Origin: Pseudoxanthomonas sp. CF385
GTDB lineage: Bacteria; Pseudomonadota; Gammaproteobacteria; Xanthomonadales; Xanthomonadaceae
DNA length: 64,000 nt
Reading direction: 5' to 3'
NCBI RefSeq assembly: GCF_900104255.1
Contig: NZ_FNKZ01000001.1
Coordinates: 1-64,000 of the forward strand
Shown here: piece by piece, positions 1-64,000 of the stretch
Position numbering within the stretch: position 1 is the first letter of the stretch
Layout: each line of letters starts with the position of its first letter
Translations under genes and position numbers: made by a program
The notes under the pieces: model-generated
The model's database searches: none
What the model was told of the DNA's origin: nothing
The model's input: the letters and a program-made list of their open reading frames with translations, nothing else

Positions 1-4
1 TCAC

Positions 5-101
5 GTTAGAAAATACGCATGCTATCGATTGTCGCCAGACAGGCAGCTATCTACGTACGAGTGCCCGCTTCCGGAGAAATCGACATGCAACCCCGAATAA
101 G
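5..101 (+). other. End of an upstream cassette without a visible gene
   Basis: About 100 bases precede the first complete attC. CGTTAG at 4-9 could be the 3' end of a previous attC. The bases after it do not mirror the bases before the CTAAC at 104-108, so the boundary is doubtful. No convincing reading frame is present. It may be the tail of a longer cassette that starts outside the window, or a gene-less cassette. Confidence 0.35.
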
Positions 102-161
102 CGCTAACAATTCATTCAAGCCGACGCCGCTTCGCGGCGCGGCTTAATTCAGGCGTTAGCC
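102..161. repeat. attC site 1
   Basis: Sixty-base attC with CTAAC at the left edge and GTTAGCC at the right edge. The arms fold into a stem (GCCGACGCCGC against GCGGCGCGGC) closed by a TTCG loop. It ends the gene-less upstream segment and precedes cassette 1. Confidence 0.88.
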
Positions 162-182
162 GCCACAGGTGAGTTCGTCGCA

Positions 183-473
183 ATGGAAGCTCGTCACATC
201 ATTGGCGTTGCAGCGATGTACGCATTCGCCTATTACGCAATTGCTCGCTCCGCTCTGGCAGATATCCGGCGCTTTGATTCCGAGCTATTCCGGCATCTCG
301 GAGCTACGCCTGGTGTAAGCGCCAAGAACTCCACCGCGATAATTGAGATGCTCTTTGACCGCAGGCTCCCGCTAGAGCATCATCCGCGCGAGTTCCGGGC
401 AAAGCTCTTCCTGGCAAGAGCCATGCTGCTGCTTTCCCCGGCTCTCTTCATCGCCGTTTTCGTGCTTCTGTAG
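183..473 (+). CDS. Integron cassette 1: small membrane protein of unknown function
   Basis: 96 residues. One hydrophobic segment lies near the N-terminus (residues 6-24) and another at the C-terminus (about 78-96), with a charged loop between that is rich in Arg, His and Glu. This suggests a two-pass inner-membrane protein. I do not recognise the family. The gene fills a cassette that starts TTAGCCGCC and ends GGCGGCTAA, perfect reverse complements, so it is an intact recombination unit. The stop is only seven bases before the attC core. Composition is lower in GC than the chromosome, as expected for imported cargo. Confidence 0.7.
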   Translation: MEARHIIGVAAMYAFAYYAIARSALADIRRFDSELFRHLGATPGVSAKNSTAIIEMLFDRRLPLEHHPREFRAKLFLARAMLLLSPALFIAVFVLL

Positions 474-479
474 CGTGGC

Positions 480-539
480 GGCTAACAATTCATTCAAGCC
501 GAACCCGCTTCGCGGGTCGGCTTAATTCAGGCGTTAGGC
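480..539. repeat. attC site 2
   Basis: Sixty-base attC ending GTTAGGC. The stem pairs AAGCCGAACCCGC with GCGGGTCGGCTT around TTCG. One unpaired A on the left arm matches the extrahelical base that integrases read on the folded strand (known for integrons). Confidence 0.9.
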
Positions 540-542
540 CGC

Positions 543-848
543 ATGAGCGACATCGCTACCCGTCAAATGCTGCTTCTGTCTCTCCGACGGGCTTTGCTCG
601 GCGAGGTCCATCCAGTCCTGCGGCAAGCCTCGATTGAGGCCGACACAACGTCACAGATGGTCCGGCTGCGCTTTGAGTACGACGGCAATCCATCAGATGC
701 CGCAAGAGAAAGTTGCTCCAGCGCCGCGGCTGAGGTCATCGCTGACTTTCCGGCGCCATGGCAACTGGACGAGCAGCATGTTTTCGCTCCTGCTCCTGTG
801 CCCCTATCGCCCCTTGGCTTCGTTGCCTACCGGCGTGCGGAGGCCTAG
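543..848 (+). CDS. Integron cassette 2: small acidic soluble protein of unknown function
   Basis: 101 residues, no membrane segment or signal peptide. Asp and Glu are frequent. The pattern is an N-terminal helix, then a strand-like stretch VRLRFEYDG, then a conserved-looking C-terminal half with ADFPAPWQLDE. The size and acidity resemble small immunity proteins, but I cannot name the family, so this is only an impression. The cassette begins TTAGGCCGCA and ends TGCGGCCTAA, a perfect ten-base reciprocal boundary. The ATG lies directly after the upstream attC with no clear ribosome binding site, which is common for cassette genes. Confidence 0.7.
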   Translation: MSDIATRQMLLLSLRRALLGEVHPVLRQASIEADTTSQMVRLRFEYDGNPSDAARESCSSAAAEVIADFPAPWQLDEQHVFAPAPVPLSPLGFVAYRRAEA

Positions 849-854
849 GATGCG

Positions 855-914
855 GCCTAACAATTCATTCAAGCCGAACCCGCTTCGCGGGTCGGCTTAA
901 TTCAGGCGTTAGGT
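855..914. repeat. attC site 3
   Basis: Sixty-base attC, GCCTAAC to GTTAGGT, with the same stem and single extrahelical A as site 2. Confidence 0.9.
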
Positions 915-917
915 GTT

Positions 918-1157
918 ATGGCCAGATCAGCGCGATGGATTGAGAAATTGCCGTATGTCGTACTGATGGCGCTTGGAGTTGGTTTGGCGAGTCTCTGGCA
1001 ATACTCTAAGTACCAAGATGGTCATGGTCTCGCCAATTTTCTAGGCGACAAATTGTCTCCTCTAGTCGAACTTCTAATATTTGTAGGTCTTCCACTGTTG
1101 TTCGTGGCCACTATTGGATGGCGCGCGGTCACCAAGGACTTGGATAGCTCCTTGTAA
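918..1157 (+). CDS. Integron cassette 3: small two-pass membrane protein
   Basis: 79 residues with two hydrophobic stretches (about 12-28 and 48-67) separated by a short polar loop. The N-terminus is basic (MARSARWIEK), suggesting an inside N-terminus. Family unknown. The cassette edges TTAGGTGTTA and TAACACCTAA mirror each other over ten bases, and the stop codon TAA is part of that edge. The start is four bases after the attC and has no visible ribosome binding site. Confidence 0.65.
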   Translation: MARSARWIEKLPYVVLMALGVGLASLWQYSKYQDGHGLANFLGDKLSPLVELLIFVGLPLLFVATIGWRAVTKDLDSSL

Positions 1158-1158
1158 C

Positions 1159-1275
1159 ACCTAACAATTCATTCAAGCCGAACCCGCATCAGGGCGGCGC
1201 CTAAGTTCACGCCTTCAGCTATATTCGCACCCAGTCGCCGCCCCGCTGCGGGTCGGCTTAATTCAGGCGTTAGGC
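1159..1275. repeat. Oversized attC site 4 (117 bp)
   Basis: The outer parts match the 60-bp sites: ACCTAAC with ATTCATTCAAGCCGAACCCGC on the left, then GCGGGTCGGCTT to GTTAGGC on the right. The normal four-base loop is replaced by about 60 bases that include an extra pairing arm (GGGCGGCG against CGCCGCCC). Inside it, AAGTTCACGCCTTCAGC resembles a degenerate attC 3' end. Either this is a long variable terminal structure or it is two sites fused after loss of a cassette. Confidence 0.8.
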
Positions 1276-1277
1276 CC

Positions 1278-1679
1278 ATGAAGAGATTTATCGCATTTCT
1301 GGCAATGCTCGTTTCAATCTCCGGCACATCCTGTGCGCAGTCCACTCCGCCAATCGATGTCGCCGGCCTTACGGAAGCATCAATGAACTTCGATCAAGAG
1401 GGAGTCGGTGCGTTCCTCGACAGCCTCTCTCAGTCTTTCTCCTCTGGCTTCAGCTCCGACCAGGCGGATAAACTTGCCGCAGCAATTGAGGCCCTGCCGG
1501 TCGAGCAGACTGGCAACTGGGAGTACGGCGTGACAGTAAATGGCAAGCCTGAGCGCTTGGTGGTCGTCGCGTTCAAGGACGACATTGATGCCCCGGATCT
1601 TGCGTTCTACTCGTCCGCGGAGTTGGCCGCCCGCATTCAGAGGCAACTAGAGTCATTCGCGCAGGCCCAAGGCTGGTAG
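1278..1679 (+). CDS. Integron cassette 4: exported protein of unknown function
   Basis: 133 residues. The first 20 form a signal peptide: MKR, then a hydrophobic core, then SGTSCAQS. The Cys at 19 or so could be lipidated, but the preceding residues are a poor lipobox, so cleavage by signal peptidase I is as likely. The mature part is acidic and looks alpha/beta, with a strand-like stretch ERLVVVAFKDD. Family unknown. The cassette edges TTAGGCCC and GGGCCTAA are reciprocal. The product would act in the periplasm or at the envelope. Confidence 0.7.
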   Translation: MKRFIAFLAMLVSISGTSCAQSTPPIDVAGLTEASMNFDQEGVGAFLDSLSQSFSSGFSSDQADKLAAAIEALPVEQTGNWEYGVTVNGKPERLVVVAFKDDIDAPDLAFYSSAELAARIQRQLESFAQAQGW

Positions 1680-1680
1680 G

Positions 1681-1740
1681 GCCTAACAATTCATTCAAGC
1701 CGATGCCGCTTCGCGGCACGGCTTAATTCAGGCGTTAGCG
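1681..1740. repeat. attC site 5
   Basis: Sixty-base attC, GCCTAAC to GTTAGCG. The stem is GCCGATGCCGC against GCGGCACGGC around TTCG, a compensated variant of the other stems. Confidence 0.88.
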
Positions 1741-1744
1741 CCCT

Positions 1745-2251
1745 ATGACGATTGATCAGCAAGCTCGCGCAACTTTGGCTGAGTCAACCCGTTGGCTCAT
1801 TGGTTCCCGCATCACAAACTTTCAGTTCGACGATGCCGTGCCAAAGTCAGCCGACCCAGCCATCCGGGAGGTCTACAACCAGTTCCTGTGGCTGCTCTAT
1901 TGCGATCTTCGAGAGCATCGCCTAATTGGCATCGACAAGCTGTCGCAAACGCAAAGGGACGCTGCAGTCCGATGCGTGCTCTTTCTAAAATCGGGGTTTC
2001 CGTACTTATGGCCAGTTCTTTCTCGCGGCCCGTCTGTTCTTCTCATGCTCGCCAACCTGCTGACATTTGGCTGGGCCGGACGCATCTATTTCCGCCGCCT
2101 CAGTCCCGCTGGCGACATGGCCTACTGGCCGTTCTTGTCTCAGTCCCAGTACGCTGCCGCACTTGGTGCGCCTGTGTACTTGTCCGGCGCGGGCGCTGAC
2201 AATTCATTCAAGCCGAACCCGCTTCGCGGGTCGGCTCAATTCAGGCGTTAG
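1745..2251 (+). CDS. Integron cassette 5: unknown protein with an attC-encoded C-terminal tail
   Basis: 168 residues. The first 95 or so look helical and soluble. A hydrophobic stretch follows near 96-112 (SVLLMLANLLTFGWAG). I do not recognise the family. The reading frame runs through the attC: a TAAC to TGAC change at the cassette edge leaves the frame open, so the last 17 or so residues (NSFKPNPLRGSAQFRR and neighbours) come from the recombination site. The stop is the TAG of GTTAG. The cassette edges TTAGCGCCC and GGGCGCTGA are reciprocal except for that one transition. Confidence 0.65.
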   Translation: MTIDQQARATLAESTRWLIGSRITNFQFDDAVPKSADPAIREVYNQFLWLLYCDLREHRLIGIDKLSQTQRDAAVRCVLFLKSGFPYLWPVLSRGPSVLLMLANLLTFGWAGRIYFRRLSPAGDMAYWPFLSQSQYAAALGAPVYLSGAGADNSFKPNPLRGSAQFRR

Positions 2252-2253
2252 CG
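2194..2253. repeat. attC site 6 (edge mutation)
   Basis: Sixty-base attC with CGCTGAC instead of CGCTAAC at the left edge and GTTAGCG at the right. The stem and TTCG loop are intact. It overlaps the 3' end of the cassette 5 gene. Confidence 0.87.
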
Positions 2254-2258
2254 GGCTG

Positions 2259-2714
2259 ATGGAAGAGTACGAGCGCAACATCCTCAAGCACATCGATGAA
2301 CATGGGTGCAGTGTCACCTCTGTCTTCGATCCGGACGAGAAGGAGCCGCCCTTCTCGTACTCCATTGGCGTAGCCAGATCGTCCGGCGCTCCCGAAATCA
2401 TTGTCGTTGGGCTCAACTCCAAGCTGTCGCACTGGATGGTCAATGAGTACAACCGTCGGTGCCAAGCGGGTGAGAGGTTTCAACCAGGCGTGCTGTACCT
2501 CGACTTCCTGGAAGGGTTCGCGGTCCAGTTTCGCCAAGTTGCGCGTGAGCATCGCGCTGAATACATGCGTTCCGCCTGTTGGCTCCACGACGGGCCAGAC
2601 TTTGACGCGGTGCAGCTAGTCTGGCCAAGCACGTCCGGAGTGTGGCCATGGGATGCCGAGGCCTCAGATTGGTTCCGCAGTAACCAACCTTTGCTGGCGG
2701 GTGAGGCGGCGTGA
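2259..2714 (+). CDS. Integron cassette 6: DUF4262-like protein
   Basis: 151 residues, soluble. The frame extends upstream through cassette 5, but ATG 2259 is chosen because it directly follows the attC, as in the other cassettes. The pattern of a DPDEKEPPFSYSIGV segment, then PEIIVVGL, then a C-terminal VQLVWPS..GVWPWD matches the DUF4262 family as I know it. The biochemical role of that family is unknown. It recurs in accessory regions and has been seen near toxin or defence genes. The cassette edges TTAGCGGGC and GCCCGCTAA are perfectly reciprocal. Confidence 0.75.
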   Translation: MEEYERNILKHIDEHGCSVTSVFDPDEKEPPFSYSIGVARSSGAPEIIVVGLNSKLSHWMVNEYNRRCQAGERFQPGVLYLDFLEGFAVQFRQVAREHRAEYMRSACWLHDGPDFDAVQLVWPSTSGVWPWDAEASDWFRSNQPLLAGEAA

Positions 2715-2718
2715 CGCC

Positions 2719-2778
2719 CGCTAACAGTTCATTCAAACCGAATCCGCTTCGCGGATCAGCTTGATTCAAGCACTAGGG
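2719..2778. repeat. attC site 7 (partly decayed)
   Basis: CGCTAAC at the left edge is intact. The right edge reads ACTAGGG where GTTAGGG is expected, and ATTCAAGC replaces TTCAGGCG nearby. The stem persists (AATCCGC against GCGGATC). Decay rises toward the distal end of the array. Confidence 0.75.
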
Positions 2779-2783
2779 CGTAG

Positions 2784-3014
2784 ATGACCATCCGCGAAGA
2801 ACTAGTGAGAGCCCGACGACGCTGCTTGGCACTTATGCTCGGCGGTACAGTTGCCTGGGGCGCACTTGTTCTTAGCATTGCCATGCTATCGAGCAACGGC
2901 TCGCCGCCATGGATCTTCCAAGCAGCTGTTCCGCTGTTCGCAGCCGTTCTTCTTGGGGTGCTCGGTATCAATTTCCTTGTTCGCCGCCCCAAGTGCCATG
3001 GGAACCTTAGGTGA
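2784..3014 (+). CDS. Integron cassette 7: small two-pass membrane protein
   Basis: 76 residues: a basic N-terminus (REELVRARRR), a hydrophobic segment near 16-35, a short loop, a second segment near 45-65 and a basic tail. Predicted N-in, C-in inner-membrane protein of unknown family. Its cassette edge CTAGGGCG mirrors CGCCCTAA except at the mutated base of the upstream site. About 90 bases between the stop and the next attC have no gene. Confidence 0.6.
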   Translation: MTIREELVRARRRCLALMLGGTVAWGALVLSIAMLSSNGSPPWIFQAAVPLFAAVLLGVLGINFLVRRPKCHGNLR

Positions 3015-3101
3015 ATCGGCCCCTTTTCCGCGCGCCCTCTCTTGGGCGGGCCGGCGCAGAGTTGCCCTTTCTGCAAGGTCAGCCTAGATGCGCCGGCTGC
3101 G

Positions 3102-3157
3102 CCCTAACGGTTCATTCAAGCCGAACGCGCTTCGCGGCTCGGCTCAAACCCGGTGCC
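3102..3157. repeat. attC site 8, terminal and decayed
   Basis: The left half is clear (CCCTAAC, TTCATTCAAGCCGAACGCGC, TTCG, GCGGCTCGGCT). The right half reads AAACCCGGTGCCGC, with no GTTAG core. This is the last recognisable site and ends the array. Confidence 0.7.
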
Positions 3158-3164
3158 GCACTGC

Positions 3165-3392
3165 ATGAAGCGCACATCAGAAGTGGCGCCCCGCCTGGAC
3201 CTGATCGCACGCATCATATGCATCGGGCTCGGATCCGCGCTTGCCGCAGGTGCGTGGATCGCTTACGACGCAGATGGCTTCCGTTTCGCCTGTTGGCTCT
3301 TTGGCTTCGGGGCGGCCACCCTGCTGGCGGTCGGAACGGTCGGGCCGCAGCGCATGCGCATTGGACTGGTCACATGGCTGCCCTGGGTCTAG
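3165..3392 (+). CDS. Small membrane protein at the edge of the integron
   Basis: 75 residues starting MKRTSEVAPR. Two hydrophobic segments lie around 14-30 and 38-60, predicting a two-pass inner-membrane protein. Family unknown. The gene follows the decayed last attC and has no attC after it, so it is either a stranded cassette or the first ordinary chromosomal gene. GC is already higher than in the cassettes. No good ribosome binding site is visible. Confidence 0.55.
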   Translation: MKRTSEVAPRLDLIARIICIGLGSALAAGAWIAYDADGFRFACWLFGFGAATLLAVGTVGPQRMRIGLVTWLPWV

Positions 3393-3465
3393 GCGTTTCG
3401 GTCCAGCCGTCCCTCCGGCAGGATCTGCCGGCGACATCGCGTCGATCGCGCGTAGGAGGAATCGA

Positions 3466-3975
3466 GTGATCCAACTCCCTGTCAGAGACCCCTGCGATCT
3501 GTGCGTCGCCGCCCGCGACGAGCCATGGAAGATCATCGATGAGAGCGCACATACGCTGACCGTGATCAATCCGTGGCAGTTCGAAACCGGACAGTGCTGC
3601 GTGATCACGCGACGGCATGTCGCGACGCTGCTCGATCTTTCCGACGAGGAATGCGCGGCCATCATGACTTCCGCCAAACGCGCCGCCGAGGCGCTGGTCA
3701 GGACCTACCGACCGCTCGGCGTTCTGACGTTCCAGAACAACGGTGTGTACAGCGGACAGGAAACGCCCCACTTCCATTTCCACGTCGTGCCCCGCCAACC
3801 AGGCAGCGATTGGGGCATCGGGCCACCGCAGCTTGCGACGTTCGACGGTGCGGGGCGGGAACGGGGCACCGTGCACGAGCGGGACGGCGATGCGGAGCGG
3901 ATGACGCGCGTCCGCGTTCCCGTCGACCAGCTGGTCGAGACCGTAAAGCGGATCCGTTCAAATCTTCCCGCGTGA
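3466..3975 (+). CDS. HIT family nucleotide hydrolase or transferase
   Basis: 169 residues. The GTG start is chosen because AGGAGGA sits six bases upstream and the conserved N-terminus (DPCDLC) follows. The signature histidine triad is HFHFHVV, with His at 102, 104 and 106; the middle one should carry the nucleotidyl intermediate. The CDLC pair near residues 8-11 is the partial zinc site often seen in bacterial HIT proteins. HIT enzymes hydrolyse AMP-linked or dinucleoside substrates; the substrate here is unknown. It stands alone between the integron edge and a secreted TPR-like protein. Confidence 0.88.
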   Translation: MIQLPVRDPCDLCVAARDEPWKIIDESAHTLTVINPWQFETGQCCVITRRHVATLLDLSDEECAAIMTSAKRAAEALVRTYRPLGVLTFQNNGVYSGQETPHFHFHVVPRQPGSDWGIGPPQLATFDGAGRERGTVHERDGDAERMTRVRVPVDQLVETVKRIRSNLPA

Positions 3976-4097
3976 GCAAGCGGCGATCCGACTCCGGCGT
4001 TAAGCGCCCCTCGCGCTTTGTCACCGCGCTCAGGCGGGACCTACTTCCCTTACGACGCCGCATGCGCTTGAATGATGCGGTCAACAGGGGACATCTC

Positions 4098-4985
4098 ATG
4101 CCACTCCATCGCCTCATGGCGGCCGTCGCGGCTGCCGGTCTGCTGGCGTGCGCCGGCGTTGCCGACGCCGCCGACCGCCGCGTCCAGCTCGAACTCGTCA
4201 ACGACAGCGATGCGCCCATCGTCGGCGTGTCGGTCGAGCGCACCAGCGTCTTCTCCAGCAAGACGTTCGGCGGCGGGGAGATCGAGCTCGACCGACCGCT
4301 GGCGCCCGGCCAGTCGCGCACCTTCACCGTCGAGATCGGCGAGCACCACGACACGATGCCTTACGCCATGCGCTGGCGCTGGACACCGTTCGGCAGCTGC
4401 CACGGCAGTGCGGGCGTCCCCGCGCAGGGAGACGCCTTCAGCGTGAAGACCGGTGCCGCGACCTGCCGCGGCGGCAAGCCGTTGCCGGGCCGCCGCACAG
4501 ACGGGCGCGATGCGGTGCTCGCGGATGCACGCCGCACGGGGGACGTCGATGAAGCGCGCGACCTGTACGCGGCTCTGCTCGCGCGCAATCCCGAGGACGT
4601 GGATGTGCTGCATGCGCGGGCGCATTCGCTGATCGAGCACAGCAAGGGCGAGTTCGCCGGCTATCTGAGCGATGCGGCCATCGAGGATCTGCAGACGGCG
4701 CTGCGCCTCAGCACCGCACCCGCCGCGCGGCTGCACTACCACCGGGACCTGATGGTCCAGTTCCTCAACCACAAGCGCTGGAAGGATGCGCTGCCGCATG
4801 CCGATGCCCTGGTGGCCGGTCAGCCTGACACGCTCGACCACCTGATCTACCGCGCCTTCACCTATTGCGAGCTGGGCAATGTGGCGAAGGCGACGCAGGA
4901 CGAACAACTGCTGGCCGAGAAGGCGGGACAGGCGATTCCTGCCGACAAGACATGCGCCGCGCGGAAAGCCGCCGACAAGCGCTGA
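4098..4985 (+). CDS. Exported protein with TPR-like repeats
   Basis: 295 residues. ATG 4098 is preferred because AGGGG precedes it by seven bases and a signal peptide follows (MPLHRLMAAV, hydrophobic core, cleavage near VADAAD). Residues 25-125 look beta-rich and end in a Cys-containing segment. From about 130 on, helix pairs of tetratricopeptide style appear (DEARDLYAALLARNPEDVDVL; later KDALPHADALVAGQPDTLDH). Such repeats bind other proteins. Probably periplasmic; partner unknown. It converges on the response regulator gene that starts on the other strand. Confidence 0.7.
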   Translation: MPLHRLMAAVAAAGLLACAGVADAADRRVQLELVNDSDAPIVGVSVERTSVFSSKTFGGGEIELDRPLAPGQSRTFTVEIGEHHDTMPYAMRWRWTPFGSCHGSAGVPAQGDAFSVKTGAATCRGGKPLPGRRTDGRDAVLADARRTGDVDEARDLYAALLARNPEDVDVLHARAHSLIEHSKGEFAGYLSDAAIEDLQTALRLSTAPAARLHYHRDLMVQFLNHKRWKDALPHADALVAGQPDTLDHLIYRAFTYCELGNVAKATQDEQLLAEKAGQAIPADKTCAARKAADKR

Positions 4986-5000
4986 GCTCCCTTCGCGCGA

Positions 5001-5669
5001 CTACTCGCCTTCGTCGGGCGGCAGCACCAGGCCGTCCGGATCGACCGCCAGTCGGCCGGCGGCGAGTACCGCCTGCGTACGATTGGTGACGTGCAGCTTG
5101 CGCAGGATGGCGGTGACATGCGCCTTGATCGTGGCCTCGGACACGCCCAGGTCGTAAGCAATCTGCTTGTTGAGGCGGCCCGCGCCGAGCATCTGCAACA
5201 CCTTGAACTGCTGCGGGGTGAGGTCGCGCAGGCGCTGCGCGGTTTCCTGTTCGTCGCGGGACGTGGCCGGCGCGCTGTGCGCTTCGTCCGGAACCCAGCG
5301 TTCGCCGTCGAGCACGGCCCCGATCGCCTGGCCGATGGTGTCCGAATCGGCGGACTTGGGAATGAAGCCCAGCGCACCGTGGTCGAGTGCGCGGCGCATG
5401 ACCGCCGGCTCCTCGCGCGCGGACACGATGACCACCGGCAACTGCGGGTGCAGCGCGCGCAGGTGCACCAGCGCATTGAAGCCGTGTGCGCCGGGCATGT
5501 TGAGGTCCATCAGCAGCAGGTCGGCGTCCGGGTGCGCGTCGACGAGCACGTAGAGGGCGTCGACGCTGTCGGCTTCATGCAGCCTGACCCCGGGCATCAC
5601 GCGTTGCACGGCGCCGCGCAGCGCCTCGCGGAACAGCGGGTGATCGTCGGCAATCAGCAGGGTGGGCAT
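5001..5669 (-). CDS. NarL/LuxR-type response regulator
   Basis: 222 residues from MPTLLIADDH; a start five codons upstream is also possible. The receiver domain (1-120) has the acidic pair D8/D9, phospho-acceptor D55 (LLLMDLNMPG) and the conserved Lys in GFIPKSA. The LuxR-type HTH (about 150-210) reads LTPQQFKVLQMLGAG, then SEATIKAHVTAILRKL. It lies just downstream of acs on the same strand. In Pseudomonas the LuxR-type regulator ErdR controls acs, and xanthomonads keep a regulator beside acs, so control of acetate use is a reasonable inference. No histidine kinase gene is in the window. Confidence 0.88.
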   Translation of the reverse strand: MPTLLIADDHPLFREALRGAVQRVMPGVRLHEADSVDALYVLVDAHPDADLLLMDLNMPGAHGFNALVHLRALHPQLPVVIVSAREEPAVMRRALDHGALGFIPKSADSDTIGQAIGAVLDGERWVPDEAHSAPATSRDEQETAQRLRDLTPQQFKVLQMLGAGRLNKQIAYDLGVSEATIKAHVTAILRKLHVTNRTQAVLAAGRLAVDPDGLVLPPDEGE

Positions 5670-5775
5670 GGCGGTGCGGTCCATCGTAAGGAGAAAGGGT
5701 AATCCGTGATGCGTTGCCTGCACAGGGCGGCGTGTCCCGCTCCGTGCAGCCCGCCTGCCCTCCCCAGCAAGCGGG

Positions 5776-7719
5776 TTACTTCACCTTGCGTTCGGCCACC
5801 AGCGATTCGACCACCGACGGGTCGGCCAGCGTCGAGGTATCGCCCAGCTGCTCCGGCGCGTTCTCGGCGATCTTGCGCAGGATGCGGCGCATGATCTTGC
5901 CCGAACGCGTCTTCGGCAGGCCCGGCGCCCACTGCAGGTGGTCCGGCGTGGCGATCGGGCCGATCTCCTTCCGAACCCAGGCCACGAGCTCCTTCAGCAG
6001 CTCGTCGCTCTGCGCTTCGCCGGCCTTGAGGGTGACGTAGGCATAGATGCCCTGGCCCTTGATGTCGTGCGGGAAGCCGACCACGGCGGCCTCGGCGACC
6101 TTCGGATGCGCGACCAGCGCGCTTTCCACCTCGGCGGTGCCGATGCGATGGCCGGAGACGTTGATGACGTCGTCGACGCGGCCGGTGATCCAGTAATAGC
6201 CATCGGCATCGCGGCGGCAACCGTCGCCGGTGAAGTAGGTGCCCGGATACGTGCGGAAGTAGGTGTCGATGAAGCGCTGGTGGTCGCCGTACACGGTGCG
6301 CATCTGGCCGGGCCAGGAATCCAGCAGCACCAGGTTGCCTTCGGTGGCGCCATCCAGCTGCTCGCCATTGGCATCGACCAGCGCCGGCCGCACGCCGAAG
6401 AACGGCAGCGTGGCCGAGCCGGGCTTGAGGTCGATGGCGCCCGCCAACGGGGTGATCAGGATGCCGCCGGTCTCGGTCTGCCACCACGTATCGACGATGG
6501 GGCAGCGTGCGTCGCCGACCACGTCGTAGTACCAGCGCCAGGCTTCCGGATTGATCGGCTCGCCCACGCTGCCCAGCAGGCGCAGCGACGCCCGCGAGGT
6601 CCTCTTCACCGGCGCCTCGCCCTCGCGCATCAGCGCGCGGATCGCGGTGGGGGCGGTGTAGAAGATGGTGACCTTGTGCTTGTCGATGACTTCCCAGAAA
6701 CGCGACACGTTCGGGTAGTTCGGCACGCCTTCGAACATCACCGCGGTGGCGCCGTTGGCGAGCGGTCCGTAGACGATGTAGCTGTGGCCGGTGACCCAGC
6801 CGACGTCGGCGGTGCACCAGTAGATGTCGTCTTCGCGCAGGTCGAACACGGCCTCGTGCGTGTACGCCGCATACAGCAGGTAGCCGCCGGTGGTGTGCAG
6901 CACGCCCTTCGGCTTGCCGGTGGAACCGGAGGTATAGAGGATGAAGAGCGGGTCCTCGGCGTTCATGCGCTCGGGCTCGCACTCGGCCGGCTGCGCGTCG
7001 ACGACGGCGTCGAACCAGCGGTCGCGCGGCATCTGCATGTCCACGGCGCCGCCGGTGTGGCGCACGACCAGGACGGTTTCCACCGAGTTCGTGCCCGGCA
7101 GTTTCAACGCGGCGTCGACGTTCGCCTTCAGCGGCACCTTCTTGCCGCCGCGCAGGCCTTCGTCGGCGGTGATGATCAGCTTGCTGCCACAGTCGGCCAC
7201 GCGGTCGGCGATGGAATTGGGCGCGAAGCCGCCGAACACCACCGAGTGGATCGCGCCGATGCGCGCGCAGGCCAGCATGGCGACCGCGGCGTCCGGGATC
7301 ATCGGCAGGTAGATGGTGATGCGGTCGCCCTTCTGCACGCCGAGCGCGCGCAGCGCGTTGGCCAGCTTGCAGGTGCGCTCGTACAGCTCGCGGTAGGTGA
7401 CGCCATACGACGGCGTGTCCGGACCGTCCGGCTCGAACAGCAGTGCGACCTTGTCGCCGCGCTCGGCCAGTTGGCGGTCCAGGCAGTTGACGCTGGCGTT
7501 GAGCTCGCCGTCGGCGAACCAGCGGATGTGGAAATCGTCCAGCGCGTAGCTGACGTCCTTGATCCGGGTCGGCTTCTTGAACCACTGCAGGCGCTCGGCG
7601 GCCTGGCCCCAGAAGGCCTCCGGATCGTCGATCGAGGCCTGGTAGTCGCGCTGGTATTGCTCGCGCGTGATGCGGGCCTTGGCCGCGAATTCCGGCTTGA
7701 CCGGATACAGGTCAGTCAT
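5776..7719 (-). CDS. acs: Acetyl-CoA synthetase
   Basis: 647 residues, close to the usual 650. Acs turns acetate, ATP and CoA into acetyl-CoA, AMP and pyrophosphate through acetyl-AMP. Visible motifs are the ATP loop [11 protein letters not shown], the WWQTETGG adenine-site motif, and the C-terminal PKTRSGK with Lys608, the residue controlled by acetylation in the family. The ribosome binding site GGGAGGAC lies just upstream of ATG 7719. Downstream is the response regulator; upstream and divergent are the DcaP porin and the MFS transporter. Together they suggest import and activation of acetate or related short carboxylates. Confidence 0.97.
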
Positions 7720-8040
7720 GAGGTCCTCCCGGGACGTTCAAGTAATGCGTCGATTCTGAGGCATGGACGAAGACCGGGCGAGGTGGCAAAGCGCGTCGCG
7801 TGGCATGTCCGACGCAGCGAGTTTGACGCATACGGGCGTGCGGCATTGCAGCATCCGGCTTAGACGATGGTCTTAAAGCGCGGGGTGCGCGGCGTGCGAC
7901 CGAACGTCGCACCCCTTTGCTGGCAAGGGTTTGTGTTTTTTGCAGTGCGGTTACGACTAATGGCGAATAGGCGCTGCCGGCATGCAGGCGCAAGTCTCCG
8001 TCAGCCGCGCAACGCGGCCATCAACCTTTCGGGAGGGGTT
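7720..8040. promoter_or_regulatory. Divergent acs / porin control region
   Basis: 321 bases between the start codons of acs (minus) and the porin (plus). No gene is supported. It should hold both promoters. TGGCATGTCCGACGC at 7801-7815 has GG and GC ten bases apart, a weak match to a sigma-54 site facing the porin. TTGACG at 7823 is a possible -35 element. Neither is strong enough to call. A T-run within 7930-7940 is the most AT-rich point. Confidence 0.4.
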
Positions 8041-9426
8041 ATGACCCAACGTTCCGCACTCATCGCGCGACGGCCACTGGCCGCTGCGCTTTTCGTCGCC
8101 CTCATCGCGCCGGGCATGGCGTTCGCACAGACCGCCAAGGAGAAGGCGCTGGAGGCCCGCGTGGCCGACCTGGAGCGCCAGGTGCAGCTGTTGCTGTCCG
8201 CGCAGCAGCAGCAACAGACCCAGATCACCACCACCCAGGAGCAGGTGACGCAGGTGCAGGCCAAGCAGGCCGCGGCACCGGCCGCCGTGCCCGCGGGCAA
8301 GCAACCGATCCAGAACACCACCATCCTGACCGCGTCCAATCCGGGGAGCACGTTCTCCTACGGCGGTTTCATCAAGATGGACGCGATGGTCACCGACACC
8401 AGCGATGGCCGCATCGCCGATGGCTCGTCGGGCCGCCTGTTCTACGTGCCCAGCACCATCCCGGTGGGTGGCCCGACCGCCGACGGCGGCGATGCCTATG
8501 CCGACTACCACGCCCAGTTCTCGCGCTTCTGGTTGAGCGCGGACCACGTGACCGAAGGCGGCGACAAGCTCAAGGGCTTCGTCGAGATGGACTTCTTCGG
8601 CGGCGGCAGCAATGCGCTGGCCGGCAACGAGACCGCGACGAATACCTACGCCGTCACCCTGCGCCATGCGTATGTCAGCTGGAACAACTGGCTGGCCGGC
8701 CAGACCTGGTCCAACTTCATGGACGCGGCGGCGCTGCCGGACGCGGTCGACTTCGTGGGCCCGACCGACGGCACGATCTTCGTGCGCCAGGCCCAGCTGC
8801 GTTACACCAAGGGTCCGTGGTCGTTCTCGATCGAGAACCCGCAGACCACCGTCACCCCCTACCTCACCGGCGCCCGCTTCAACAGCGGGGACAACGCCGC
8901 GCCGGACGTCACCGCGCGCTGGCTGACCAAGGGCGACTGGGGCCACTTCACCGTCGCCGGCATGGTGCGCCAGTTCAAGCTGCTGGACGAAACCGACACC
9001 GGTGCCTCGGTGAGCGTCTCGGGCAAGTTCAACATGGGCAAGAGCGACGACATCCGCTATGCGGTGAACGCCGGCCAGGGCATCGGCCGTTACCTCGCCT
9101 TCGGCGTGGGCAGCGATGTGGTGACCGAAGCCAACGGCGACATCAATGCGCTGGACGGCTACGGCGGCTTCGTCGCCTGGCGCCATGTGTTCAGCCCGAA
9201 AGTCCGTACCAACCTGATGTACTCCGCCTCGCACTTCGACAACGACGCCGGCATCACCGGTTTCGGCGTCACCGAGCGCACGCAATCGATGCACGCCAAC
9301 ATCATCTATTCGCCGTTCCCGAAGCTGGACCTGGGCGCCGAACTGATCTACGGCCAGCGCTCGCTCGAGGATGACCGCGAAGGCGACCTGAAGCGTCTGC
9401 ACACGACCGTCAAATACACTTTCTGA
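8041..9426 (+). CDS. DcaP-like trimeric outer-membrane porin
   Basis: 461 residues. ATG 8041 is chosen because GGGAGGGG precedes it and a signal peptide follows, ending at GMAFAQ. Residues 30-80 form a coiled coil (ALEARVADLERQVQLLLSAQ, then Gln-rich repeats), the hallmark of DcaP porins, which trimerise through this segment. The rest is an alternating beta-barrel ending in a C-terminal Phe (TVKYTF), the usual BAM recognition residue. DcaP proteins pass dicarboxylates and other anions. The MFS gene follows by 11 bases, so the two are probably one operon for uptake of an organic acid. Confidence 0.88.
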   Translation: MTQRSALIARRPLAAALFVALIAPGMAFAQTAKEKALEARVADLERQVQLLLSAQQQQQTQITTTQEQVTQVQAKQAAAPAAVPAGKQPIQNTTILTASNPGSTFSYGGFIKMDAMVTDTSDGRIADGSSGRLFYVPSTIPVGGPTADGGDAYADYHAQFSRFWLSADHVTEGGDKLKGFVEMDFFGGGSNALAGNETATNTYAVTLRHAYVSWNNWLAGQTWSNFMDAAALPDAVDFVGPTDGTIFVRQAQLRYTKGPWSFSIENPQTTVTPYLTGARFNSGDNAAPDVTARWLTKGDWGHFTVAGMVRQFKLLDETDTGASVSVSGKFNMGKSDDIRYAVNAGQGIGRYLAFGVGSDVVTEANGDINALDGYGGFVAWRHVFSPKVRTNLMYSASHFDNDAGITGFGVTERTQSMHANIIYSPFPKLDLGAELIYGQRSLEDDREGDLKRLHTTVKYTF

Positions 9427-9437
9427 GGGGAATCCAC

Positions 9438-11102
9438 ATGAGTTCCACGACTGTGCAGCATTCGTCGTCGGGCGAGCTGACGAAGGGCCACAAGAAGGTC
9501 ATCTTCGCCTCAAGCCTCGGCACCGTGTTCGAGTGGTACGACTTCTATCTCTATGGTTCGCTGGCGGCGATCATCGCCAAGCAGTTCTTCAGCGGCGTCA
9601 ATCCGACCACCGGCATGATCTTCGCGCTGCTGGCGTTCGCGGCGGGCTTCTTCGTCCGTCCGTTCGGCGCGGCGTTCTTCGGCAGCCTGGGCGACCGCAT
9701 CGGCCGCAAGTACACGTTCCTGGTCACCATCCTGATCATGGGCATCTCGACGTTCCTGGTCGGGGTGCTGCCCAACTACGCGTCGATCGGCATGGCCGCC
9801 CCCGTCATCCTGATCGTGCTGCGCCTGGCCCAGGGCCTGGCGATGGGCGGCGAGTACGGCGGCGCGGCGACCTACGTGGCCGAGCACGCGCCGGACGGCA
9901 AGCGCGGCCTGTACACCGCCTTCATCCAGACCACCGCGACGCTGGGCCTGTTCCTGTCGCTGCTGGTGATCCTGGCGTGCCGCCTGTCGCTGGGCACCGA
10001 AGCGTTCGAAGCGTGGGGTTGGCGCATTCCGTTCCTGGCGTCGATCATCCTGCTGGGCATCTCGGTGTGGATCCGACTGCAGTTGAGCGAATCCCCGCTG
10101 TTCCAGCAGATGAAGGCCGAAGGCAAGGGCTCGAAGACGCCGTTCCGCGATTCGCTGAAGGGCGGCAACCTGAAGCTGATGCTGCTGGTGCTGTTCGGCG
10201 CCACCGCAGGCCAGGCCGTGGTCTGGTACGCCGGCCAGTTCTACGCGCTGTTCTACCTGCAGAGCATCCTGAAGGTCGACTCCACCGTCGCCTACCTGCT
10301 GATCGCCGCCGCGCTGTTCCTGGCCACGCCGTTCTTCCTGTTCTTCGGCTGGCTGTCGGACCGCATCGGCCGCAAGAAGATCATCATGGCGGGCTGCCTG
10401 CTGGCCGCGGTGACCTACTTCCCGATCTTCAAGGGCATCACCCACTTCGCCAATCCGGGCGTGGAAGAAGCCAGCCGCAATGCGCCGGCCGTGGTGGTCG
10501 CGGACAAGAACACCTGCTCGTTCCAGTTCGATCCGATCCCGGGTACCCGCAAGTTCACCAGCTCGTGCGACCAGGCCACCGCCGCCCTCGCCCGTGCCGG
10601 CGTGCCGTACAGCGTGGAATCCGCTCCGGCGGGTTCGCTGGCGCAGGTGCGCGTGGGTGACGCCTCGGTGTCTTCGTTCGAAGCCGCGGGCCTGTCCGGC
10701 GATGACGTGAAGGCCAAGACGGCCGCCTTCGGTGGCGAACTCAAGACGGCGCTGGGCGCGGCCGGCTACACGGAGAAGGCCCCGACGGATCGCATCAACG
10801 TCCCGATGACGATCCTGCTGCTGTGGGTGCTGGTGATCTACGTGACCATGGTCTACGGCCCGATCGCCGCCTACCTGGTCGAACTGTTCCCGACCCAGAT
10901 CCGCTACACCTCGATGTCGCTGCCGTACCACATCGGCAACGGCTGGTTCGGCGGCTTCCTGCCGGCCATCTCGTTCGCCCTGGTCGCGGCCACCGGCAAC
11001 CTGTACTACGGCCTGTGGTATCCGATCGGCATCGCGGTGATGACGCTGATCATCGGCACGTTCTTCCTGCGCGAGACGAAGGACGTCGACATCACCAAGT
11101 AA
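9438..11102 (+). CDS. MFS transporter of the metabolite:H+ symporter type
   Basis: 554 residues with about 12 membrane segments. The family signature GDRIGRKYT follows TM2, and a second copy SDRIGRKKI follows TM8. The N-terminal FEWYDFYLYG motif is typical of the ProP/KgtP-like symporters. Residues of roughly 340-450 form an extra soluble loop with two cysteines (NTCSFQF, TSSCDQ), probably periplasmic. The substrate is probably a carboxylate because it is co-transcribed with a DcaP porin and sits opposite acs; this is inference. An intrinsic terminator follows at 11145. Confidence 0.87.
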   Translation: MSSTTVQHSSSGELTKGHKKVIFASSLGTVFEWYDFYLYGSLAAIIAKQFFSGVNPTTGMIFALLAFAAGFFVRPFGAAFFGSLGDRIGRKYTFLVTILIMGISTFLVGVLPNYASIGMAAPVILIVLRLAQGLAMGGEYGGAATYVAEHAPDGKRGLYTAFIQTTATLGLFLSLLVILACRLSLGTEAFEAWGWRIPFLASIILLGISVWIRLQLSESPLFQQMKAEGKGSKTPFRDSLKGGNLKLMLLVLFGATAGQAVVWYAGQFYALFYLQSILKVDSTVAYLLIAAALFLATPFFLFFGWLSDRIGRKKIIMAGCLLAAVTYFPIFKGITHFANPGVEEASRNAPAVVVADKNTCSFQFDPIPGTRKFTSSCDQATAALARAGVPYSVESAPAGSLAQVRVGDASVSSFEAAGLSGDDVKAKTAAFGGELKTALGAAGYTEKAPTDRINVPMTILLLWVLVIYVTMVYGPIAAYLVELFPTQIRYTSMSLPYHIGNGWFGGFLPAISFALVAATGNLYYGLWYPIGIAVMTLIIGTFFLRETKDVDITK

Positions 11103-11144
11103 GTGTCCTCCCCCCGCCGGCCCCTCCCAGGGCCGGCACTCCCG

Positions 11145-11175
11145 ACGCCGGTCCTCGTGGCCGGCGTTTTCTTTT
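11145..11175 (+). terminator. Intrinsic terminator after the MFS gene
   Basis: Stem ACGCCGG / CCGGCGT with a nine-base loop, followed by TTTTCTTTT. It ends the porin-transporter transcript. Confidence 0.8.
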
Positions 11176-11223
11176 GCGTAACGCCCACGCGCTACGCTGG
11201 CGACCCCGAACGAGACCTTCGCC

Positions 11224-11604
11224 ATGCCGTTGATCACCCTGACCGTCCGTGCGCCGAAGGACGAGGCCTTCAAGTCGTCGATCCTCGACGCGGTGCATGC
11301 CGCGCTGGTCGCCTCCGGCGTGCCGGCCGCCGACCGCTTCCAGCGCGTGCTGGAACTGTCCGCGGAGGACTTCCGTTACGACCTGGGCTATCCGGACGTG
11401 GCCGGCGCGCGCGACGACGACTTCGCGCTGATCGAGATCCTGTGGTCGGTCGGCCGCAGCGTGAAGGTCAAGAAGGCACTGCTGGCCGACCTGATGCAGC
11501 GCCTGCAGGCGGCGGGACGCAATCCCGAGAACGTCATGGTCTGCTTCAAGGAAACGACGTGGGAGAACTGGGCGTTCGCCGGCGGTCGCCTGGTCCACAC
11601 CTGA
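11224..11604 (+). CDS. Tautomerase family protein
   Basis: 126 residues starting MPLITLTV. Pro2 becomes the N-terminal catalytic proline after Met removal, as in the 4-oxalocrotonate tautomerase superfamily. The length fits the longer tautomerase_2 branch, which has two beta-alpha-beta units in one chain. The C-terminal half holds KKALLADLMQRL and the conserved ETTWENWAFAGG end. Natural substrate unknown. It stands alone, with a terminator before it and a convergent gene after it. Confidence 0.85.
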   Translation: MPLITLTVRAPKDEAFKSSILDAVHAALVASGVPAADRFQRVLELSAEDFRYDLGYPDVAGARDDDFALIEILWSVGRSVKVKKALLADLMQRLQAAGRNPENVMVCFKETTWENWAFAGGRLVHT

Positions 11605-11610
11605 GGCGGA

Positions 11611-11943
11611 TCAGCGCGGCGGTGCCGCCAGTTCCTTCTCGCTGAGGAAACCGTCGCGGTCCACGTCCTGGCGCTTGAAGCGCTCGGCCAGCTGGGCGAG
11701 GTGCGCCTCACGGGTGATGGGCTTGCCGCGACCGCCGGGCAGTTCGTCGACGGAGAGCACGCCATCGCGGTTGCGGTCCATACCGTCGAAGGCATAGCTC
11801 ATCCACGCCTGGTACTCCGCCAGGCTGACGCGGCCATCGCGATCGGTATCCATCCGCGCGAGGTAGTCGCCGGTGGCGGTGACCTGCGCCCATGCAGCAC
11901 ACGGGAGGCAGGCGAGGACAAGCGGGATCAGGCGGCGGTGCAT
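11611..11943 (-). CDS. Exported EF-hand calcium-binding protein
   Basis: 110 residues. A signal peptide (MHRRLIPLVLACLPCAAWAQ) is followed by three EF-hand loops: DTDRDGRVSLAE, DRNRDGVLSVDE and DVDRDGFLSEKE. All have Asp or Asn at the calcium positions and Glu at position 12. It should bind Ca2+ in the periplasm. The role is unknown; small EF-hand proteins of this kind are common in xanthomonads. It converges on the tautomerase gene with six bases between them. Confidence 0.85.
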   Translation of the reverse strand: MHRRLIPLVLACLPCAAWAQVTATGDYLARMDTDRDGRVSLAEYQAWMSYAFDGMDRNRDGVLSVDELPGGRGKPITREAHLAQLAERFKRQDVDRDGFLSEKELAAPPR

Positions 11944-12029
11944 GGCCGCATTGTAGGGCGATGGCGCGCACGGCGGCCGCGCCGGGGATTCAGGTACGCT
12001 GCACCGGCACGCCCCCGCCCCGCCCCACG

Positions 12030-12863
12030 ATGAACCTGCCCGCCCCGCCCGCCGCGACGACGCCCGTCGCGCCCTTGTTCGAACTGGATCGCGCCACCGT
12101 GGTGCGCGGCGCCAGCCGCGTGCTGCACGACCTGTCGCTGCGGATTCCGCTGGGCCAGCACACCGCCATCCTGGGACCGAACGGCTGCGGGAAATCCACC
12201 TTCATCAAGCTGATCAGCCGGGAGCTGTATCCGCTCGCGCGCGAGGGCGATGCGCCGGTGAAGGTGTTCGGCCTGCGCCGCTGGAACGTGAGCGAGCTGC
12301 GCAACCGTCTCGGCGTGGTCACCAGCGACCTGACCCGCGACCTCCAGCAGATGCCGTACCTGCGCGTGGAAGATGCCGTGGTCACCGGGTTCTTCTCCAG
12401 TTTCGCCGTGCCGGCGCACCGGCAGGTGGACGCCGGGATGCGCGCGAAGGCACGCGCCGCGCTGGAGCAGGTGCGTGCGACGCCACTTGCCGACCGCCAG
12501 GTCGCCGAGCTGTCCACCGGCGAGATGCGGCGGGTGCTGATCGCGCGCGCGCTGGTGCACGAACCCGAGGCCCTGCTGCTGGACGAGCCCACCGCAGGGC
12601 TGGACCTGGTCGCACGCCGGCACTTCCTCGGCCTGATGCGCAGCCTCGCCCAGCGCGGGATCACGCTGGTGCTGGTCACGCACCACATCGAGGAAATCAT
12701 TCCCGAGATCGACCGCGTTCTGCTGCTGCGCGATGGCGCGGTCTATGCGGACGGCGACCGCGCCGGCACGCTGACCGAGGCCCACCTGAGCCGCGCCTTC
12801 GGCGGACCCGTGCAGGTGCGCCAGGATGGCGACTACTACGGAGCCGTGCCCGGCCATGCCTGA
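12030..12863 (+). CDS. ABC-type ATPase, stand-alone
   Basis: 277 residues. Walker [10 protein letters not shown] (about 48-56), the signature LSTGEMRR, Walker [13 protein letters not shown] and switch His in LVTHH are all present and in order. No permease or binding protein is nearby, so the partner is unknown. The overall look (molybdenum or zinc-type importer ATPase, ModF/ZnuC-like) is only an impression. A long N-terminal extension in the same frame has no support; ATG 12030 begins just ahead of the conserved [10 protein letters not shown] segment. It overlaps mutM by eight bases, so the two are probably co-translated. Confidence 0.85.
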
Positions 12864-13683
12864 GCTGCCCGAAGTCGAGACCACCCGCCGCGGACTCGCC
12901 CCGCATGTCGAAGGTCGGCGCATCCAGGCGGTGACGCTGCGCCGGCCCGACCTGCGCTGGCCGATCCCGCCCGAGGTGGTCAGCGAGCTGCCCGGCCAGC
13001 GCATCCAGTCGGTCCGCCGCCGCGCCAAGTACCTGCTGATGGACACCGAGGCCGGCAGCGCCCTGCTGCACCTGGGCATGTCCGGCAGCCTGCGCGTGCT
13101 GCCGGCGACCACGCCGGTGACGGCGCACGACCATGTCGACATCGCCCTGGCGGGCGAGCGCGGCGGCGCGGGCCGGGTGCTGCGCTTCAACGATCCGCGC
13201 CGTTTCGGCTCGCTGCTGTGGCAGGCGCCGGGCGAGGTCCACCCGCTGCTGCAGGGACTGGGGCCGGAACCGCTTTCGGACGCCTTCGACGGCGACTACC
13301 TGTTCGCCATGAGCCGCGGCCGCAAGGCGCCGGTGAAGACCTTCCTGATGGACCAGGCGGTCGTGGTGGGCGTGGGCAACATCTATGCGGCGGAAAGCCT
13401 GTTCCGCGCGGGCATCTCGCCGCTGCGCCCGGCCGGCAAGGTCTCCCGCGAGCGCTACGGGGTACTGGCCGACGCCGTGAAGGCGATCCTGGCCTACGCC
13501 ATCACCCGCGGCGGCACGACGTTGCGGGACTTCCTGAGCCCGGACGGGGCGCCCGGCTATTTCGAACAGGAGCTCTCGGCCTACGGCCGGGCCGGCGAGC
13601 CCTGCCCCCGCTGCGGCCGGCCGATGAAGCAGGCCATGATCGGCCAGCGGACCACCGTCTGGTGTGGCCACTGCCAGCGCTGA
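12856..13683 (+). CDS. mutM: Formamidopyrimidine-DNA glycosylase
   Basis: 275 residues starting MPELPEVET: Pro2 is the catalytic nucleophile and Glu3 the proton donor. The enzyme removes 8-oxoguanine and formamidopyrimidines and cuts the backbone (beta,delta-elimination). The DNA-binding Lys lies in RRRAKYLL. The C-terminus carries the zinc finger [16 protein letters not shown]. Start chosen by the invariant PE after Met; earlier in-frame codons lie inside the ABC gene. Function is secure. Confidence 0.96.
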
Positions 13684-13767
13684 GCCGCCCGCCCGTGTCG
13701 TTGGGCGGATGTCCGACCTTCGTCGAATAACGTTATATTCGCGCTCTTGGCTTCGTGGGGAACACGG

Positions 13768-14334
13768 ATGGCGGACGCACCCGACATTACGCTCTGGCTG
13801 GATTCGGCCCGCAGCGGCGATCGCGCCGCGCTGGACCGCGTGCTGGCCACGCTGTACCAGGAACTGCACACCATGGCCCGCCGGCAGCTGTCGGGCCAGC
13901 ACGGCTACACCCTCGACGCGACCGCCCTGGTGCACGAGTCCTACCTGAAACTGCTGGGCTCCACCGGCACGGCCAAGTTCGAGGACCGCGCGCACTTCTT
14001 CGCGTACGCCGCCTCCTCGATGCGCAGCGTCGTGGTCGACTACGCGCGCAGCCGTCTGGCCCGCAAGCGCGGCGGCGATCTCAAGCGCGTGGCCGACATC
14101 CCGGAAGAGGTGGAAGGCAACCTGCGCCTGGACGAGGACATGCTGGCGCTGAACGATGCGCTGGAAAAGCTCGCCGCCGCCGACGAGCGCCTGGCCCAGG
14201 TGGTCGAGATGCGCTATTTCGCCGGCCTGTCGGAACTGGAGATCGCAGAATTGTTGAAGCGCTCCGAACGCAGCATCCGCCGCGACTGGCAGAAGGCACG
14301 CATGTTCCTGCTGTCGGCCATGCAGGACAGCTGA
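13768..14334 (+). CDS. ECF-type RNA polymerase sigma factor (kinase-linked, ECF43-like)
   Basis: 188 residues. Regions sigma2 (20-110) and sigma4 (135-185; YFAGLSELEIAELLKRSERSI) are present. In the usual place of the acidic sigma2.2 motif it reads DATALVHESYLKLLG, with Thr52 and few acids. This is typical of the Sigma70_ECF branch that is activated by Ser/Thr phosphorylation instead of an anti-sigma factor (known for Vibrio EcfP/PknT and Xanthomonas EcfK/PknS). The kinase gene begins 19 bases downstream. TATATT at 13734-13739 is a possible -10 element. ATG 13768 is preferred over an upstream TTG. Confidence 0.9.
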   Translation: MADAPDITLWLDSARSGDRAALDRVLATLYQELHTMARRQLSGQHGYTLDATALVHESYLKLLGSTGTAKFEDRAHFFAYAASSMRSVVVDYARSRLARKRGGDLKRVADIPEEVEGNLRLDEDMLALNDALEKLAAADERLAQVVEMRYFAGLSELEIAELLKRSERSIRRDWQKARMFLLSAMQDS

Positions 14335-14353
14335 GCCCGCCGCATACCGCACC

Positions 14354-17158
14354 ATGGACGTCGAACGCTGGCAACGCCTGTCACCGCTGCTGGACGTCCT
14401 GCTGGAGCTTGACCCGGAGGCACGCGCGCAGCAGCTGGAGATCCTGCGCGCGGACGATCCCGACACGGCGCGCGAGCTGGAGAAACTGCTCGCGCTGGAA
14501 GAGGAAGGCGACGATTTCATCGACCAGCCCCTGGTCGACAAGCCCGGCCAGCTGAAGCCCGGCATCCGCATCGGTCCCTACCAGCTGGAGTCCCTGCTCG
14601 GCGAAGGCGGCATGGGCATGGTGTGGCTGGCCTCGCGCGCGGACGGCCTCTACCAGCGCCGCGTCGCCCTGAAGCTGCTGCGCCCCGGCCTGGCCGATCC
14701 GAACCTGCGCCTGCGCTTCACCCGCGAGCGCGAGATCCTCGCGCGGCTGGAACATCCCAACATCGCGCGTCTGCTGGACGCGGGCATCGGCAGCGAGGGC
14801 CAGCCCTACCTGGCGCTGGAGTACGTCGAGGGCGTCTCGATCACCGACTACTGCCAGGCCAACAACATCGGCCTGGAAGAGCGGCTGAAGCTGTTCCTGC
14901 AGATCTGCGAAGCGGTCAGCCACGCGCACGCCAACCTGATCGTCCACCGCGATCTGAAACCGTCCAACATCCTCGTCACCCCCGGCGGCGAGGTGCGTCT
15001 GCTGGACTTCGGCATCGCCAAGCTGCTCGACGATCCGGAACCTGCGCCGGTGCATCCGCGCACCGAGGTCCGCGCGTTCACGCTGCACTATGCGGCACCG
15101 GAACAGGTGCGCGGCGAACTGGTCACGACGATGACCGACGTGTACTCGCTCGGCGTGGTGCTGTACGAGCTGATCGCCGACACCAAGCCTTACCGCCTGC
15201 GCCGGCAGACCGACGCGGAATGGGAGCAGGCCATCCTCGCAGTGGAGCCGCTCAAGCCCTCGGTCGCCACGCTGCGCACCACCGACGGCAGCCGCAGCCG
15301 CTGCCCGGATGCCCGGCGCAATGCGCGCAAGCTGGTCGGCGACCTGGACAACATCGCGCTGAAGGCGCTGCAGAAGCTGCCGGAGCACCGTTACCCGTCG
15401 GTGGAGGCGCTTTCGCTCGACCTGCGCCGCCACATGGAGGGCCGGCCCATCCAGGCGCGCCCCCAGAGCGTGGGCTACCGCGTGCAGAAATACCTGGTCC
15501 GCCACCGCTGGGCGCTGGCGGGCAGCGGGCTGGCCGCCAGCGTGCTGATCGCCGCGCTCGGCATGAGCATCTGGCAGGGCCGCCAGGCCATGCGCGAAGC
15601 CGCGCGCGCGCAGGCGATGCAGGACTTCGTGATCGGCCTGTTCGACAACGCGGGCGCGTCGCAGCAGGGCAGCACCTTCGATGCGCGCGAACTGTTGGCC
15701 GCCGGCGAACGCCGCGGCGAACGCGAGCTCGCCAACCAGCCGCTGGCGCAGGCGGAGCTGCTGGGCGTGATCGCGCGCCTGCGCCTGGGCCTGGGCGACT
15801 ACCACGAGTCGCTCGCGCTGCTGGAGAAACAGGCGCGCGTGCTCGCCATCGCCGACGATGCGCCGGATAGCCTGCGCCTGCAGGCCGCGACGCAGCACGG
15901 CCGCGTGCTCCGCCTGCTCGGGCGCTCGCGCCAGTGCGTGCAGGCGATGGCGTCGATGGAAGCGCGCCTTGCGACGCTGCAGTCGCGCTTGCCGCTGCCG
16001 GTGGCCGAGTTCCAGTCGCAGAACGGCCGCTGCCGCGCCGACGCCGGCGAGAAGCAGGTGGCGCGGCAGATGTTCGACCGCTCGCTGACGATCCGCCGCA
16101 ACCTGAAGGACGAAGCGGGCGTGGCCGAGAACCTGCGCGACCTCGCCCAGCTGGACGTCGAACTGGGCAATGCCGATGCCGGCGTGCGCGGTTATCGCGC
16201 CGCCCTGGCGCACCTGCAGGCCCACGGCCATGCGCGCCACCCGCTGGCGGTGGAGATCCAGCGCAGCCTGGCGCTGCTGTACCGCAACCGCGGCGAGACC
16301 GACGCGGCACTGGCCTCGTTCCAGCGCGCGCGTGAACTGGCGGAAGACATCCATGGCCCGCGCCACCCGCTCACGCAGGCCCTGCGCCGGCACATCGCCG
16401 CCGTCCAGGTCGACCTCGGCCAGCTGGTGGAGGCCGACGCGGAACTGCGCCGCCTGCATGCGATGACCCTGGAATCGCTGGGTCCCAACCACCGCGACGC
16501 GGCATCGAGCTGGAACTCGATGGGCATCATCGCGTGGGAGCGCGGCGACGACGACACCGCGGTGCGCGACGTCGCACGGGCGGTCGGGATCTGGCGGGCG
16601 AACGAGAGCCTGCAGATCCTGCCCGGCGGCCTGTTCAACTACGGCATGGTGCTGCACAGCGCGGGGCGCTACGACGAGGCGCTGGCCGCGCTGGAGGAAT
16701 CCCGCCAGATGCGCGTGTCGACGATCGGCGCCAGCCACGCCCTGATCGGGGAGACCGACCGCATGATCGGCGAGGTCCTCGCGTCGAAGGGCGACCTGGC
16801 CGGTGCCACCGAACGCTTCGACCGCGCGGTGCGCCTCACCCGCGTCGGCTTCGGGCCGGATCACCCGCGCACTTGGTTCGCGGAACTGTCGATGGCACGC
16901 CATCTGACCCGGCTCGGTCGCCCGCAGGACGCGCTCGCGCCGCTGGACGCGCTCACCCGCCACGACGGCAGCGGCAGCGAGGCGCCGAAGCTGCGTTGGC
17001 TGGCGCGCGGCTACATGGCCGAAGCGCGCTGCCGGATGGGCGAGAAGGACCGTGCGCGCCGCGAGCTGGATGCCCTGACGGGCGAGCTGCGCAATGCGCT
17101 GCCCGATGGCGGGATCATCCCGCGCGAAATCGCCGCGCTGCGTGCCGCCTGCCGCTGA
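14354..17158 (+). CDS. Transmembrane Ser/Thr protein kinase with TPR-like extracytoplasmic domain
   Basis: 934 residues. The first 70 are a helical segment often found in these sigma-linked kinases. The kinase domain spans about 73-365: Gly-rich loop GEGGMGMV, Lys107 (VALKLL), HRDLKPSN (198-205), DFG (218-220) and APE (248-250), all intact, so it should be active. One membrane segment lies at 387-407. Residues 410-934 are helical tetratricopeptide-like repeats outside the cytoplasm, which could sense a ligand or partner. It follows the sigma factor at once and probably phosphorylates it. No phosphatase gene is nearby. Confidence 0.92.
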   Translation: MDVERWQRLSPLLDVLLELDPEARAQQLEILRADDPDTARELEKLLALEEEGDDFIDQPLVDKPGQLKPGIRIGPYQLESLLGEGGMGMVWLASRADGLYQRRVALKLLRPGLADPNLRLRFTREREILARLEHPNIARLLDAGIGSEGQPYLALEYVEGVSITDYCQANNIGLEERLKLFLQICEAVSHAHANLIVHRDLKPSNILVTPGGEVRLLDFGIAKLLDDPEPAPVHPRTEVRAFTLHYAAPEQVRGELVTTMTDVYSLGVVLYELIADTKPYRLRRQTDAEWEQAILAVEPLKPSVATLRTTDGSRSRCPDARRNARKLVGDLDNIALKALQKLPEHRYPSVEALSLDLRRHMEGRPIQARPQSVGYRVQKYLVRHRWALAGSGLAASVLIAALGMSIWQGRQAMREAARAQAMQDFVIGLFDNAGASQQGSTFDARELLAAGERRGERELANQPLAQAELLGVIARLRLGLGDYHESLALLEKQARVLAIADDAPDSLRLQAATQHGRVLRLLGRSRQCVQAMASMEARLATLQSRLPLPVAEFQSQNGRCRADAGEKQVARQMFDRSLTIRRNLKDEAGVAENLRDLAQLDVELGNADAGVRGYRAALAHLQAHGHARHPLAVEIQRSLALLYRNRGETDAALASFQRARELAEDIHGPRHPLTQALRRHIAAVQVDLGQLVEADAELRRLHAMTLESLGPNHRDAASSWNSMGIIAWERGDDDTAVRDVARAVGIWRANESLQILPGGLFNYGMVLHSAGRYDEALAALEESRQMRVSTIGASHALIGETDRMIGEVLASKGDLAGATERFDRAVRLTRVGFGPDHPRTWFAELSMARHLTRLGRPQDALAPLDALTRHDGSGSEAPKLRWLARGYMAEARCRMGEKDRARRELDALTGELRNALPDGGIIPREIAALRAACR

Positions 17159-17165
17159 GGCGGCC

Positions 17166-17789
17166 TTATTCCAGCGGCAATCCCGGCTGCAGGGGCGCGA
17201 TGCGCCCTTCGCCGCGCGCGATCCTCTTGAACTCGGCCCGGCTCACCGACACGTAGCGTTCGTTGCCGCCGATCTCGACCTGCGGGCCATCCTGCACGGC
17301 CAGACCCTGCTCGTTAACGCGCACGGTCATGGTCGCCTTTTTGCCGGTGTGGCAGATGGTCTTGATCTCGCTCATCTCGTCAGCCCAGGCCAGCAGGTAT
17401 TGGCTGCCTTCGAACAGCTCGCCGCGGAAGTCGGTGCGAAGCCCGTAGCAGAGCACGGGAATGCGCAGGGCATCCACCACCTCGCTGAGCTGCCACACCT
17501 GCGCGCGGGTCAGGAACTGCGCCTCGTCCACCAGCACGCAATCCAGCGTGCCGTGGGCGGCGATGTCGTCGCGGATCCAGCGCTCGAGATCGTCGCCGCG
17601 CTCGAACGCCACCGCATCGGCACGCAGGCCGATGCGCGAGGCCACCACGCCGGCGCCGGCCCGGTCGTCCAGCCGCGGGGTCAGGATCGCCACCCGCATG
17701 CCCCGCTCGCGGTAGTTGTGCGCGGACTGCAGCAGCGTGGTGGTCTTCCCGGCATTCATCGCCGAGTAGTAGAAGTAGAGCTTGGCCAT
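17166..17789 (-). CDS. tdk: Thymidine kinase
   Basis: 207 residues. It makes dTMP from thymidine and ATP in the salvage pathway. The P-loop is SAMNAGKTT (9-17), the Walker B-like motif VLVDEAQFL, and the lasso region YGLRTDF is present. The zinc ribbon is degenerate: ICHCG of Escherichia coli is ICHTG here, and VCRKHY is VSRAEF, so only one of the usual metal ligands remains. The nucleoside site GGNERYVSV is intact, so activity is likely. It converges with the kinase gene. Confidence 0.93.
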
Positions 17790-17811
17790 GCGCGGATTCT
17801 ACCGCGCGGCG

Positions 17812-18537
17812 CTACCGGTCCTTGGCGGGCGGGTTCGCCGGCGCTGCGGGAACGTTCTCGAGGTCGCCCACCCTGACCCGGCCCTTGAGCGGGGCTTTCC
17901 AGATGGTGTCCTGCAACCGCCAGTACTCCTCCGGCTGCCAGTACTTCGGCGCGTAGTACTGATCGCCGGTCAGCGTCATCCCGGTGCCCGACAACGGGCC
18001 GGTGAACGGGACGATGGTGAGGTTGCCGACATATCCGACCCTGCTTCCGGTGACCCTTCGCCGTTCGCGACGCAGGATCTTGTCCAGGCGCGGTTTGGCC
18101 GCATCGTCGCCGTACTCGGCCATGAGTGCCTGGCCGCGCGCGATGGCGTCCTGTTGCTCCGCCGGGTCCAGCGCGCTCCAGAGGCCTTCGCGGCGCACCA
18201 GGAAGTCGTGATAGAGCCGCTCCGCCGCCAGGTCCATCCAGGCATACGCCAGCGGCCGGTCCATCGCGACACCGATGCCGCTCCAGTACATCTCGGCGAT
18301 CATCGCCTGTGCCGGCTTGTCGCCGTGGTATGCCGCGCGCTTGAACTCGGCCAGCGCCACCGCATAGTCCTTCCGCTCGTACGACCGCACGCCCTCCGCG
18401 CGCCAACGCAGGTCGGGGTGCGCGGCCAGGAAGCCTTCCGTCAGCACCGCAGGATCGATCTTCTCCTGCTGCGCCCCGGCAGGCACGCTGGCGAACGTCA
18501 GGATTGCCATCAACGCACTGAGCGGGAAAGCCTTCAT
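17812..18537 (-). CDS. Exported protein with Sel1-like repeat
   Basis: 241 residues. The signal peptide ends near VPAGAQ. Residues 45-110 look like Sel1/TPR helices (DYAVALAEFKRAAYHGDKPA, then MIAEMYWSGIGV). The C-terminal third is polar and Pro-rich, with PKYWQPEEYWRLQD. Sel1 repeats mediate protein contacts; partner and role unknown. Predicted periplasmic. It shares an intergenic space of about 90 bases with rep, which is transcribed the other way. Confidence 0.7.
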   Translation of the reverse strand: MKAFPLSALMAILTFASVPAGAQQEKIDPAVLTEGFLAAHPDLRWRAEGVRSYERKDYAVALAEFKRAAYHGDKPAQAMIAEMYWSGIGVAMDRPLAYAWMDLAAERLYHDFLVRREGLWSALDPAEQQDAIARGQALMAEYGDDAAKPRLDKILRRERRRVTGSRVGYVGNLTIVPFTGPLSGTGMTLTGDQYYAPKYWQPEEYWRLQDTIWKAPLKGRVRVGDLENVPAAPANPPAKDR

Positions 18538-18630
18538 GTGACGAGCCTGCCGCGGGAAGGATGGACCTCATGCTAGGAGAAGGCAGCCGCCGTTGTCTGT
18601 AAACTGATGGCCTACGCACACGCTCCCTCC

Positions 18631-20607
18631 ATGCACGGCCTCAACCCCCCCCAACGCGCCGCCGTCCTTCACAGCAAGGGCCCCCTGCTGGTGCTCGCCG
18701 GCGCCGGCAGCGGCAAGACGCGCGTGATCGTGGAGAAGATCGCCCACCTGATCTCCGGTGGGCATGTTCCGGCCCGCCGGATCGCGGCGATCACCTTCAC
18801 CAACAAGTCCGCCAAGGAAATGCGCGAGCGCGTGGCCAAGCGGATCAAGGGCGATGCGGCCGAAGGCCTGACGATCTGCACCTTCCACGCGCTGGGCTTG
18901 AAGTTCCTGCAGATCGAGCACGCCGCCGTGGGCCTGAAGCGCGGCTTCTCCATCTTCGACGCCGACGACGCCAGCGCACAGGTCAAGGACCTGATGTACG
19001 GCGCCAAGCCGGACGAGGTCGAGATGGCGAAGAACCTGATCTCGCGCGCCAAGAACGCCGGCCTTTCGCCCGAGGAAGCGCTGGCCGAAGCCCGTACCAA
19101 CCGCGAGAAGGAAGCCGCGCTGCTGTACCAGCGCTACCAGGACCGGCTGACGACCTTCAACGCGGTCGACTTCGACGACCTGATCCGCCTGCCGGTGCAG
19201 GTGCTGGAGAACGATCCCGAGGTCACCGCCGCGTGGCGCGAACGCATCGGCTACCTGCTGGTGGACGAATGCCAGGACACCAACGACGCGCAGTATCGCC
19301 TGCTGAAGGCGATCGCCGGTGAGCGCGGCGACTTCACCTGCGTGGGCGACGACGACCAGAGCATCTATGCCTGGCGCGGCGCCAATCCGGACAACCTGCT
19401 GCAGATGGCGAAGGATTATCCGGCGCTGCAGATCGTCAAGCTGGAACAGAATTACCGCTGCAGCAACCGCGTGCTGCGCGCAGCCAACGCGCTGATCGCC
19501 AACAACCCGCACGAACACCCCAAGAAGCTGTGGAGCGACCAGGCCGACGGCGAGCGCATCCGCGTGTGGGAGTGCCGCGACAACGAGCACGAGGCGGAAA
19601 AGGTCGCGGCCGAGATTTCCTTCGTGCACGCATCCAAGAGCGCGGCCTGGAGCGATTTCTGCATCCTGTTCCGCGGCAACCACCAGTCGCGCGCCCTGGA
19701 GAAGGCGCTGCAGCTGCTGCGCATCCCCTATCACCTGACCGGCGGCACCGCGTTCCTGGAACGCCAGGAAGTGAAGGACGCGCTCTCGTGGCTGCGCCTG
19801 CTGGTGAACCCGGACGACGACGCAGCCTTCCTGCGCGCGGTGCAGTCGCCCAAGCGCGAGGTGGGCGCCACCTCGCTGGCCAAGCTCGCCGAGATGGCGC
19901 AGCACGCGCACCTGCCGTTGTCGCGCGCGGCCGAATCGATGGGCGCGCTGAAGGCATTGCCGCCACGCGCGGCCAATGGCCTGAGCGCGTTCAACGACAT
20001 CCTGCGCGACCTGCGCCGGCACGCCGAGGAACTGCCGCCGGCCGATCTCGTGCGTCGCCTGAGCGAGCGCTCAGGCCTGCTGGCCGACCTGCGCGCCCAG
20101 TGCAAGGACGAAGCCTCGTTCCAGCGCCGGCGCGCCAACCTGGACGAACTGGCGGACTGGTTCGAGGGCGGTCCGCGCGGCAGCTCCGCCGGCGACCTTG
20201 CCGCACAGCTGGCGCTGTTGTCGCGCAACGACAAGGACGACGGCGGCAACCAGGTGCGGCTGATGAGCCTGCACGCCGCCAAGGGCCTGGAATTCCCTTA
20301 CGTCTTCATCGTCGGCTGCGAGGACGGCACGCTGCCGCACGAGACCAGCGTCGAGGAAGGCAACCTGCAGGAAGAGCGCCGCCTGATGTACGTGGGCATC
20401 ACCCGCGCGAAGGCGCAGTTGTGGCTCAGCCACAGCCGCGAGACGCGACGCTTCGGCGAACGCCTGCGCCTGCAACCCAGCCGCTTCATCGACGAACTGC
20501 CCGCCGACGAACTGCAACGCGACGGCGCGGACCCGGTAGCCGATGCGGAACGCAAGAAGGAGCGCGCCAGCGCGGGCCTGGCCGCGATCCAGGCGATGTT
20601 CGACTGA
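18631..20607 (+). CDS. rep: ATP-dependent DNA helicase Rep
   Basis: 658 residues from MHGLNPPQRA; an in-frame ATG eight codons upstream is possible, and neither has a clear ribosome binding site. UvrD/Rep-type superfamily 1A 3'-5' helicase that clears proteins ahead of replication forks. Motifs: LAGAGSGKTR (I), ITFTNKSAKEMRERV (Ia), LLVDECQDTN (II), GDDDQSIYAWRGA (III), LEQNYRCS (IV), LMSLHAAKGLEFPYVF (V) and ERRLMYVGITRA (VI). All are intact. Closer to Rep than UvrD by length and by the VIVEKIAHLI motif style. Confidence 0.94.
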   Translation: MHGLNPPQRAAVLHSKGPLLVLAGAGSGKTRVIVEKIAHLISGGHVPARRIAAITFTNKSAKEMRERVAKRIKGDAAEGLTICTFHALGLKFLQIEHAAVGLKRGFSIFDADDASAQVKDLMYGAKPDEVEMAKNLISRAKNAGLSPEEALAEARTNREKEAALLYQRYQDRLTTFNAVDFDDLIRLPVQVLENDPEVTAAWRERIGYLLVDECQDTNDAQYRLLKAIAGERGDFTCVGDDDQSIYAWRGANPDNLLQMAKDYPALQIVKLEQNYRCSNRVLRAANALIANNPHEHPKKLWSDQADGERIRVWECRDNEHEAEKVAAEISFVHASKSAAWSDFCILFRGNHQSRALEKALQLLRIPYHLTGGTAFLERQEVKDALSWLRLLVNPDDDAAFLRAVQSPKREVGATSLAKLAEMAQHAHLPLSRAAESMGALKALPPRAANGLSAFNDILRDLRRHAEELPPADLVRRLSERSGLLADLRAQCKDEASFQRRRANLDELADWFEGGPRGSSAGDLAAQLALLSRNDKDDGGNQVRLMSLHAAKGLEFPYVFIVGCEDGTLPHETSVEEGNLQEERRLMYVGITRAKAQLWLSHSRETRRFGERLRLQPSRFIDELPADELQRDGADPVADAERKKERASAGLAAIQAMFD

Positions 20608-20668
20608 GGCCACGCCCCCATCGCGCGCGACGCGGTACGCTTGGACGGCATCCCTAGGAGCACAGACG

Positions 20669-21049
20669 ATGACGCGCAACAGCCGGATCTGGTGGCTGGT
20701 GGGTTTCCTGATCGCCCTGGTCGGCGTGGGCTTTCCGTACTGGCGGGCGCCTTCCGCATTGACGGCCCTGCCCGGTGCGTTCTACGGCCCCGGCCTGGCC
20801 GCGCTCGCCGTGGTGGCGATGATGCTGCGTGCGTTCGGTACCGGGCGCTTCCTGCCGCTGTGGCTGCTCATCGCGGCGGCAGCGCCCGTCGCCGTGGTCC
20901 TGCGGATGCTGATCGGCGACGCCGCGGCGACGCCGGTGTCCTGGCCGCGCGAGCTCTTGATCGCAAGCGCACTGGGGCTGGCGGCGTCGCTTGCCGGCAT
21001 GCTCATCGGCAGCCTGTTCCTTTTGCGCAGCAGCCGTCGACCGACCTGA
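20669..21049 (+). CDS. Membrane protein of unknown function
   Basis: 126 residues with four hydrophobic segments (about 8-25, 38-55, 63-80, 95-115) and a short basic tail. Start supported by AGGAG eight bases upstream. Family not recognised. It lies between rep and a VOC-family gene on the same strand with gaps of 61 and 19 bases, so it may be co-transcribed with the latter. Confidence 0.65.
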   Translation: MTRNSRIWWLVGFLIALVGVGFPYWRAPSALTALPGAFYGPGLAALAVVAMMLRAFGTGRFLPLWLLIAAAAPVAVVLRMLIGDAAATPVSWPRELLIASALGLAASLAGMLIGSLFLLRSSRRPT

Positions 21050-21068
21050 TCACGCCGGAGGTTCCGTG

Positions 21069-21443
21069 ATGACCATGACGCTCTCCACCATCCGCCAGAT
21101 CGCCATCACCGTGAGCGACGTCGAGGCCGCACTCGCGTTCTACCGCGACGCCCTCGGCCTGGAGTTCCTGTTCCAGCCCGCGCCGACGCTGGCGTTCCTG
21201 GATGCCGGCGGCATCCGCGTGATGCTCACCACGCCGCAGGGCGCGGGCGCGGTGGGCGCCAACTCGATCCTCTATTTCAGCGTGAACGACATCGAAGCGA
21301 CGCAGGCCGCGCTGGTCGCGCGCGGCGCCACCGAGGAGCGCGCCCCGCAGCTGGCCGCGCGCTTGCCGGACCACGCGCTGTGGACCGGTTTCCTGCGCGA
21401 CCCGGACGGCAACCTTGTCGGCCTGATGGAAGAGAAGCGCTGA
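21069..21443 (+). CDS. VOC family (glyoxalase/bleomycin-resistance fold) protein
   Basis: 124 residues. One VOC domain made of two beta-alpha-beta-beta-beta units: IRQIAITVSDVEAALAFYRDALGLEF opens the first, SILYFSVNDIEATQAAL the second. The end LRDPDGNLVGLMEE is the usual C-terminal strand with Glu as a possible metal ligand. Metal sites of the family are partly present (early His is replaced by Gln/Ile), so catalysis is uncertain. Start supported by GGAGG. Substrate unknown. Confidence 0.85.
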   Translation: MTMTLSTIRQIAITVSDVEAALAFYRDALGLEFLFQPAPTLAFLDAGGIRVMLTTPQGAGAVGANSILYFSVNDIEATQAALVARGATEERAPQLAARLPDHALWTGFLRDPDGNLVGLMEEKR

Positions 21444-21459
21444 CACCCGGCTTGCACGC

Positions 21460-21852
21460 TTATTCGTCGTCGCCGGCATTCCGATAGCCGGACAGGGATT
21501 CCACCCTGACCAGGGACGTGCGCAGCGTCAGCACGACCTCGCCCGCCGCGAACGTCACCATCCACCCGTTGTCGATCGACCGTGCCGACAGCTGTCCGCT
21601 CAGGGTGGCGGCGAAGCCGGTGAGCGCGAATGCCTGCACGCCGAAACAGGCAAGTCGCACCTGCGTCCGATTGACGTCTTCGTCCCAGCGCGCGGGCAAG
21701 ACATCGGGCACCACGGCGAGATCGAAGCGCAGGCGCACGCTGGGGCCGTCGCGATGCAGGATCACCTCGTGCAGATCGACCGGCAGCGCGCCGATGCCGG
21801 CGGGAAGCGAAGCCAGCGCTTGCGGATTCGCCACCGCTGCCGTCCAGTCCAT
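21460..21852 (-). CDS. Imm50-like immunity protein, orphan
   Basis: 130 residues. The segments VDLHEVILHRDGPSVRLRFDL, WDEDVNRTQVRLACFGV and VRVESLSGYR follow the pattern of the Imm50 family, whose members are predicted to neutralise polymorphic toxins. Start at ATG 21852, eight bases after the yceH stop, so it is probably translated from the yceH transcript. No toxin gene lies nearby. The recurring pairing with housekeeping genes in this family suggests a domesticated role. Function of this copy unknown. Confidence 0.65.
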   Translation of the reverse strand: MDWTAAVANPQALASLPAGIGALPVDLHEVILHRDGPSVRLRFDLAVVPDVLPARWDEDVNRTQVRLACFGVQAFALTGFAATLSGQLSARSIDNGWMVTFAAGEVVLTLRTSLVRVESLSGYRNAGDDE

Positions 21853-21860
21853 GGCGCAGC

Positions 21861-22514
21861 TCAGCCCGGGGTGCGCTCGGCGAGCACGCGCTCGACCTGC
21901 TCGCGCAACGCGGCGACCTCGGCTTCCAGTGCGGCGACGCGTGCTTCGAGTTCCGCATTCGCGGGTTCGCCCGCAGGCGACGACGGCGCGCGCGCGGCGA
22001 TCGCCGCCACGTCCACCGGGCCGCTCAACAGGTGCGCGTAACGGTCCTCGCGCTGGCCGGGACCGCGCGGGATCTGGACGACGAGCGCCGCTTCGCGCTG
22101 CATCAGTCGATCCAGGTGGTGGCGCACGTCTTCCGCGTCGTTGAACCGGCACAGGCGCTCGGCGCGTGCGAGCAGCTCATGGACCGTCTGCGCGCCGCGC
22201 AGGGCGAGCAGGCCCAACAGCGCGACCTGCTGCTGCGGGACGCCGAAGAACGCCGCGGCGCGATGTTCGTAACGCTCGGCGCGCGAGGAGAACACCTGCT
22301 TGGCCAGGCCCTTCTGTTCCAGCTGGCGCAACGCATGGTTGACCGCGCCCGCATCCAGCGCCATCACCGGATCGCGCGCCGTCTTCTGGTTCGCGGCGGC
22401 CTGTGCGGCATTGACGGTCAGCGGATAGGTCTCCGGCGTGGTCGCCTCTTTCTCGATCAGGCAGCCCAGCAGGCGGGCCTCGGCGGCATTCAGCACGATC
22501 GTCGTGTCGTCCAT
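21861..22514 (-). CDS. YceH family protein (DUF480)
   Basis: 217 residues. Two winged-helix-like units fill residues 1-165: [20 protein letters not shown] opens the first and [19 protein letters not shown] the second. A C-terminal coiled coil ([25 protein letters not shown]) follows. The E. coli family member is YceH; its molecular role is not established, though the winged-helix fold suggests nucleic-acid contact. The acid phosphatase gene diverges from it. The Imm50-like gene follows directly on the same strand. Confidence 0.88.
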
Positions 22515-22628
22515 GGGAGCGGTGGCCTCTGGCGGGGCCGGCAGGATAACCCGCACACGCCGCACCGCCGAACGACGGGTGTAACACCGGTCGGCTAGAA
22601 TTCCCGCACTTCGAAGACCGGATCTCCC

Positions 22629-23537
22629 ATGCGCGTTTCCCTGCTCGCCGCCGGCCTGGCGGCTTCGTTGCTGACCCTGTCCGCGTGCAAGCGCACCGAA
22701 CCCGCGGCCCCCCCGGCCGACGCCGCGGCACCCGCCGCGCCCGTCGCCGACGCCAAGCCAACCGGCGCGCACGACAATCTCAACGCCGTGGCGTGGGTGC
22801 AGACGTCGGTGGAATACCGCGCGATCACCACCCAGACTTTCCGCGCCGCCGCCGACCATCTGGACGTCGCGCTGAAGGAGAAAAACTGGGACGCACTGGT
22901 GCCGGACGAGCGCGGCAACGCCGCCACCGGTCTGAAGCCGGCCGTGGTGATGGACGTGGACGAGACCGTGCTGGACAACTCGCCTTACCAGGCCCGCCTG
23001 ATCCACGACGGCAAGGAGTACGACGAGATCAGCTGGGACCAGTGGGTGGCCGAGAAGAAGGCCAAGCCGCTGCCGGGCGTGGTGGATTTCGCCAAGGCCG
23101 CGGCCGCGAAAGGCGTCACCATCCTGTACATCTCCAACCGCGCGGTGCACCTGAAGGAAGCGACACTCGCCAACCTGCGCGAAGCGGGCCTGCCGGTCGC
23201 CGACGACAGCGTGTTCTTCGGTCTGGGCACGGTGCTGGAAGGCTGCGAGCAGAACGGCTCCGAGAAGAACTGCCGCCGCCGCCTGGCCGGACAGCAGTAC
23301 CGCGTGCTGATGCAGTTCGGCGACCAGATCGGCGACTTCGTCCAGGTGGAAGCCAACACTCGCGAAGGCCGCCAGGCCCTGTTCGACGAATACGACGACT
23401 GGTTCGGCGAGCGCTGGTGGATGCTCCCCAACCCCACCTACGGCTCGTGGGAGCCCGCGCTGTTCAACAACGCCTGGGACCAGCCGGCCGCCGCACGCAC
23501 CCAGGCCAAGCGCGACGCGCTGGACTACGCGCCGTGA
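22629..23537 (+). CDS. HAD acid phosphatase lipoprotein, class C e(P4)-like
   Basis: 302 residues. A lipoprotein signal ends in LSAC (Cys20). The HAD motif [11 protein letters not shown] (about 98-107) carries the nucleophile and acid/base Asp. YISNRA holds motif II, and QFGDQIGDF supplies the later acidic residues, matching the class C acid phosphatases such as Haemophilus e(P4). These remove phosphate from nucleotides at the outer membrane to allow uptake. The stop overlaps the GTG start of pyrF, so the two are translated together, which fits nucleotide salvage beside pyrimidine synthesis. Confidence 0.92.
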
Positions 23538-24256
23538 GCCAGGGCCCCGTCGCCCTCGCGCCGCGCGAGCGCCTGATCTTCGCGCTGGACGCCCCGTCCG
23601 GCGCCGACGCGCTGGCGTGGGTCGACCGGCTGGGCGATGCGGTGCAGTTCTACAAGATCGGCATGGAGCTGCTGGCCAGTGGCGATTACTTCACCGTGCT
23701 GGATGAACTCGCCCGCCGCGACAAGCGGGTGTTCGTCGACCTGAAGTTCTTCGACATCCCCGCCACTGTCGCCGGGGTGATCCGCGGCCTGTCGCGCTGG
23801 CCGGTGACCTACGCGACCATCCATGGCTGGCACGCCGGCATGATGGAAGCGGCGGCGGCCGCGCGTGCCGGCGACCTCCGGCTGCTCGCCGTAACCGTGC
23901 TGACCTCGATGGACACACGCGATCTGCGCGCCATGGGCATCAACAGCGGCGAATCGGCCGACATCGTCGTGCAACGTGCGCTGGCAGCGCAGGCGGCCGG
24001 CATCGACGGCGTGATCTGCTCGGGCCAGGAGGCCGGCATGATCCGCGCCGCCACCGCTCCCGGCTTTTCCATCGTCTGCCCCGGCATCCGCCCCGGTGGC
24101 CCGGTGGGCGACGACCAGAAACGCACGGTGGGCGTGGCCGAGGCCTTCGCCCTGGGCGCGGACGCCATCGTGGTCGGCCGGCCGATCAGTCAGGCGGCTG
24201 ATCCCAGGTCCGCCGCGGAAGCGATCCAGGCCGAAATTGCTACGGTCGTCCATTAA
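23534..24256 (+). CDS. pyrF: Orotidine 5'-phosphate decarboxylase
   Basis: 240 residues. It makes UMP from OMP, the last step of de novo pyrimidine synthesis. The catalytic signature [11 protein letters not shown] has the Lys and two Asp of the K-D-K-D array (with upstream Lys in FYKIGME). The phosphate loop [11 protein letters not shown] is at the C-terminus. The GTG start overlaps the phosphatase stop (GTGA), a clear case of coupling. It belongs to the short, bacterial type I branch. Confidence 0.96.
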
Positions 24257-24299
24257 AATCAATGGTTTATACAAAGTTATTTCAGGTATTGCCTTAGCA

Positions 24300-24425
24300 T
24301 TCGGGCGCAGGTAGGCTGTGCGCATCCGGCCTTCGGGCCGGAGATGTGCCACAACACTTCGTCCTCCGGCTTCGGCCGGATTTCAGGGGACCCGCGGCGT
24401 CGCAAGACACCGGGTCCCCTTTTTT
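24300..24425 (+). ncRNA. Candidate structured small RNA or 3' UTR after pyrF
   Basis: Three stable hairpins follow pyrF. The first is CATCCGGCC-TTCG-GGCCGG..ATG (about 24323-24345). The second is CCGGC-TTCG-GCCGG at 24366-24379, a perfect tetraloop. The third is the terminator at 24386. The preceding 40 bases are unusually AT-rich (TTTATACAAAGTTATTTC) and could be a promoter. It may be a free small RNA, an RNA cut from the pyrF message, or only a complex terminator. Confidence 0.4.
24386..24425 (+). terminator. Intrinsic terminator after pyrF
   Basis: Stem GGGGACCCG / CGGGTCCCC with a 16-base loop, followed by TTTTTT. Very stable. Confidence 0.88.
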
Positions 24426-24513
24426 ATGGCCGATCGTCGGCAACTTGCGACGGCGATGCTTGCCGCCCCGCCCCGCCAGCCTTGAAGATGCGGGGCGACT
24501 GGGGAGTCACCGC

Positions 24514-25446
24514 ATGAAGCCGAAGCCGTCCGCGTCCGTCCTGCGCGTGCTGGCAGCCCTTGGGCTGTCACTCGTCCTGCTGGCCGGCTGCAAGAAGCGC
24601 GAACCCGAGGAACTCGCCGGCGCCGCCAGCGAGCCCGCGGCCGCCGTGCGCCAGCTCGCCTCGCACCTGCAGCGCAACGACCTGGTCGCCTTCGCCCGCG
24701 ACGCCGTGCCGCCCGACCTGCATGCGCGCCTGGAAGCGGCGTGGCGCCAGGACGGGGCGCGCTGGCCGCTCACCGAGTTGCCGCTGGAGGACAAGCTGGT
24801 GCCGATGCTGGCCGCGCTGTCGGCGAAGGACGCCGAACGGACCCTGCAGCGCAGCTTCGACCGCCAGTTCGCCCGCCAGGACCGCGACCTGCGCGAAGCC
24901 GCGCGCACACTGGGCCTGTTCGGCGTGCAGTACGTGAAGAACGAGGGCGACTACACGCAGGAAGAACGCGACCACTACGCCCAGGTCATCGCCGCCCTGG
25001 GCGACTGGGCGCAGCAGGCGCCGCTCGGCGATCCGGCACTGGCCCGCGCCACCCTGGCCAAGCTCGGCCCCGCCGCCCGACGCAGCGGCCTGGCCACCGA
25101 CGAGGCGCTCGGGCAGGCCGGCATGCAGGGCAGCCTGCACCGGCTGACGCCGCTCTTCATCGAAACGAAGGCCACCTTCGCCCGCTACGGGCTGCCGCTG
25201 GACACGACCTTCGCCGACCTGCGCACCGGCCTGGTCCAGCAGAAGGGCGATACGGCCACCGTCCGCATCCATTACCCCCTGGGCGAGCACGAGATCGACA
25301 CCGTGGTCAGCCTGGAACGCCGGGGCAAGCACTGGTACCTGACCGACTCCTTGCGGCACGCCGAAGAAGTGCTGGCGGCCGTGCAGGCCGACGTGGAGGC
25401 CGAGCCGGCGAAGACAACGTCCGAGGGCGACCCCGAGACGCCATGA
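24514..25446 (+). CDS. Lipoprotein of unknown function
   Basis: 310 residues. ATG 24514 follows GGGGAG and starts a lipoprotein signal ending LLAGC (Cys26 or so). The mature protein is mostly helical and charged. The C-terminal 80 residues look beta-rich (TATVRIHYPLGEHEIDTVVSLERRGKHWYLTD), like small ligand-binding or SnoaL-like folds. I do not recognise a family. The stop overlaps the start of the next gene (ATGA), so the two are coupled. Predicted at the outer or inner membrane, facing the periplasm. Confidence 0.7.
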   Translation: MKPKPSASVLRVLAALGLSLVLLAGCKKREPEELAGAASEPAAAVRQLASHLQRNDLVAFARDAVPPDLHARLEAAWRQDGARWPLTELPLEDKLVPMLAALSAKDAERTLQRSFDRQFARQDRDLREAARTLGLFGVQYVKNEGDYTQEERDHYAQVIAALGDWAQQAPLGDPALARATLAKLGPAARRSGLATDEALGQAGMQGSLHRLTPLFIETKATFARYGLPLDTTFADLRTGLVQQKGDTATVRIHYPLGEHEIDTVVSLERRGKHWYLTDSLRHAEEVLAAVQADVEAEPAKTTSEGDPETP

Positions 25447-25823
25447 GACACGGCGCGCACCCCGCGATCCGTCGGACACTGTTGGTCGTCATGTCCACCG
25501 CCTTGGCGACGACTGCGCAGGCCCATCCCGGGGGCCTGAACGACGAGGGCTGCCATAACAACCGCAAGACCGGCGAGTACCACTGCCACCGCGGCGCCCC
25601 CTCCCACACCGCCACGCCGGCGCGTCCGCAGGATGACGAGCCCGCCCTGCTTGCACCGAAAGGTCCAGCGCGAACGGAATCTCCGCTTGGCCGGCCTTTC
25701 CGCAACTGCGCCGAGGCGCGCGCGCATGGCGCGGCTCCAGTGCGGCGAGGCGACCCGGGCTACGGGCCCCATCTGGACCGTGACAACGACGGCGTAGGCT
25801 GCGAACCCTACCGGGGCCGCTAA
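25443..25823 (+). CDS. Exported YHYH-like and Excalibur-domain protein
   Basis: 126 residues. A signal peptide ends at TTAQA. Residues 28-50 (HPGGLNDEGCHNNRKTGEYHCHR) match the YHYH-type motif, rich in His and Cys and probably metal binding. The C-terminus (FRNCAEARAHG..DPGYGPHLDRDNDGVGCE) is an Excalibur domain, a calcium-binding module with a DxDxDG loop and a paired Cys. In other bacteria these modules sit on secreted nucleases or wall proteins; here no catalytic domain remains. Coupled to the upstream lipoprotein by ATGA. Confidence 0.82.
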   Translation: MRHGAHPAIRRTLLVVMSTALATTAQAHPGGLNDEGCHNNRKTGEYHCHRGAPSHTATPARPQDDEPALLAPKGPARTESPLGRPFRNCAEARAHGAAPVRRGDPGYGPHLDRDNDGVGCEPYRGR

Positions 25824-25952
25824 ATCCCGCCCGATCAAGCACTTGGCCCGCGGGCGATGCTGTTCGCCCGTCGCGGCAGGCGGACAACGGGCGGGCGCTG
25901 GCGTCTGTAACCGCTTTCCAGCCGCCCACGGCCGTGCGCCATAATGCGGCCG

Positions 25953-28616
25953 ATGCCTGAACAAGATCCCCTGCCGTTCCCGGACGCTTCCGCGTCGACG
26001 CCCCCGGAGAAGAAGCCGGTCGTCGAGCCTGCGCTCGCCTCCGGAACGACGGCCGACGATGATGCGCCGCTGACCGCCGGCGCCCCGATGACGCCGCCGC
26101 CGCCCCCGCGCCAGGCCAAGCGCCCGCTGTGGGCGCGGCTGCTGAGCCGCTTGGCCGATCCGTGGCTGGCGCTCTCGATCGAGCCGGGTACACCCGGCGA
26201 ACTGCTGGATACCCGTCCGATCTGCTACGTGCTGGAAGACTACGGCCTCTCCAATGCGCTGATCCTGGACCGGGCCTGCCGCGACGCGGGCCTGCCCTCG
26301 CCGCTGCTGCCGCTGCCCGTGCCCGGCAATCCGCTCGGCCGGAAGCGTGCGTACGTGGCGCTGTCGCGCCGCAACGCCAGCACGCTGATCCCCGACCAGG
26401 TCAGCGCCAAGACCCACTCCGGCTCCCTCGCCAAGCTGCTGCAGGCGCATCGCGCCCATCCGGACCTGGACGTGCAGCTGGTGCCGGTCTCGATCTTCGT
26501 CGGCCGCGCGCCGGACAAGCAGAGCGGCTGGTTCTCGGTGCTGTTCTCGGAGAACTGGGCCATCGTCGGCCGCTTCCGCCGCCTGCTGGCCATCCTGCTC
26601 AACGGTCGCGGCACCATCGTGCGCTTCGCGCCGCCGGTGTCGCTGCGGAACACCGTCGACGAGGGCCTCGAGCCCGAACGCACGGTGCGCAAGCTGTCGC
26701 GCGTGCTCCGCACGCACTTCCACCGCATCCGCGAAGCCATCATCGGCCCCGACCTGTCCACCCGCCGCCTGCTGGTGGACCAGGTGCTGGCCGCCGAGCC
26801 GGTGAAGGAAGCCATCGCCGAGCAGGCCAAGCGCGACAAGTCCAAGCCCGAGGACGCGTGGAAGAAGGCGCACGCCTACGCATGGGAAATCGCGGCGGAC
26901 TATTCCAATCCGGTGGTGCGCTCGGCCAGCTTCCTGCTGAGCCACGTGTGGAACCAGATCTACGACGGCGTGCTGGTCCATCACCTGGACAAGTTCAAGC
27001 AGGCCGCACCCGGCCATGAAGTGGTCTACGTGCCCTGCCACCGCAGCCACATGGACTACCTGCTGCTCTCGTACCTGCTGTACGAACGCGGCATCGTGCC
27101 GCCGCACATCGCGGCCGGCATCAACCTCAACCTGCCGGTGGTGGGCACGCTGCTGCGCAAGGGCGGTGCGTTCTTCATGCGCCGCAGCTTCCGCGGCAAC
27201 CCGCTGTATTCGGCGGTGTTCACCGAGTACGTCGCGCAGCTGGTCTCGGGCGGCTACTCGCTGGAGTACTTCATCGAAGGCGGTCGTTCGCGCACGGGCC
27301 GCCTGCTGGCGCCCAAGGGCGGCATGATCTCGATGACGGTGCGCGCCTTCCTCCGCCAGCCGCGCAAGCCGGTGCTGTTCCAGCCCGTCTACATCGGCTA
27401 CGAGAAGCTGCTGGAAGGCACGAGTTACCTGGACGAACTGAGCGGCCGGCCGAAGGAGAAGGAATCCATCTGGGCCGTGCTGTGGGGCATCCCGAAGGTG
27501 CTGCGGCAGAACTACGGCCAGGTGGTGGTGAACTTCGGCGAGCCGATCCTGCTCAACGATGCGCTGGCCACGCACGCGCCCGAGTGGGACGGGCAGCCGG
27601 TGGGCGAGGAAGAGAAGCCGGCCTGGCTCTCGGACACCGTCGACGCGCTGGCCCAGCAGATCCACGTCAACATCAACCGCGCCGCGGACGTGAACCCGAT
27701 CAACCTGCTCGCGCTGGCGCTGCTGTCCACGCCGAAGCATGCGATGGGCGAAACCGACCTGATCGCGCAGATCGAACTCTCGAAGACGCTGCTCGCCGAG
27801 CTGCCCTACTCGGACCGCGTGACCGTCACCCCGCATTCGCCGGAACGGATCATCGCGCACGCCGAGGAGATCAACATGCTGCAGCGGATCAAGCATCCGC
27901 TGGGCGACGTGCTGAGCGTGGACGGCGACACCGCCGTGCTGCTCAGCTACTACCGCAACAACGTGATCCACCTGTTCACGGCATCATCGTGGATCGCCTG
28001 CTGTTTCCAGAACAACCGCCGCATGAGCCGTGCCGGCGTGCTGCGTCTGGGCCGCACGCTGTACCCGTTCCTGCAGGAAGAACTGTTCCTGCCGTGGAGC
28101 GAGGACGAATTCGCCGAACGCATGGAGCGCACCATCGAGGTGTTCATCCGCGAAGGCCTGCTGCAACAGGTCAACGAGGACGACGGCGGCATCCTGGCGC
28201 GCAGCGCCGGCCAGACCGACGAAGTGTTCCGCCTGCGCGCGATCGGGCATTCGCTGCAGCAGGCGTTCGAGCGTTACTACATCGCCATCTCGGTGCTGGT
28301 GAAGAACGGCCCCGGCACGCTGGGCGCGGCCGAACTCGAGAGCCTGTGCCAGCAGGCCGCGCAGCGCCTCAGCCTGCTGTACGCGCCGGCCGCGCCGGAA
28401 TTCTTCGACAAGAGCCTGTTCCGCAGCTTCATCCAGAAACTGCGCGAACTGAAGCTGGTGTGGCCGGACGAGAACAGCAAGCTGCTGTTCGACGACCGCC
28501 TGGACGCCTGGGCGCGAGACGCCAAGGCGATCCTGGGCCGCGAACTGCGCCACACCATCGAGAAGGTCAGCCCCGAGGCCGCGCGCCCGGCCGAGCCCGT
28601 GCCGACGCAGGACTGA
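25953..28616 (+). CDS. plsB: Glycerol-3-phosphate 1-O-acyltransferase
   Basis: 887 residues from MPEQDPLPFP (a second ATG three codons upstream is possible). It adds the first acyl chain to glycerol 3-phosphate in phospholipid synthesis at the inner membrane. The acyltransferase blocks are HRSHMD (near residue 362), FFMRRSFRGN, EGGRSRTG (near 442) and PVYIGYEKL. The length agrees with the large PlsB form (E. coli 807) plus a Pro-rich N-terminal extension of about 60 residues. Convergent with the GNAT gene, six bases apart. Confidence 0.95.
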   Translation: MPEQDPLPFPDASASTPPEKKPVVEPALASGTTADDDAPLTAGAPMTPPPPPRQAKRPLWARLLSRLADPWLALSIEPGTPGELLDTRPICYVLEDYGLSNALILDRACRDAGLPSPLLPLPVPGNPLGRKRAYVALSRRNASTLIPDQVSAKTHSGSLAKLLQAHRAHPDLDVQLVPVSIFVGRAPDKQSGWFSVLFSENWAIVGRFRRLLAILLNGRGTIVRFAPPVSLRNTVDEGLEPERTVRKLSRVLRTHFHRIREAIIGPDLSTRRLLVDQVLAAEPVKEAIAEQAKRDKSKPEDAWKKAHAYAWEIAADYSNPVVRSASFLLSHVWNQIYDGVLVHHLDKFKQAAPGHEVVYVPCHRSHMDYLLLSYLLYERGIVPPHIAAGINLNLPVVGTLLRKGGAFFMRRSFRGNPLYSAVFTEYVAQLVSGGYSLEYFIEGGRSRTGRLLAPKGGMISMTVRAFLRQPRKPVLFQPVYIGYEKLLEGTSYLDELSGRPKEKESIWAVLWGIPKVLRQNYGQVVVNFGEPILLNDALATHAPEWDGQPVGEEEKPAWLSDTVDALAQQIHVNINRAADVNPINLLALALLSTPKHAMGETDLIAQIELSKTLLAELPYSDRVTVTPHSPERIIAHAEEINMLQRIKHPLGDVLSVDGDTAVLLSYYRNNVIHLFTASSWIACCFQNNRRMSRAGVLRLGRTLYPFLQEELFLPWSEDEFAERMERTIEVFIREGLLQQVNEDDGGILARSAGQTDEVFRLRAIGHSLQQAFERYYIAISVLVKNGPGTLGAAELESLCQQAAQRLSLLYAPAAPEFFDKSLFRSFIQKLRELKLVWPDENSKLLFDDRLDAWARDAKAILGRELRHTIEKVSPEAARPAEPVPTQD

Positions 28617-28622
28617 CGCGCG

Positions 28623-29342
28623 TCAGTAGCCGAGGTTGAAGCTGCGCGTCAGCCACGCTTTCGCGGGCAGCGCGCGCGACGGATCCCGGACGAGGCGATG
28701 CAGCGGCGAACCGCACTCGGACAGGTGCGGTTCGTCGTCCAGCACGAGCACCATGCGCAGCAGGTCCACCCCGCCCGGCAGGATCGCCGGCGGCAGGTAC
28801 TCGCGGAAGCCGTAGTGCTCGAAGACATCGTGCAGGAAGGGTTCGCAGGCCAGCAGGCAGAACTGGATCCGCGACTCCTGCGCCCAACGGTAGGCGTCCT
28901 CCAGCAGCCGGTCCACGACGGGCTTGCTGCGCTGGTCCGCCTGGACGGCGAAGCGCGTGCCCACGGCGACCTGCGACAGCGGCCAGGTGCGTGCGAACGC
29001 GTCGATCTGGAACAGGCTGCCGTACTCCACCTGCACGGCGAGCGGCGAGAAGTCGTGCAGCCGCAGCGTGGCGATCGAATGGGCGCCCTTCTCCACCGAG
29101 AGGGTCGTGCCGCAGACGTCGAGGCCGTCGGTGACGCGCTTGCTGCGGTCGCCGGCCTGGCCCTGTTCGTGGAAGTACACCTCGCGTCGCAGGCGCGGCA
29201 CATCACCCAGCGGGTCGCCCGGTGCGATCCGCCGCACACGCAGGCCCAGTCCTGCCGTCGCCTCCTCGGCCGAACCCGTGGCGGCCAGCGCTTCGCGCAG
29301 GCGCGGATCCATGCGGTGACTGAAGGGTTTGTCCTGCTCCAT
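28623..29342 (-). CDS. GNAT-fold N-acyltransferase (PEP-CTERM/autoinducer-synthase-like)
   Basis: 239 residues. The pattern RREVYFHEQGQAGDRSKRVTDGLD, then SIATLRLHDFSPLAVQVEYG, then CLLACEPFLHDVFEHYGFREY resembles the acyltransferases that share the LuxI/FeeM fold and are annotated as PEP-CTERM/exosortase-associated. These make N-acyl amino acids or related signals from acyl carriers. No exosortase or LuxR gene is in the window. The substrate is unknown. A palindrome GTAGGGGaaaCCCCCAC lies about 90 bases upstream. Confidence 0.65.
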   Translation of the reverse strand: MEQDKPFSHRMDPRLREALAATGSAEEATAGLGLRVRRIAPGDPLGDVPRLRREVYFHEQGQAGDRSKRVTDGLDVCGTTLSVEKGAHSIATLRLHDFSPLAVQVEYGSLFQIDAFARTWPLSQVAVGTRFAVQADQRSKPVVDRLLEDAYRWAQESRIQFCLLACEPFLHDVFEHYGFREYLPPAILPGGVDLLRMVLVLDDEPHLSECGSPLHRLVRDPSRALPAKAWLTRSFNLGY

Positions 29343-29628
29343 GCCGCTCCCTCGCCACGGCGCGTGGGGCGCGCATGGCTTGTCGTTGGGAACCGTGGCG
29401 CCGGCAGGACGGCATACGGGTCGTGGGTCGTAGGGGAAACCCCCACATCCGGTACTGAAGCAAGCATCGGGCCAACTGTGAGCAGACCGCGTCCACGCCG
29501 CTGCGACGGCGCGTCACGCCCGGTTTTCAGTCACTTGGCGGGAACCACATGCGGATGCGTCCCGCCATGGATGGCCATGGGTGACGCCCCGCGTCAGATT
29601 CGGCCGGCACGGGTGCCGGCGGCGGGGG
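29343..29628. other. Gene-poor region upstream of the GNAT gene
   Basis: 286 bases without a supported gene. It should carry the promoter of the minus-strand GNAT gene. At 29430-29446 the sequence GTAGGGG-AAA-CCCCCAC is an imperfect palindrome, a candidate operator. The remainder shows no tRNA or clear terminator. Confidence 0.4.
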
Positions 29629-29835
29629 TCAGGCGGGCTCGTCCGGAATCAGCGCGCTCTCGAGCCGTGCGATGCAGTCCTTCAGCCACAGCTTGCGCTT
29701 CTTCAGGCGCTTGATGGCCACCTCATCGGCGTCGGCGTCGTCCACCAGCTTCGCGATGGCCTCGTCGAGGTCCCGATGCTCCACGCGGAGTTCGGCGATC
29801 TTCTGGGCGACATCGGAGGGGTTGCTGGCTTCCAT
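29629..29835 (-). CDS. YdcH-like small protein (DUF465)
   Basis: 68 residues, highly charged and almost entirely helical. The core [42 protein letters not shown] is the DUF465 helical hairpin with its Lys/Arg-rich second helix. The E. coli member is YdcH; function unknown. The gene is divergent from ttcA, 58 bases away. Confidence 0.87.
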
Positions 29836-29893
29836 TCGGCGAGCGTACACCGGCCGCGCTGAGCCCGTCACCGCGCCCCGGTACAATGTTGCC

Positions 29894-30805
<912 letters not shown>

Positions 30806-30870
30806 CCCCACCCGTTCCGTTCCCTCCGTCCTGCACGGGCGGAGCGACCTTTCTTCATTTTGGATAGTCG

Positions 30871-31773
30871 ATGTTCTTCCGCAATCTCACGCTGTTCCGC
30901 TTCCCCACCGCCCTCGATTTCTCCCAGCTCGACGAGCTGCTCCCCGAAGCCGCGCTCAAACCGGTCGGCCCGCTGGAGCTGTCGTCGCGCGGCTTCATCT
31001 CGCCGTTCGGTCGCGGCGAAGCGGCACTGTCCCACCGCATCAACGACGCGATCTGGCTGAGCGTCGGCGGTGAGGACAAGATCCTGCCGGGCGCGGTGGT
31101 CAACGACCTGCTGCAGAAGAAGCTGCTCGAGATCGAAGAGAAGGAAGGCCGCAAGCCCGGCGGCAAGACCCGCAAGCGCTTGAAGGACGACCTGCTGCAC
31201 GAGCTGCTGCCGCGCGCCTTCGTCAAACCCTCGCGCACCGACGCGCTGATCGACCTGGAGCACGGCTTCATCGCCGTCGATGCATCCTCGCGCAAGACCG
31301 GCGAGAACGTGGTCTCGGAAGTGCGCCGCGCGCTGGGCAGCTTCCCCGCCCTGCCGCTCAATGCCGAAGTCGCGCCGCGCAACGTGCTGACCGGCTGGAT
31401 CGCCGGCGAACCGCTGCCGGAAGGCCTGTCGCTGGGCGAGGAGTGCGAGCTCAAGGACGCGATGGAAGGCGGCGCGGTGGTGAAGTGCCAGAACCAGGAA
31501 CTGCAGAGCGACGAGATCGCCAAGCACCTGGAAGCCGGCAAGCAGGTCACCAAGCTGGCGTTGGTGCTGGACGACCACGTGTCGTTCGTCCTCGGCGAAG
31601 ACCTGATCGTGCGCAAGCTGAAGTTCCTCGACGGCGCGGTCGACCAGTTGGAGAACACCGAGCACGACGACCTGCGCGCCGAGCTCGACGCCCGCTTCGC
31701 CCTGATGGCCGGCGAGCTGAAACGATTGTTCCTGGTGCTGGAACACGCACTGAAGCTCAGCAAGGCGGACTGA
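30871..31773 (+). CDS. rdgC: Recombination-associated protein RdgC
   Basis: 300 residues, the usual family size. RdgC binds double-stranded DNA as a ring dimer and limits RecA loading. The N-terminal MFFRNLTLFRF, the RGFISPFGRGE segment and the C-terminal FALMAGELKRLF are typical. Probably a single transcription unit with a promoter in the 65-base gap after ttcA. GC and codon use match the neighbours. Confidence 0.95.
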   Translation: MFFRNLTLFRFPTALDFSQLDELLPEAALKPVGPLELSSRGFISPFGRGEAALSHRINDAIWLSVGGEDKILPGAVVNDLLQKKLLEIEEKEGRKPGGKTRKRLKDDLLHELLPRAFVKPSRTDALIDLEHGFIAVDASSRKTGENVVSEVRRALGSFPALPLNAEVAPRNVLTGWIAGEPLPEGLSLGEECELKDAMEGGAVVKCQNQELQSDEIAKHLEAGKQVTKLALVLDDHVSFVLGEDLIVRKLKFLDGAVDQLENTEHDDLRAELDARFALMAGELKRLFLVLEHALKLSKAD

Positions 31774-31809
31774 ACCCCGCCCGCGCCACGTCGCGGCTAT
31801 GATGCGTCC

Positions 31810-32598
31810 ATGCCGTCCCTGCTCCATCGCCTGATCGCCCGCACGCCCCGCAGCGTCGAGCGCGACACGGTCACGCTGGCGCTCGACGATGGCCGGTCGC
31901 TGGAGGTGCAGCGCGTGCGCGACCCGCGCGCCAAGCGCCTGAAGCTGAGCGTCGACGAACGCGGGGCGCGGCTCACGCTGCCCTGGCGCGCCAGCCTGGT
32001 ATCGGGCGACCGCTTCCTGCAGCAACATCGGGACTGGCTGGCCGAGCAGCTCTCGCGATACGCGCCGGATGAAGAGATCGCCGCGCTTACGCCGGGCGTC
32101 ACCGCGACCCTGCCGTTGCGCGGCGACGATCTTCCGCTGCACTGGCACGAAGGGCGCTTCACCCGCATCACGCGACACGAGGACGGCATCCACGTCGCGC
32201 TGTCCGCACGCACCGGTGACGCCACGCTGCGCAAGACACTGCGTGCGTTCTACGAAGCCGAGGCGCGCGCCGACATCGGTCGCTGGCTGCCCGGCTATCT
32301 CGCCGGCCTGCCCCGCGCGCCGCGCCAGATCCGGCTGAAGGTGATGTCTTCGCAGTGGGGCTCGCTCGCACCCGACGGTACGCTCACCCTGGACCTGGCC
32401 CTGGTCCTCGGACGTCCCTCGGCGTTCGAGTACGTGCTGGTCCACGAGCTCTGCCATCTGCTGCAGGCCAATCACTCGCCCGCGTTCTGGCGGGAAGTGG
32501 AGGCGCGTTTCCCCGGGTGGCGGGATGAGCGCGCGTATTTCCACGCCGAAGGACGGCGCCTGAAGTCGCGCCTGCATCGGCTGTTGTCCGGCGACTGA
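31810..32598 (+). CDS. YgjP-like metallopeptidase (DUF45)
   Basis: 262 residues. The zinc motif HELCHLLQANHSPAFW (HExxH, third ligand His nine residues on) sits near residue 217. The SQWGSLAPDGTLTLDLALV segment before it is conserved in the family. E. coli YgjP has this architecture; substrate unknown. The N-terminal 90 residues are beta-rich with basic residues (RVRDPRAKRLKLSVDERG). Cytoplasmic, no signal peptide. Confidence 0.9.
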   Translation: MPSLLHRLIARTPRSVERDTVTLALDDGRSLEVQRVRDPRAKRLKLSVDERGARLTLPWRASLVSGDRFLQQHRDWLAEQLSRYAPDEEIAALTPGVTATLPLRGDDLPLHWHEGRFTRITRHEDGIHVALSARTGDATLRKTLRAFYEAEARADIGRWLPGYLAGLPRAPRQIRLKVMSSQWGSLAPDGTLTLDLALVLGRPSAFEYVLVHELCHLLQANHSPAFWREVEARFPGWRDERAYFHAEGRRLKSRLHRLLSGD

Positions 32599-32729
32599 CC
32601 GACGCGACACGACACGATGCGCTGTCCTGCGTGGCACGCGGGTCGCGAATGGAAAGGAGCCGGGAGCCCGGTGGCCCGCAAGGAACGGGGGCCACGCTCC
32701 CGGCGCCCGTCTCCCAACCGACGCTCTCC

Positions 32730-33317
32730 ATGTCACACGCCGCGCCTTCCGCCGAGCGTTCCCTCGACCGTGCCGCCCAGGCCGAATCCAGCGACGCCAC
32801 GCCGGCACTTACACCGTTCTCGCCGTGCGCAGCGCCGTCATCGGAGAACGCCACCACCATTGCGGCGCGACGGGCCTTGATGAGCCGCAAGGGACTGACG
32901 GTGGAGGAAGCGGCGCAGCGCGCGCATGCCCGCCGACGCGATGCCGGCACGTCGCGCCGCATGGGTCGCAACGACTGGCTGATGATCGCCGCCGCGGCAA
33001 GCGGCGGGTGGCTGGCCTGGCGGGGTAGCACCCTCTCGTCGCAGGCCCCGTTGCTGATCGGATACGCCCTGCTCGCCCTGGTGCTGGTGGCGCTGCTGGC
33101 CCGCGCGACGCGCACGCCTTCACGGTCGCCGCTCGACACGTTCTATCTGCCGGACGAAATGCCCGCCACCTCCGAGGACATCGCCCTGTTGCGGCGCCTT
33201 GCCGGCGAGGATGCGGAGCTGGAAGCCATCACGAACGCGTGGTGGCGCAGCATGGCGCCGATCCGCAAAGGCGACATCCGCCTGGCCCTGGAGCTGCGGC
33301 GCGCGAAGCGGGGTTGA
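32730..33317 (+). CDS. Two-pass membrane protein of unknown function
   Basis: 195 residues from MSHAAPSAER; an in-frame ATG 27 codons upstream with AAAGGAG next to it is a weaker choice. The first 60 residues are polar and low in complexity. A helix rich in Arg and Ala (EEAAQRAHARRRDAGTSRR) precedes two membrane segments (about 86-103 and 108-126). The C-terminal 65 residues are soluble and acidic. Family unknown. Convergent with the hydrolase gene. Confidence 0.55.
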   Translation: MSHAAPSAERSLDRAAQAESSDATPALTPFSPCAAPSSENATTIAARRALMSRKGLTVEEAAQRAHARRRDAGTSRRMGRNDWLMIAAAASGGWLAWRGSTLSSQAPLLIGYALLALVLVALLARATRTPSRSPLDTFYLPDEMPATSEDIALLRRLAGEDAELEAITNAWWRSMAPIRKGDIRLALELRRAKRG

Positions 33318-34163
33318 TCAACCGCGCAGGAAATCGCCGATCATGTCGGCGACCGCGGCAGGATCTTCCATGTGGAGATGGTGGATGCCGGCGATGACAT
33401 GCAGACGGCCGTCCGGCAGCAGCTGCGCGCGTTGCGTGCGCAGCGGCTCGGGGAAGTAGGCCTGCGGCGGATCGGCGTAGACCACCGTCGTGGGACAGGC
33501 GATGCCGGCAACGAGTCGCGCGAGCTGCGGCTCGCTCAGGCGCTGCGGCGTGGGCAGCGTGAGCCGGGGATCGCTGCTCCAGACATAACCGTCGTCCACC
33601 GCGCGCACGCCGCGCTCGACCAGCAGCCGTGCCGCGGCTTCGCTCAACTGATTGGCCTGCATGCGGGCACGCACCGGCGACGCGAGGTCGGCGAACACGC
33701 GCAGCTTCTTGCCCGGCAGCGCACGCGCCGCGGCGATGGCCTCGCGCCAGCGGTCGGCGGTGCGTTCGACGGTTTCCGCCAGCCCGCCCAGCGCTTCGAT
33801 CACCACCAGGCGCTGCACGCGCTCCGGCACCGAGGCCGCCACCAGGCTCGCGATGCCGGCGCCCATCGAGTGGCCCAGCAGCGAAAACGTCTCCCAGCCC
33901 AGCGCATCGGCGATGTCGAGCACGGCATTCACCGCCACACCGCTGGTGTATTCCGCACCGGGCGCGAGGTGGGCACTGGCGCCATGTCCCGGCAGGTCGG
34001 GTGCGACCAGCTGCACGCCCGCCAGATAGGGTGCCAGCGGGACGAAGCTCGCCGCATTGTCGAGCCAACCATGCAGCGCGATCACGCGCGTGCCCTCGCC
34101 CTCGCTGCGCAGGCCGGTGATGCGTCCCAGCGGGATCTGCAGCTCGAAGTCGCGCAGCATCAT
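33318..34163 (-). CDS. Alpha/beta hydrolase
   Basis: 281 residues. Nucleophile elbow GHSMGAG (Ser near 101), oxyanion HGWLDN, and catalytic His in GIHHLHMED near the end. The acid is probably the Asp in ADPPQAYF. The start overlaps the hemH stop, so it is coupled to hemH. Substrate unknown; the sequence looks like a small-ester or epoxide-type hydrolase. No cap insertion of lipase type is apparent. Confidence 0.88.
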
Positions 34164-35125
34164 GCTGCGGCACCACCCGCGGCGCGGCGCGCCAGCGTCG
34201 CCAGCGCATCCGCGTGCGCATCGCCGTCGTTGAGGCACGGCAGGTAGCGCAGTTCGCCGCCCGCGTGGGCGAATTCCTCCGCCAGGCCGAGGCCCACTTC
34301 CTCCAGCGTCTCCAGGCAATCGACAGCGAAGCCCGGGCAGACGACATCCACCTTGCGTACGCCGCGTGCGGCCAGCGCGCGGAGCGTGACGTCGGTCGCC
34401 GGCTCCAGCCAGCGCTCCTTGCCGAAGCGCGACTGGTAGGTCAGCGTCCATGCGTCGTCCGGCAGGCCCAACGCCTGCACGATCGCGCGCGTGCTGGCTT
34501 CGCACTGCTGCGGATACGGATCGCCCGCGCGCGCCACGCGCTGCGGCAGGCCATGGTAGGAGAACAGCAGATGCTCGCCCGCGCCGCGCACGGCGCGCCA
34601 TGAACGGATGGAGGCGACGACGGCCGCCAGCCAACCGGGATCGACGGCGTACTCCTCGATGAAATGCACCTGCAACCCGCCGCCGTCCCGCGCCACCACA
34701 TCGCGGACCGACTCGGTCGTCGTCGTCGAGTATTGCGGATACAGCGGCAGCACGACGACCCGTTGCACGCCGTCCTTGCGCAGGGCCTGCAGGCGGGACG
34801 CCAGCGAAGGTTCGCCGTAGCGCATCGCATCCACCACCCGCCACTGCGGCAGGCGGGCCTGCACCGCCGCGGCCAGGCGACGCGTGTAGACCGCCAAGGG
34901 CGAACCTTCGGGCAGCCAGATGCTGGCGTACTTGGCCGCCGCCTTCGGCCCGCGCAGCGGCAGGATGAGGCCGTGCAGCAGCGGCAGCCACGCAATGCGC
35001 GGAATCTGCACGACCCGACGATCGCTGAGGAACTCCCCCAGATAGCGACGCACCGCCGGTGCGGTGGGCGCCTCGGGCGTACCGAGATTGACGATGAGCA
35101 GGGCGGTGGCAGGCGTATCGGGCAT
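34160..35125 (-). CDS. hemH: Ferrochelatase
   Basis: 321 residues. Inserts Fe2+ into protoporphyrin IX, the last step of haem synthesis. The active-site His is in [10 protein letters not shown] and the second catalytic acid in [16 protein letters not shown]. The C-terminus has no extra Fe-S cysteines, as in other short bacterial forms. Stop and hydrolase start overlap (ATGA). The divergent YSC84 gene is 109 bases away. Confidence 0.95.
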
Positions 35126-35234
35126 GGGCGCTATTGTGTCAGAGCGCCGGCACGCGTCAGCACAGATTCATGCGGTCACGCCTACTTTCAATCGGTTGCA
35201 GCATCCTGCTGCGAGACCTTCTCCGGAGTCCGCC

Positions 35235-36092
35235 ATGAACCGCACCTCCCGCCGCCTGCTGCCGCCCACCGCCCTCGCCCTGGCCGCCGCCCTGTTCGCA
35301 GGCCAGGCCATCGCCGGGCCGAAGGAAGACGAGCGCGCGACCAACGCGGTCCGCGTGCTCAACGAGATCCAGCGCATTCCCGAGAACGGGATCCCCGACA
35401 AGCTGCTGGACGAAGGCAAGGCGATCATCGTCATCCCCGACACGCTGAAAGCGGGCCTGGTCATCGGAGGTCGTCGCGGCCATGGCCTGATGTCGGTCAA
35501 GACGGGCGACGGCAGCTGGTCGCAACCCGTCTTCATCAAGCTCACCGGCGGCAGCATCGGCTTCCAGGCCGGCGTGCAGTCCTCGGACGTGGTGCTGGTG
35601 TTCCGCAACGACCGTTCGCTGGACTCCATCGTCAACGGCAAGTTCACCCTCGGCGCCGATGCCGGCGTGGCCGCGGGTCCGGTGGGCCGCAACGCCACCG
35701 CCGCGACCGATGGCCAGCTGAAGGCCGAGATCTGGTCGTGGTCGCGTGCGCGCGGCCTGTTCGCAGGCGTCGCCCTGGATGGCGCGGTGCTGCAGATCGA
35801 CGACGAAGCCAACACTTCCGTCTACGGCAGCGCCGCCACACCGCGCGCCATCTTCGAGAGCCGCGCCGGCCAGCCCTCCGATGCCGTGGTCGGGTTCCGC
35901 GACCAGCTGGAAGAAGTCACCGAGCTGGCCCGCGGCAATCGCGGCACCACCGGCGCCGTGGCGCGCGCCACGACCCCGGCGCCGGTGATCGCGCCAGTCG
36001 TGGTGGAAGCCCCGGCGCCGACGCAGACGCAGGGCTTCCAGCCGGTTCAGGAAGGCGAAGTCCGCACGGAGCCGCTGGACGGCACGCCCTGA
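35235..36092 (+). CDS. Exported YSC84/SYLF-domain protein
   Basis: 285 residues. A signal peptide ends at QAIAGP. Residues 35-220 form the SYLF lipid-binding domain: IPDTLKAGLVIGGRRGHGLMSVKTGDGSWSQP, then VLVFRNDRSLDSIVNGKFTLGADAGVAAGPVGR, then SRARGLFAGVALDGA. The C-terminal 60 residues are low in complexity (TTPAPVIAPVVVEAPAPTQTQ), probably a flexible tail. Eukaryotic relatives bind phosphoinositides; the bacterial role is unknown. Confidence 0.88.
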   Translation: MNRTSRRLLPPTALALAAALFAGQAIAGPKEDERATNAVRVLNEIQRIPENGIPDKLLDEGKAIIVIPDTLKAGLVIGGRRGHGLMSVKTGDGSWSQPVFIKLTGGSIGFQAGVQSSDVVLVFRNDRSLDSIVNGKFTLGADAGVAAGPVGRNATAATDGQLKAEIWSWSRARGLFAGVALDGAVLQIDDEANTSVYGSAATPRAIFESRAGQPSDAVVGFRDQLEEVTELARGNRGTTGAVARATTPAPVIAPVVVEAPAPTQTQGFQPVQEGEVRTEPLDGTP

Positions 36093-36173
36093 CGGAAGTC
36101 ATGGGGTGTGGGTCCACATCCTCACCCCCCGGCTGCGCTATCCTGAGCGTCCCTACTTTTCTGCGAGCACACC

Positions 36174-36392
36174 ATGGGCGGTTTGAGCATCTGGCATTGG
36201 ATCATCGTGCTGGTGGTCGTGCTGCTGGTCTTCGGCACCAAGCGTCTGCGTAGCGCCGGCAAGGACCTGGGCGAGGCCGTGAAGGGCTTCAAGGAAGGCA
36301 TGCGCGACGACAAGGCGGCCGGCCAGCTGGGCGACCAGTCCCGCAACGAAGAGTCCAGCGCCTCCAAAGAGCGCGACCGCGACGCCAGCTGA
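36174..36392 (+). CDS. tatA: Sec-independent protein translocase TatA
   Basis: 72 residues. One N-terminal membrane helix ([17 protein letters not shown]) is followed by the conserved [21 protein letters not shown] amphipathic helix and an acidic tail. It forms the pore ring of the twin-arginine translocase. First gene of tatABC; tatB begins 24 bases on. Confidence 0.96.
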
Positions 36393-36416
36393 TCCGGCGG
36401 GGCACCCGCCGCGACC

Positions 36417-36923
36417 ATGTTCGACATCGGTTTCAGTGAACTGCTGGTCATCGCGGTCGTCGCGTTGATCGTGCTCGGCCCCGAACGCCTGCCCAAGGCG
36501 GCGCGGTTCGCCGGCCTGTGGGTGCGCCGCGCGCGCGCGCAGTGGTACTCGGTCAAGGACGAACTCGAGCGCGAGCTCGCGTCCGAGGAACTGAAGCGCA
36601 ACCTCAAGGACGCCCAGGACGCATTGCGCGACACCGAGCAGCGCATCCGCGACAGCGCGCGAGAGACCGAGCGCCAGTTCGAGGAAGTCCGCACGGCCGC
36701 ACGCGACGATGCCAGGGCGCTGCGCGACGATGTCGAGTCCGCGATCACCCCGCCCGCGCTCGCCAAGCCGCAGGTGACAGCGGACGCGCCGGATCCGGTG
36801 ATGGAGGAGGAAGGCCGCCTCGCGTCGACGACCGATACGCATGACGACGTGCCGGCGGATGAAGCGCAGGCGCCCGACATCGGTACCACGGCCGACCTGT
36901 TCCCGCCGAAGGAGTCGCGATGA
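36417..36923 (+). CDS. tatB: Sec-independent protein translocase TatB
   Basis: 168 residues. MFDIGFSELLVIAVVALIVLGPERLPK is the diagnostic N-terminus, including the Glu in the membrane helix and LGPERLP. A long charged amphipathic region and coiled coil follow (KDAQDALRDTEQRIRDSARETERQ), then an acidic tail. It receives signal-peptide substrates with TatC. Stop overlaps the tatC start (ATGA). Confidence 0.96.
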   Translation: MFDIGFSELLVIAVVALIVLGPERLPKAARFAGLWVRRARAQWYSVKDELERELASEELKRNLKDAQDALRDTEQRIRDSARETERQFEEVRTAARDDARALRDDVESAITPPALAKPQVTADAPDPVMEEEGRLASTTDTHDDVPADEAQAPDIGTTADLFPPKESR

Positions 36924-37672
36924 ACCGCGAGGCGCCGGGGCAGGAAGCCGAAAGCAGCCTGATGGAGCACCTGCTGGAGCTGCGTACGCGGCTGGTGCGC
37001 GGGCTCACAGGCACCGGCCTCATCCTGCTGGCGCTGCTGCCGTTCGTGCGGCAGCTGTACGACCATCTCGCCCGTCCGCTGATCTCCCAGCTGCCCGCCG
37101 GGCAGGCGACGCAGATGATCGCCAGCGATCCCACGTCGGGGTTCTTCGCGCCGATCAAGCTGGCGTTCTTCCTGGCGTTGTTCCTTTCTTCGCCCTGGTT
37201 GCTGTTCCAGGCGTGGAGTTTCGTGGCACCCGGCCTGTACAAGCATGAGAAGCGGCTGGCCATGCCGCTGCTGGTCTCCGCGATCGCGCTGTTCTACGCG
37301 GGTTGCGCGTTCGCGTACTTCCTCGTGCTGCCCAGCGTCTTCCATGCGCTGACCGTCTTTACGCCGGACATCGTGACGCTGGCACCGGATCCGGCGAAGT
37401 ACCTGGACTTCGTGATGGTCATCTTCCTGGCCTTCGGCGTCAGCTTCGAGCTGCCCGTGGCCCTGGTCATCATGGTCCTGCTGGGCTGGGTGACGCCGCA
37501 GCAGCTGCGTGAAGGCCGCGGCTACGCCATCGTCGGCGTGTTCGTCATCGCCGCCCTGATCACCCCGCCGGACGTGGTGTCGCAGCTGATGCTCGCCATT
37601 CCGATGTGCCTGTTGTACGAAGTAGGCATCGTGGCGGCCGGGTGGCTAAAGCCGCGCCCCGTCGAACCCTGA
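36920..37672 (+). CDS. tatC: Sec-independent protein translocase TatC
   Basis: 250 residues with six membrane helices. The N-terminal MEHLLELRTRL motif binds the twin-arginine signal. The conserved PWLLFQAWSFVAPGLYKHE follows TM2, and the FGVSFELPV segment marks TM4. TatC is the receptor of the Tat complex. The gene follows tatB by overlap. It converges with the BPSS1780-type gene. Confidence 0.96.
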   Translation: MNREAPGQEAESSLMEHLLELRTRLVRGLTGTGLILLALLPFVRQLYDHLARPLISQLPAGQATQMIASDPTSGFFAPIKLAFFLALFLSSPWLLFQAWSFVAPGLYKHEKRLAMPLLVSAIALFYAGCAFAYFLVLPSVFHALTVFTPDIVTLAPDPAKYLDFVMVIFLAFGVSFELPVALVIMVLLGWVTPQQLREGRGYAIVGVFVIAALITPPDVVSQLMLAIPMCLLYEVGIVAAGWLKPRPVEP

Positions 37673-37755
37673 GCCTGCGCTACGCCGCAGCGCGCCCGGG
37701 TGGTGAACCCTCGGTCTTCCGTACCTAGGCCGTCGCGACTTGCGACTGACGTATC

Positions 37756-38634
37756 TCAGACTTCGATATGGCTGGGCGCGGATGCGGAGGTAGCCGACGC
37801 GACGTGGCCCATCATCTGCCGCCATGCGGCATACGCCGCACCGGCCAGCACCGGCATTACGACGGCCATCAGCACGAACTGCCACAGGCCCATCGCGAGC
37901 GTCGGGCCCAGTACCAGCGACAGCAGCGAGGCCACCAGCAGCGAGCCCGTGCCGACGGCGAAGATCGCGATGCCGGCCAACAGGTAGAACACCAGCATCG
38001 CGGTCCAGTTGTGGGCGCAGGCGCGCAGGCTGTTGCGCATCGCGTCGACGACATGCGTGTTCGAGAACAGGATCTGCGGCGACGCGATGAACGTCATCCA
38101 CTTCACCGCCACGAACACCACCGCGACCAGCAACAGCCAGAGCAGCAGGCGTCCGGCGGGCAGTCCTTCGACCAGGGCGGGATCGGGCTGGCCGCCGGCC
38201 GCGGCGATGGCCTGCATCTTCTGGTAGACGTCCGCCAGGTGCTGCAGCTGTTCGGTGCCCACCATGACGAAGAGGAGCGCACCCATCACCAGTGCGGCCG
38301 CCAGTTGGGGCAGCAGCGTGATCACCAGGGCCAGCGCATGGCCGTCGCGCACCGGCTGCAGCAGGTTGGACGGCGTGGCGTGGCGACCTTCGTCCACCTC
38401 GCGCACGGCCCACAGCATGCCGGCGAAGAACAACGGACCCGCCAGCACCAGCAGGAACTGCATCGCCAGCAGCGTGGCCGGCAGCATCACCGCCACCAGC
38501 ATCACGACCATCGAGAGCATCCCCCACAGGACGGCCAGCGTCGCCAGCGGCACCGGCGCCCGCTTCAGCAGGGCGCAGCCCGCCAGCAGCCATTCCGCGC
38601 CGGCACTGGCCGGCACCTTGTTGATCGTCGACAT
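37756..38634 (-). CDS. BPSS1780-family multi-pass membrane protein
   Basis: 292 residues with about six hydrophobic segments (around 33-55, 59-75, 110-125, 158-176, 200-220, 245-265). The NTHVVDAMRNSLRACAHNW segment before the last helices is a typical motif of BPSS1780-type proteins in proteobacteria. Function unknown. Transcribed after the amidotransferase gene, 32 bases upstream of it, perhaps one unit. Confidence 0.7.
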   Translation of the reverse strand: MSTINKVPASAGAEWLLAGCALLKRAPVPLATLAVLWGMLSMVVMLVAVMLPATLLAMQFLLVLAGPLFFAGMLWAVREVDEGRHATPSNLLQPVRDGHALALVITLLPQLAAALVMGALLFVMVGTEQLQHLADVYQKMQAIAAAGGQPDPALVEGLPAGRLLLWLLLVAVVFVAVKWMTFIASPQILFSNTHVVDAMRNSLRACAHNWTAMLVFYLLAGIAIFAVGTGSLLVASLLSLVLGPTLAMGLWQFVLMAVVMPVLAGAAYAAWRQMMGHVASATSASAPSHIEV

Positions 38635-38666
38635 CGGGGTTCTCTGGGGAGGGTGCGGCGGTGGAC

Positions 38667-39392
38667 TCAGCGCGCGTGCAGGCCGCGCGCGTGGCGGACG
38701 AACCGCCGCAATAGTTTGCGGGCTTGCGGCGCCGCCGTCACGCCACGGGCGATGGTGCCCGGGCAACGGCCTTCGCTGCGCAGGTGCTCGGCACGGGCGT
38801 GCACGTAGCCGCGCATGTGGTGGGTGGCGAATTCGGGATGGAACTGGACCCCCCAGGCGCGGTCGCGCCAGCGGAAGGCGTGGCAGTCGTCCTGCTCGGA
38901 GCGGGCCAGCACGGTGGCGCCTTCCGGCGGCCGCGCCACGGTCTGCACGTGGGTCGCATGGGCGGTGAACTTCAGCGGCAGCGCCGAGAACAGCGGGTCG
39001 TCCTGCGCATGCGGATGCAGATCGATATGGACGGTGCCGGATTCGCGGCCGGCCGGGTTGTAGGCCACTTCGCCGCCCAACGCATGCGCCAGCAACTGGT
39101 GGCCATAGCAGATGCCCAGCAGCGGCAGGCCTTCGTGGGCGGCGTCGCGCAGCCATTCGGCGCTGCGTTCGCTCCAGTCGGCGCGGTCGGTGACCATCGC
39201 GGCCGAACCGCTGACGATCACGCCGGCGAACCCCTCGCGTCCCGGCAGCGCATCGCCGCGTTCGACGTTCGCCACCACGGTCTCGTGGGCCTCCAGGCCG
39301 GCGGCCACGCGGATCCAGTGAGGGAAGCCGCCATAGCGCCGCATCGAGCGCACCGGCTGGCCGGTTTCGACGATGAGGAAGGGGGCTTTCAC
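38667..39392 (-). CDS. Class I glutamine amidotransferase
   Basis: 241 residues from GTG 39392 ([10 protein letters not shown]); a GTG four codons earlier and a TTG twelve codons earlier are also possible, and none has a good ribosome binding site. The triad is Cys in GICYGHQ, His in GVQFHPEF and Glu nearby. The domain hydrolyses glutamine and hands ammonia to a partner, or acts as a gamma-glutamyl hydrolase. No synthase domain is attached, and the partner is unknown. It resembles the GuaA-type domain and YfeJ-like proteins. Confidence 0.8.
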
Positions 39393-39439
39393 TGGGGCAT
39401 CCACGACGGCAAAGCAGCGGCAGGACAAGGGCTTGCCCG

Positions 39440-39445
39440 TATACT
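39440..39445 (+). promoter_or_regulatory. Probable -10 element for glyQ
   Basis: TATACT, five of six matches to the -10 consensus, lies 32 bases before the glyQ start. No good -35 element is seen at the normal distance. Confidence 0.4.
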
Positions 39446-39476
39446 AGCCCGCTTTTCCGCAGTGCACGATAACGCC

Positions 39477-40391
<915 letters not shown>

Positions 40392-40393
40392 AG

Positions 40394-40512
40394 CCCCTCT
40401 CCCGCCGGGAGAGGGGTTGGGAGAGGGTCCGGCGACATCCGGACGGTCGGCCGCCAAGGACTTCGCCGCACCCTCATCCGCCCTTCGGGCACCTTCTCCC
40501 GAGTGGAGAAGG
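40394..40512. repeat. Palindromic intergenic repeat element between glyQ and glyS
   Basis: Starts with a perfect ten-base stem CCCCTCTCCC-GCC-GGGAGAGGGG and ends with CCTTCTCC-CGAGT-GGAGAAGG. Between them CCCTCATCCGCCCTTCGGGCACC recurs in the element after glyS. The design resembles mobile palindromic (REP or MITE-like) elements. Confidence 0.75.
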
Positions 40513-40537
40513 GAAACGCACCACAAGGTTTGACGAC

Positions 40538-42634
40538 ATGAGCGAACAAAAATCCCTGCTGGTCGAACTCGGCACCGAAGAACTGCCGGTCAAGGCGCTG
40601 CCCGGCCTGGCGCAGGCTTTCTTCGACGGCGTGATCGCCGCACTGGAGAAGCGCGGCATCGGCTTCGAGCGCGGCGATGCCAAGCCGCTGTACACGCCAC
40701 GCCGCCTGGCGGTGCTGCTGCCGGCCGTGGATGTCGAGCAGCCCGAGCAGAAGTCCGAAGTGCTGGGCCCGTACCTCAACATCGCGCTCGACGCGAACGG
40801 GGCGCCGACCAAGGCCCTGGAAGGCTTCGCCGCCAAGGCCGGCATCGACTGGACCGCACTCGAGCGCACCACCGACGGCAAGGGCGAGCGCTTCGTCCAT
40901 CGCGCGGTGAAGCCCGGCGCGAAGACCGCCGATCTGCTGGCCGATGTCGTGCGCGACGCGATCGCCGGCATGCCGATTCCCAAGCCGATGCGCTGGGGCG
41001 CGCACGAGTACGCGTTCGCGCGCCCGGTGCATTGGCTGGTGCTGCTGCTGGGCAAGGACGTGGTGCCGGCCGAGGTGCTGGGCGTGACGTCCGACCGGAT
41101 GAGCCGCGGCCATCGCTTCGAACACGACAAGCCGGTGTGGATCAACGATCCGGGCGACTACGTGATGGCGCTACAGGGCGCGAAGGTGCTGGTCGACCCC
41201 GACGCCCGCCGCGCCCGCATCGTCGCCGAAGTCGAGAAGGCCGCGACGCAGGCCGGTGGCACCGCGCGCGTCACCGACGACAACCTCGAGCAGGTGGTCT
41301 GCCTGACCGAATGGCCGGCGGCCGTGCTGTGCAGCTTCGAGTCCGCGTTCCTGGCCGTGCCGCAGGAAGCGCTGATCGAGACGATGGAGATCAACCAGAA
41401 GTTCTTCCCGGTGCTGAGCGACGGCGGCAAGCTGACCGAGCACTTCATCGGCATCGCCAACATCGAATCGCAGGACGTGGCCGAAGTCCGCAAGGGCTAT
41501 GAGCGCGTGATCCGTCCGCGCTTCGCCGATGCGAAGTTCTTCTTCGACGAAGACCTCAAGCAGGGCCTGGCCTCGATGGGCGACGGCCTGAAGACCGTCA
41601 CCTACCAGGCCAAGCTGGGCAGCGTGGCCGACAAGGTGGCGCGCGTGGCCGCGCTGGCGGAAGCCATCGCTCCGCAGGTCGGCGCAGATCCGGCGCAGGC
41701 GCGCCGCGCCGCTGAGCTGGCGAAGAACGACCTGCAGTCGCGCATGGTCAACGAGTTCCCCGAGCTGCAGGGCATCGCCGGACGCCACTACGCCATCGCC
41801 GCGGGTGAGCCGAAGGAGATCGCGCTGGCCATCGACGAGGCCTACCAGCCGCGTTTCGCCGGCGACGACATCGCGCTGTCCCCGCTGGGCAAGGTACTCG
41901 CCATCGCCGAGCGCCTGGATACGCTGGCCGGCGGGTTCGCCGCGGGCCTGAAGCCGACCGGCAACAAGGACCCGTTCGCGCTACGGCGCAATGCGCTGGG
42001 GTTGGCGCGGACGATCATTGAAAGCGGCTTCAATCTCTCGATCAAGGACCTGATCGCGAAGGCCGTGGAAGCCATCGGCCCGCTGCCGACCGGCAAGGAC
42101 GGCGCGTCCGCCACGGCGGACACGGGCGAGCTCTATGACTTCGTCATCGACCGCCTGCGCGGCTACTACGCCGACAAGGGCGTGCCCGCCGCGCACTTCA
42201 CCGCGGTGGCGGAACTGAAGCCGGCTTCGCTGTACGACTTCGACACCCGCCTGGATGCCATCGGCACGTTCGCGACATTGCCGGAAGCCGAGGCGCTGGC
42301 CGCGGCGAACAAGCGCATCGGCAACATTCTGAAGAAGGCCGACATCGCCATCCCGCATACGATCGACCGCGCGCTGTTGAACGACCCGGCCGAAAGCGCG
42401 CTGGCCGAAGCGGTGGAGGCGGTGCTCGGCGAGACCGACGAGGCGCTGCACCACCACGACTACGTCACCGTGCTCAATCACCTGGCACGCCTGCGCCCGC
42501 AGGTGGACGCCTTCTTCGACGGCGTGATGGTGAATGCGGACGACCCGGCCGTACGCGCGAACCGCCTTGCGCTGCTCAAGCGCCTGGCCGATCGCTTCCG
42601 CGCCGTGGCCGCGATCGAGCATCTGTCGAACTGA
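40538..42634 (+). CDS. glyS: Glycyl-tRNA synthetase beta chain
   Basis: 698 residues, near the E. coli 689. The beta chain binds tRNA and supports the catalytic alpha chain. [18 protein letters not shown] is the conserved N-terminus. The HD-like region and the C-terminal anticodon-binding domain ([45 protein letters not shown]) are intact. ATG 40538 follows the repeat element; the alternative upstream frame is glyQ shadow. A second repeat element follows the stop. Confidence 0.98.
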
Positions 42635-42643
42635 TGCTGATTG

Positions 42644-42779
42644 CCTTCTCCCCGCGTGCGGGGAGAAGGTGCCCGGAGGGCGGAGGGGCAGGCGCGGCGC
42701 CGACGGCGCGCCGACATGCCCCGACGCCGTTCGCCCCTCACCCGCCTTCGGCACCCTCTCCCCGCACGCGGGGCGAGGG
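42644..42779. repeat. Palindromic intergenic repeat element after glyS
   Basis: Opens with CCTTCTCCCCGC-GT-GCGGGGAGAAGG, a perfect twelve-base stem, and closes with CCCTCTCCCCGC-AC-GCGGGGCGAGGG, one mismatch. The inner arms (GGTGCCCGGAGGGCGGA against CCGCCTTCGGCACC) also pair, so the whole 136 bases is a large inverted repeat. Related to the element between glyQ and glyS. Confidence 0.78.
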
Positions 42780-42881
42780 ACCGTTTCACACTCGGCGTTC
42801 ATCCTCGTTTCGCGTGAACCATGCCGCGCGGATCGCGGCGTACTTTCACCGCGCTTAACCTGCACCGGTTATCCTCCCTGC

Positions 42882-44666
42882 ATGCGACGACTCCCCCGCT
42901 TCGCCATCGTCCTCTGCATGTTCGCCGCCGCCGGCCCCGCCTGGGCCGCGGCCATCGTGGACAAGGTCCGGATCGAGGGACTCGACGACGAACTGATGAT
43001 CGAGAACGTCAACGCGGCGCTCTCGCTCAACGATTCGCTCGGCAACCGCCTGGGCGAATCGCGGCTCGAGTATCTGTTGGGCGAAGCGGCTGCCGAAACC
43101 CGTGAGGCGCTCGAGCCGTTCGGCTATTACTCGCCGGAGATCACCGTCGATGCGCCGCGCACCGAAGGCGCCGATGACGAGCGGCTGACGGTGACCGTGC
43201 GCGTGTCCCTCGGCGAGCCGGTGCGCGTGCGCAGGCGCGACCTGTCGATCGAAGGCGAGGGCGGTGGCGACCGCTACCTGAAGGAAGACCTCGAGGCATT
43301 CGCCCCGGACGTCGGCGACGTGTTCGACCACACGACCTACGAGGCCAGCAAGCTGGCCATCGTGCGACGGCTGGCCGACCGCGGTTACTTCGACGCCGAC
43401 TTCACCCATCGCCGGGTGGAAGTCACCCGCGCCGACCATGCGGCAGACATCGCGCTGGGCTGGGTCAGCGGCATCCGCTACGACATGGGCCCGACCACCT
43501 TCCACCAGGACAAGTTCGACCAGGGCCTGCTGGACAAGCTGGTGTACTGGGAAGAAGGCAGCTACTTCCACCAGGGCAAGCTGGACCGCCTGCGCGAATC
43601 GCTGGTGGGCCTAGACTACTTCTCCAGCATCGATATCCAGGCCAACCCGGACAAGGCCGAGGAAGGCCGCGTGCCGATCGACGTGAAACTGGAGCTGGCC
43701 AAGCGCGACATCTATACCGCGGGCCTCAGCTACGGCACCGAAAGCGGCCCGGGTATCCGCCTGGGGCTGGACCGCCGCTACGTCAACTCGCGCGGCCACA
43801 AGCTGTCCACGCACCTGGATTACGCGCAGAAGCGCAAGACGCTGCTGACGCAATACCGCATCCCCGCGTTCAAGTGGCTGGATGGTTGGTTCACCGTCGG
43901 CCTGCAGGCCAGCGACGAGCAGACCGACTACATCGACCTGCGCCATGTGGAGTTCACCGGCAGCCGCAGCGGCCAGGTGAGCGAGGACTGGACCGCCATC
44001 GCGTCGATCCACACGCTGCGCGAACGCTGGCGCTACGTGGAAAACGACCCGCTCACCGGGCTGCCGGACACCACCGTGCAGTACGCCACGTTCACCTACC
44101 CCTCGCTGCGCGCGGACTACACCAACTCGCCGGTCGGCTCGAACCGGCCCGACCAGCTCGCCGGCTCCATCCTGCTACGCGGCGGCGCGGAAGGCGTGGG
44201 CTCGGACGCCAACTTCCTCCAGTTCCACATGCGCGCGCGCTGGTCGCAGCGGTACAAGGCCAACAGCGCGTTGATCGTGCGCGGCGAGTACGGCCACACG
44301 TTCACCAGTTCGCTGGTGGCGATGCCGCCGTCGCTGCGCTTCTTCGCCGGCGGCGACCGCAGCATCCGCGGCTATGCGTGGCGCGAAGTGGGTCCGCGCC
44401 GGGGCGACTACGCCCTGGGCGCGAAGAACGTGCTCACCAGCAGCGTGGAATACGAGTTCTATCCCAAGGGCGGTCCCTACGGCGGCGCGGTGTTCGTCGA
44501 CACCGGCAGCGCCTTCGACGGCACCCGTCCGCAGCTCAGTACCGGCATCGGCGTCGGCCTGCGCTGGCGCTCGCCGGTGGGCCCCGTCCGGCTCGACATC
44601 GCGCACGGCCTGGATGATCCGGATTCGAGCTTCCAGATCTACCTCAACATCGGGACGGATCTGTGA
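42882..44666 (+). CDS. tamA: Translocation and assembly module TamA
   Basis: 594 residues. A signal peptide ends at WAAA. Three POTRA domains fill about 25-275 (AIVDKVRIEGLDDELM opens the first). A 16-strand Omp85 barrel makes up the rest, with the conserved LRFFAGGDRSIRGYAWRE (the xRGY/F loop) and the terminal LNIGTDL. TamA forms the outer-membrane part of the TAM complex for autotransporter and lipid transfer. Its stop overlaps the GTG of tamB. Confidence 0.93.
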   Translation: MRRLPRFAIVLCMFAAAGPAWAAAIVDKVRIEGLDDELMIENVNAALSLNDSLGNRLGESRLEYLLGEAAAETREALEPFGYYSPEITVDAPRTEGADDERLTVTVRVSLGEPVRVRRRDLSIEGEGGGDRYLKEDLEAFAPDVGDVFDHTTYEASKLAIVRRLADRGYFDADFTHRRVEVTRADHAADIALGWVSGIRYDMGPTTFHQDKFDQGLLDKLVYWEEGSYFHQGKLDRLRESLVGLDYFSSIDIQANPDKAEEGRVPIDVKLELAKRDIYTAGLSYGTESGPGIRLGLDRRYVNSRGHKLSTHLDYAQKRKTLLTQYRIPAFKWLDGWFTVGLQASDEQTDYIDLRHVEFTGSRSGQVSEDWTAIASIHTLRERWRYVENDPLTGLPDTTVQYATFTYPSLRADYTNSPVGSNRPDQLAGSILLRGGAEGVGSDANFLQFHMRARWSQRYKANSALIVRGEYGHTFTSSLVAMPPSLRFFAGGDRSIRGYAWREVGPRRGDYALGAKNVLTSSVEYEFYPKGGPYGGAVFVDTGSAFDGTRPQLSTGIGVGLRWRSPVGPVRLDIAHGLDDPDSSFQIYLNIGTDL

Positions 44667-47600
44667 GGAAGTACAAGCTGCCCGACGACCTGACACCGGA
44701 AGAGCGGGAAGCCCGCATCGCCGAACTGCGCGCGCGCCGGAAAGCGCGGATGCGCACGCTCGCGATCCGCAGCGCGATCGGCACCGGCGTACTCGTCGTG
44801 CTGCTGTGCATCGGCCTGTACTGGTTGCTGCAGACGGTGGCTGGCCGCGACATCCTGCTCGCGCAGATCCAGGCGCGCCTGCCGGCGGACGCGTCGCTGA
44901 CGTACAAGGAAGTGGACGGCCCCATCGCCGGCCCGCTGACGTTGCGCGGCGTGGATTTCCGCTGGGACACGATCCACTTCACTGCCGACGAGGTGTACCT
45001 GGAGCCGGACCTGCGTCCGTTGCTGGGCAAGCGCCTGCGCCTGGACGTGTTGCGCGTGCGTGGCGCGATGCTCGACGTGCCCGAGAGCGACGAGCCGTTC
45101 GAACTGCCGCATTGGCCCGACCTGCTGCCGCAGATCGAGATGCCGCTGGCGATCCAGGCCGACCGTCTGGAAGTGGACCGCTTCCTGATCCGGCAGAGCG
45201 GCCAGCCCGTCATCGACATCGCCCGCGCCACCGGCGGCCTCGACATCGGCAACGGCTACGTGCATGCGCAGAAGCTGGCCATCGCCAGCGACCGTGGCGC
45301 CTTCGGCGTGCACGGCAGCTATGCGCCGCGCGACAACTACACCACCGACCTGACCGCCACCGGCGTGTTTCCCGCCGCCACCGGACGCACGCCGGCCCGC
45401 ATCGGCCTGGTGGCGCGCGGCAACCGTGCGCGGATGAACGTCGGTGTGGCGGGCGCCGCACCGGCGCCGCTACGCGCGACCCTGACCCTGCGCGGCGAAA
45501 CCAAGCCGACCTGGAACTTCGCTGCGAAGTCCGAAGCGCTCGACCTGTCGTTGCTCGGCGTGATGGACGACAGCACGCCGCTCGCGTTCGACCTGGTCGC
45601 CAAGGGCGCCGGTGGCGCCGCGGACCTGCAGGGCACGGCACAGCAGGGCGACATCGCCGTGGTGATCGAACCCTCGCACGCCCGCATCGACGGCGAGGTG
45701 CTGACCGTCGAACCGCTCGCCATCCGCGCCTTCGACGGCTACGCCGCGCTGCGCGGGCGCGCGGACTTCACCGTGCCGGAGAACCCCGAGTTCCGCTTCG
45801 CGGTGAACGCGCGCGGCCTGCGCTGGGGCACGGAGGCGGAGAGCATGATCGGCGCCGAAGGCGACTTCGGCCTGGCCGGCAAGCTCGAAGCCTGGGCGGC
45901 GATAGGCAAGGCCACACTGACGCGCGGCGACGACAGCGCGGTGCTGGAATTCGACGGCCGCGGCAACGCCGAGCGCGTGCAGCTGCAGACGCTGCGGGCC
46001 ACCATGCCGACCGGCACGCTGGACGCGACCGGCACCGTCGGCTGGGCACCCGTGCTCGATTGGGACGTGAAGGCCACGCTCGCCGGCTTCGACCCGGGTT
46101 ATTTCGCCGCGGGATGGAACGGCAACATTTCCGGACAGCTCGCCTCCAAGGGCAGGCAGCGCGAGGACGGCCGGTTCCAGGGCACGCTGGATGTGCCGAA
46201 GCTCGGCGGACGCCTGCGCGATCGCGCGCTCGATGCGCGCGGCACGTTCGCCCTCGACGGCGACGCGGGCCAGGGCGAGCTGGATCTGTCGCTGGGCGGC
46301 AGCCGGGTTGCAGCGAAAGGCAAGGTCGGCGACACGCTCGATGTCGACGCCACGTTCCGTCCGCTCAATCTCGCCGACCTGCTCCCGGACGCTAGCGGCA
46401 CCCTCGCCGGCACGCTGAAGCTGACCGGCGCGCGCACCGCACCGAACATCGATGCCGACCTCGGCGGCGAGAACCTGCGCTGGGACGACTGGAGCGCCGG
46501 CCGCGTCAGCCTGCGCGGCCGCCTGCCCTGGCGCAACGGCGCAGGCGAACTCGCGTTGCAGGCCAGCGCCGTCGACGTCGGTACCGTGCTGGACAGCGTG
46601 CAGCTCAACGCGCGCGGCGCCGTGGAAGACCTGCGCTTCGACGGCGATGCGCGCAACGCGATGGGCGCGGTGGCGCTGGCCGGCAGCGCGCAGAAGCGCG
46701 GCGCGAACTGGCAGGGCACGCTGGACGCGCTGCGCATCGCGCCCTCGAAGGGCAATCCGTGGACGCTGCGGCAGCCGGCGCGCTTCGCCCAGAACGGCAC
46801 CACGTGGACCCTGTCCGAAAGCTGCCTGGGGTCCGATATCGGCGGCGCGCTGTGCGCGACCGCCAACTGGCCGCGGCAGGGCCTGGTGGTGCGCGGCGAA
46901 GCGCTCTCGCTCGCTCTCGTGCAGCCCTGGCTGCCGCCGAGCAACGGCCGCCCGCTGACGCTGCGGGGCGAGTTCACCCTCGACGCCACGCTGCGGCCCG
47001 CCGGCAACGCCTGGGCAGGCGAAGTGCACCTGGCCTCGCTCGATGGCGGCCTGAAGATGGGCACCAGCGCGCGCGGCGAGATCATCCGCTACGACAACTT
47101 CACCTTCGACGCCGAGTTCACGCCGCAACGCATCCAGGGCCGCCTGGGCACCGGCTTCAAGGGCGACGGCTACGTCGATGCGACCTTCAACACCGGCTGG
47201 GATGCGTTCGCACCGCTGAAAGGCGATCTGTACTTCCACAACTCCCGCTTGTTCTGGATGGAGCTGTTCTCGCCGGATCTCGTGCGTCCGCGCGGCAAGC
47301 TGGCCGGCCACATCGGCGTGGCCGGCACGCGCGGCCGTCCGTTGTTGAGCGGCGAAGCCACGCTCACCGAGTTCACCGGCGAGCTGCCCGCGCTCGGTGT
47401 CTCGCTCACCGACGGCAGCGCGGACCTGGTCGCGCTGTCCGACGGCAGCGCGCGCATCGACGGCAGCATGAAGACCGTCTCGTCCACCGGCGGCACCGGC
47501 ACCGGCGGCGTGCTCAACGTGTCGGGTACGCTGGGGTGGAACAACGACACCACGCCACTGCAGTTCCAGGTGCGCGGCAACAACGTGCTGGTCGCGGATA

Positions 47601-48496
47601 CCACCGACCTGCGCGCGGTGGCTTCGCCGAACCTGCAGGTCGGTTTCGCCGACAACACGATCCAGGTACGCGGCGAAGTGGGCGTTCCATCCGCCACCAT
47701 CGACGTGGAGAAACTCGATGACGGTGTATCCGCGTCGGACGACGTCGTGGTGCTGGACCCCGCCGATCCGGAGCGCGCGCCGAGTTCGCGACTCGACCTG
47801 GACCTGGCGCTCAAGGTCGGCGACCAGGTCAACCTGAAGGGCTACGGGCTGGAAGGCACGCTGGCCGGCACCCTGCACGTGCGCTCGCAGCCGGGCCGCG
47901 AAATGCTGGCCACCGGTCGCCTGGACGTGGACGGCCGCTACGAGGCCTACGGGCAGAAGCTGCGCATCACCCGCGGCGAGCTGACGTGGAGCAACAACGC
48001 GGTGTCCGACCCGCGCATCAACATCCGTGCCGAGCGCGAAGTCGTCAGCGCCAGCGTCACCGCCGGCATCGACGTGACCGGACGCGCCAGCCAGCCGCGT
48101 GCGCGCGTGTGGTCCAACCCGGCGATGTCCGAATCCGAGGCGCTCGCTTACCTGGTGCTGGGCCGCTCGCTCAACACCGCCAGCAGTGACGAAAGCCAGC
48201 GCATCAACGCGGCCTCGTCCGCACTGGGCGCCGGCGCGGGCCTGCTCGCGTCCCAGCTCGGCGCGAAGATCGGCCTGGACGATGCGGGCGTGCTGGAATC
48301 GCGCACGCTGGGCGGCTCCGTGTTCGGCGTGGGCAAGTACCTGTCGCCCAAGCTGTACGTCAGTTACGGCGTGTCGATGATCGGCTCGGGCTCCGCGGTG
48401 ACGCTGAAGTACCTGCTGCGCAAAGGCTTCGACGTGGAAATCGAATCGAGCACCATCGAGACCCGCGGTTCGATCAACTGGCGCAAGGAAAAATGA
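44663..48496 (+). CDS. tamB: Translocation and assembly module TamB
   Basis: 1277 residues. A cytoplasmic start (VRKYKLPDDLTPEERE; GTG at 44663) and a single membrane anchor (about 36-55) are followed by a long beta-rich, AsmA-like groove across the periplasm. The C-terminal DUF490 domain ends with KGFDVEIESSTIETRGSINW. With TamA it forms an envelope-spanning bridge now linked to phospholipid transport. Coupled to tamA by a four-base overlap. Confidence 0.94.
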   Translation: MRKYKLPDDLTPEEREARIAELRARRKARMRTLAIRSAIGTGVLVVLLCIGLYWLLQTVAGRDILLAQIQARLPADASLTYKEVDGPIAGPLTLRGVDFRWDTIHFTADEVYLEPDLRPLLGKRLRLDVLRVRGAMLDVPESDEPFELPHWPDLLPQIEMPLAIQADRLEVDRFLIRQSGQPVIDIARATGGLDIGNGYVHAQKLAIASDRGAFGVHGSYAPRDNYTTDLTATGVFPAATGRTPARIGLVARGNRARMNVGVAGAAPAPLRATLTLRGETKPTWNFAAKSEALDLSLLGVMDDSTPLAFDLVAKGAGGAADLQGTAQQGDIAVVIEPSHARIDGEVLTVEPLAIRAFDGYAALRGRADFTVPENPEFRFAVNARGLRWGTEAESMIGAEGDFGLAGKLEAWAAIGKATLTRGDDSAVLEFDGRGNAERVQLQTLRATMPTGTLDATGTVGWAPVLDWDVKATLAGFDPGYFAAGWNGNISGQLASKGRQREDGRFQGTLDVPKLGGRLRDRALDARGTFALDGDAGQGELDLSLGGSRVAAKGKVGDTLDVDATFRPLNLADLLPDASGTLAGTLKLTGARTAPNIDADLGGENLRWDDWSAGRVSLRGRLPWRNGAGELALQASAVDVGTVLDSVQLNARGAVEDLRFDGDARNAMGAVALAGSAQKRGANWQGTLDALRIAPSKGNPWTLRQPARFAQNGTTWTLSESCLGSDIGGALCATANWPRQGLVVRGEALSLALVQPWLPPSNGRPLTLRGEFTLDATLRPAGNAWAGEVHLASLDGGLKMGTSARGEIIRYDNFTFDAEFTPQRIQGRLGTGFKGDGYVDATFNTGWDAFAPLKGDLYFHNSRLFWMELFSPDLVRPRGKLAGHIGVAGTRGRPLLSGEATLTEFTGELPALGVSLTDGSADLVALSDGSARIDGSMKTVSSTGGTGTGGVLNVSGTLGWNNDTTPLQFQVRGNNVLVADTTDLRAVASPNLQVGFADNTIQVRGEVGVPSATIDVEKLDDGVSASDDVVVLDPADPERAPSSRLDLDLALKVGDQVNLKGYGLEGTLAGTLHVRSQPGREMLATGRLDVDGRYEAYGQKLRITRGELTWSNNAVSDPRINIRAEREVVSASVTAGIDVTGRASQPRARVWSNPAMSESEALAYLVLGRSLNTASSDESQRINAASSALGAGAGLLASQLGAKIGLDDAGVLESRTLGGSVFGVGKYLSPKLYVSYGVSMIGSGSAVTLKYLLRKGFDVEIESSTIETRGSINWRKEK

Positions 48497-48530
48497 GGCC
48501 ACGCCTCCATCGCGGCCGCCGCGCTGCCCG

Positions 48531-49601
48531 ATGACGCCCGCCCTGCTCCGGCATCGCCTGCAGCGGCAGGGCATCGCGACGCCGGTCGCCGACAGCGTCG
48601 CCGCGACGGTCCGCCATCTGGCGGCGATGCAGGCCCAGGACTACGCCGCCTCGTTGTTCGCGATCGGGCTGCGTACCTCCGGCGCGACGCTGGCCACGGT
48701 GGAGGCCGCGATCGCGCGCGGCGAGATCGTCCGCACCTGGCCGATGCGCGGCACCCTGCACTGGCTCGCGCGCGAAGACGTGCGCTGGATGGTGGCGCTG
48801 ATGGCGCCGCGCGTGCAGGCCGCCAACGCCGCGCGCATCGCCCGCGACCATGGGCTGGACGAGCACACGCTTGCGCGTTGTCGACGCGCGATCGAGGCAG
48901 CGCTTTCCCACGGCCGCCCCGTCATGCGCGGCGACCTGTACGCGCAGCTGGACGCGATCGGCGTGGACAGCGGCGGACAGCGCGGCCTGCAGGTGCTGGG
49001 CTGGATGGCCCACGAGGGTCTGATCTGCCAGGGCCCGCGCGAAGGCCGGCAACCGACCTTCGTCTGGCTCGATGCGTGGATCCCCGCAGCCGCCACGCTC
49101 AGCCGCGAGGAAGCCCTGCATCGCCTCGCGCTGCGCTACCTGCAGGGCCACGCGCCCGCGAGCGCGGCCGACCTGGCCTGGTGGTCCGGCCTGACCCAGA
49201 AGGACGCGAAGCTGGCGCTCGAGAGCGCGTCGTCGTCATTGCTGCGCGAGACGCACGCAGGCGATGTGCTGTGGCATGCGGCCGCACTGCCGGCGGCACG
49301 CGCTGCGCGCAGCATCCATCTCCTGCCCGCCTTCGACGAGTACCTCATCGGCTATCGCGACCGCAGCCCGGTGGTGGCGGACGAACAACTGCGCCGGGTG
49401 ATCGGCATCAACGGCCTGGTCAACCCCACCGTGATCGTGGACGGCCGCGTGGTGGGCACATGGAAACGCGACGCCGATGCGCGCGGGCACGTCCGCATCG
49501 CACCATTTCGTCCTCTGGCTGAGAAGGAACGACTTGGCATCGGCAAGGCGGCGGCGCGGCTCGCGCGGTTCCTGGGTGCGCCTGCGCCGGTCGCGTCCTG
49601 A
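48531..49601 (+). CDS. AlkZ-like winged-helix DNA glycosylase (HTH_42)
   Basis: 356 residues. The HTH_42/DUF1006 architecture is a tandem winged-helix fold. The segment MQAQDYAASLFAIGLR (about 33-48) holds QxQ, the catalytic pair described for AlkZ, which unhooks DNA crosslinks; YcaQ/AlkX instead has QxE. So this is closer to the AlkZ-like (AZL) branch than to E. coli YcaQ. The C-terminal FDEYLIGYRDRS and VVGTWKR motifs are typical. Substrate unknown. It follows tamB but with a gap of 34 bases. Confidence 0.83.
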   Translation: MTPALLRHRLQRQGIATPVADSVAATVRHLAAMQAQDYAASLFAIGLRTSGATLATVEAAIARGEIVRTWPMRGTLHWLAREDVRWMVALMAPRVQAANAARIARDHGLDEHTLARCRRAIEAALSHGRPVMRGDLYAQLDAIGVDSGGQRGLQVLGWMAHEGLICQGPREGRQPTFVWLDAWIPAAATLSREEALHRLALRYLQGHAPASAADLAWWSGLTQKDAKLALESASSSLLRETHAGDVLWHAAALPAARAARSIHLLPAFDEYLIGYRDRSPVVADEQLRRVIGINGLVNPTVIVDGRVVGTWKRDADARGHVRIAPFRPLAEKERLGIGKAAARLARFLGAPAPVAS

Positions 49602-49683
49602 ACAGCGCCGCTCTGTAACCCGGCATTTGCCGCATGCGGGGCGGCCGGCTATCGTCGTCCGTCCTGTCATTGCGATATCTCCG

Positions 49684-51825
49684 ATGCGCCGCCGAATCTC
49701 CGCCACCACGCTCGCCCTGGGCGTTGCCCTCACCCTGCCCGCCCATGCCGACGAAGGCATGTGGATGCCTTCGCAACTGCCGCAGCTGGCCAAGCCGCTG
49801 CGCGAGGCCGGCTTCAAAGGCGACCCGAAGACACTCGCCGATGTCACTGCCGCGCCGCTGAGCGCGGTGGTCCGCGCGGGCGGCGGCACGGGTGCGTTCG
49901 TCTCGCCGGACGGCCTGATCCTGACCAATCACCACGTCGCCTACGGCGTGATCCAGTACAACAGCAAGCCGGAGCGGAACCTGATCGACGACGGCTTCAC
50001 CGCCGCCGACCGTGCCGGTGAGCTGCCGGCGAATCCGGACTTCCGCGTGTTGGTCACCGTCGGCTACGACAAGGTCACCGAGCGCGTGCTGAAGGACACC
50101 TCCGGCAAGACCGGGCGCGCGTACTTTGATGCCGTCGATCGCGCCAGCAAGGCTATCGTCGCCGAATGCGAGCAGGAAACCGGCGTGCGCTGCAGCGTGG
50201 CGAACATGTACTACGGCACCGACTTCTACCGCATCCGCCAGCTGGAGCTGCGCGATATCCGCCTGGTGTACGCACCGCCGCGCGCGATCGGCAACTACGG
50301 CGACGAGATCGACAACTTCATGTGGCCGCGGCACACCGGCGACTTCACCCTGCTGCGCGCCTACGTCGGCAAGGACGGCAAGCCGGCGGCCTACAGCACG
50401 GACAACGTCCCCTATCGCGCCCCCGCCCACCTGTCGCTGGCGAAGGACGGACCGAAGGCCGGCGACTACGCAATGCTGGCCGGCTATCCGGGCACGACGT
50501 ACCGGCATCGCACCGCCGCCGAGTTCGACGAACAGGTCAACTGGACGCTGCCCGCGCGCGTGGCCGTGTTCGACCAGCTCATCGGGGTGATCGAAGCGGC
50601 CGGCAAGCAGGACGCCGATGCCAAGACCCGCTACGCCGCGCAACTGCAATCGCTGAAGAACAACCGCAAGCGCGCGGCCGGCGAGCTGGAAGGCCTGCGT
50701 CGCAGCGATGCCGTGCGCGTCCGCGCGGAAGACGAACGCGGCATGCTGGCCACGGCGGCGGCGAAAAAGGAACGGGCGGACATCGACGCGCTCGCTGCCT
50801 CGATCGCCGGCGGCTCGGCCGTGCGCGAGCGTGAGCTGCTGCTGTCGCTGTTCGGTTCCCAGTCCCAGCTGATGCGCACCGCGATCACCCTGGAACGGCT
50901 GCGTATGGAGTCGGCCAAACCGGATGCCGAGCGCGAGAGTGGCTACCAGGCCCGCGACCACGCCCTCATCGAAGGCGTCCTGAAACAGGTGCAGCGGCGC
51001 TACGCGCCGGACGTGGAGAAGGCGCTGTTGACGGTGCTGTTGACGCGCTATCAGCAATTGCCGGACGCGCAGCGCCTGCCGGGCTTCGACGCCGCGTTCG
51101 GGCGCACGCCTACCGCGCTGAAGCAGGCACTGGACACGCTGTACGCGCGCACGAAACTGGGCGATGAAGCAGAGCGCCTGTCCCGGTTCGCCGCCGCCCG
51201 CGAAGGCAAGCCGGTGGCCGCCGATCCGTTGATCGACCTGGCCGCCACGCTGGTGCCCGTGCAGCTGGCGTTGGAGCAGGAACGCAAGACGCGCGAGGGC
51301 GAGCAGCTCCGCCTGCGCCCGGCGTACATGCGTGCGCTGTTCGCATGGCGCCAACAACAGGGGCGTGCGCTGTATCCCGACGCCAACGGCACGCTGCGCG
51401 TCAGCTTCGGCAAGGTGGATGGCTTCTCGCCGCGCGACGGCGTGCAGTACACTCCGGTGACGACCGTGGCCGGCATCGTCGAAAAGAACACCGGCGACGT
51501 GCCCTTCGATGCACCGAAGCCGTTGCTGGAAGCGATCGTGAAGGGCGATTTCGCCGGCACCGAAGACCCCGTGCTGAAGACGCAGACGGTCAACTTCCTG
51601 ACCAACCTGGACACCACCGGCGGCAACTCCGGCTCACCCGTGCTCAACGCGCGCGGCGAACTGATCGGCCTGAACTTCGACAGCAACTGGGAATCCGTCA
51701 GCGCCAGCTGGATGTTCGACCCGCGCTACAAGCGCGCGGTGCACGTCGACATGCGGTACCTGCGCTGGCTGATGGGCAAGGTGTATCCGGCGCCGCACCT
51801 GCTGGAGGAGATGGGCGCGCAGTGA
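49684..51825 (+). CDS. S46 family dipeptidyl peptidase (DPP7/DAP BII-like)
   Basis: 713 residues. A signal peptide ends at PAHADEG. The triad is His83/84 in LTNHHVAYG, Asp220 in WPRHTGDF and Ser649 in TGGNSGSP. S46 enzymes remove dipeptides from the N-terminus of peptides in the periplasm and support growth on protein, as in Pseudoxanthomonas and Porphyromonas. Start chosen for the signal peptide. The stop overlaps the GTG of a 56-residue gene. Confidence 0.95.
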   Translation: MRRRISATTLALGVALTLPAHADEGMWMPSQLPQLAKPLREAGFKGDPKTLADVTAAPLSAVVRAGGGTGAFVSPDGLILTNHHVAYGVIQYNSKPERNLIDDGFTAADRAGELPANPDFRVLVTVGYDKVTERVLKDTSGKTGRAYFDAVDRASKAIVAECEQETGVRCSVANMYYGTDFYRIRQLELRDIRLVYAPPRAIGNYGDEIDNFMWPRHTGDFTLLRAYVGKDGKPAAYSTDNVPYRAPAHLSLAKDGPKAGDYAMLAGYPGTTYRHRTAAEFDEQVNWTLPARVAVFDQLIGVIEAAGKQDADAKTRYAAQLQSLKNNRKRAAGELEGLRRSDAVRVRAEDERGMLATAAAKKERADIDALAASIAGGSAVRERELLLSLFGSQSQLMRTAITLERLRMESAKPDAERESGYQARDHALIEGVLKQVQRRYAPDVEKALLTVLLTRYQQLPDAQRLPGFDAAFGRTPTALKQALDTLYARTKLGDEAERLSRFAAAREGKPVAADPLIDLAATLVPVQLALEQERKTREGEQLRLRPAYMRALFAWRQQQGRALYPDANGTLRVSFGKVDGFSPRDGVQYTPVTTVAGIVEKNTGDVPFDAPKPLLEAIVKGDFAGTEDPVLKTQTVNFLTNLDTTGGNSGSPVLNARGELIGLNFDSNWESVSASWMFDPRYKRAVHVDMRYLRWLMGKVYPAPHLLEEMGAQ

Positions 51826-51992
51826 AGCCCGACGACGACCCGCGCCCGGTCGAACCCGAACCGCCGCTGCCCAGCGATTGTTGCAACAGCGGCTGCCCGA
51901 TCTGCGTGCACGATCTGTATGCCGAACAGCTGCAGCACTACCGGCAGCAGTTGGCGGACTGGAAAGCCAGGCACCCCGATTCGCCAGCCTAG
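51822..51992 (+). CDS. Oxidoreductase-like domain small protein
   Basis: 56 residues. GTG 51822 overlaps the peptidase stop (GTGA). The motif DCCNSGCPICVHDLYAEQLQHY matches the oxidoreductase-like N-terminal domain (PF09791), a four-Cys pattern (CC..GC..C) probably binding a metal. The rest is short and acidic. It overlaps the RlaP stop at the other end, so it is hemmed in on both sides. Function unknown. Confidence 0.78.
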   Translation: MKPDDDPRPVEPEPPLPSDCCNSGCPICVHDLYAEQLQHYRQQLADWKARHPDSPA

Positions 51993-52798
51993 ACGACGCC
52001 CAGTGCCTCGCGGAGGAAGGCGTCCAGTTCCGCATCGCTGCAGTCGCGGCCGGGCAAGTCAGGTGCCGCGGATCGCATGCGCGCCAGCTGCTCCGCCAGG
52101 AAATCGCTGATCACCGCAATCCGCGGTGCATCAGCCACCTCCTTGCTGGCTCGTTTCGCCACCAGCAGGTCGTCAATGGCCTCGCGCAATGGACCACCGG
52201 GGCAAAGGCGATCAAGAAGGTGCTCGAACGCCATCGGCGGCGGCTCCCCGTCCGCCTCGATCCAGAGGCAGGCGAGCACGGGACGGATGGCGTACAGGTA
52301 CTTTTTGGTCCTGATGCGCTCGCCCTGCAGATGGCCGTCAAAGGTGGAGGCCGCCATGCTCAGGTAGTGGTGCCAGCCGGCACGGCGCGAATAGGCGCGC
52401 GTTGCCAATGCTTCGAGCATCGGTGCCAAGCGCTCGTCACGGCGATAGACGATCGGCGACCGCATCCACTCCAGCAGTGTGGGGTTGGATTTCGAAAGCA
52501 ACCTCAGTGCCTTCCGCAGATCCCATCCACTGACGTCCAGGTCGGTTTCGATCGGCAGCTCGATAACGTCACGCTGCGGTTCGCCGGGCCCCGTGCGCTC
52601 ACTGACGCTGAGATACCACGGCGCGCGATGCAGATAAACGAAGCGTGCGTCGTAGTCGCTGTCGGGCGACGAGAAGCCCCAGCCACGGCTTCCGGATTCG
52701 CAAGCGAAGAGGATCCGCACGTCGTGTTCGCTTTCGATCCGCGCGAGCGCTTGCTCGATCGCGGCGCGTTTCTCCGGCTCCACTGGATGGATATTCAT
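51989..52798 (-). CDS. RlaP-like nucleotidyltransferase (YcgL-type)
   Basis: 269 residues. ATG 52798 is chosen for the strong GGGGAGGGGC upstream. The polymerase-beta motif is CESGSRGWGFSSPDSDYDARF (about 35-55), with the Gly-Ser and two Asp that bind metal. The rest (helical, with RIRTKKYLYAIRPVLACLW) fits the RlaP family, named for its link to RtcB-type RNA repair. No RtcB is in the window, so the partner is unknown. Its 3' end overlaps the small oxidoreductase-like gene. Confidence 0.85.
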   Translation of the reverse strand: MNIHPVEPEKRAAIEQALARIESEHDVRILFACESGSRGWGFSSPDSDYDARFVYLHRAPWYLSVSERTGPGEPQRDVIELPIETDLDVSGWDLRKALRLLSKSNPTLLEWMRSPIVYRRDERLAPMLEALATRAYSRRAGWHHYLSMAASTFDGHLQGERIRTKKYLYAIRPVLACLWIEADGEPPPMAFEHLLDRLCPGGPLREAIDDLLVAKRASKEVADAPRIAVISDFLAEQLARMRSAAPDLPGRDCSDAELDAFLREALGVV

Positions 52799-52846
52799 GC
52801 CCCTCCCCTTTTTTGGAAAGGGAGTATCGCATCGGAACACCTCGGC

Positions 52847-54736
52847 TCACGCCACCCGACTACGCCGCGCGCGCTCCAGGTGCACCAGCAGCAACGAGAT
52901 GGCGGCGGGCGTCATGCCGGGGATACGCTGCGCCTGACCGATCGTTTCCGGTTGCACGCGCTCCAGCTTCTGCTGCACTTCGGCCGACAGGCCGCGCACG
53001 CCGGCGAAGTCGAAGCCCGCCGGGATCGGCGTGGATTCGTTGCGCTGCTGGCGCTCGATCTCGTCGCGCTGGCGGTCGAGATAGCCGGCGTACTTCACGC
53101 CGATCTCCACCTGTTCGGCCACCTGCGCATCGTCCACGCCGGGCCCGATCGACGGCACCGCCATCAGCTTCGCGTAATCCAGTTCGGGGCGCTTGATCAG
53201 GTCGAGCACGTTGGTCTCGCGGCTGACCTGCACGCCCAGCGTATCGGCGACGTCGCGCCCCATCGCATTGGCGGGCGTGGCCCACAGCGCGCGCAGGCGG
53301 CCGGTTTCGCGCGCGATGGCCTCGCGCTTGGCGTCGAAGCGTTGCCAACGCGCATCGTCGACCAGGCCGAGCGCCCGACCGGTTTCGGTCAGGCGCAGGT
53401 CCGCATTGTCCTCGCGCAGCTGCAGCCGGTATTCGGCGCGGCTGGTGAACATGCGGTACGGCTCCTTCGTGCCATGCGTGATCAGGTCGTCGACCAGCAC
53501 GCCTAGATAGGCTTCATCGCGACGCGGCGACCAGGCCTCTTTCTGCTGCGCGAAGCGCGCGGCATTGAGGCCGGCGAGCAAACCCTGCGCGGCGGCTTCC
53601 TCGTACCCGGTGGTACCGTTGATCTGGCCGGCGAAGAACAGGCCCGCGACCGCCTTGGTCTCCAGCGACGCCTTCAGGCCGCGTGGATCGAAGAAGTCGT
53701 ACTCGATGGCGTAACCGGGACGCGTGATGTGCGCGTTCTCCATGCCGCGGATGCTGCGCACCAGCGCCAGCTGCACGTCGAACGGCAGCGACGTCGAGAT
53801 GCCGTTGGGATAGATCTCGGTGACGTCGAGGCCTTCCGGTTCGACGAAGATCTGATGGCTGGCCTTCTCGGCGAAGCGCACCACCTTGTCCTCGATGGAC
53901 GGGCAATAGCGCGGACCGATGCCCTCGATCTGGCCGGAGTACATCGGCGAGCGATGCAGCGCACCGCGGATGATCTCGTGGGTCTGCTCACTGGTGTGGG
54001 TGATCCAGCACGACACCTGGCGCGGGTGGTCGGCCACATCGCCCATGAAGGACATCACCGGCAGCGGATCGTCGCCGGGCTGCTCTTCCATCACCGAGTA
54101 ATCGAGCGAGCGTCCGTCGATGCGCGGCGGCGTGCCGGTCTTCAGGCGATCGACGACGAAGGCGCCCTCGCGCAGGCGCTGCGCCAACGCCGTGGCCGGC
54201 GGGTCGCCCGCGCGGCCGGCAGCGTACTGCGTCTCGCCGACATGGATCTTGCCGGCGAGGAACGTACCCGCCGTCAGCACCACCGCCTCGGCGTGGAACC
54301 GCAGGCCGGTCTGGGTGACCGCGCCCTTCACGATGCCGCCTTCGATGATCAGATCGTCGACGGCCGCCTGGAACAGGGTCAGGTGGGCCTGCGCTTCCAC
54401 GGCGCGCCGGATCGCGCTGCGGTACAGCGCGCGGTCGGCCTGGCAGCGGGTCGCACGCACGGCGGGGCCCTTGCTCGCATTGAGCGTGCGCCACTGGATG
54501 CCCGCGCGGTCGGCGGCCCAGGCCATCACGCCGCCCAGCGCATCGATCTCCTTCACCAGATGGCCCTTGCCGATGCCGCCGATGGCCGGATTGCAGCTCA
54601 TCGCACCCACCGTCTCCACGTTGTGGGTCAGCAACAGCGTGCGCGCGCCAGTGCGGGCGGACGCCAACGCAGCCTCGGTGCCGGCATGGCCGCCGCCGAT
54701 GATGATCACGTCGTAGTGGTGGAAGCTGGGGCTCAT
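52847..54736 (-). CDS. mnmG: tRNA uridine 5-carboxymethylaminomethyl modification enzyme MnmG
   Basis: 629 residues from [10 protein letters not shown], equal to E. coli; an ATG eight codons upstream is possible. The FAD motif is [10 protein letters not shown] (about 14-23). [23 protein letters not shown] and the C-terminal [19 protein letters not shown] domain are typical. With MnmE (not in the window) it modifies U34 of several tRNAs. The non-coding region before it holds a sigma-54-type promoter pointing away. Confidence 0.97.
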
Positions 54737-54804
54737 CGTGGATTCCGGGCCCGCGATCATGCGGGTGGGGGTTCAGGCTAACGAGGTCGGGGTGCAGGGC
54801 AAAG

Positions 54805-54820
54805 TTGGCACGCTTCCTGC
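54805..54820 (+). promoter_or_regulatory. Sigma-54 (RpoN) promoter
   Basis: TTGGCACGCTTCCTGC. GG at 54807-54808 and GC at 54819-54820 are separated by ten bases, as required for the -24/-12 elements. It matches the TGGCACG-N4-TTGC consensus except for one base. The start of transcription would fall at about 54832. Confidence 0.72.
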
Positions 54821-54831
54821 TGTATTCCCAT

Positions 54832-54946
54832 GCACCCGTCGTGGCAAGCGACCAGGGGCGCCAAGCTGGTAATGGAACAGGGGCCAGCAATGCGCACGCC
54901 GGGGATGCCGGGGGCCGGTAGTCGGGGGACTGCCGGCCCCTTTTTT
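54832..54946 (+). ncRNA. Candidate RpoN-dependent small RNA
   Basis: About 115 nt from the predicted sigma-54 start to a strong terminator. No reading frame ends within it; the only frame (54830) runs through the terminator. The interior is purine-rich (GGTAATGGAACAGGGG). Strand, length and the promoter-terminator pair support a small RNA; no known family is recognised. Confidence 0.5.
54911..54946 (+). terminator. Intrinsic terminator of the RNA candidate
   Basis: Thirteen-base stem GGGGCCGGTAGTC / GACTGCCGGCCCC (one G-U pair) with a four-base loop, followed by TTTTTT. Confidence 0.88.
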
Positions 54947-54971
54947 ATGCGCGCAGGATACCAGAGCAAGA

Positions 54972-54999
54972 AAAAAGCCCGGCAAAAGCCGGGCTTTTT
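54972..54999. terminator. Bidirectional intrinsic terminator
   Basis: AAAAAGCCCGGC-AAAA-GCCGGGCTTTTT, a perfect twelve-base stem with poly-A on one side and poly-T on the other. It can stop the lipoprotein transcript from the right and any read-through from the left. Confidence 0.88.
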
Positions 55000-55044
55000 G
55001 TTAGGCGCCGACGCCCGGCAGGGCCGGAACAGGGGGGATCCAGA

Positions 55045-55148
55045 TTTCCCTACCGGACGTCGACATTGAACCTTTATTGCCGCTTACGTCAGAAAGCGAC
55101 GCAACCGGTCAACCTGTGTTCGCAGCCTGCGACGACCTACGTGGGAAA
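55045..55148. ncRNA. Structured stretch, candidate RNA, strand undetermined
   Basis: Paired segments nest in order: TTTCCC/GGGAAA (ends), CGTCG/CGACG, TTGA-CC/GG-TCAA, TTGC/GCAA and CGCTT/AAGCG around an eight-base loop. The result is a long imperfect hairpin of about 100 nt. It resembles regulatory RNAs in shape (a 6S-like comparison was considered but is weak). On the minus strand the terminator at 54972 would end it. Confidence 0.3.
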
Positions 55149-55179
55149 GCAACGGAGAACCCGCCCGAAGGCGGCCGGA

Positions 55180-55782
55180 TCAGCGCTCCTGCTGACGGAT
55201 GGCGTTGTCCGAACGCCTTTGCGGCCTGGGCGCCGGTTCCGAACGTTCCATCCGGGACGGCGCGGACCGTTCCATGCGCTGCGGGCGCTCGGCCGTCCGC
55301 GGCGCCGATGGCGACGGCGCCACGCGCGGCTGCCGGTATCCACCCTCGCCCACGCGCGGCTGGCCCGGGGCGGGTACGCCCTGCGGGGACTGCTGCGGGA
55401 TCTGCGGGTGCGAACCCCTTTCATGCCAGCGCCCCGTCGGGTCGCGCCACGGCGGCGGACGATTGCCACCGCCACCGCCGGGCGGCTTGGGCGTGTCGGG
55501 ACGCGGCGGGCGCGGATGGGAGGGATAGTAGGGGTAGTACGGGCCGCGGTACCCGTAGTACGGATAGCTCGAGTAGCCGCCGTAGCGATAAGGGCCGTAG
55601 TAGCCGTAGCCGCTGTAGACGCCCCCGCCCCCGTAATAGCCGCCGTACGGGTCGTAGTACTGGGTACTCGGTCGGCCGTGGTAGTAACCGCCCGGCGCGG
55701 TGTCGCCTACGTAGTCGTAGGTCGCGCAGCCGCCCAGCGCCAGGCTGGCGAAAGCGACTGCGGTCAGATAGATGCGCTTCAT
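55180..55782 (-). CDS. Tyr/Gly/Pro-rich lipoprotein
   Basis: 200 residues. A lipoprotein signal ends LGGCAT. The central region is rich in Tyr, Gly and Pro (YYGGGGVYSGYGYYGPYRYGG) and lacks a fold pattern. The C-terminal 70 residues are Arg, Pro and Ser-rich with repeated RMERS. Probably exposed at the envelope as an intrinsically disordered protein. Function unknown. ATG 55782 follows GGGGG. Confidence 0.7.
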   Translation of the reverse strand: MKRIYLTAVAFASLALGGCATYDYVGDTAPGGYYHGRPSTQYYDPYGGYYGGGGVYSGYGYYGPYRYGGYSSYPYYGYRGPYYPYYPSHPRPPRPDTPKPPGGGGGNRPPPWRDPTGRWHERGSHPQIPQQSPQGVPAPGQPRVGEGGYRQPRVAPSPSAPRTAERPQRMERSAPSRMERSEPAPRPQRRSDNAIRQQER

Positions 55783-55938
55783 GGCGGAACCCCCGTTACT
55801 CTGTGATCGCAGCATCGGCCCGCCGCTTTGAATCCGTGCTTAACCCTGCCTGTCGCCGTCGCCACGGCTCAGCCCCCGGAAAGCTTGGCCGGCCTGCCCG
55901 CCGGGGTCGTCGCCGACCTGATGCGTTAACCTTTCCCC

Positions 55939-56901
55939 ATGCCGATGCCCCCGCCTACCTTCGACGACATCCTCGCCGCCGCCGCCCGCATCGCGCCCCA
56001 CGCCCACCCCACCCCCGTGCTGCGATCGAACACCCTCGATGCCCTGGCCGGCTGCCGGCTGTATTTCAAGGCCGAACCGCTGCAGCGGGGGGGTGCGTTC
56101 AAGTTTCGGGGCGCCTGCAACGCCGTCTGGGCTCTGGATGAAGCCGAGGCCGCCCGGGGCGTGGTCACGCATTCCTCCGGCAACCACGGTGCGGCGCTCG
56201 CATTGGCCGCGCGTACCCGCGGTATCCCGTGCCACGTGGTCGTGCCCGAGGGGGCCAACGCCGCGAAGCTGGCCAACATCGCCCGCTATGGCGCCCAGAT
56301 CCACACCTGCGCCCCCACGATCGCGGCGCGCGAGGCCACCGCCGACCGCGTGCAGGCCGATACCGGCGCCGTCCTCATCCATCCCTACACCCATCCGCAC
56401 GTGATCGCGGGCCAAGGGACGGCGGCGCTGGAGCTGCTCAACGCCCACCGCCACATCGAAGCCGTCGTGGCGCCGGTGGGCGGCGGTGGCTTGCTGTCCG
56501 GTACGGCGATCGCGGCCGCGGCGTCCACACCGGGATGCCGCGTCCATGGCGCCGAGCCCACCGGCGCCGCCGACACCGCCGCGTCGCTGGCAGCCGGCAC
56601 GCGCAAGATCGATTTCGTACCCGACACGGTGTGCGACGGGCTCCGCGGCACGCTGGGCGAACCCAACTTCGCGGTGTTGCAGGCTCATGGCGTGACCGTG
56701 CATACGGTTCCCGACGATGAGACCCTGGCGGCCATGCGGCTGATATGGCAATGCCTGAAACTGCTGGTGGAACCGTCGTCGGCGATCGCGCTGGCGGCGA
56801 TCCTGCGCCATCGCGCGCTGTTCGCGGGCCAGGATGTCGGTGTGGTGCTCTCGGGCGGCAACGTCGACCTGGATGCGCTGCCTTGGGCGGTGGCCGCATG
56901 A
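55939..56901 (+). CDS. PLP-dependent threonine/serine dehydratase or racemase
   Basis: 320 residues. Fold type II. The PLP lysine is in GAFKFRGA (about residue 55), the phosphate loop is GGGGLLSG, and SSGNHGAA binds the carboxylate. C-terminal LSGGNVDL is typical. No ACT domain is present, so it is the short catabolic or serine-racemase-like form, not feedback-regulated IlvA. Substrate could be Thr or Ser. Its stop overlaps the ydcF-like start (ATGA). Confidence 0.9.
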   Translation: MPMPPPTFDDILAAAARIAPHAHPTPVLRSNTLDALAGCRLYFKAEPLQRGGAFKFRGACNAVWALDEAEAARGVVTHSSGNHGAALALAARTRGIPCHVVVPEGANAAKLANIARYGAQIHTCAPTIAAREATADRVQADTGAVLIHPYTHPHVIAGQGTAALELLNAHRHIEAVVAPVGGGGLLSGTAIAAAASTPGCRVHGAEPTGAADTAASLAAGTRKIDFVPDTVCDGLRGTLGEPNFAVLQAHGVTVHTVPDDETLAAMRLIWQCLKLLVEPSSAIALAAILRHRALFAGQDVGVVLSGGNVDLDALPWAVAA

Positions 56902-57506
56902 ACGCGCGTCGCGGGAAATCCAGGCGTGGCGTGCTGGGCTGGGCATGGCGCCTGCTGCTGCTGGTGCTGGTGTGGCTGGCCGGCGTCGCCGCCTACATCA
57001 TCTGGGTGGGGCAGCGCGACGACGCCGAGCGCGCGGACGCGATCATCGTGCTGGGCGCGGCGGCCTACGACGCGAAACCGTCCCCGGTGTTCGAGGAACG
57101 CATCCGCCACGGCATCGATCTGTACAACCGGGGCCTGGCGCCGAAGCTGATCTTCACCGGCGGTTATGGCGGCAAGGGAGCGCGCTTCTCGGAATCCCAG
57201 GTGGCCCGCCGCTATGCGTTGCGCCAGGGCGTGCCGGACAAGGCGATCCTCATCGAATCGCTGTCGCGCAACACGCACGACAACCTGCGCCAGGCATCGC
57301 AGGTGATGCAGCAGCACAACCTGCACAAGGTCATCGTCGTCAGCGATCCGCTGCACATGGCGCGCGCGCTCCGCATCAGCAAGGAACTCGGCATCCGCGC
57401 GGTGGGTTCGCCCACGCCGACCAGCCGCTTCCGCACGTTCGCGACGCGCTGGCGCTTCCTGCTGCAGGAAGTCTATTTCTTCCATCGCGACCGCCTGCCG
57501 CGCTGA
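56898..57506 (+). CDS. YdcF family protein (DUF218)
   Basis: 202 residues. One N-terminal membrane anchor (about 15-35) and a DUF218 domain outside it: ADAIIVLGAAAYDAKPSPVFEERI, KLIFTGGYGG, ESLSRNTHDN and VVSDPLHMARAL. Some members (SanA, ElyC) affect envelope integrity; the reaction is not known. Coupled to the dehydratase by a four-base overlap, though a shared pathway is not obvious. Confidence 0.88.
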   Translation: MNARRGKSRRGVLGWAWRLLLLVLVWLAGVAAYIIWVGQRDDAERADAIIVLGAAAYDAKPSPVFEERIRHGIDLYNRGLAPKLIFTGGYGGKGARFSESQVARRYALRQGVPDKAILIESLSRNTHDNLRQASQVMQQHNLHKVIVVSDPLHMARALRISKELGIRAVGSPTPTSRFRTFATRWRFLLQEVYFFHRDRLPR

Positions 57507-57555
57507 ACGCGTGGCGTATGATGGCCGCGTTCGCCCTGTCACCCCGGACTCCCCC

Positions 57556-57984
57556 ATGAAGATCGACGGCACGCGCAAGCAGGACCGCGCCACCGAACTG
57601 GTGCTGACCTACTACGCCGCGTTCAACCGGGGAGACTGGGAAGGCATGCTGGCCATGCTCACCGACGACGTGGTGCACGACCTCAACCAGGGCGCGCGCG
57701 AAACCGGCAAGGAGGCGTTCGCGGCATTCCTCGGCCGGATGAACGCGAGCTACCGCGAACAGCTGCGCAACATCGTGGTGCTGGCCACCCAGGACGGTAA
57801 TCGCGCCGCCGCCGAGTACATCGTGCATGGCGAGTACCTGCATACCGACGAAGGCCTGCCGCCCGCGAGCGGCCAGACCTATGCATTGCCGGGCGGCGCG
57901 TTCTTCGACATCCGCGACGACGGGATCGCCCGCGTCACCAACTACTACAACCTGCAGGACTGGATCGCGCAGATTTCGCGCTGA
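57556..57984 (+). CDS. SnoaL/ketosteroid-isomerase-like protein
   Basis: 142 residues. The alpha+beta barrel pattern of NTF2-like proteins is seen: ELVLTYYAAFNRGDWEGMLAMLTDDVVHDL (helices and first strand), then AEYIVHGEYLHT and FFDIRDDGIARVTNYYN. Polar residues line the expected pocket, but a catalytic Asp/Tyr pair cannot be assigned. Substrate unknown. It converges on bioC with ten bases between. Confidence 0.82.
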   Translation: MKIDGTRKQDRATELVLTYYAAFNRGDWEGMLAMLTDDVVHDLNQGARETGKEAFAAFLGRMNASYREQLRNIVVLATQDGNRAAAEYIVHGEYLHTDEGLPPASGQTYALPGGAFFDIRDDGIARVTNYYNLQDWIAQISR

Positions 57985-57994
57985 TCGAGCCGGT

Positions 57995-58894
57995 TCACTC
58001 GCCCCGTCGACGGATGGGAATCCGCGACAGCGGTACCGCCGCGATGTCCTCGCCCTGCCCGCGGATCGGTGCGCCGGGCGGCGGCGCCCACGCGTGGGCA
58101 TACAGCACTTCCCAGGTACTCGGCAGCGTGCCGTCGTCCCGACGCAGCGGTTCGTAGGCGGCCGCGGCCGCGGCGAAGCGCGAGCGTCCGGTCAGCGTGT
58201 GCCGACGACGATGCAACGCATTCGTCGCGCCCATCGCGCGCAGCTCGCGCATCAGGCTGGGCAGGTCGTCGTAGGTCAGGGTGAAGCGGTCGCGGTCCAG
58301 TACGGGATCGCGGAACCCCGCCATCACCAGCGCGTCGCCGAACTGGGCGATGGGCGGGAACGGGCTCACGTGCGGCGAGGCGTCGCCCTGCGCGAACGCG
58401 TCGCGCAGTTCCTGCAGGGTTTCCGGGCCGAAGGTGGAACACACCAGCAGCCCGCCGGGCTTCAACACACGGCGGAAGTTGGCGAACGCCGCCGGCAGGT
58501 CGTCGACCCACTGCAGGCTCAGGTTGCAGAACAGCACGTCGACGCTCGCCTCCGCGATCGGCAGCGCGCGCAGGTCCGCGCAGACGCGCGCGAAGGGCTT
58601 CCACCACCCGGCCTGCTTCTTCGCCTCGCGCAGCATCGGCAGGGCCAGGTCCAGCGCGATCACCCGCGCCTTGGGCCAACGCTTGCGCATCGCAGCGGCG
58701 GCATGCGCAGGCCCACAGCCGACATCCAGCACGACGGCGGGTTCGGCGCCCTCCGGACCCGTGCGCAGCGCGAAGTAATCCAGCGATTCCATCAATCGCT
58801 TTTCCACTTCGTGCTGCAGGGCCGCCGCCGCGTCGTAACCGGCCGCAGAGCGCGAGAACGCGCGGCGGATGTGGCGTTGATCGAATGTACTCAC
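57995..58894 (-). CDS. bioC: Malonyl-ACP O-methyltransferase BioC
   Basis: 299 residues from GTG 58894. It methylates the carboxylate of malonyl-ACP so that the fatty acid cycle can build pimeloyl-ACP. SAM motif DVGCGPAHAAAAM (motif I) and CNLSLQWVDDLPAAF are typical of BioC. The GTG overlaps the bioH stop (GTGA). Last gene of the bioBFHC run; the length is above E. coli (251) because of a C-terminal extension. Confidence 0.9.
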   Translation of the reverse strand: MSTFDQRHIRRAFSRSAAGYDAAAALQHEVEKRLMESLDYFALRTGPEGAEPAVVLDVGCGPAHAAAAMRKRWPKARVIALDLALPMLREAKKQAGWWKPFARVCADLRALPIAEASVDVLFCNLSLQWVDDLPAAFANFRRVLKPGGLLVCSTFGPETLQELRDAFAQGDASPHVSPFPPIAQFGDALVMAGFRDPVLDRDRFTLTYDDLPSLMRELRAMGATNALHRRRHTLTGRSRFAAAAAAYEPLRRDDGTLPSTWEVLYAHAWAPPPGAPIRGQGEDIAAVPLSRIPIRRRGE

Positions 58895-59661
58895 GCGGCC
58901 GCCTCCAGCTCGGGCAGGAAGGCCTCCAGCGCATCGACAACGAGATCGGCGTGACCGAGGAACGGCGCGTGGCCACCGCCGGCGATCTCGACGTAGCGTC
59001 CGCCGGGCGTCAGTGCCGATGCGGCACGCATGGCCTTCGCCGGGACCAGCAGGTCGCGACGGCCGGCGATCCACACGCTGGGCACGCGGATCGCGGGCAG
59101 GTTCGCGCGCAGGTCGCTCTGCTCCAGCAGGCGCAGGCCTGCCTGCAGGGCCGATGGCGTGGGTTCGCCACGCGCGTACAGGTCGCGCTTGAGGCTGCGC
59201 AGTTCGCTGCGTGCGTGCTCCGAGCCCATCGTGTCCAGCGCCAGGAAACGTTCCAGCGTGCCGGCATAGTCGTTGCGCAGGTCGTCGCCGAACTGGGCGA
59301 ACACATGCGCCTCGACCGCGTGCGGCCAGTCGTCGGCGCGCACGAAGCGCGGCGTGGCCGCGATCATCGCCAGGCCGCGCATCTGCGACGAACGCGCGGC
59401 CGCCTCCAGCGCGAACAGCCCGCCCAGCGACCAGGCCAGCCAGGCGGCGGGCGGCGTGCGTGCGAGCACCGCATCGACGGTCGCATCGAGCGATAGCGCG
59501 ACATCGCTGTCGCGGCTATGGCCATGGCCCGGCAGGTCGACCAGATGCAAGGTGTAGCGGGAGGACAGGCGTTGCACCAGCGGCGCGAACACGCCGCCAT
59601 GCAGGGCCCAGCCATGCAGCAGCACCAGGGAGGGGCCGCTGCCGGTGGTTTCGATATGCAT
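58891..59661 (-). CDS. bioH: Pimeloyl-ACP methyl ester carboxylesterase BioH
   Basis: 256 residues. Removes the methyl group set by BioC to release pimeloyl-ACP. The nucleophile is Ser in AWSLGG, the oxyanion region is LHGWALHG, and the His is in GGHAPFLGH. The Trp before Ser and the LHGW motif are BioH-like. The stop overlaps the bioC start. Located between bioF and bioC on one strand. Confidence 0.9.
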   Translation of the reverse strand: MHIETTGSGPSLVLLHGWALHGGVFAPLVQRLSSRYTLHLVDLPGHGHSRDSDVALSLDATVDAVLARTPPAAWLAWSLGGLFALEAAARSSQMRGLAMIAATPRFVRADDWPHAVEAHVFAQFGDDLRNDYAGTLERFLALDTMGSEHARSELRSLKRDLYARGEPTPSALQAGLRLLEQSDLRANLPAIRVPSVWIAGRRDLLVPAKAMRAASALTPGGRYVEIAGGGHAPFLGHADLVVDALEAFLPELEAAA

Positions 59662-59719
59662 GCGCGTATTGTCGCCGATCACGCACGGCGAGGCGCATCC
59701 CGGGCGGGAGACGCGCGCG

Positions 59720-60919
59720 CTAGGCGACGGCGCCGTGCACGCGCTGCACGGCGTCCCACGACCGCGCCAGCGTGGCGACCAGCGCGTCCACATCCTGCGG
59801 CGAATGGAGCGCGGACAGGGTGACGCGCAGGCGCGCCTTGCCGTCCGGCACTGTCGGCGGGCGGATCGCCGGCACCAGGTAGCCGGCGCTGTCCAACGCG
59901 GCGGACAGGGCCAGCGCATTGCCGTCGCTGCCGCACAGGACCGGCTGGATCGGCGATTCGGAGGCCATCAGCTGCAGGCCGGCACGTTGCGCGCCGATGC
60001 GGAACCGGTCGACCAGCATCTGCAGCTTCTCGCGGCGCCATTGGTCCTTGCGCGCGTGCCTGACCGCGACCCGCGTCGCGGCCGCCAGCGCGGGCGGCAT
60101 CGCGGTGGTGTAGATGTACGGCCGCGCGGTTTCCGCGAGGTGCTGGATGAGCGTCTCTTCGCCCACGACCACTGCGCCGTACCCGCCGAGCGCCTTGCCC
60201 AGCGTGACCAGCTGCAAGGGCACGTCGGCCACGCCCATGCGCGCCTCGGCCACGCTGCCACGGCCCTCCGGCCCGCGCACGCCCACGCCATGGGCGTCAT
60301 CGACGAAGAACAGCGCCTGCTGCATGCGTGCGACCAGACTCAGTGCGCGCAAGGGCGCGGTGTCGCCGTCCATGCTGAAGACACCGTCCGTGGCCAGCAT
60401 CGCGGCGCCATCCGGTTGCAGTTTCAGCTGACGGAGTGCGCCTTCCGGATCGAGGTGCGGGTACCGGCGCAGCTTCGCGCCCGCCAGCCGAGTCGCATCG
60501 AGCAGGCTGGCGTGGTTCAGGCGGTCCTGGACGCACACGTCGCCGTCCTCGAGCAGGGCCTGCTGCACGGCCAGGTTCGCGAGGAAGCCGCTGCCGAACA
60601 ACAGCGCGCGGGGGTAGCCGAGCCAATCGGCGATCTCGCGCTCCAGGCCTTCGTGCGCCGCATGGTGGCCGCTGACCAGGTGGGAAGCGCCCGCCCCCGC
60701 CCCGTCCCGGCCTGCCGCGTCCTGCAGGGCGGTGGTGACTTCGAACTGCTGGGCCAGGCCGAGGTAATCGTTGCTGCTGAATTCGGTGAGCCAGCGGCCG
60801 TCGACCTCCACCCGCACGCCGTCGCGGCGGTGGATGGTGCGCCGCGCGCGCTGGCGCGACAGCGCGACGCGTTGCTGGCGCTGGGCGAGGATGCGGTCGT
60901 GCAGGTCGAGACGGGTCAT
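59720..60919 (-). CDS. bioF: 8-amino-7-oxononanoate synthase
   Basis: 399 residues. Joins pimeloyl-ACP and alanine with loss of CO2, the first ring-building step of biotin. PLP Lys is in [27 protein letters not shown] and [17 protein letters not shown] are AONS motifs. It lies between bioB (123 bases upstream on this strand) and bioH (58 bases downstream). Confidence 0.96.
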
Positions 60920-61042
60920 GGGGTCGGCACCGGAACTGGGGAACGTCGATGGACGCCCCCGGGACGCGGCGACGGCGACGCGCCGGGACGCGATGCCCGC
61001 GCCGGCGTGATGGCCTTCGTCCTGCCCCCTGGTGCGCCCCGA

Positions 61043-62119
61043 CTACGCCGCCTGGCCGCAGGACGGCGCAGGACGGGTGATGTCGGCATGCACCGTACCG
61101 CTGCCGGCGGCTTCCATTCTGTGATGGTCGTGCACGTTTTCCACCTGCACCGCCATCGGCCGCAGGCCCAGCCGGGCGAACAGGGCCTGGTCGCGCTCGG
61201 TGTCCGGGTTGCCGGTGGTCAGCAGCTTCTCGCCGTAGAAGATCGAATTGGCGCCGGCCATGAAGCACAGCGCCTGCAGCTCGTCGCTCATCGCCTCCCG
61301 GCCCGCCGACAGCCGCACCATCGAGGCCGGCATGGTGATGCGCGCGACGGCGATCGTGCGGACGAATTCGAACGGATCCAGCGCGACCGTGCCGTGCAGC
61401 GGCGTGCCGGCCACCTGCACCAGCTGGTTGATCGGCACCGAGTCGGGGTGCGCCGGCAGGTTGGCCAACGCCTGCAGCAGGCCCGCGCGCTGATCGCGCG
61501 ACTCGCCCATGCCGACGATGCCGCCGCAGCAGGTCTTCATGCCGGCATCGCGCACGTGCGCCAGCGTGTCCAGGCGGTCCTGGTACTCGCGGGTGTGGAT
61601 GATGTCACCGTAGAACTCGGGCGCCGTATCCAGGTTGTGGTTGTAGTAGTCCAGGCCGGCATCCCTCAGCGCATGCGCTTGGTCGCCGCTCAGCATGCCC
61701 AGCGTCGCGCAGGTCTCCAGGCCCAACGCCTTCACGCCGCGGATCATCTCGGCGACCTTCGGGATGTCGCGGTCCTTCGGCGACCGCCACGCCGCGCCCA
61801 TGCAGAAGCGCGAGGCGCCCGCCGCCTTGGCCTGTGCGGCCTTCGCCAGCACCTGCTCCGTGTCCATCAGCTTCTGGGCCGTCACGCCGGTGTCGTAGCG
61901 CTGCGCCTGCGGGCAGTAGGCGCAGTCCTCGGGACAGCCGCCGGTCTTCACCGACAGCAGCGTGGACACCTGCACTTCGGCCGGATCGAAATGGGCCCGG
62001 TGCACGCCGGCGGCCCGATGCAGCAGCTCGGGAAACGGCAGGTCGAACAGGGCCAGCAGCTCGTCGCGCCGCCAGTCGTGACGCAGACTGGGGGGCGGAC
62101 TGGAAATGTGCAAAGACAT
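61043..62119 (-). CDS. bioB: Biotin synthase
   Basis: 358 residues. A radical SAM enzyme that inserts sulfur into dethiobiotin. The CxxxCxxC is [12 protein letters not shown], binding the 4Fe-4S cluster. Later ligands include Cys in [18 protein letters not shown] and the Arg of the 2Fe-2S site (IARITMP...). Start chosen for [11 protein letters not shown] BirA-type operator lies 52 bases upstream, so the operon should respond to biotin. Confidence 0.97.
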
Positions 62120-62584
62120 CGCGGACTCGCGCGGATAGAGTCGGGGAAGTCTGGAAACCACGGACGGAGCTGTCAACCGCATGGATGCCGGTTTAGTTGA
62201 CAGGTGGCGCATGGCCTGCCGATGGCTGCTGCCACCCCTGTAGGATCCGGGAAAAGGTGAGACTCGTTGGTGCAAAAAGCGAGACCGTTTCGCCGAAAAG
62301 ACGAGATTTTTCGGGAGCTTTCAGCTGCGCAAACGTGCGCAAAATAGCCGGAGTTATGCACATTAGGCGTCTATTTCGCCGATCTTGACTCACTAGGCAC
62401 CCTCCCCGCCACCTGAATCGACGTGTTGCTGGCAAGGCCGCTACCCGTGCTGCCAAAGCAGGGCATCGGGCTGGTTACATGGGCGGCCACCAAAGCCCAT
62501 GCATACAGGCCGCAGCCAATACGCCCCCTACGAGCGAGCGCGCCGGACCGCTCGCGCGCCGACTTGCCGCGGGGGCCAGGGCGC
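62120..62584. other. Gene-poor region and boundary upstream of bioB
   Basis: 465 bases. The left part holds the biotin operator. From about 62250 the sequence turns AT-rich (AAAAAGCGAGACCGTTTCGCC). GCGCAAACGTGCGCAAAAT is a short direct repeat. A frame on the minus strand at 62371-62619 is open but has no start context and no recognised family, so it was not called. The lower GC suggests the edge of an insertion. Confidence 0.4.
62171..62202. promoter_or_regulatory. BirA-type biotin operator
   Basis: TGTCAACC and AGTTGACA flank a 16-base spacer, close to the BirA operator of gammaproteobacteria (TTGTMAACC-N14-16-GGTTKACAA type). It lies 52 bases upstream of the bioB start and should repress bioB when biotin is ample. 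Confidence 0.75.
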
Positions 62585-63454
62585 TCAGCGGGTACGCTCC
62601 TCCCACGGCTGCCAGGCACTCATGCCGCGCGGCAATACCAGCAGAGTTAGCGTCGTGTCGTACTCAGTCGCGGAAATTTTCATCTCACGAACTGACAGCT
62701 GTTTCGGTGCGTGAGGAAACCATGTCGCCGCCGCAACCTCCATGCCAGCACGGTCATCGCTGATGGAGTCGTTAGCGGCTAAAGATCCTGCGGGGACTTC
62801 AACCAATTGCTTACGAGACCGGAAAAATGCTCCATTCCTTGCTGCCGCGGTGCTCGAGAATGCCCACTTCATAAAGCCATCGCGATGGACAATGAGAACG
62901 GCAGCCAAGTCCGTATGCTTCAACCATCGCAGCGTGACCGCTGTTAGCGAAACGCCGTACCTTGCGGCGCACGCACCCAATCCCTGGAAATCCGCGCACC
63001 CGCTCATCTGCTCGCGAAAATCGTTGAGCGGCATCAGCAACGTTGCTGCAAATGCATCTGCCTGTGCCTCAACCGTGACCTCGTCTGTGTCACGGTTTAC
63101 AACATCGTCCTCTGCACAGCTGAACTGATCACGCTGCTGGCGATGAAGAACGTAGTGCCCCAGCTCGTGAGCTTGAGTGAACCGAATTCGGCCGGGCGAC
63201 CTGATAGCTTCGTTGTATAGCAAACACCACTTGCTCTTTTCATCGTTAGCGAAAAGAGCGCCCTCAAACCCCGGTATGCGAGCCGCTTTCACCTCAGTGA
63301 TAGGGTCCTTCCAACCCAACTGGTTGGCAGCGTCCTGAGCCAGCTCGCCCACATCCACAGGAAATCTCCGTGTGCCGTGGAACTGGGCAAACAGATCAAG
63401 AACATGAGTGAACTTGTATGCCGCCTTTGACGGCGTCAGCTCCACAGTCATCAA
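62585..63454 (-). CDS. ImmA/IrrE family metalloprotease
   Basis: 289 residues. The zinc motif HELGHYVLHR with a downstream Glu in EAQADAFAATLLMP is the ImmA/IrrE signature. These proteases cut a partner XRE repressor to switch on mobile elements or stress genes (known for ImmA of ICEBs1). Its ATG overlaps the xre stop, so the two are coupled. The C-terminal 130 residues are unlike the core and may sense a signal. Composition is lower in GC than the chromosome. Confidence 0.88.
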   Translation of the reverse strand: MMTVELTPSKAAYKFTHVLDLFAQFHGTRRFPVDVGELAQDAANQLGWKDPITEVKAARIPGFEGALFANDEKSKWCLLYNEAIRSPGRIRFTQAHELGHYVLHRQQRDQFSCAEDDVVNRDTDEVTVEAQADAFAATLLMPLNDFREQMSGCADFQGLGACAARYGVSLTAVTLRWLKHTDLAAVLIVHRDGFMKWAFSSTAAARNGAFFRSRKQLVEVPAGSLAANDSISDDRAGMEVAAATWFPHAPKQLSVREMKISATEYDTTLTLLVLPRGMSAWQPWEERTR

Positions 63455-63774
63455 GGGCTCTTCTTGAACGACTCCATGATCTGGCGCATTACAGCTTTGC
63501 CGCTTGCATCAAGATCCTTGTAGTTACGAAAGAAGGCTTCGTCCACATGCGCTTCTGCAGGCGTTGTCACTTCGTCTTCAAGAAAGTAGGCGACCGGTTG
63601 GCCAAGGATCTTAGCGAGCGCATCGAGCTTCTCCGCAGAGGGCTTAGGAGCGGGACGATTTTCCAGCTCCCATAGGTAGCTCTTGCTCATTCCGGCCCCT
63701 GAGGCCAGCTCATCTAACGTCAACCCTCGCTCCTTTCGAAGCGCGCGGATCTTGTCGCCCAGTTTCGTGCTCAT
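63451..63774 (-). CDS. XRE family transcriptional regulator
   Basis: 107 residues. The Cro/C1-type HTH spans about 6-65: LGDKIRALRKERGLTLDELASGAGMSKSYLWELENR. The C-terminal 35 residues (TPAEAHVDEAFFRNYKDLDASGKAVMRQIM) look like a helical arm that the ImmA protease may recognise. Operators with CGGTA-N6-TACCG and GTTCG-N6-CGAAC lie upstream, the first across its own -10 region, so autoregulation is likely. Confidence 0.88.
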   Translation of the reverse strand: MSTKLGDKIRALRKERGLTLDELASGAGMSKSYLWELENRPAPKPSAEKLDALAKILGQPVAYFLEDEVTTPAEAHVDEAFFRNYKDLDASGKAVMRQIMESFKKSP

Positions 63775-63802
63775 AACATTGTTAATATTTCGTTACATTC
63801 CC

Positions 63803-63818
63803 CGGTACCACTATACCG
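63803..63818. promoter_or_regulatory. Operator-like palindrome in the xre promoter
   Basis: CGGTA-CCACTA-TACCG. On the minus strand it overlaps TATAGT, the likely -10 element of xre. CCGAAC continues from its right arm. Confidence 0.6.
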
Positions 63819-63828
63819 AACTTTCTGT

Positions 63829-63857
63829 TTGACAACACCGAACCAGCGGGGCACACT
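63829..63857 (+). promoter_or_regulatory. Candidate promoter on the + strand, leading out of the window
   Basis: TTGACA (perfect -35) with a 17-base spacer to CACACT (weak -10). It would drive a divergent gene beyond 64000, opposite xre, as in many phage-type switches. Confidence 0.4.
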
Positions 63858-63864
63858 CAATCCC

Positions 63865-63880
63865 GTTCGTCAGACCGAAC
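63865..63880. promoter_or_regulatory. Second operator-like palindrome
   Basis: GTTCG-TCAGAC-CGAAC. Its arm CCGAAC also occurs at 63816-63821 and 63838-63843, giving three copies between the divergent promoters. Confidence 0.55.
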
Positions 63881-63910
63881 AAAAGTTGCCGGGGTCATGT
63901 TAGAAATCTG

Positions 63911-63931
63911 GCACTCCGTCACGCAGAGTGC
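63911..63931. repeat. Inverted repeat near the window end
   Basis: GCACTC-N9-GAGTGC, six-base arms. It may be a further operator or a stem in a leader RNA. No gene is seen from here to 64000. Confidence 0.35.
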
Positions 63932-64000
63932 TAGGCTGTTAAGCAAACGATAAGGGCCCGGCACTGTGGCCGAGCCCCTGATATAGAAGTTCACGCTCTT

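Follow-up and report, generated by a model that had tools for sequence, protein, structure and literature searches.

The 64,000-nucleotide stretch of Pseudoxanthomonas DNA analysed here (the window) opens inside a cassette array. This array probably belongs to a second integron platform that lacks an integrase gene of its own and depends on a distant integrase acting in trans. At the level of sequence, the genome has one intI, two arrays and two homologous platforms, and the locus to which this array belongs is conserved in a clade. We infer that IntI recombines the attI of the second platform, that the promoter-like box there, read as Pc, is functional and that the cassettes shared between arrays were moved by IntI.

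A cassette array at a contig end

Eight attC sites and seven one-gene cassettes were found at positions 104–3159 of the window (chance expectation 0). The motif CTAACAATTCATTCAAGCCG, with up to three mismatches, occurs in eight copies, all on the + strand, from 104 to 3123, against 0.00 expected from 100 dinucleotide shuffles. The original prediction of eight attC-like sites and seven single-gene cassettes in one direction was correct. Each cassette has a single ORF, on the + strand in 7/7; the ORFs are co-oriented between attC sites and their start codons lie 4–23 nt downstream of the preceding attC. Contig C1 itself begins at base 1 of the window, so the truncation of the array stems from the assembly and not from the choice of window. 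Ahead of the first attC, positions 1–103 are the 3′ part of one more cassette, truncated where the contig ends.

All array features are on the + strand. The first attC (104–159; motif copy and hairpin alignment) is followed by an ORF of 96 aa (183–473), the second (482–537; motif copy and single-stranded fold) by one of 101 aa (543–848) and the third (857–912; motif copy) by one of 79 aa (918–1157), all three without a Pfam family. Site 4 (1161–1273) is a long variant with an extended palindromic stem (fold z −6.8), and precedes a 133 aa ORF (1278–1679) with no family above cut-off. The 168 aa ORF after site 5 (1683–1738; motif copy) has no Pfam family and runs through its own attC (ORF 1745–2251; site 6, 2196–2251, motif copy). 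Cassette 6 encodes a 151 aa protein (2259–2714) matching DUF4262 (PF14081) with 135.5 bits (E 1.5e-39), a likeness already recognised in the prediction. Site 7 (2721–2776; motif copy and fold) is degenerate and is followed by a 76 aa ORF with no family above cut-off (2784–3014). Site 8 (3104–3159; motif copy and fold), also degenerate and with its GTTAG end lost, is the distal end of the array. The distal border is formed by a chromosomal gene for a HIT-domain protein (3466–3975, +), which lies to the right of the array in 7/14 relatives too. It is followed by a TPR protein gene in the chromosomal flank (4098–4985, +), found at this place among relatives in G012 only. On the − strand are a CrbR-like LuxR-family response regulator (5001–5723), the right anchor of the locus by comparison with relatives, and a gene identified as acs, acetyl-CoA synthetase (5776–7719).

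To describe the attC structure, 24 of the genome's 37 attC were aligned (23 distinct rows), 7 of the 24 coming from the window. In a hairpin with one extrahelical base, 95.4% of cells pair. The covariation score was 0.104 versus 0.030 in shuffles, with 0/500 shuffles as high; only two pairs changed on both sides, a number reached by 324/500 shuffles. Single-stranded folds of five window sites gave z scores of −4.8, −4.3, −6.8 and −3.5, and −1.5 for the last site. The array has what defines an integron cassette array: tandem attC with an R″/R′ core and an imperfect hairpin, and co-oriented single ORFs.

Two arrays and one integrase gene

Cassettes are present at four contig ends of this genome (G000), with attC of one type at all four, and there is one intI. 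A TIGR02249 search gave one match above cut-off (454.9 bits), between comEC and lolD, and the intI-bearing array end is on contig C3. The window array continues leftward as further attC on contig C4. In the relatives' gene order, intI, attI and cassettes lie between comEC and lolD (unbroken in G028, G009 and G013), and an array of the window type lies between crbS and crbR-acs. The C4–C1 gap is unsequenced in G000, and the pairing of these contigs therefore rests on relatives. Paired in this way, the crb array of G000 has a crbS-attI end and a distal end without intI, the interior between the contigs being outside the assembly. These data suggest that the window carries the far end of a second array, one lacking an integrase gene, whose proximal end is on C4, just after crbS. 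What had been predicted as the end of a chromosomal integron is a sedentary integron-type array that terminates distally in the window, but by gene order it has no intI of its own. Looking leftward for intI, attI and attC, as had been proposed, yielded more attC and an attI on C4, but no intI at the crb array.

Of the 26 genus genomes in which the interval was examined, 15 have the order crbS-array-crbR, G000 included; the search had covered 38 genomes, and the count leaves out G034, where the other flank of crbS was inspected, and 11 more. IntI matches were found at the crb locus in 0/15 array-bearing genomes. Six of the 15 loci are unbroken, including those of the single-contig genomes G028, G024 and G022; in G028, intI is 1.5 Mb from the crb array. 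The comEC locus of G012 holds only an integrase remnant, and its crb array nonetheless has 29 attC. Among 80 named crbS loci, eight have an attI core, seven of these with attC too, and all eight are from Pseudoxanthomonas. None of the named loci gave an intI match, but they come largely from the same assemblies as the genus set and are not a second sample. The intI-less platform arrangement seems to recur in related genomes. With at least two attC and no intI nearby, the crb array falls within the definition of a CALIN; an intI adjoining the attI of its own array, as in a complete sedentary chromosomal integron, is absent. The crb gap of G037 contains one weak reverse attC-like match.

The platform after crbS

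Directly after crbS, on C4, is a platform with a promoter-like box and, by sequence, an attI, homologous to the intI-linked platform. The two sides share a block of about 75 nt containing TTGACG and the core GGGGTCTAnTAGGyG. The crb attI, recognised by its core and upstream block (L028:12526), was found in 14/15 genomes; TTGACG is present in the block in 14/14 of these, and the platform is kept in 14/15 species with variable spacers. The box in G000, TTGACG-18-CAGAAT, is read as a putative Pc. Each G000 platform has one such promoter-like site, matching at 9/12 positions, compared with 0.1 in shuffles.

Crb and intI-side blocks from the same genome are more alike (identity 0.803) than all pairs (0.760; permutation p 5e-5, 12 genomes, relatedness ignored), and shuffled sequences reach at most 0.67. 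This comparison omits G013, whose intI-side block was not recovered at threshold, G012 and G022. The effect is uneven: the genome's own intI-side block ranks first in 5/12 genomes, and in 10/12 the crb block has a nearer match in the best crb block of some other genome than in the intI-side block of its own. The two attI blocks of G000 are 72% alike and belong to two subtypes.

Cassettes shared between arrays

Cassettes were scored as shared at a minimum of 97% identity over at least 95% of their length. Arrays were taken in stretches of at most 20 kb, with cassettes numbered on across contigs, and the comparisons are thus between partial arrays. Crb cassettes matched the intI-linked array(s) of their own genome 20 times in 6105 comparisons, and those of other genomes 11 times in 53871. 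Of 25 shared pairs, 24 stop at the flanking attC on both sides and one includes a neighbouring cassette. In G019, G020, G024 and G028, crb and intI-linked arrays both contain near-identical cassettes bounded by attC. Twelve of the 20 own-genome cassettes come from G024, and for 5 of these 12 the sole match is in the array next to the second integrase of that genome. None of the 15 crb cassettes of G000 is common to its own intI-linked array at 97%. In G024 and G028, the first crb cassettes have counterparts in other species at 98–99% identity.

A relative of at least 75% identity in another genome was found for the proximal crb cassette in 6/12 genomes and for the distal one in 0/10 (p 0.015), and for 9/27 of the first three and 1/27 of the last three crb cassettes (p 0.011). 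With the same 10 genomes only, proximal versus distal was 4 to 0 (p 0.087), and at 90% identity the first-three versus last-three comparison gave p 0.10. G020 (first cassette outside the fetched stretch), G017 and G022 are not included in these tests, and the distal figures also omit G007 and G014, whose distal contigs gave no full cassette. Five intI-linked arrays showed no trend with position. Cassettes near the crb attI thus have a somewhat higher chance of being shared between species.

We propose that IntI made at the comEC-lolD integron acts in trans, and would recombine cassette circles carrying attC into two sites, the attI next to its gene and the one beside crbS. Pc at the crb platform would transcribe the newest cassettes, and cassettes would move between the crb array and the intI-linked array.

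Alternative explanations

The main rival of a platform served in trans is a decayed integron: a second integron, once complete, would have lost its intI long ago and left the crb array as a relic in which nothing moves now. We consider this unlikely, though it accounts for several observations. An integrase fragment lies beside one platform of G011, and truncated intI copies lie beside both platforms of G111, a genome with no integrase above cut-off. The distal attC of the window are degenerate, and G000 has no recent cassette sharing. The large crb array of G012 coexists with a mere integrase remnant at comEC, and the crb block is usually closer to another genome's crb block than to the own intI-side block. 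A relic would not be expected, however, to keep its platform in 14/15 species while the spacers vary, to have near-identical attC-bounded cassettes in common with the intI-linked arrays of four genomes, or to begin, as in G024 and G028, with cassettes almost identical to those of other species.

Homologous recombination alone, homogenising arrays and platforms with no action of IntI in trans, is improbable. The attC and attI repeats provide homology, the within-genome likeness of platforms fits gene conversion, and recombination between attC repeats could likewise move cassettes; but 24/25 shared segments are single cassettes that end at attC. It is more improbable still that IntI used a chance attG-like site after crbS that merely resembles attI. 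PMC12444791 (E. coli libraries) and PMC12901181 mention that integrases insert at attG, but the likeness here exceeds the crossover bases, extending over the ~75-nt block with TTGACG and core in 14/15 species. Finally, the window's array is almost certainly not the far end of the C3 intI array, with all four contig ends forming one integron: repeats do break assemblies and the attC type is common to the four ends, but relatives show two separate arrays, intI-array-lolD being unbroken in three genomes and crbS-array-crbR in six, and this synteny (comEC/lolD versus crbS/crbR ends) led us to set the reading aside.

Relation to known integrons

Like a CALIN, the crb array consists of several attC and cassettes with no intI nearby; it differs in that it carries a putative attI and a promoter-like box of its own, and in that the crb arrays of relatives show signs of exchange with arrays linked to intI. 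CALINs are 'proposed to be degraded integrons' in PMC9024848, which also describes attI detection in IntegronFinder 2 as limited to class 1, so that the crb array would be labelled a plain CALIN. Conserved CALIN loci have been reported in Xanthomonas (PMC12444791). With sedentary chromosomal integrons of the Vibrio and Xanthomonas type, the crb array has in common an attI as judged by sequence, a promoter-like box, one-gene cassettes and species-typical attC, but its intI is in another integron instead of adjacent. Pseudoxanthomonas attC have already been published (PMC11089894). The intI of Xanthomonas is described as usually adjoining ilvD (PMC12444791), whereas here it is by comEC/lolD. One similar published case is a CALIN with its own attI in the Shewanella prophage M16-3 (PMC9892861). 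As described, that is a single case in one cryptic prophage, whereas the crb array is chromosomal, its locus is conserved across 15 species, and 34/395 genomes of the family have two to five attI cores. In the ΔattI-type cassettes of class 1/2 mobile integrons (PMC12901181), attI is likewise displaced and remains a substrate of IntI1; those described are mostly short terminal pieces of attI that stand in for attC within an array, whereas the crb attI platform starts one.

Possible dispersed platforms in the family

Exactly one intI above cut-off was found in 30 of the 34 Lysobacteraceae genomes with two to five attI cores. Detailed inspection covered 40 attI loci from 17 genomes, 16 of them chosen from the 34 for at least two core matches, plus G021; the 40 include differing variants (G026, G027, G049, G064). 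The putative dispersed platform module is about 165–190 nt (G036, G011), and the most platforms found in a genome is five (G011). The idea that G018, G019, G020 and G028 have a third platform locus in common was rejected, since flanking DNA is shared by G019 and G020 alone (122 nt, 76%).

We lean slightly towards a wider reading of the Lysobacteraceae integron as a distributed system, in which one integrase gene would serve several scattered attI and the platform would be a discrete dispersed module, more alike within than between genomes. One integrase could then provide several first positions and several promoters at different chromosomal places. Should some CALINs prove to be active platforms supplied in trans, the extent to which environmental Gammaproteobacteria capture and express cassettes is underestimated. 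This could be tested by standard integron assays, the missing tool being attI detection outside class 1.

Cassette products

The original suggestion that the cassettes carry phage-defence genes found no support among the families represented in PADLOC: at E 0.01, PADLOC-DB gave matches for 0/37 of the genome's proteins from cassettes or array borders, 8 of which are from the window. NCBIfam likewise gave 0/37 matches. One of the 37 proteins matches a PHROGs entry, which is without function, and three match Pfam families (DUF4262, MORN_2 and T6SS_Tdi1_C). At Rfam gathering thresholds, the sole match in the window is asX1.

Cassette arrays of the genome

Within its first 3.2 kb the window has eight attC-like sites, all on the same strand, along with seven cassettes of one gene each, as the original prediction had proposed. 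The attC motif occurs eight times in the 64 kb window against 0.00 expected from 100 shuffles; the last two sites are degenerate. When 24 of the 37 attC of the genome were compared, seven of them from the window, covariation supported a hairpin with one extrahelical base (cells changed on both sides numbered 11, against a shuffle value of 2.7, and fell in two pairs only). attC 4 (1161-1273), whose palindromic stem is extended, has double the usual length, and another enlarged attC lies in a fetched locus (L027:13789). The ORF of cassette 5 (1745-2251) stops inside the next attC, which thus encodes the C terminus of the protein; in several cassettes of contig C3 the ORF also stops within the following attC. 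Four lone attC-like motifs with one or two mismatches lie off the arrays (C1:73011, C1:373456, C1:1904723 and C1:1954616), some of which may be chance, the reversed control giving one match. The asX1 sRNA of Xanthomonadaceae (RF02235) was found at 54833-54946 (95.7 bits).

Base 1 of the window is base 1 of contig C1, and the array is therefore truncated by the assembly. A search of the genome (seven contigs, 3.88 Mb) placed attC at one end each of four contigs: the starts of C1 and C2 and the ends of C3 and C4. The sole integrase above the TIGR02249 cut-off is on C3, adjoining comEC (Pfam Competence) and near genes which we take to be exbB and msbA; C2 presumably runs on into lolD and lolC. 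C4 encodes a kinase of 1156 aa with PAS, HisKA, HATPase and receiver domains, read as CrbS. Past the array, the window encodes HIT and TPR proteins, a LuxR-type regulator that we interpret as CrbR, and acs. According to PMC5436829 and PMC5715377, acs is under CrbS/CrbR control in other bacteria.

Thirty-seven proteins encoded by cassettes or at the array borders of the genome were searched: Pfam gave three matches, PHROGs one, and NCBIfam and PADLOC none. The suggestion that the cassettes carry defence genes finds no support in PADLOC, but they may include defence genes of kinds not yet known. One MORN_2 and one immunity-like T6SS_Tdi1_C match were seen among these proteins (alignment A1; C3, C4, C2 and window).

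Two loci in related genomes

An attC array lies in the crbS-crbR interval of 15 of the 26 genus genomes examined, CF385 included; in the remaining 11 the interval lacks forward attC. No IntI match was found at this interval in any of the 15. The interval is unbroken in six genomes, with 39 attC in G024, 29 in G012, 17 in G028, 14 in G013, six in G022 and three in G018. HIT follows the array, as in the window, in seven of 14 relatives (G012, G028, G018, G022, G009, G032 and G017). intI directly adjoins comEC in 14 of the 15 genomes, and the fifteenth, G012, has only an integrase remnant there; the remnant is C-terminal, and attI and cassettes are kept (L249). An unbroken intI-attI-array-lolD arrangement was seen in G028 (40 attC), G009 (20) and G013 (21). 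On the single contig of G028, the crb array (4.05 Mb) lies 1.5 Mb from intI (2.55 Mb).

Among 80 named crbS loci, an attI core was present at eight, all Pseudoxanthomonas (Root630, PXM01, PXM02, PXM03, 3HH-4, P. mexicana DSM 17121, P. japonensis DSM 17109 and one MAG); these are largely assemblies already counted above and not an independent sample. attC were found at seven of these eight, and an intI match at none of the 80. One fetched locus titled Bacillus subtilis SK7B5 (L221) has a crbS 71% identical to that of CF385, amid Stenotrophomonas matches; it is perhaps a mislabelled or mixed assembly.

A putative attI platform after crbS

Fourteen of the 15 genomes carry, directly after crbS, a block resembling the intI-linked attI region. 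All 14 blocks contain TTGACG, and the block also comprises a -10-like box, a CCCC-spacer-GGGG motif and GGGGTCTAnTAGGyG, followed by the GTTA of the first cassette. The exception is G022, which has six attC at crb and an integrase gene between comEC and lolD (L246); attI was recognised at neither locus, and no attC or cassettes were found at the comEC one.

In the 12 genomes compared for both blocks, the crb block was more similar to the intI-linked block of the same genome than with labels shuffled (identity 0.803 against 0.760, p 5e-5, uncorrected for relatedness); shuffled sequences gave a mean of 0.58 and a maximum of 0.67, below the observed 0.803. The effect is uneven. The own intI-linked block ranks first in five of the 12, and identity is highest in G007 (0.95) and G029 (0.92) and only 0.72 in CF385. 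In ten of the 12, the crb block of some other genome is closer than the own intI-linked block, as descent would give. The main rival explanation takes the crb array to be the remnant of a second complete integron that lost intI long ago; we consider it unlikely, though less so for CF385.

Cassette sharing and proposed service in trans

At a threshold of at least 97% identity over at least 95% of the length, 20 crb cassettes of the 12 genomes with both arrays had a match in their own intI-linked array(s), over 6105 comparisons, against 11 over 53871 comparisons with other genomes. The 20 come from G024 (12), G020 (5), G028 (2) and G019 (1); there was no such sharing in the other eight genomes, CF385 included. 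For five of the 12 in G024, all matches fall in the array next to the second integrase. Second integrases, 48-49% identical to that of CF385, lie at C1:980090-981028 in G024 and C18:1686-2624 in G036; the third array, beside that of G024, has cassettes in common with the crb array at 97-100%. Rightward, none of 25 shared pairs runs beyond the flanking attC. Leftward, 24 stay within it, five of them ending short of its outer edge; the remaining pair takes in the neighbouring cassette.

The attI-proximal crb cassette has a relative of at least 75% identity in another genome in six of 12 genomes, the distal one in none of ten (p 0.015); two wrongly placed 'distal' cassettes were dropped from these position figures, which weakens the test. 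On the same ten genomes the counts are four and zero (p 0.087). For the first three cassettes the figure is 9/27 and for the last three 1/27 (p 0.011; p 0.10 at 90% identity), with a Spearman trend of -0.15 to -0.21. The first crb cassette of G024 and of G028 is 98-99% identical to one of another species.

The window array is by definition a CALIN (at least two attC without intI nearby), though its sequence retains an attI and a promoter-like box. From these sequence comparisons, cassettes seem to travel between arrays in its clade, and the most economical reading is probably that the distant integrase serves the crb array in trans. Our confidence is slightly lowered by the weaker position test and the non-independence of the named loci, and the rival remnant reading gains slightly. 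CALINs can be mobilised in trans according to PMC12444791, and we found one description of a CALIN with its own attI, in a Shewanella prophage (PMC9892861). Searches of the open-licence literature turned up no report of several attI platforms within Lysobacteraceae.

Putative attI platforms in Lysobacteraceae

With up to one mismatch allowed, 22 of the 38 genus genomes and 70 of the 395 in the family contain the attI core; some matches may not be attI. Family genomes gave 120 matches, against eight for the reversed pattern. Thirty-four have at least two matches, with a maximum of five (G011); exactly one intI above the cut-off was found in 30 of these, two in G024 and G036, and none in G012 and G111. 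At 40 fetched core sites from 17 genomes, attC follows at 33 and was not found at seven in the 165-940 nt examined downstream. CCCC precedes the core at 37 sites and TTGAC is at the expected place at 30; G011 has TTGAAC, G036 and G049 have other variants, and one G064 site has nothing clear.

Identity over a 75-nt block, which includes the selection core in both groups, is 0.832 within genomes (37 pairs, ten from G011) against 0.685 between genomes (743 pairs). For a control block lying 200-275 nt upstream the two values are close (0.650 against 0.616). Similarity among the five copies in G011 covers about 185 nt and, for most pairs, ends abruptly. One copy is that of the intI site, another keeps an integrase fragment, and at the other three no integrase match was found over the stretch examined. 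Two of three platforms in G036 have about 165 nt in common, and G111 has a truncated intI at two platforms.
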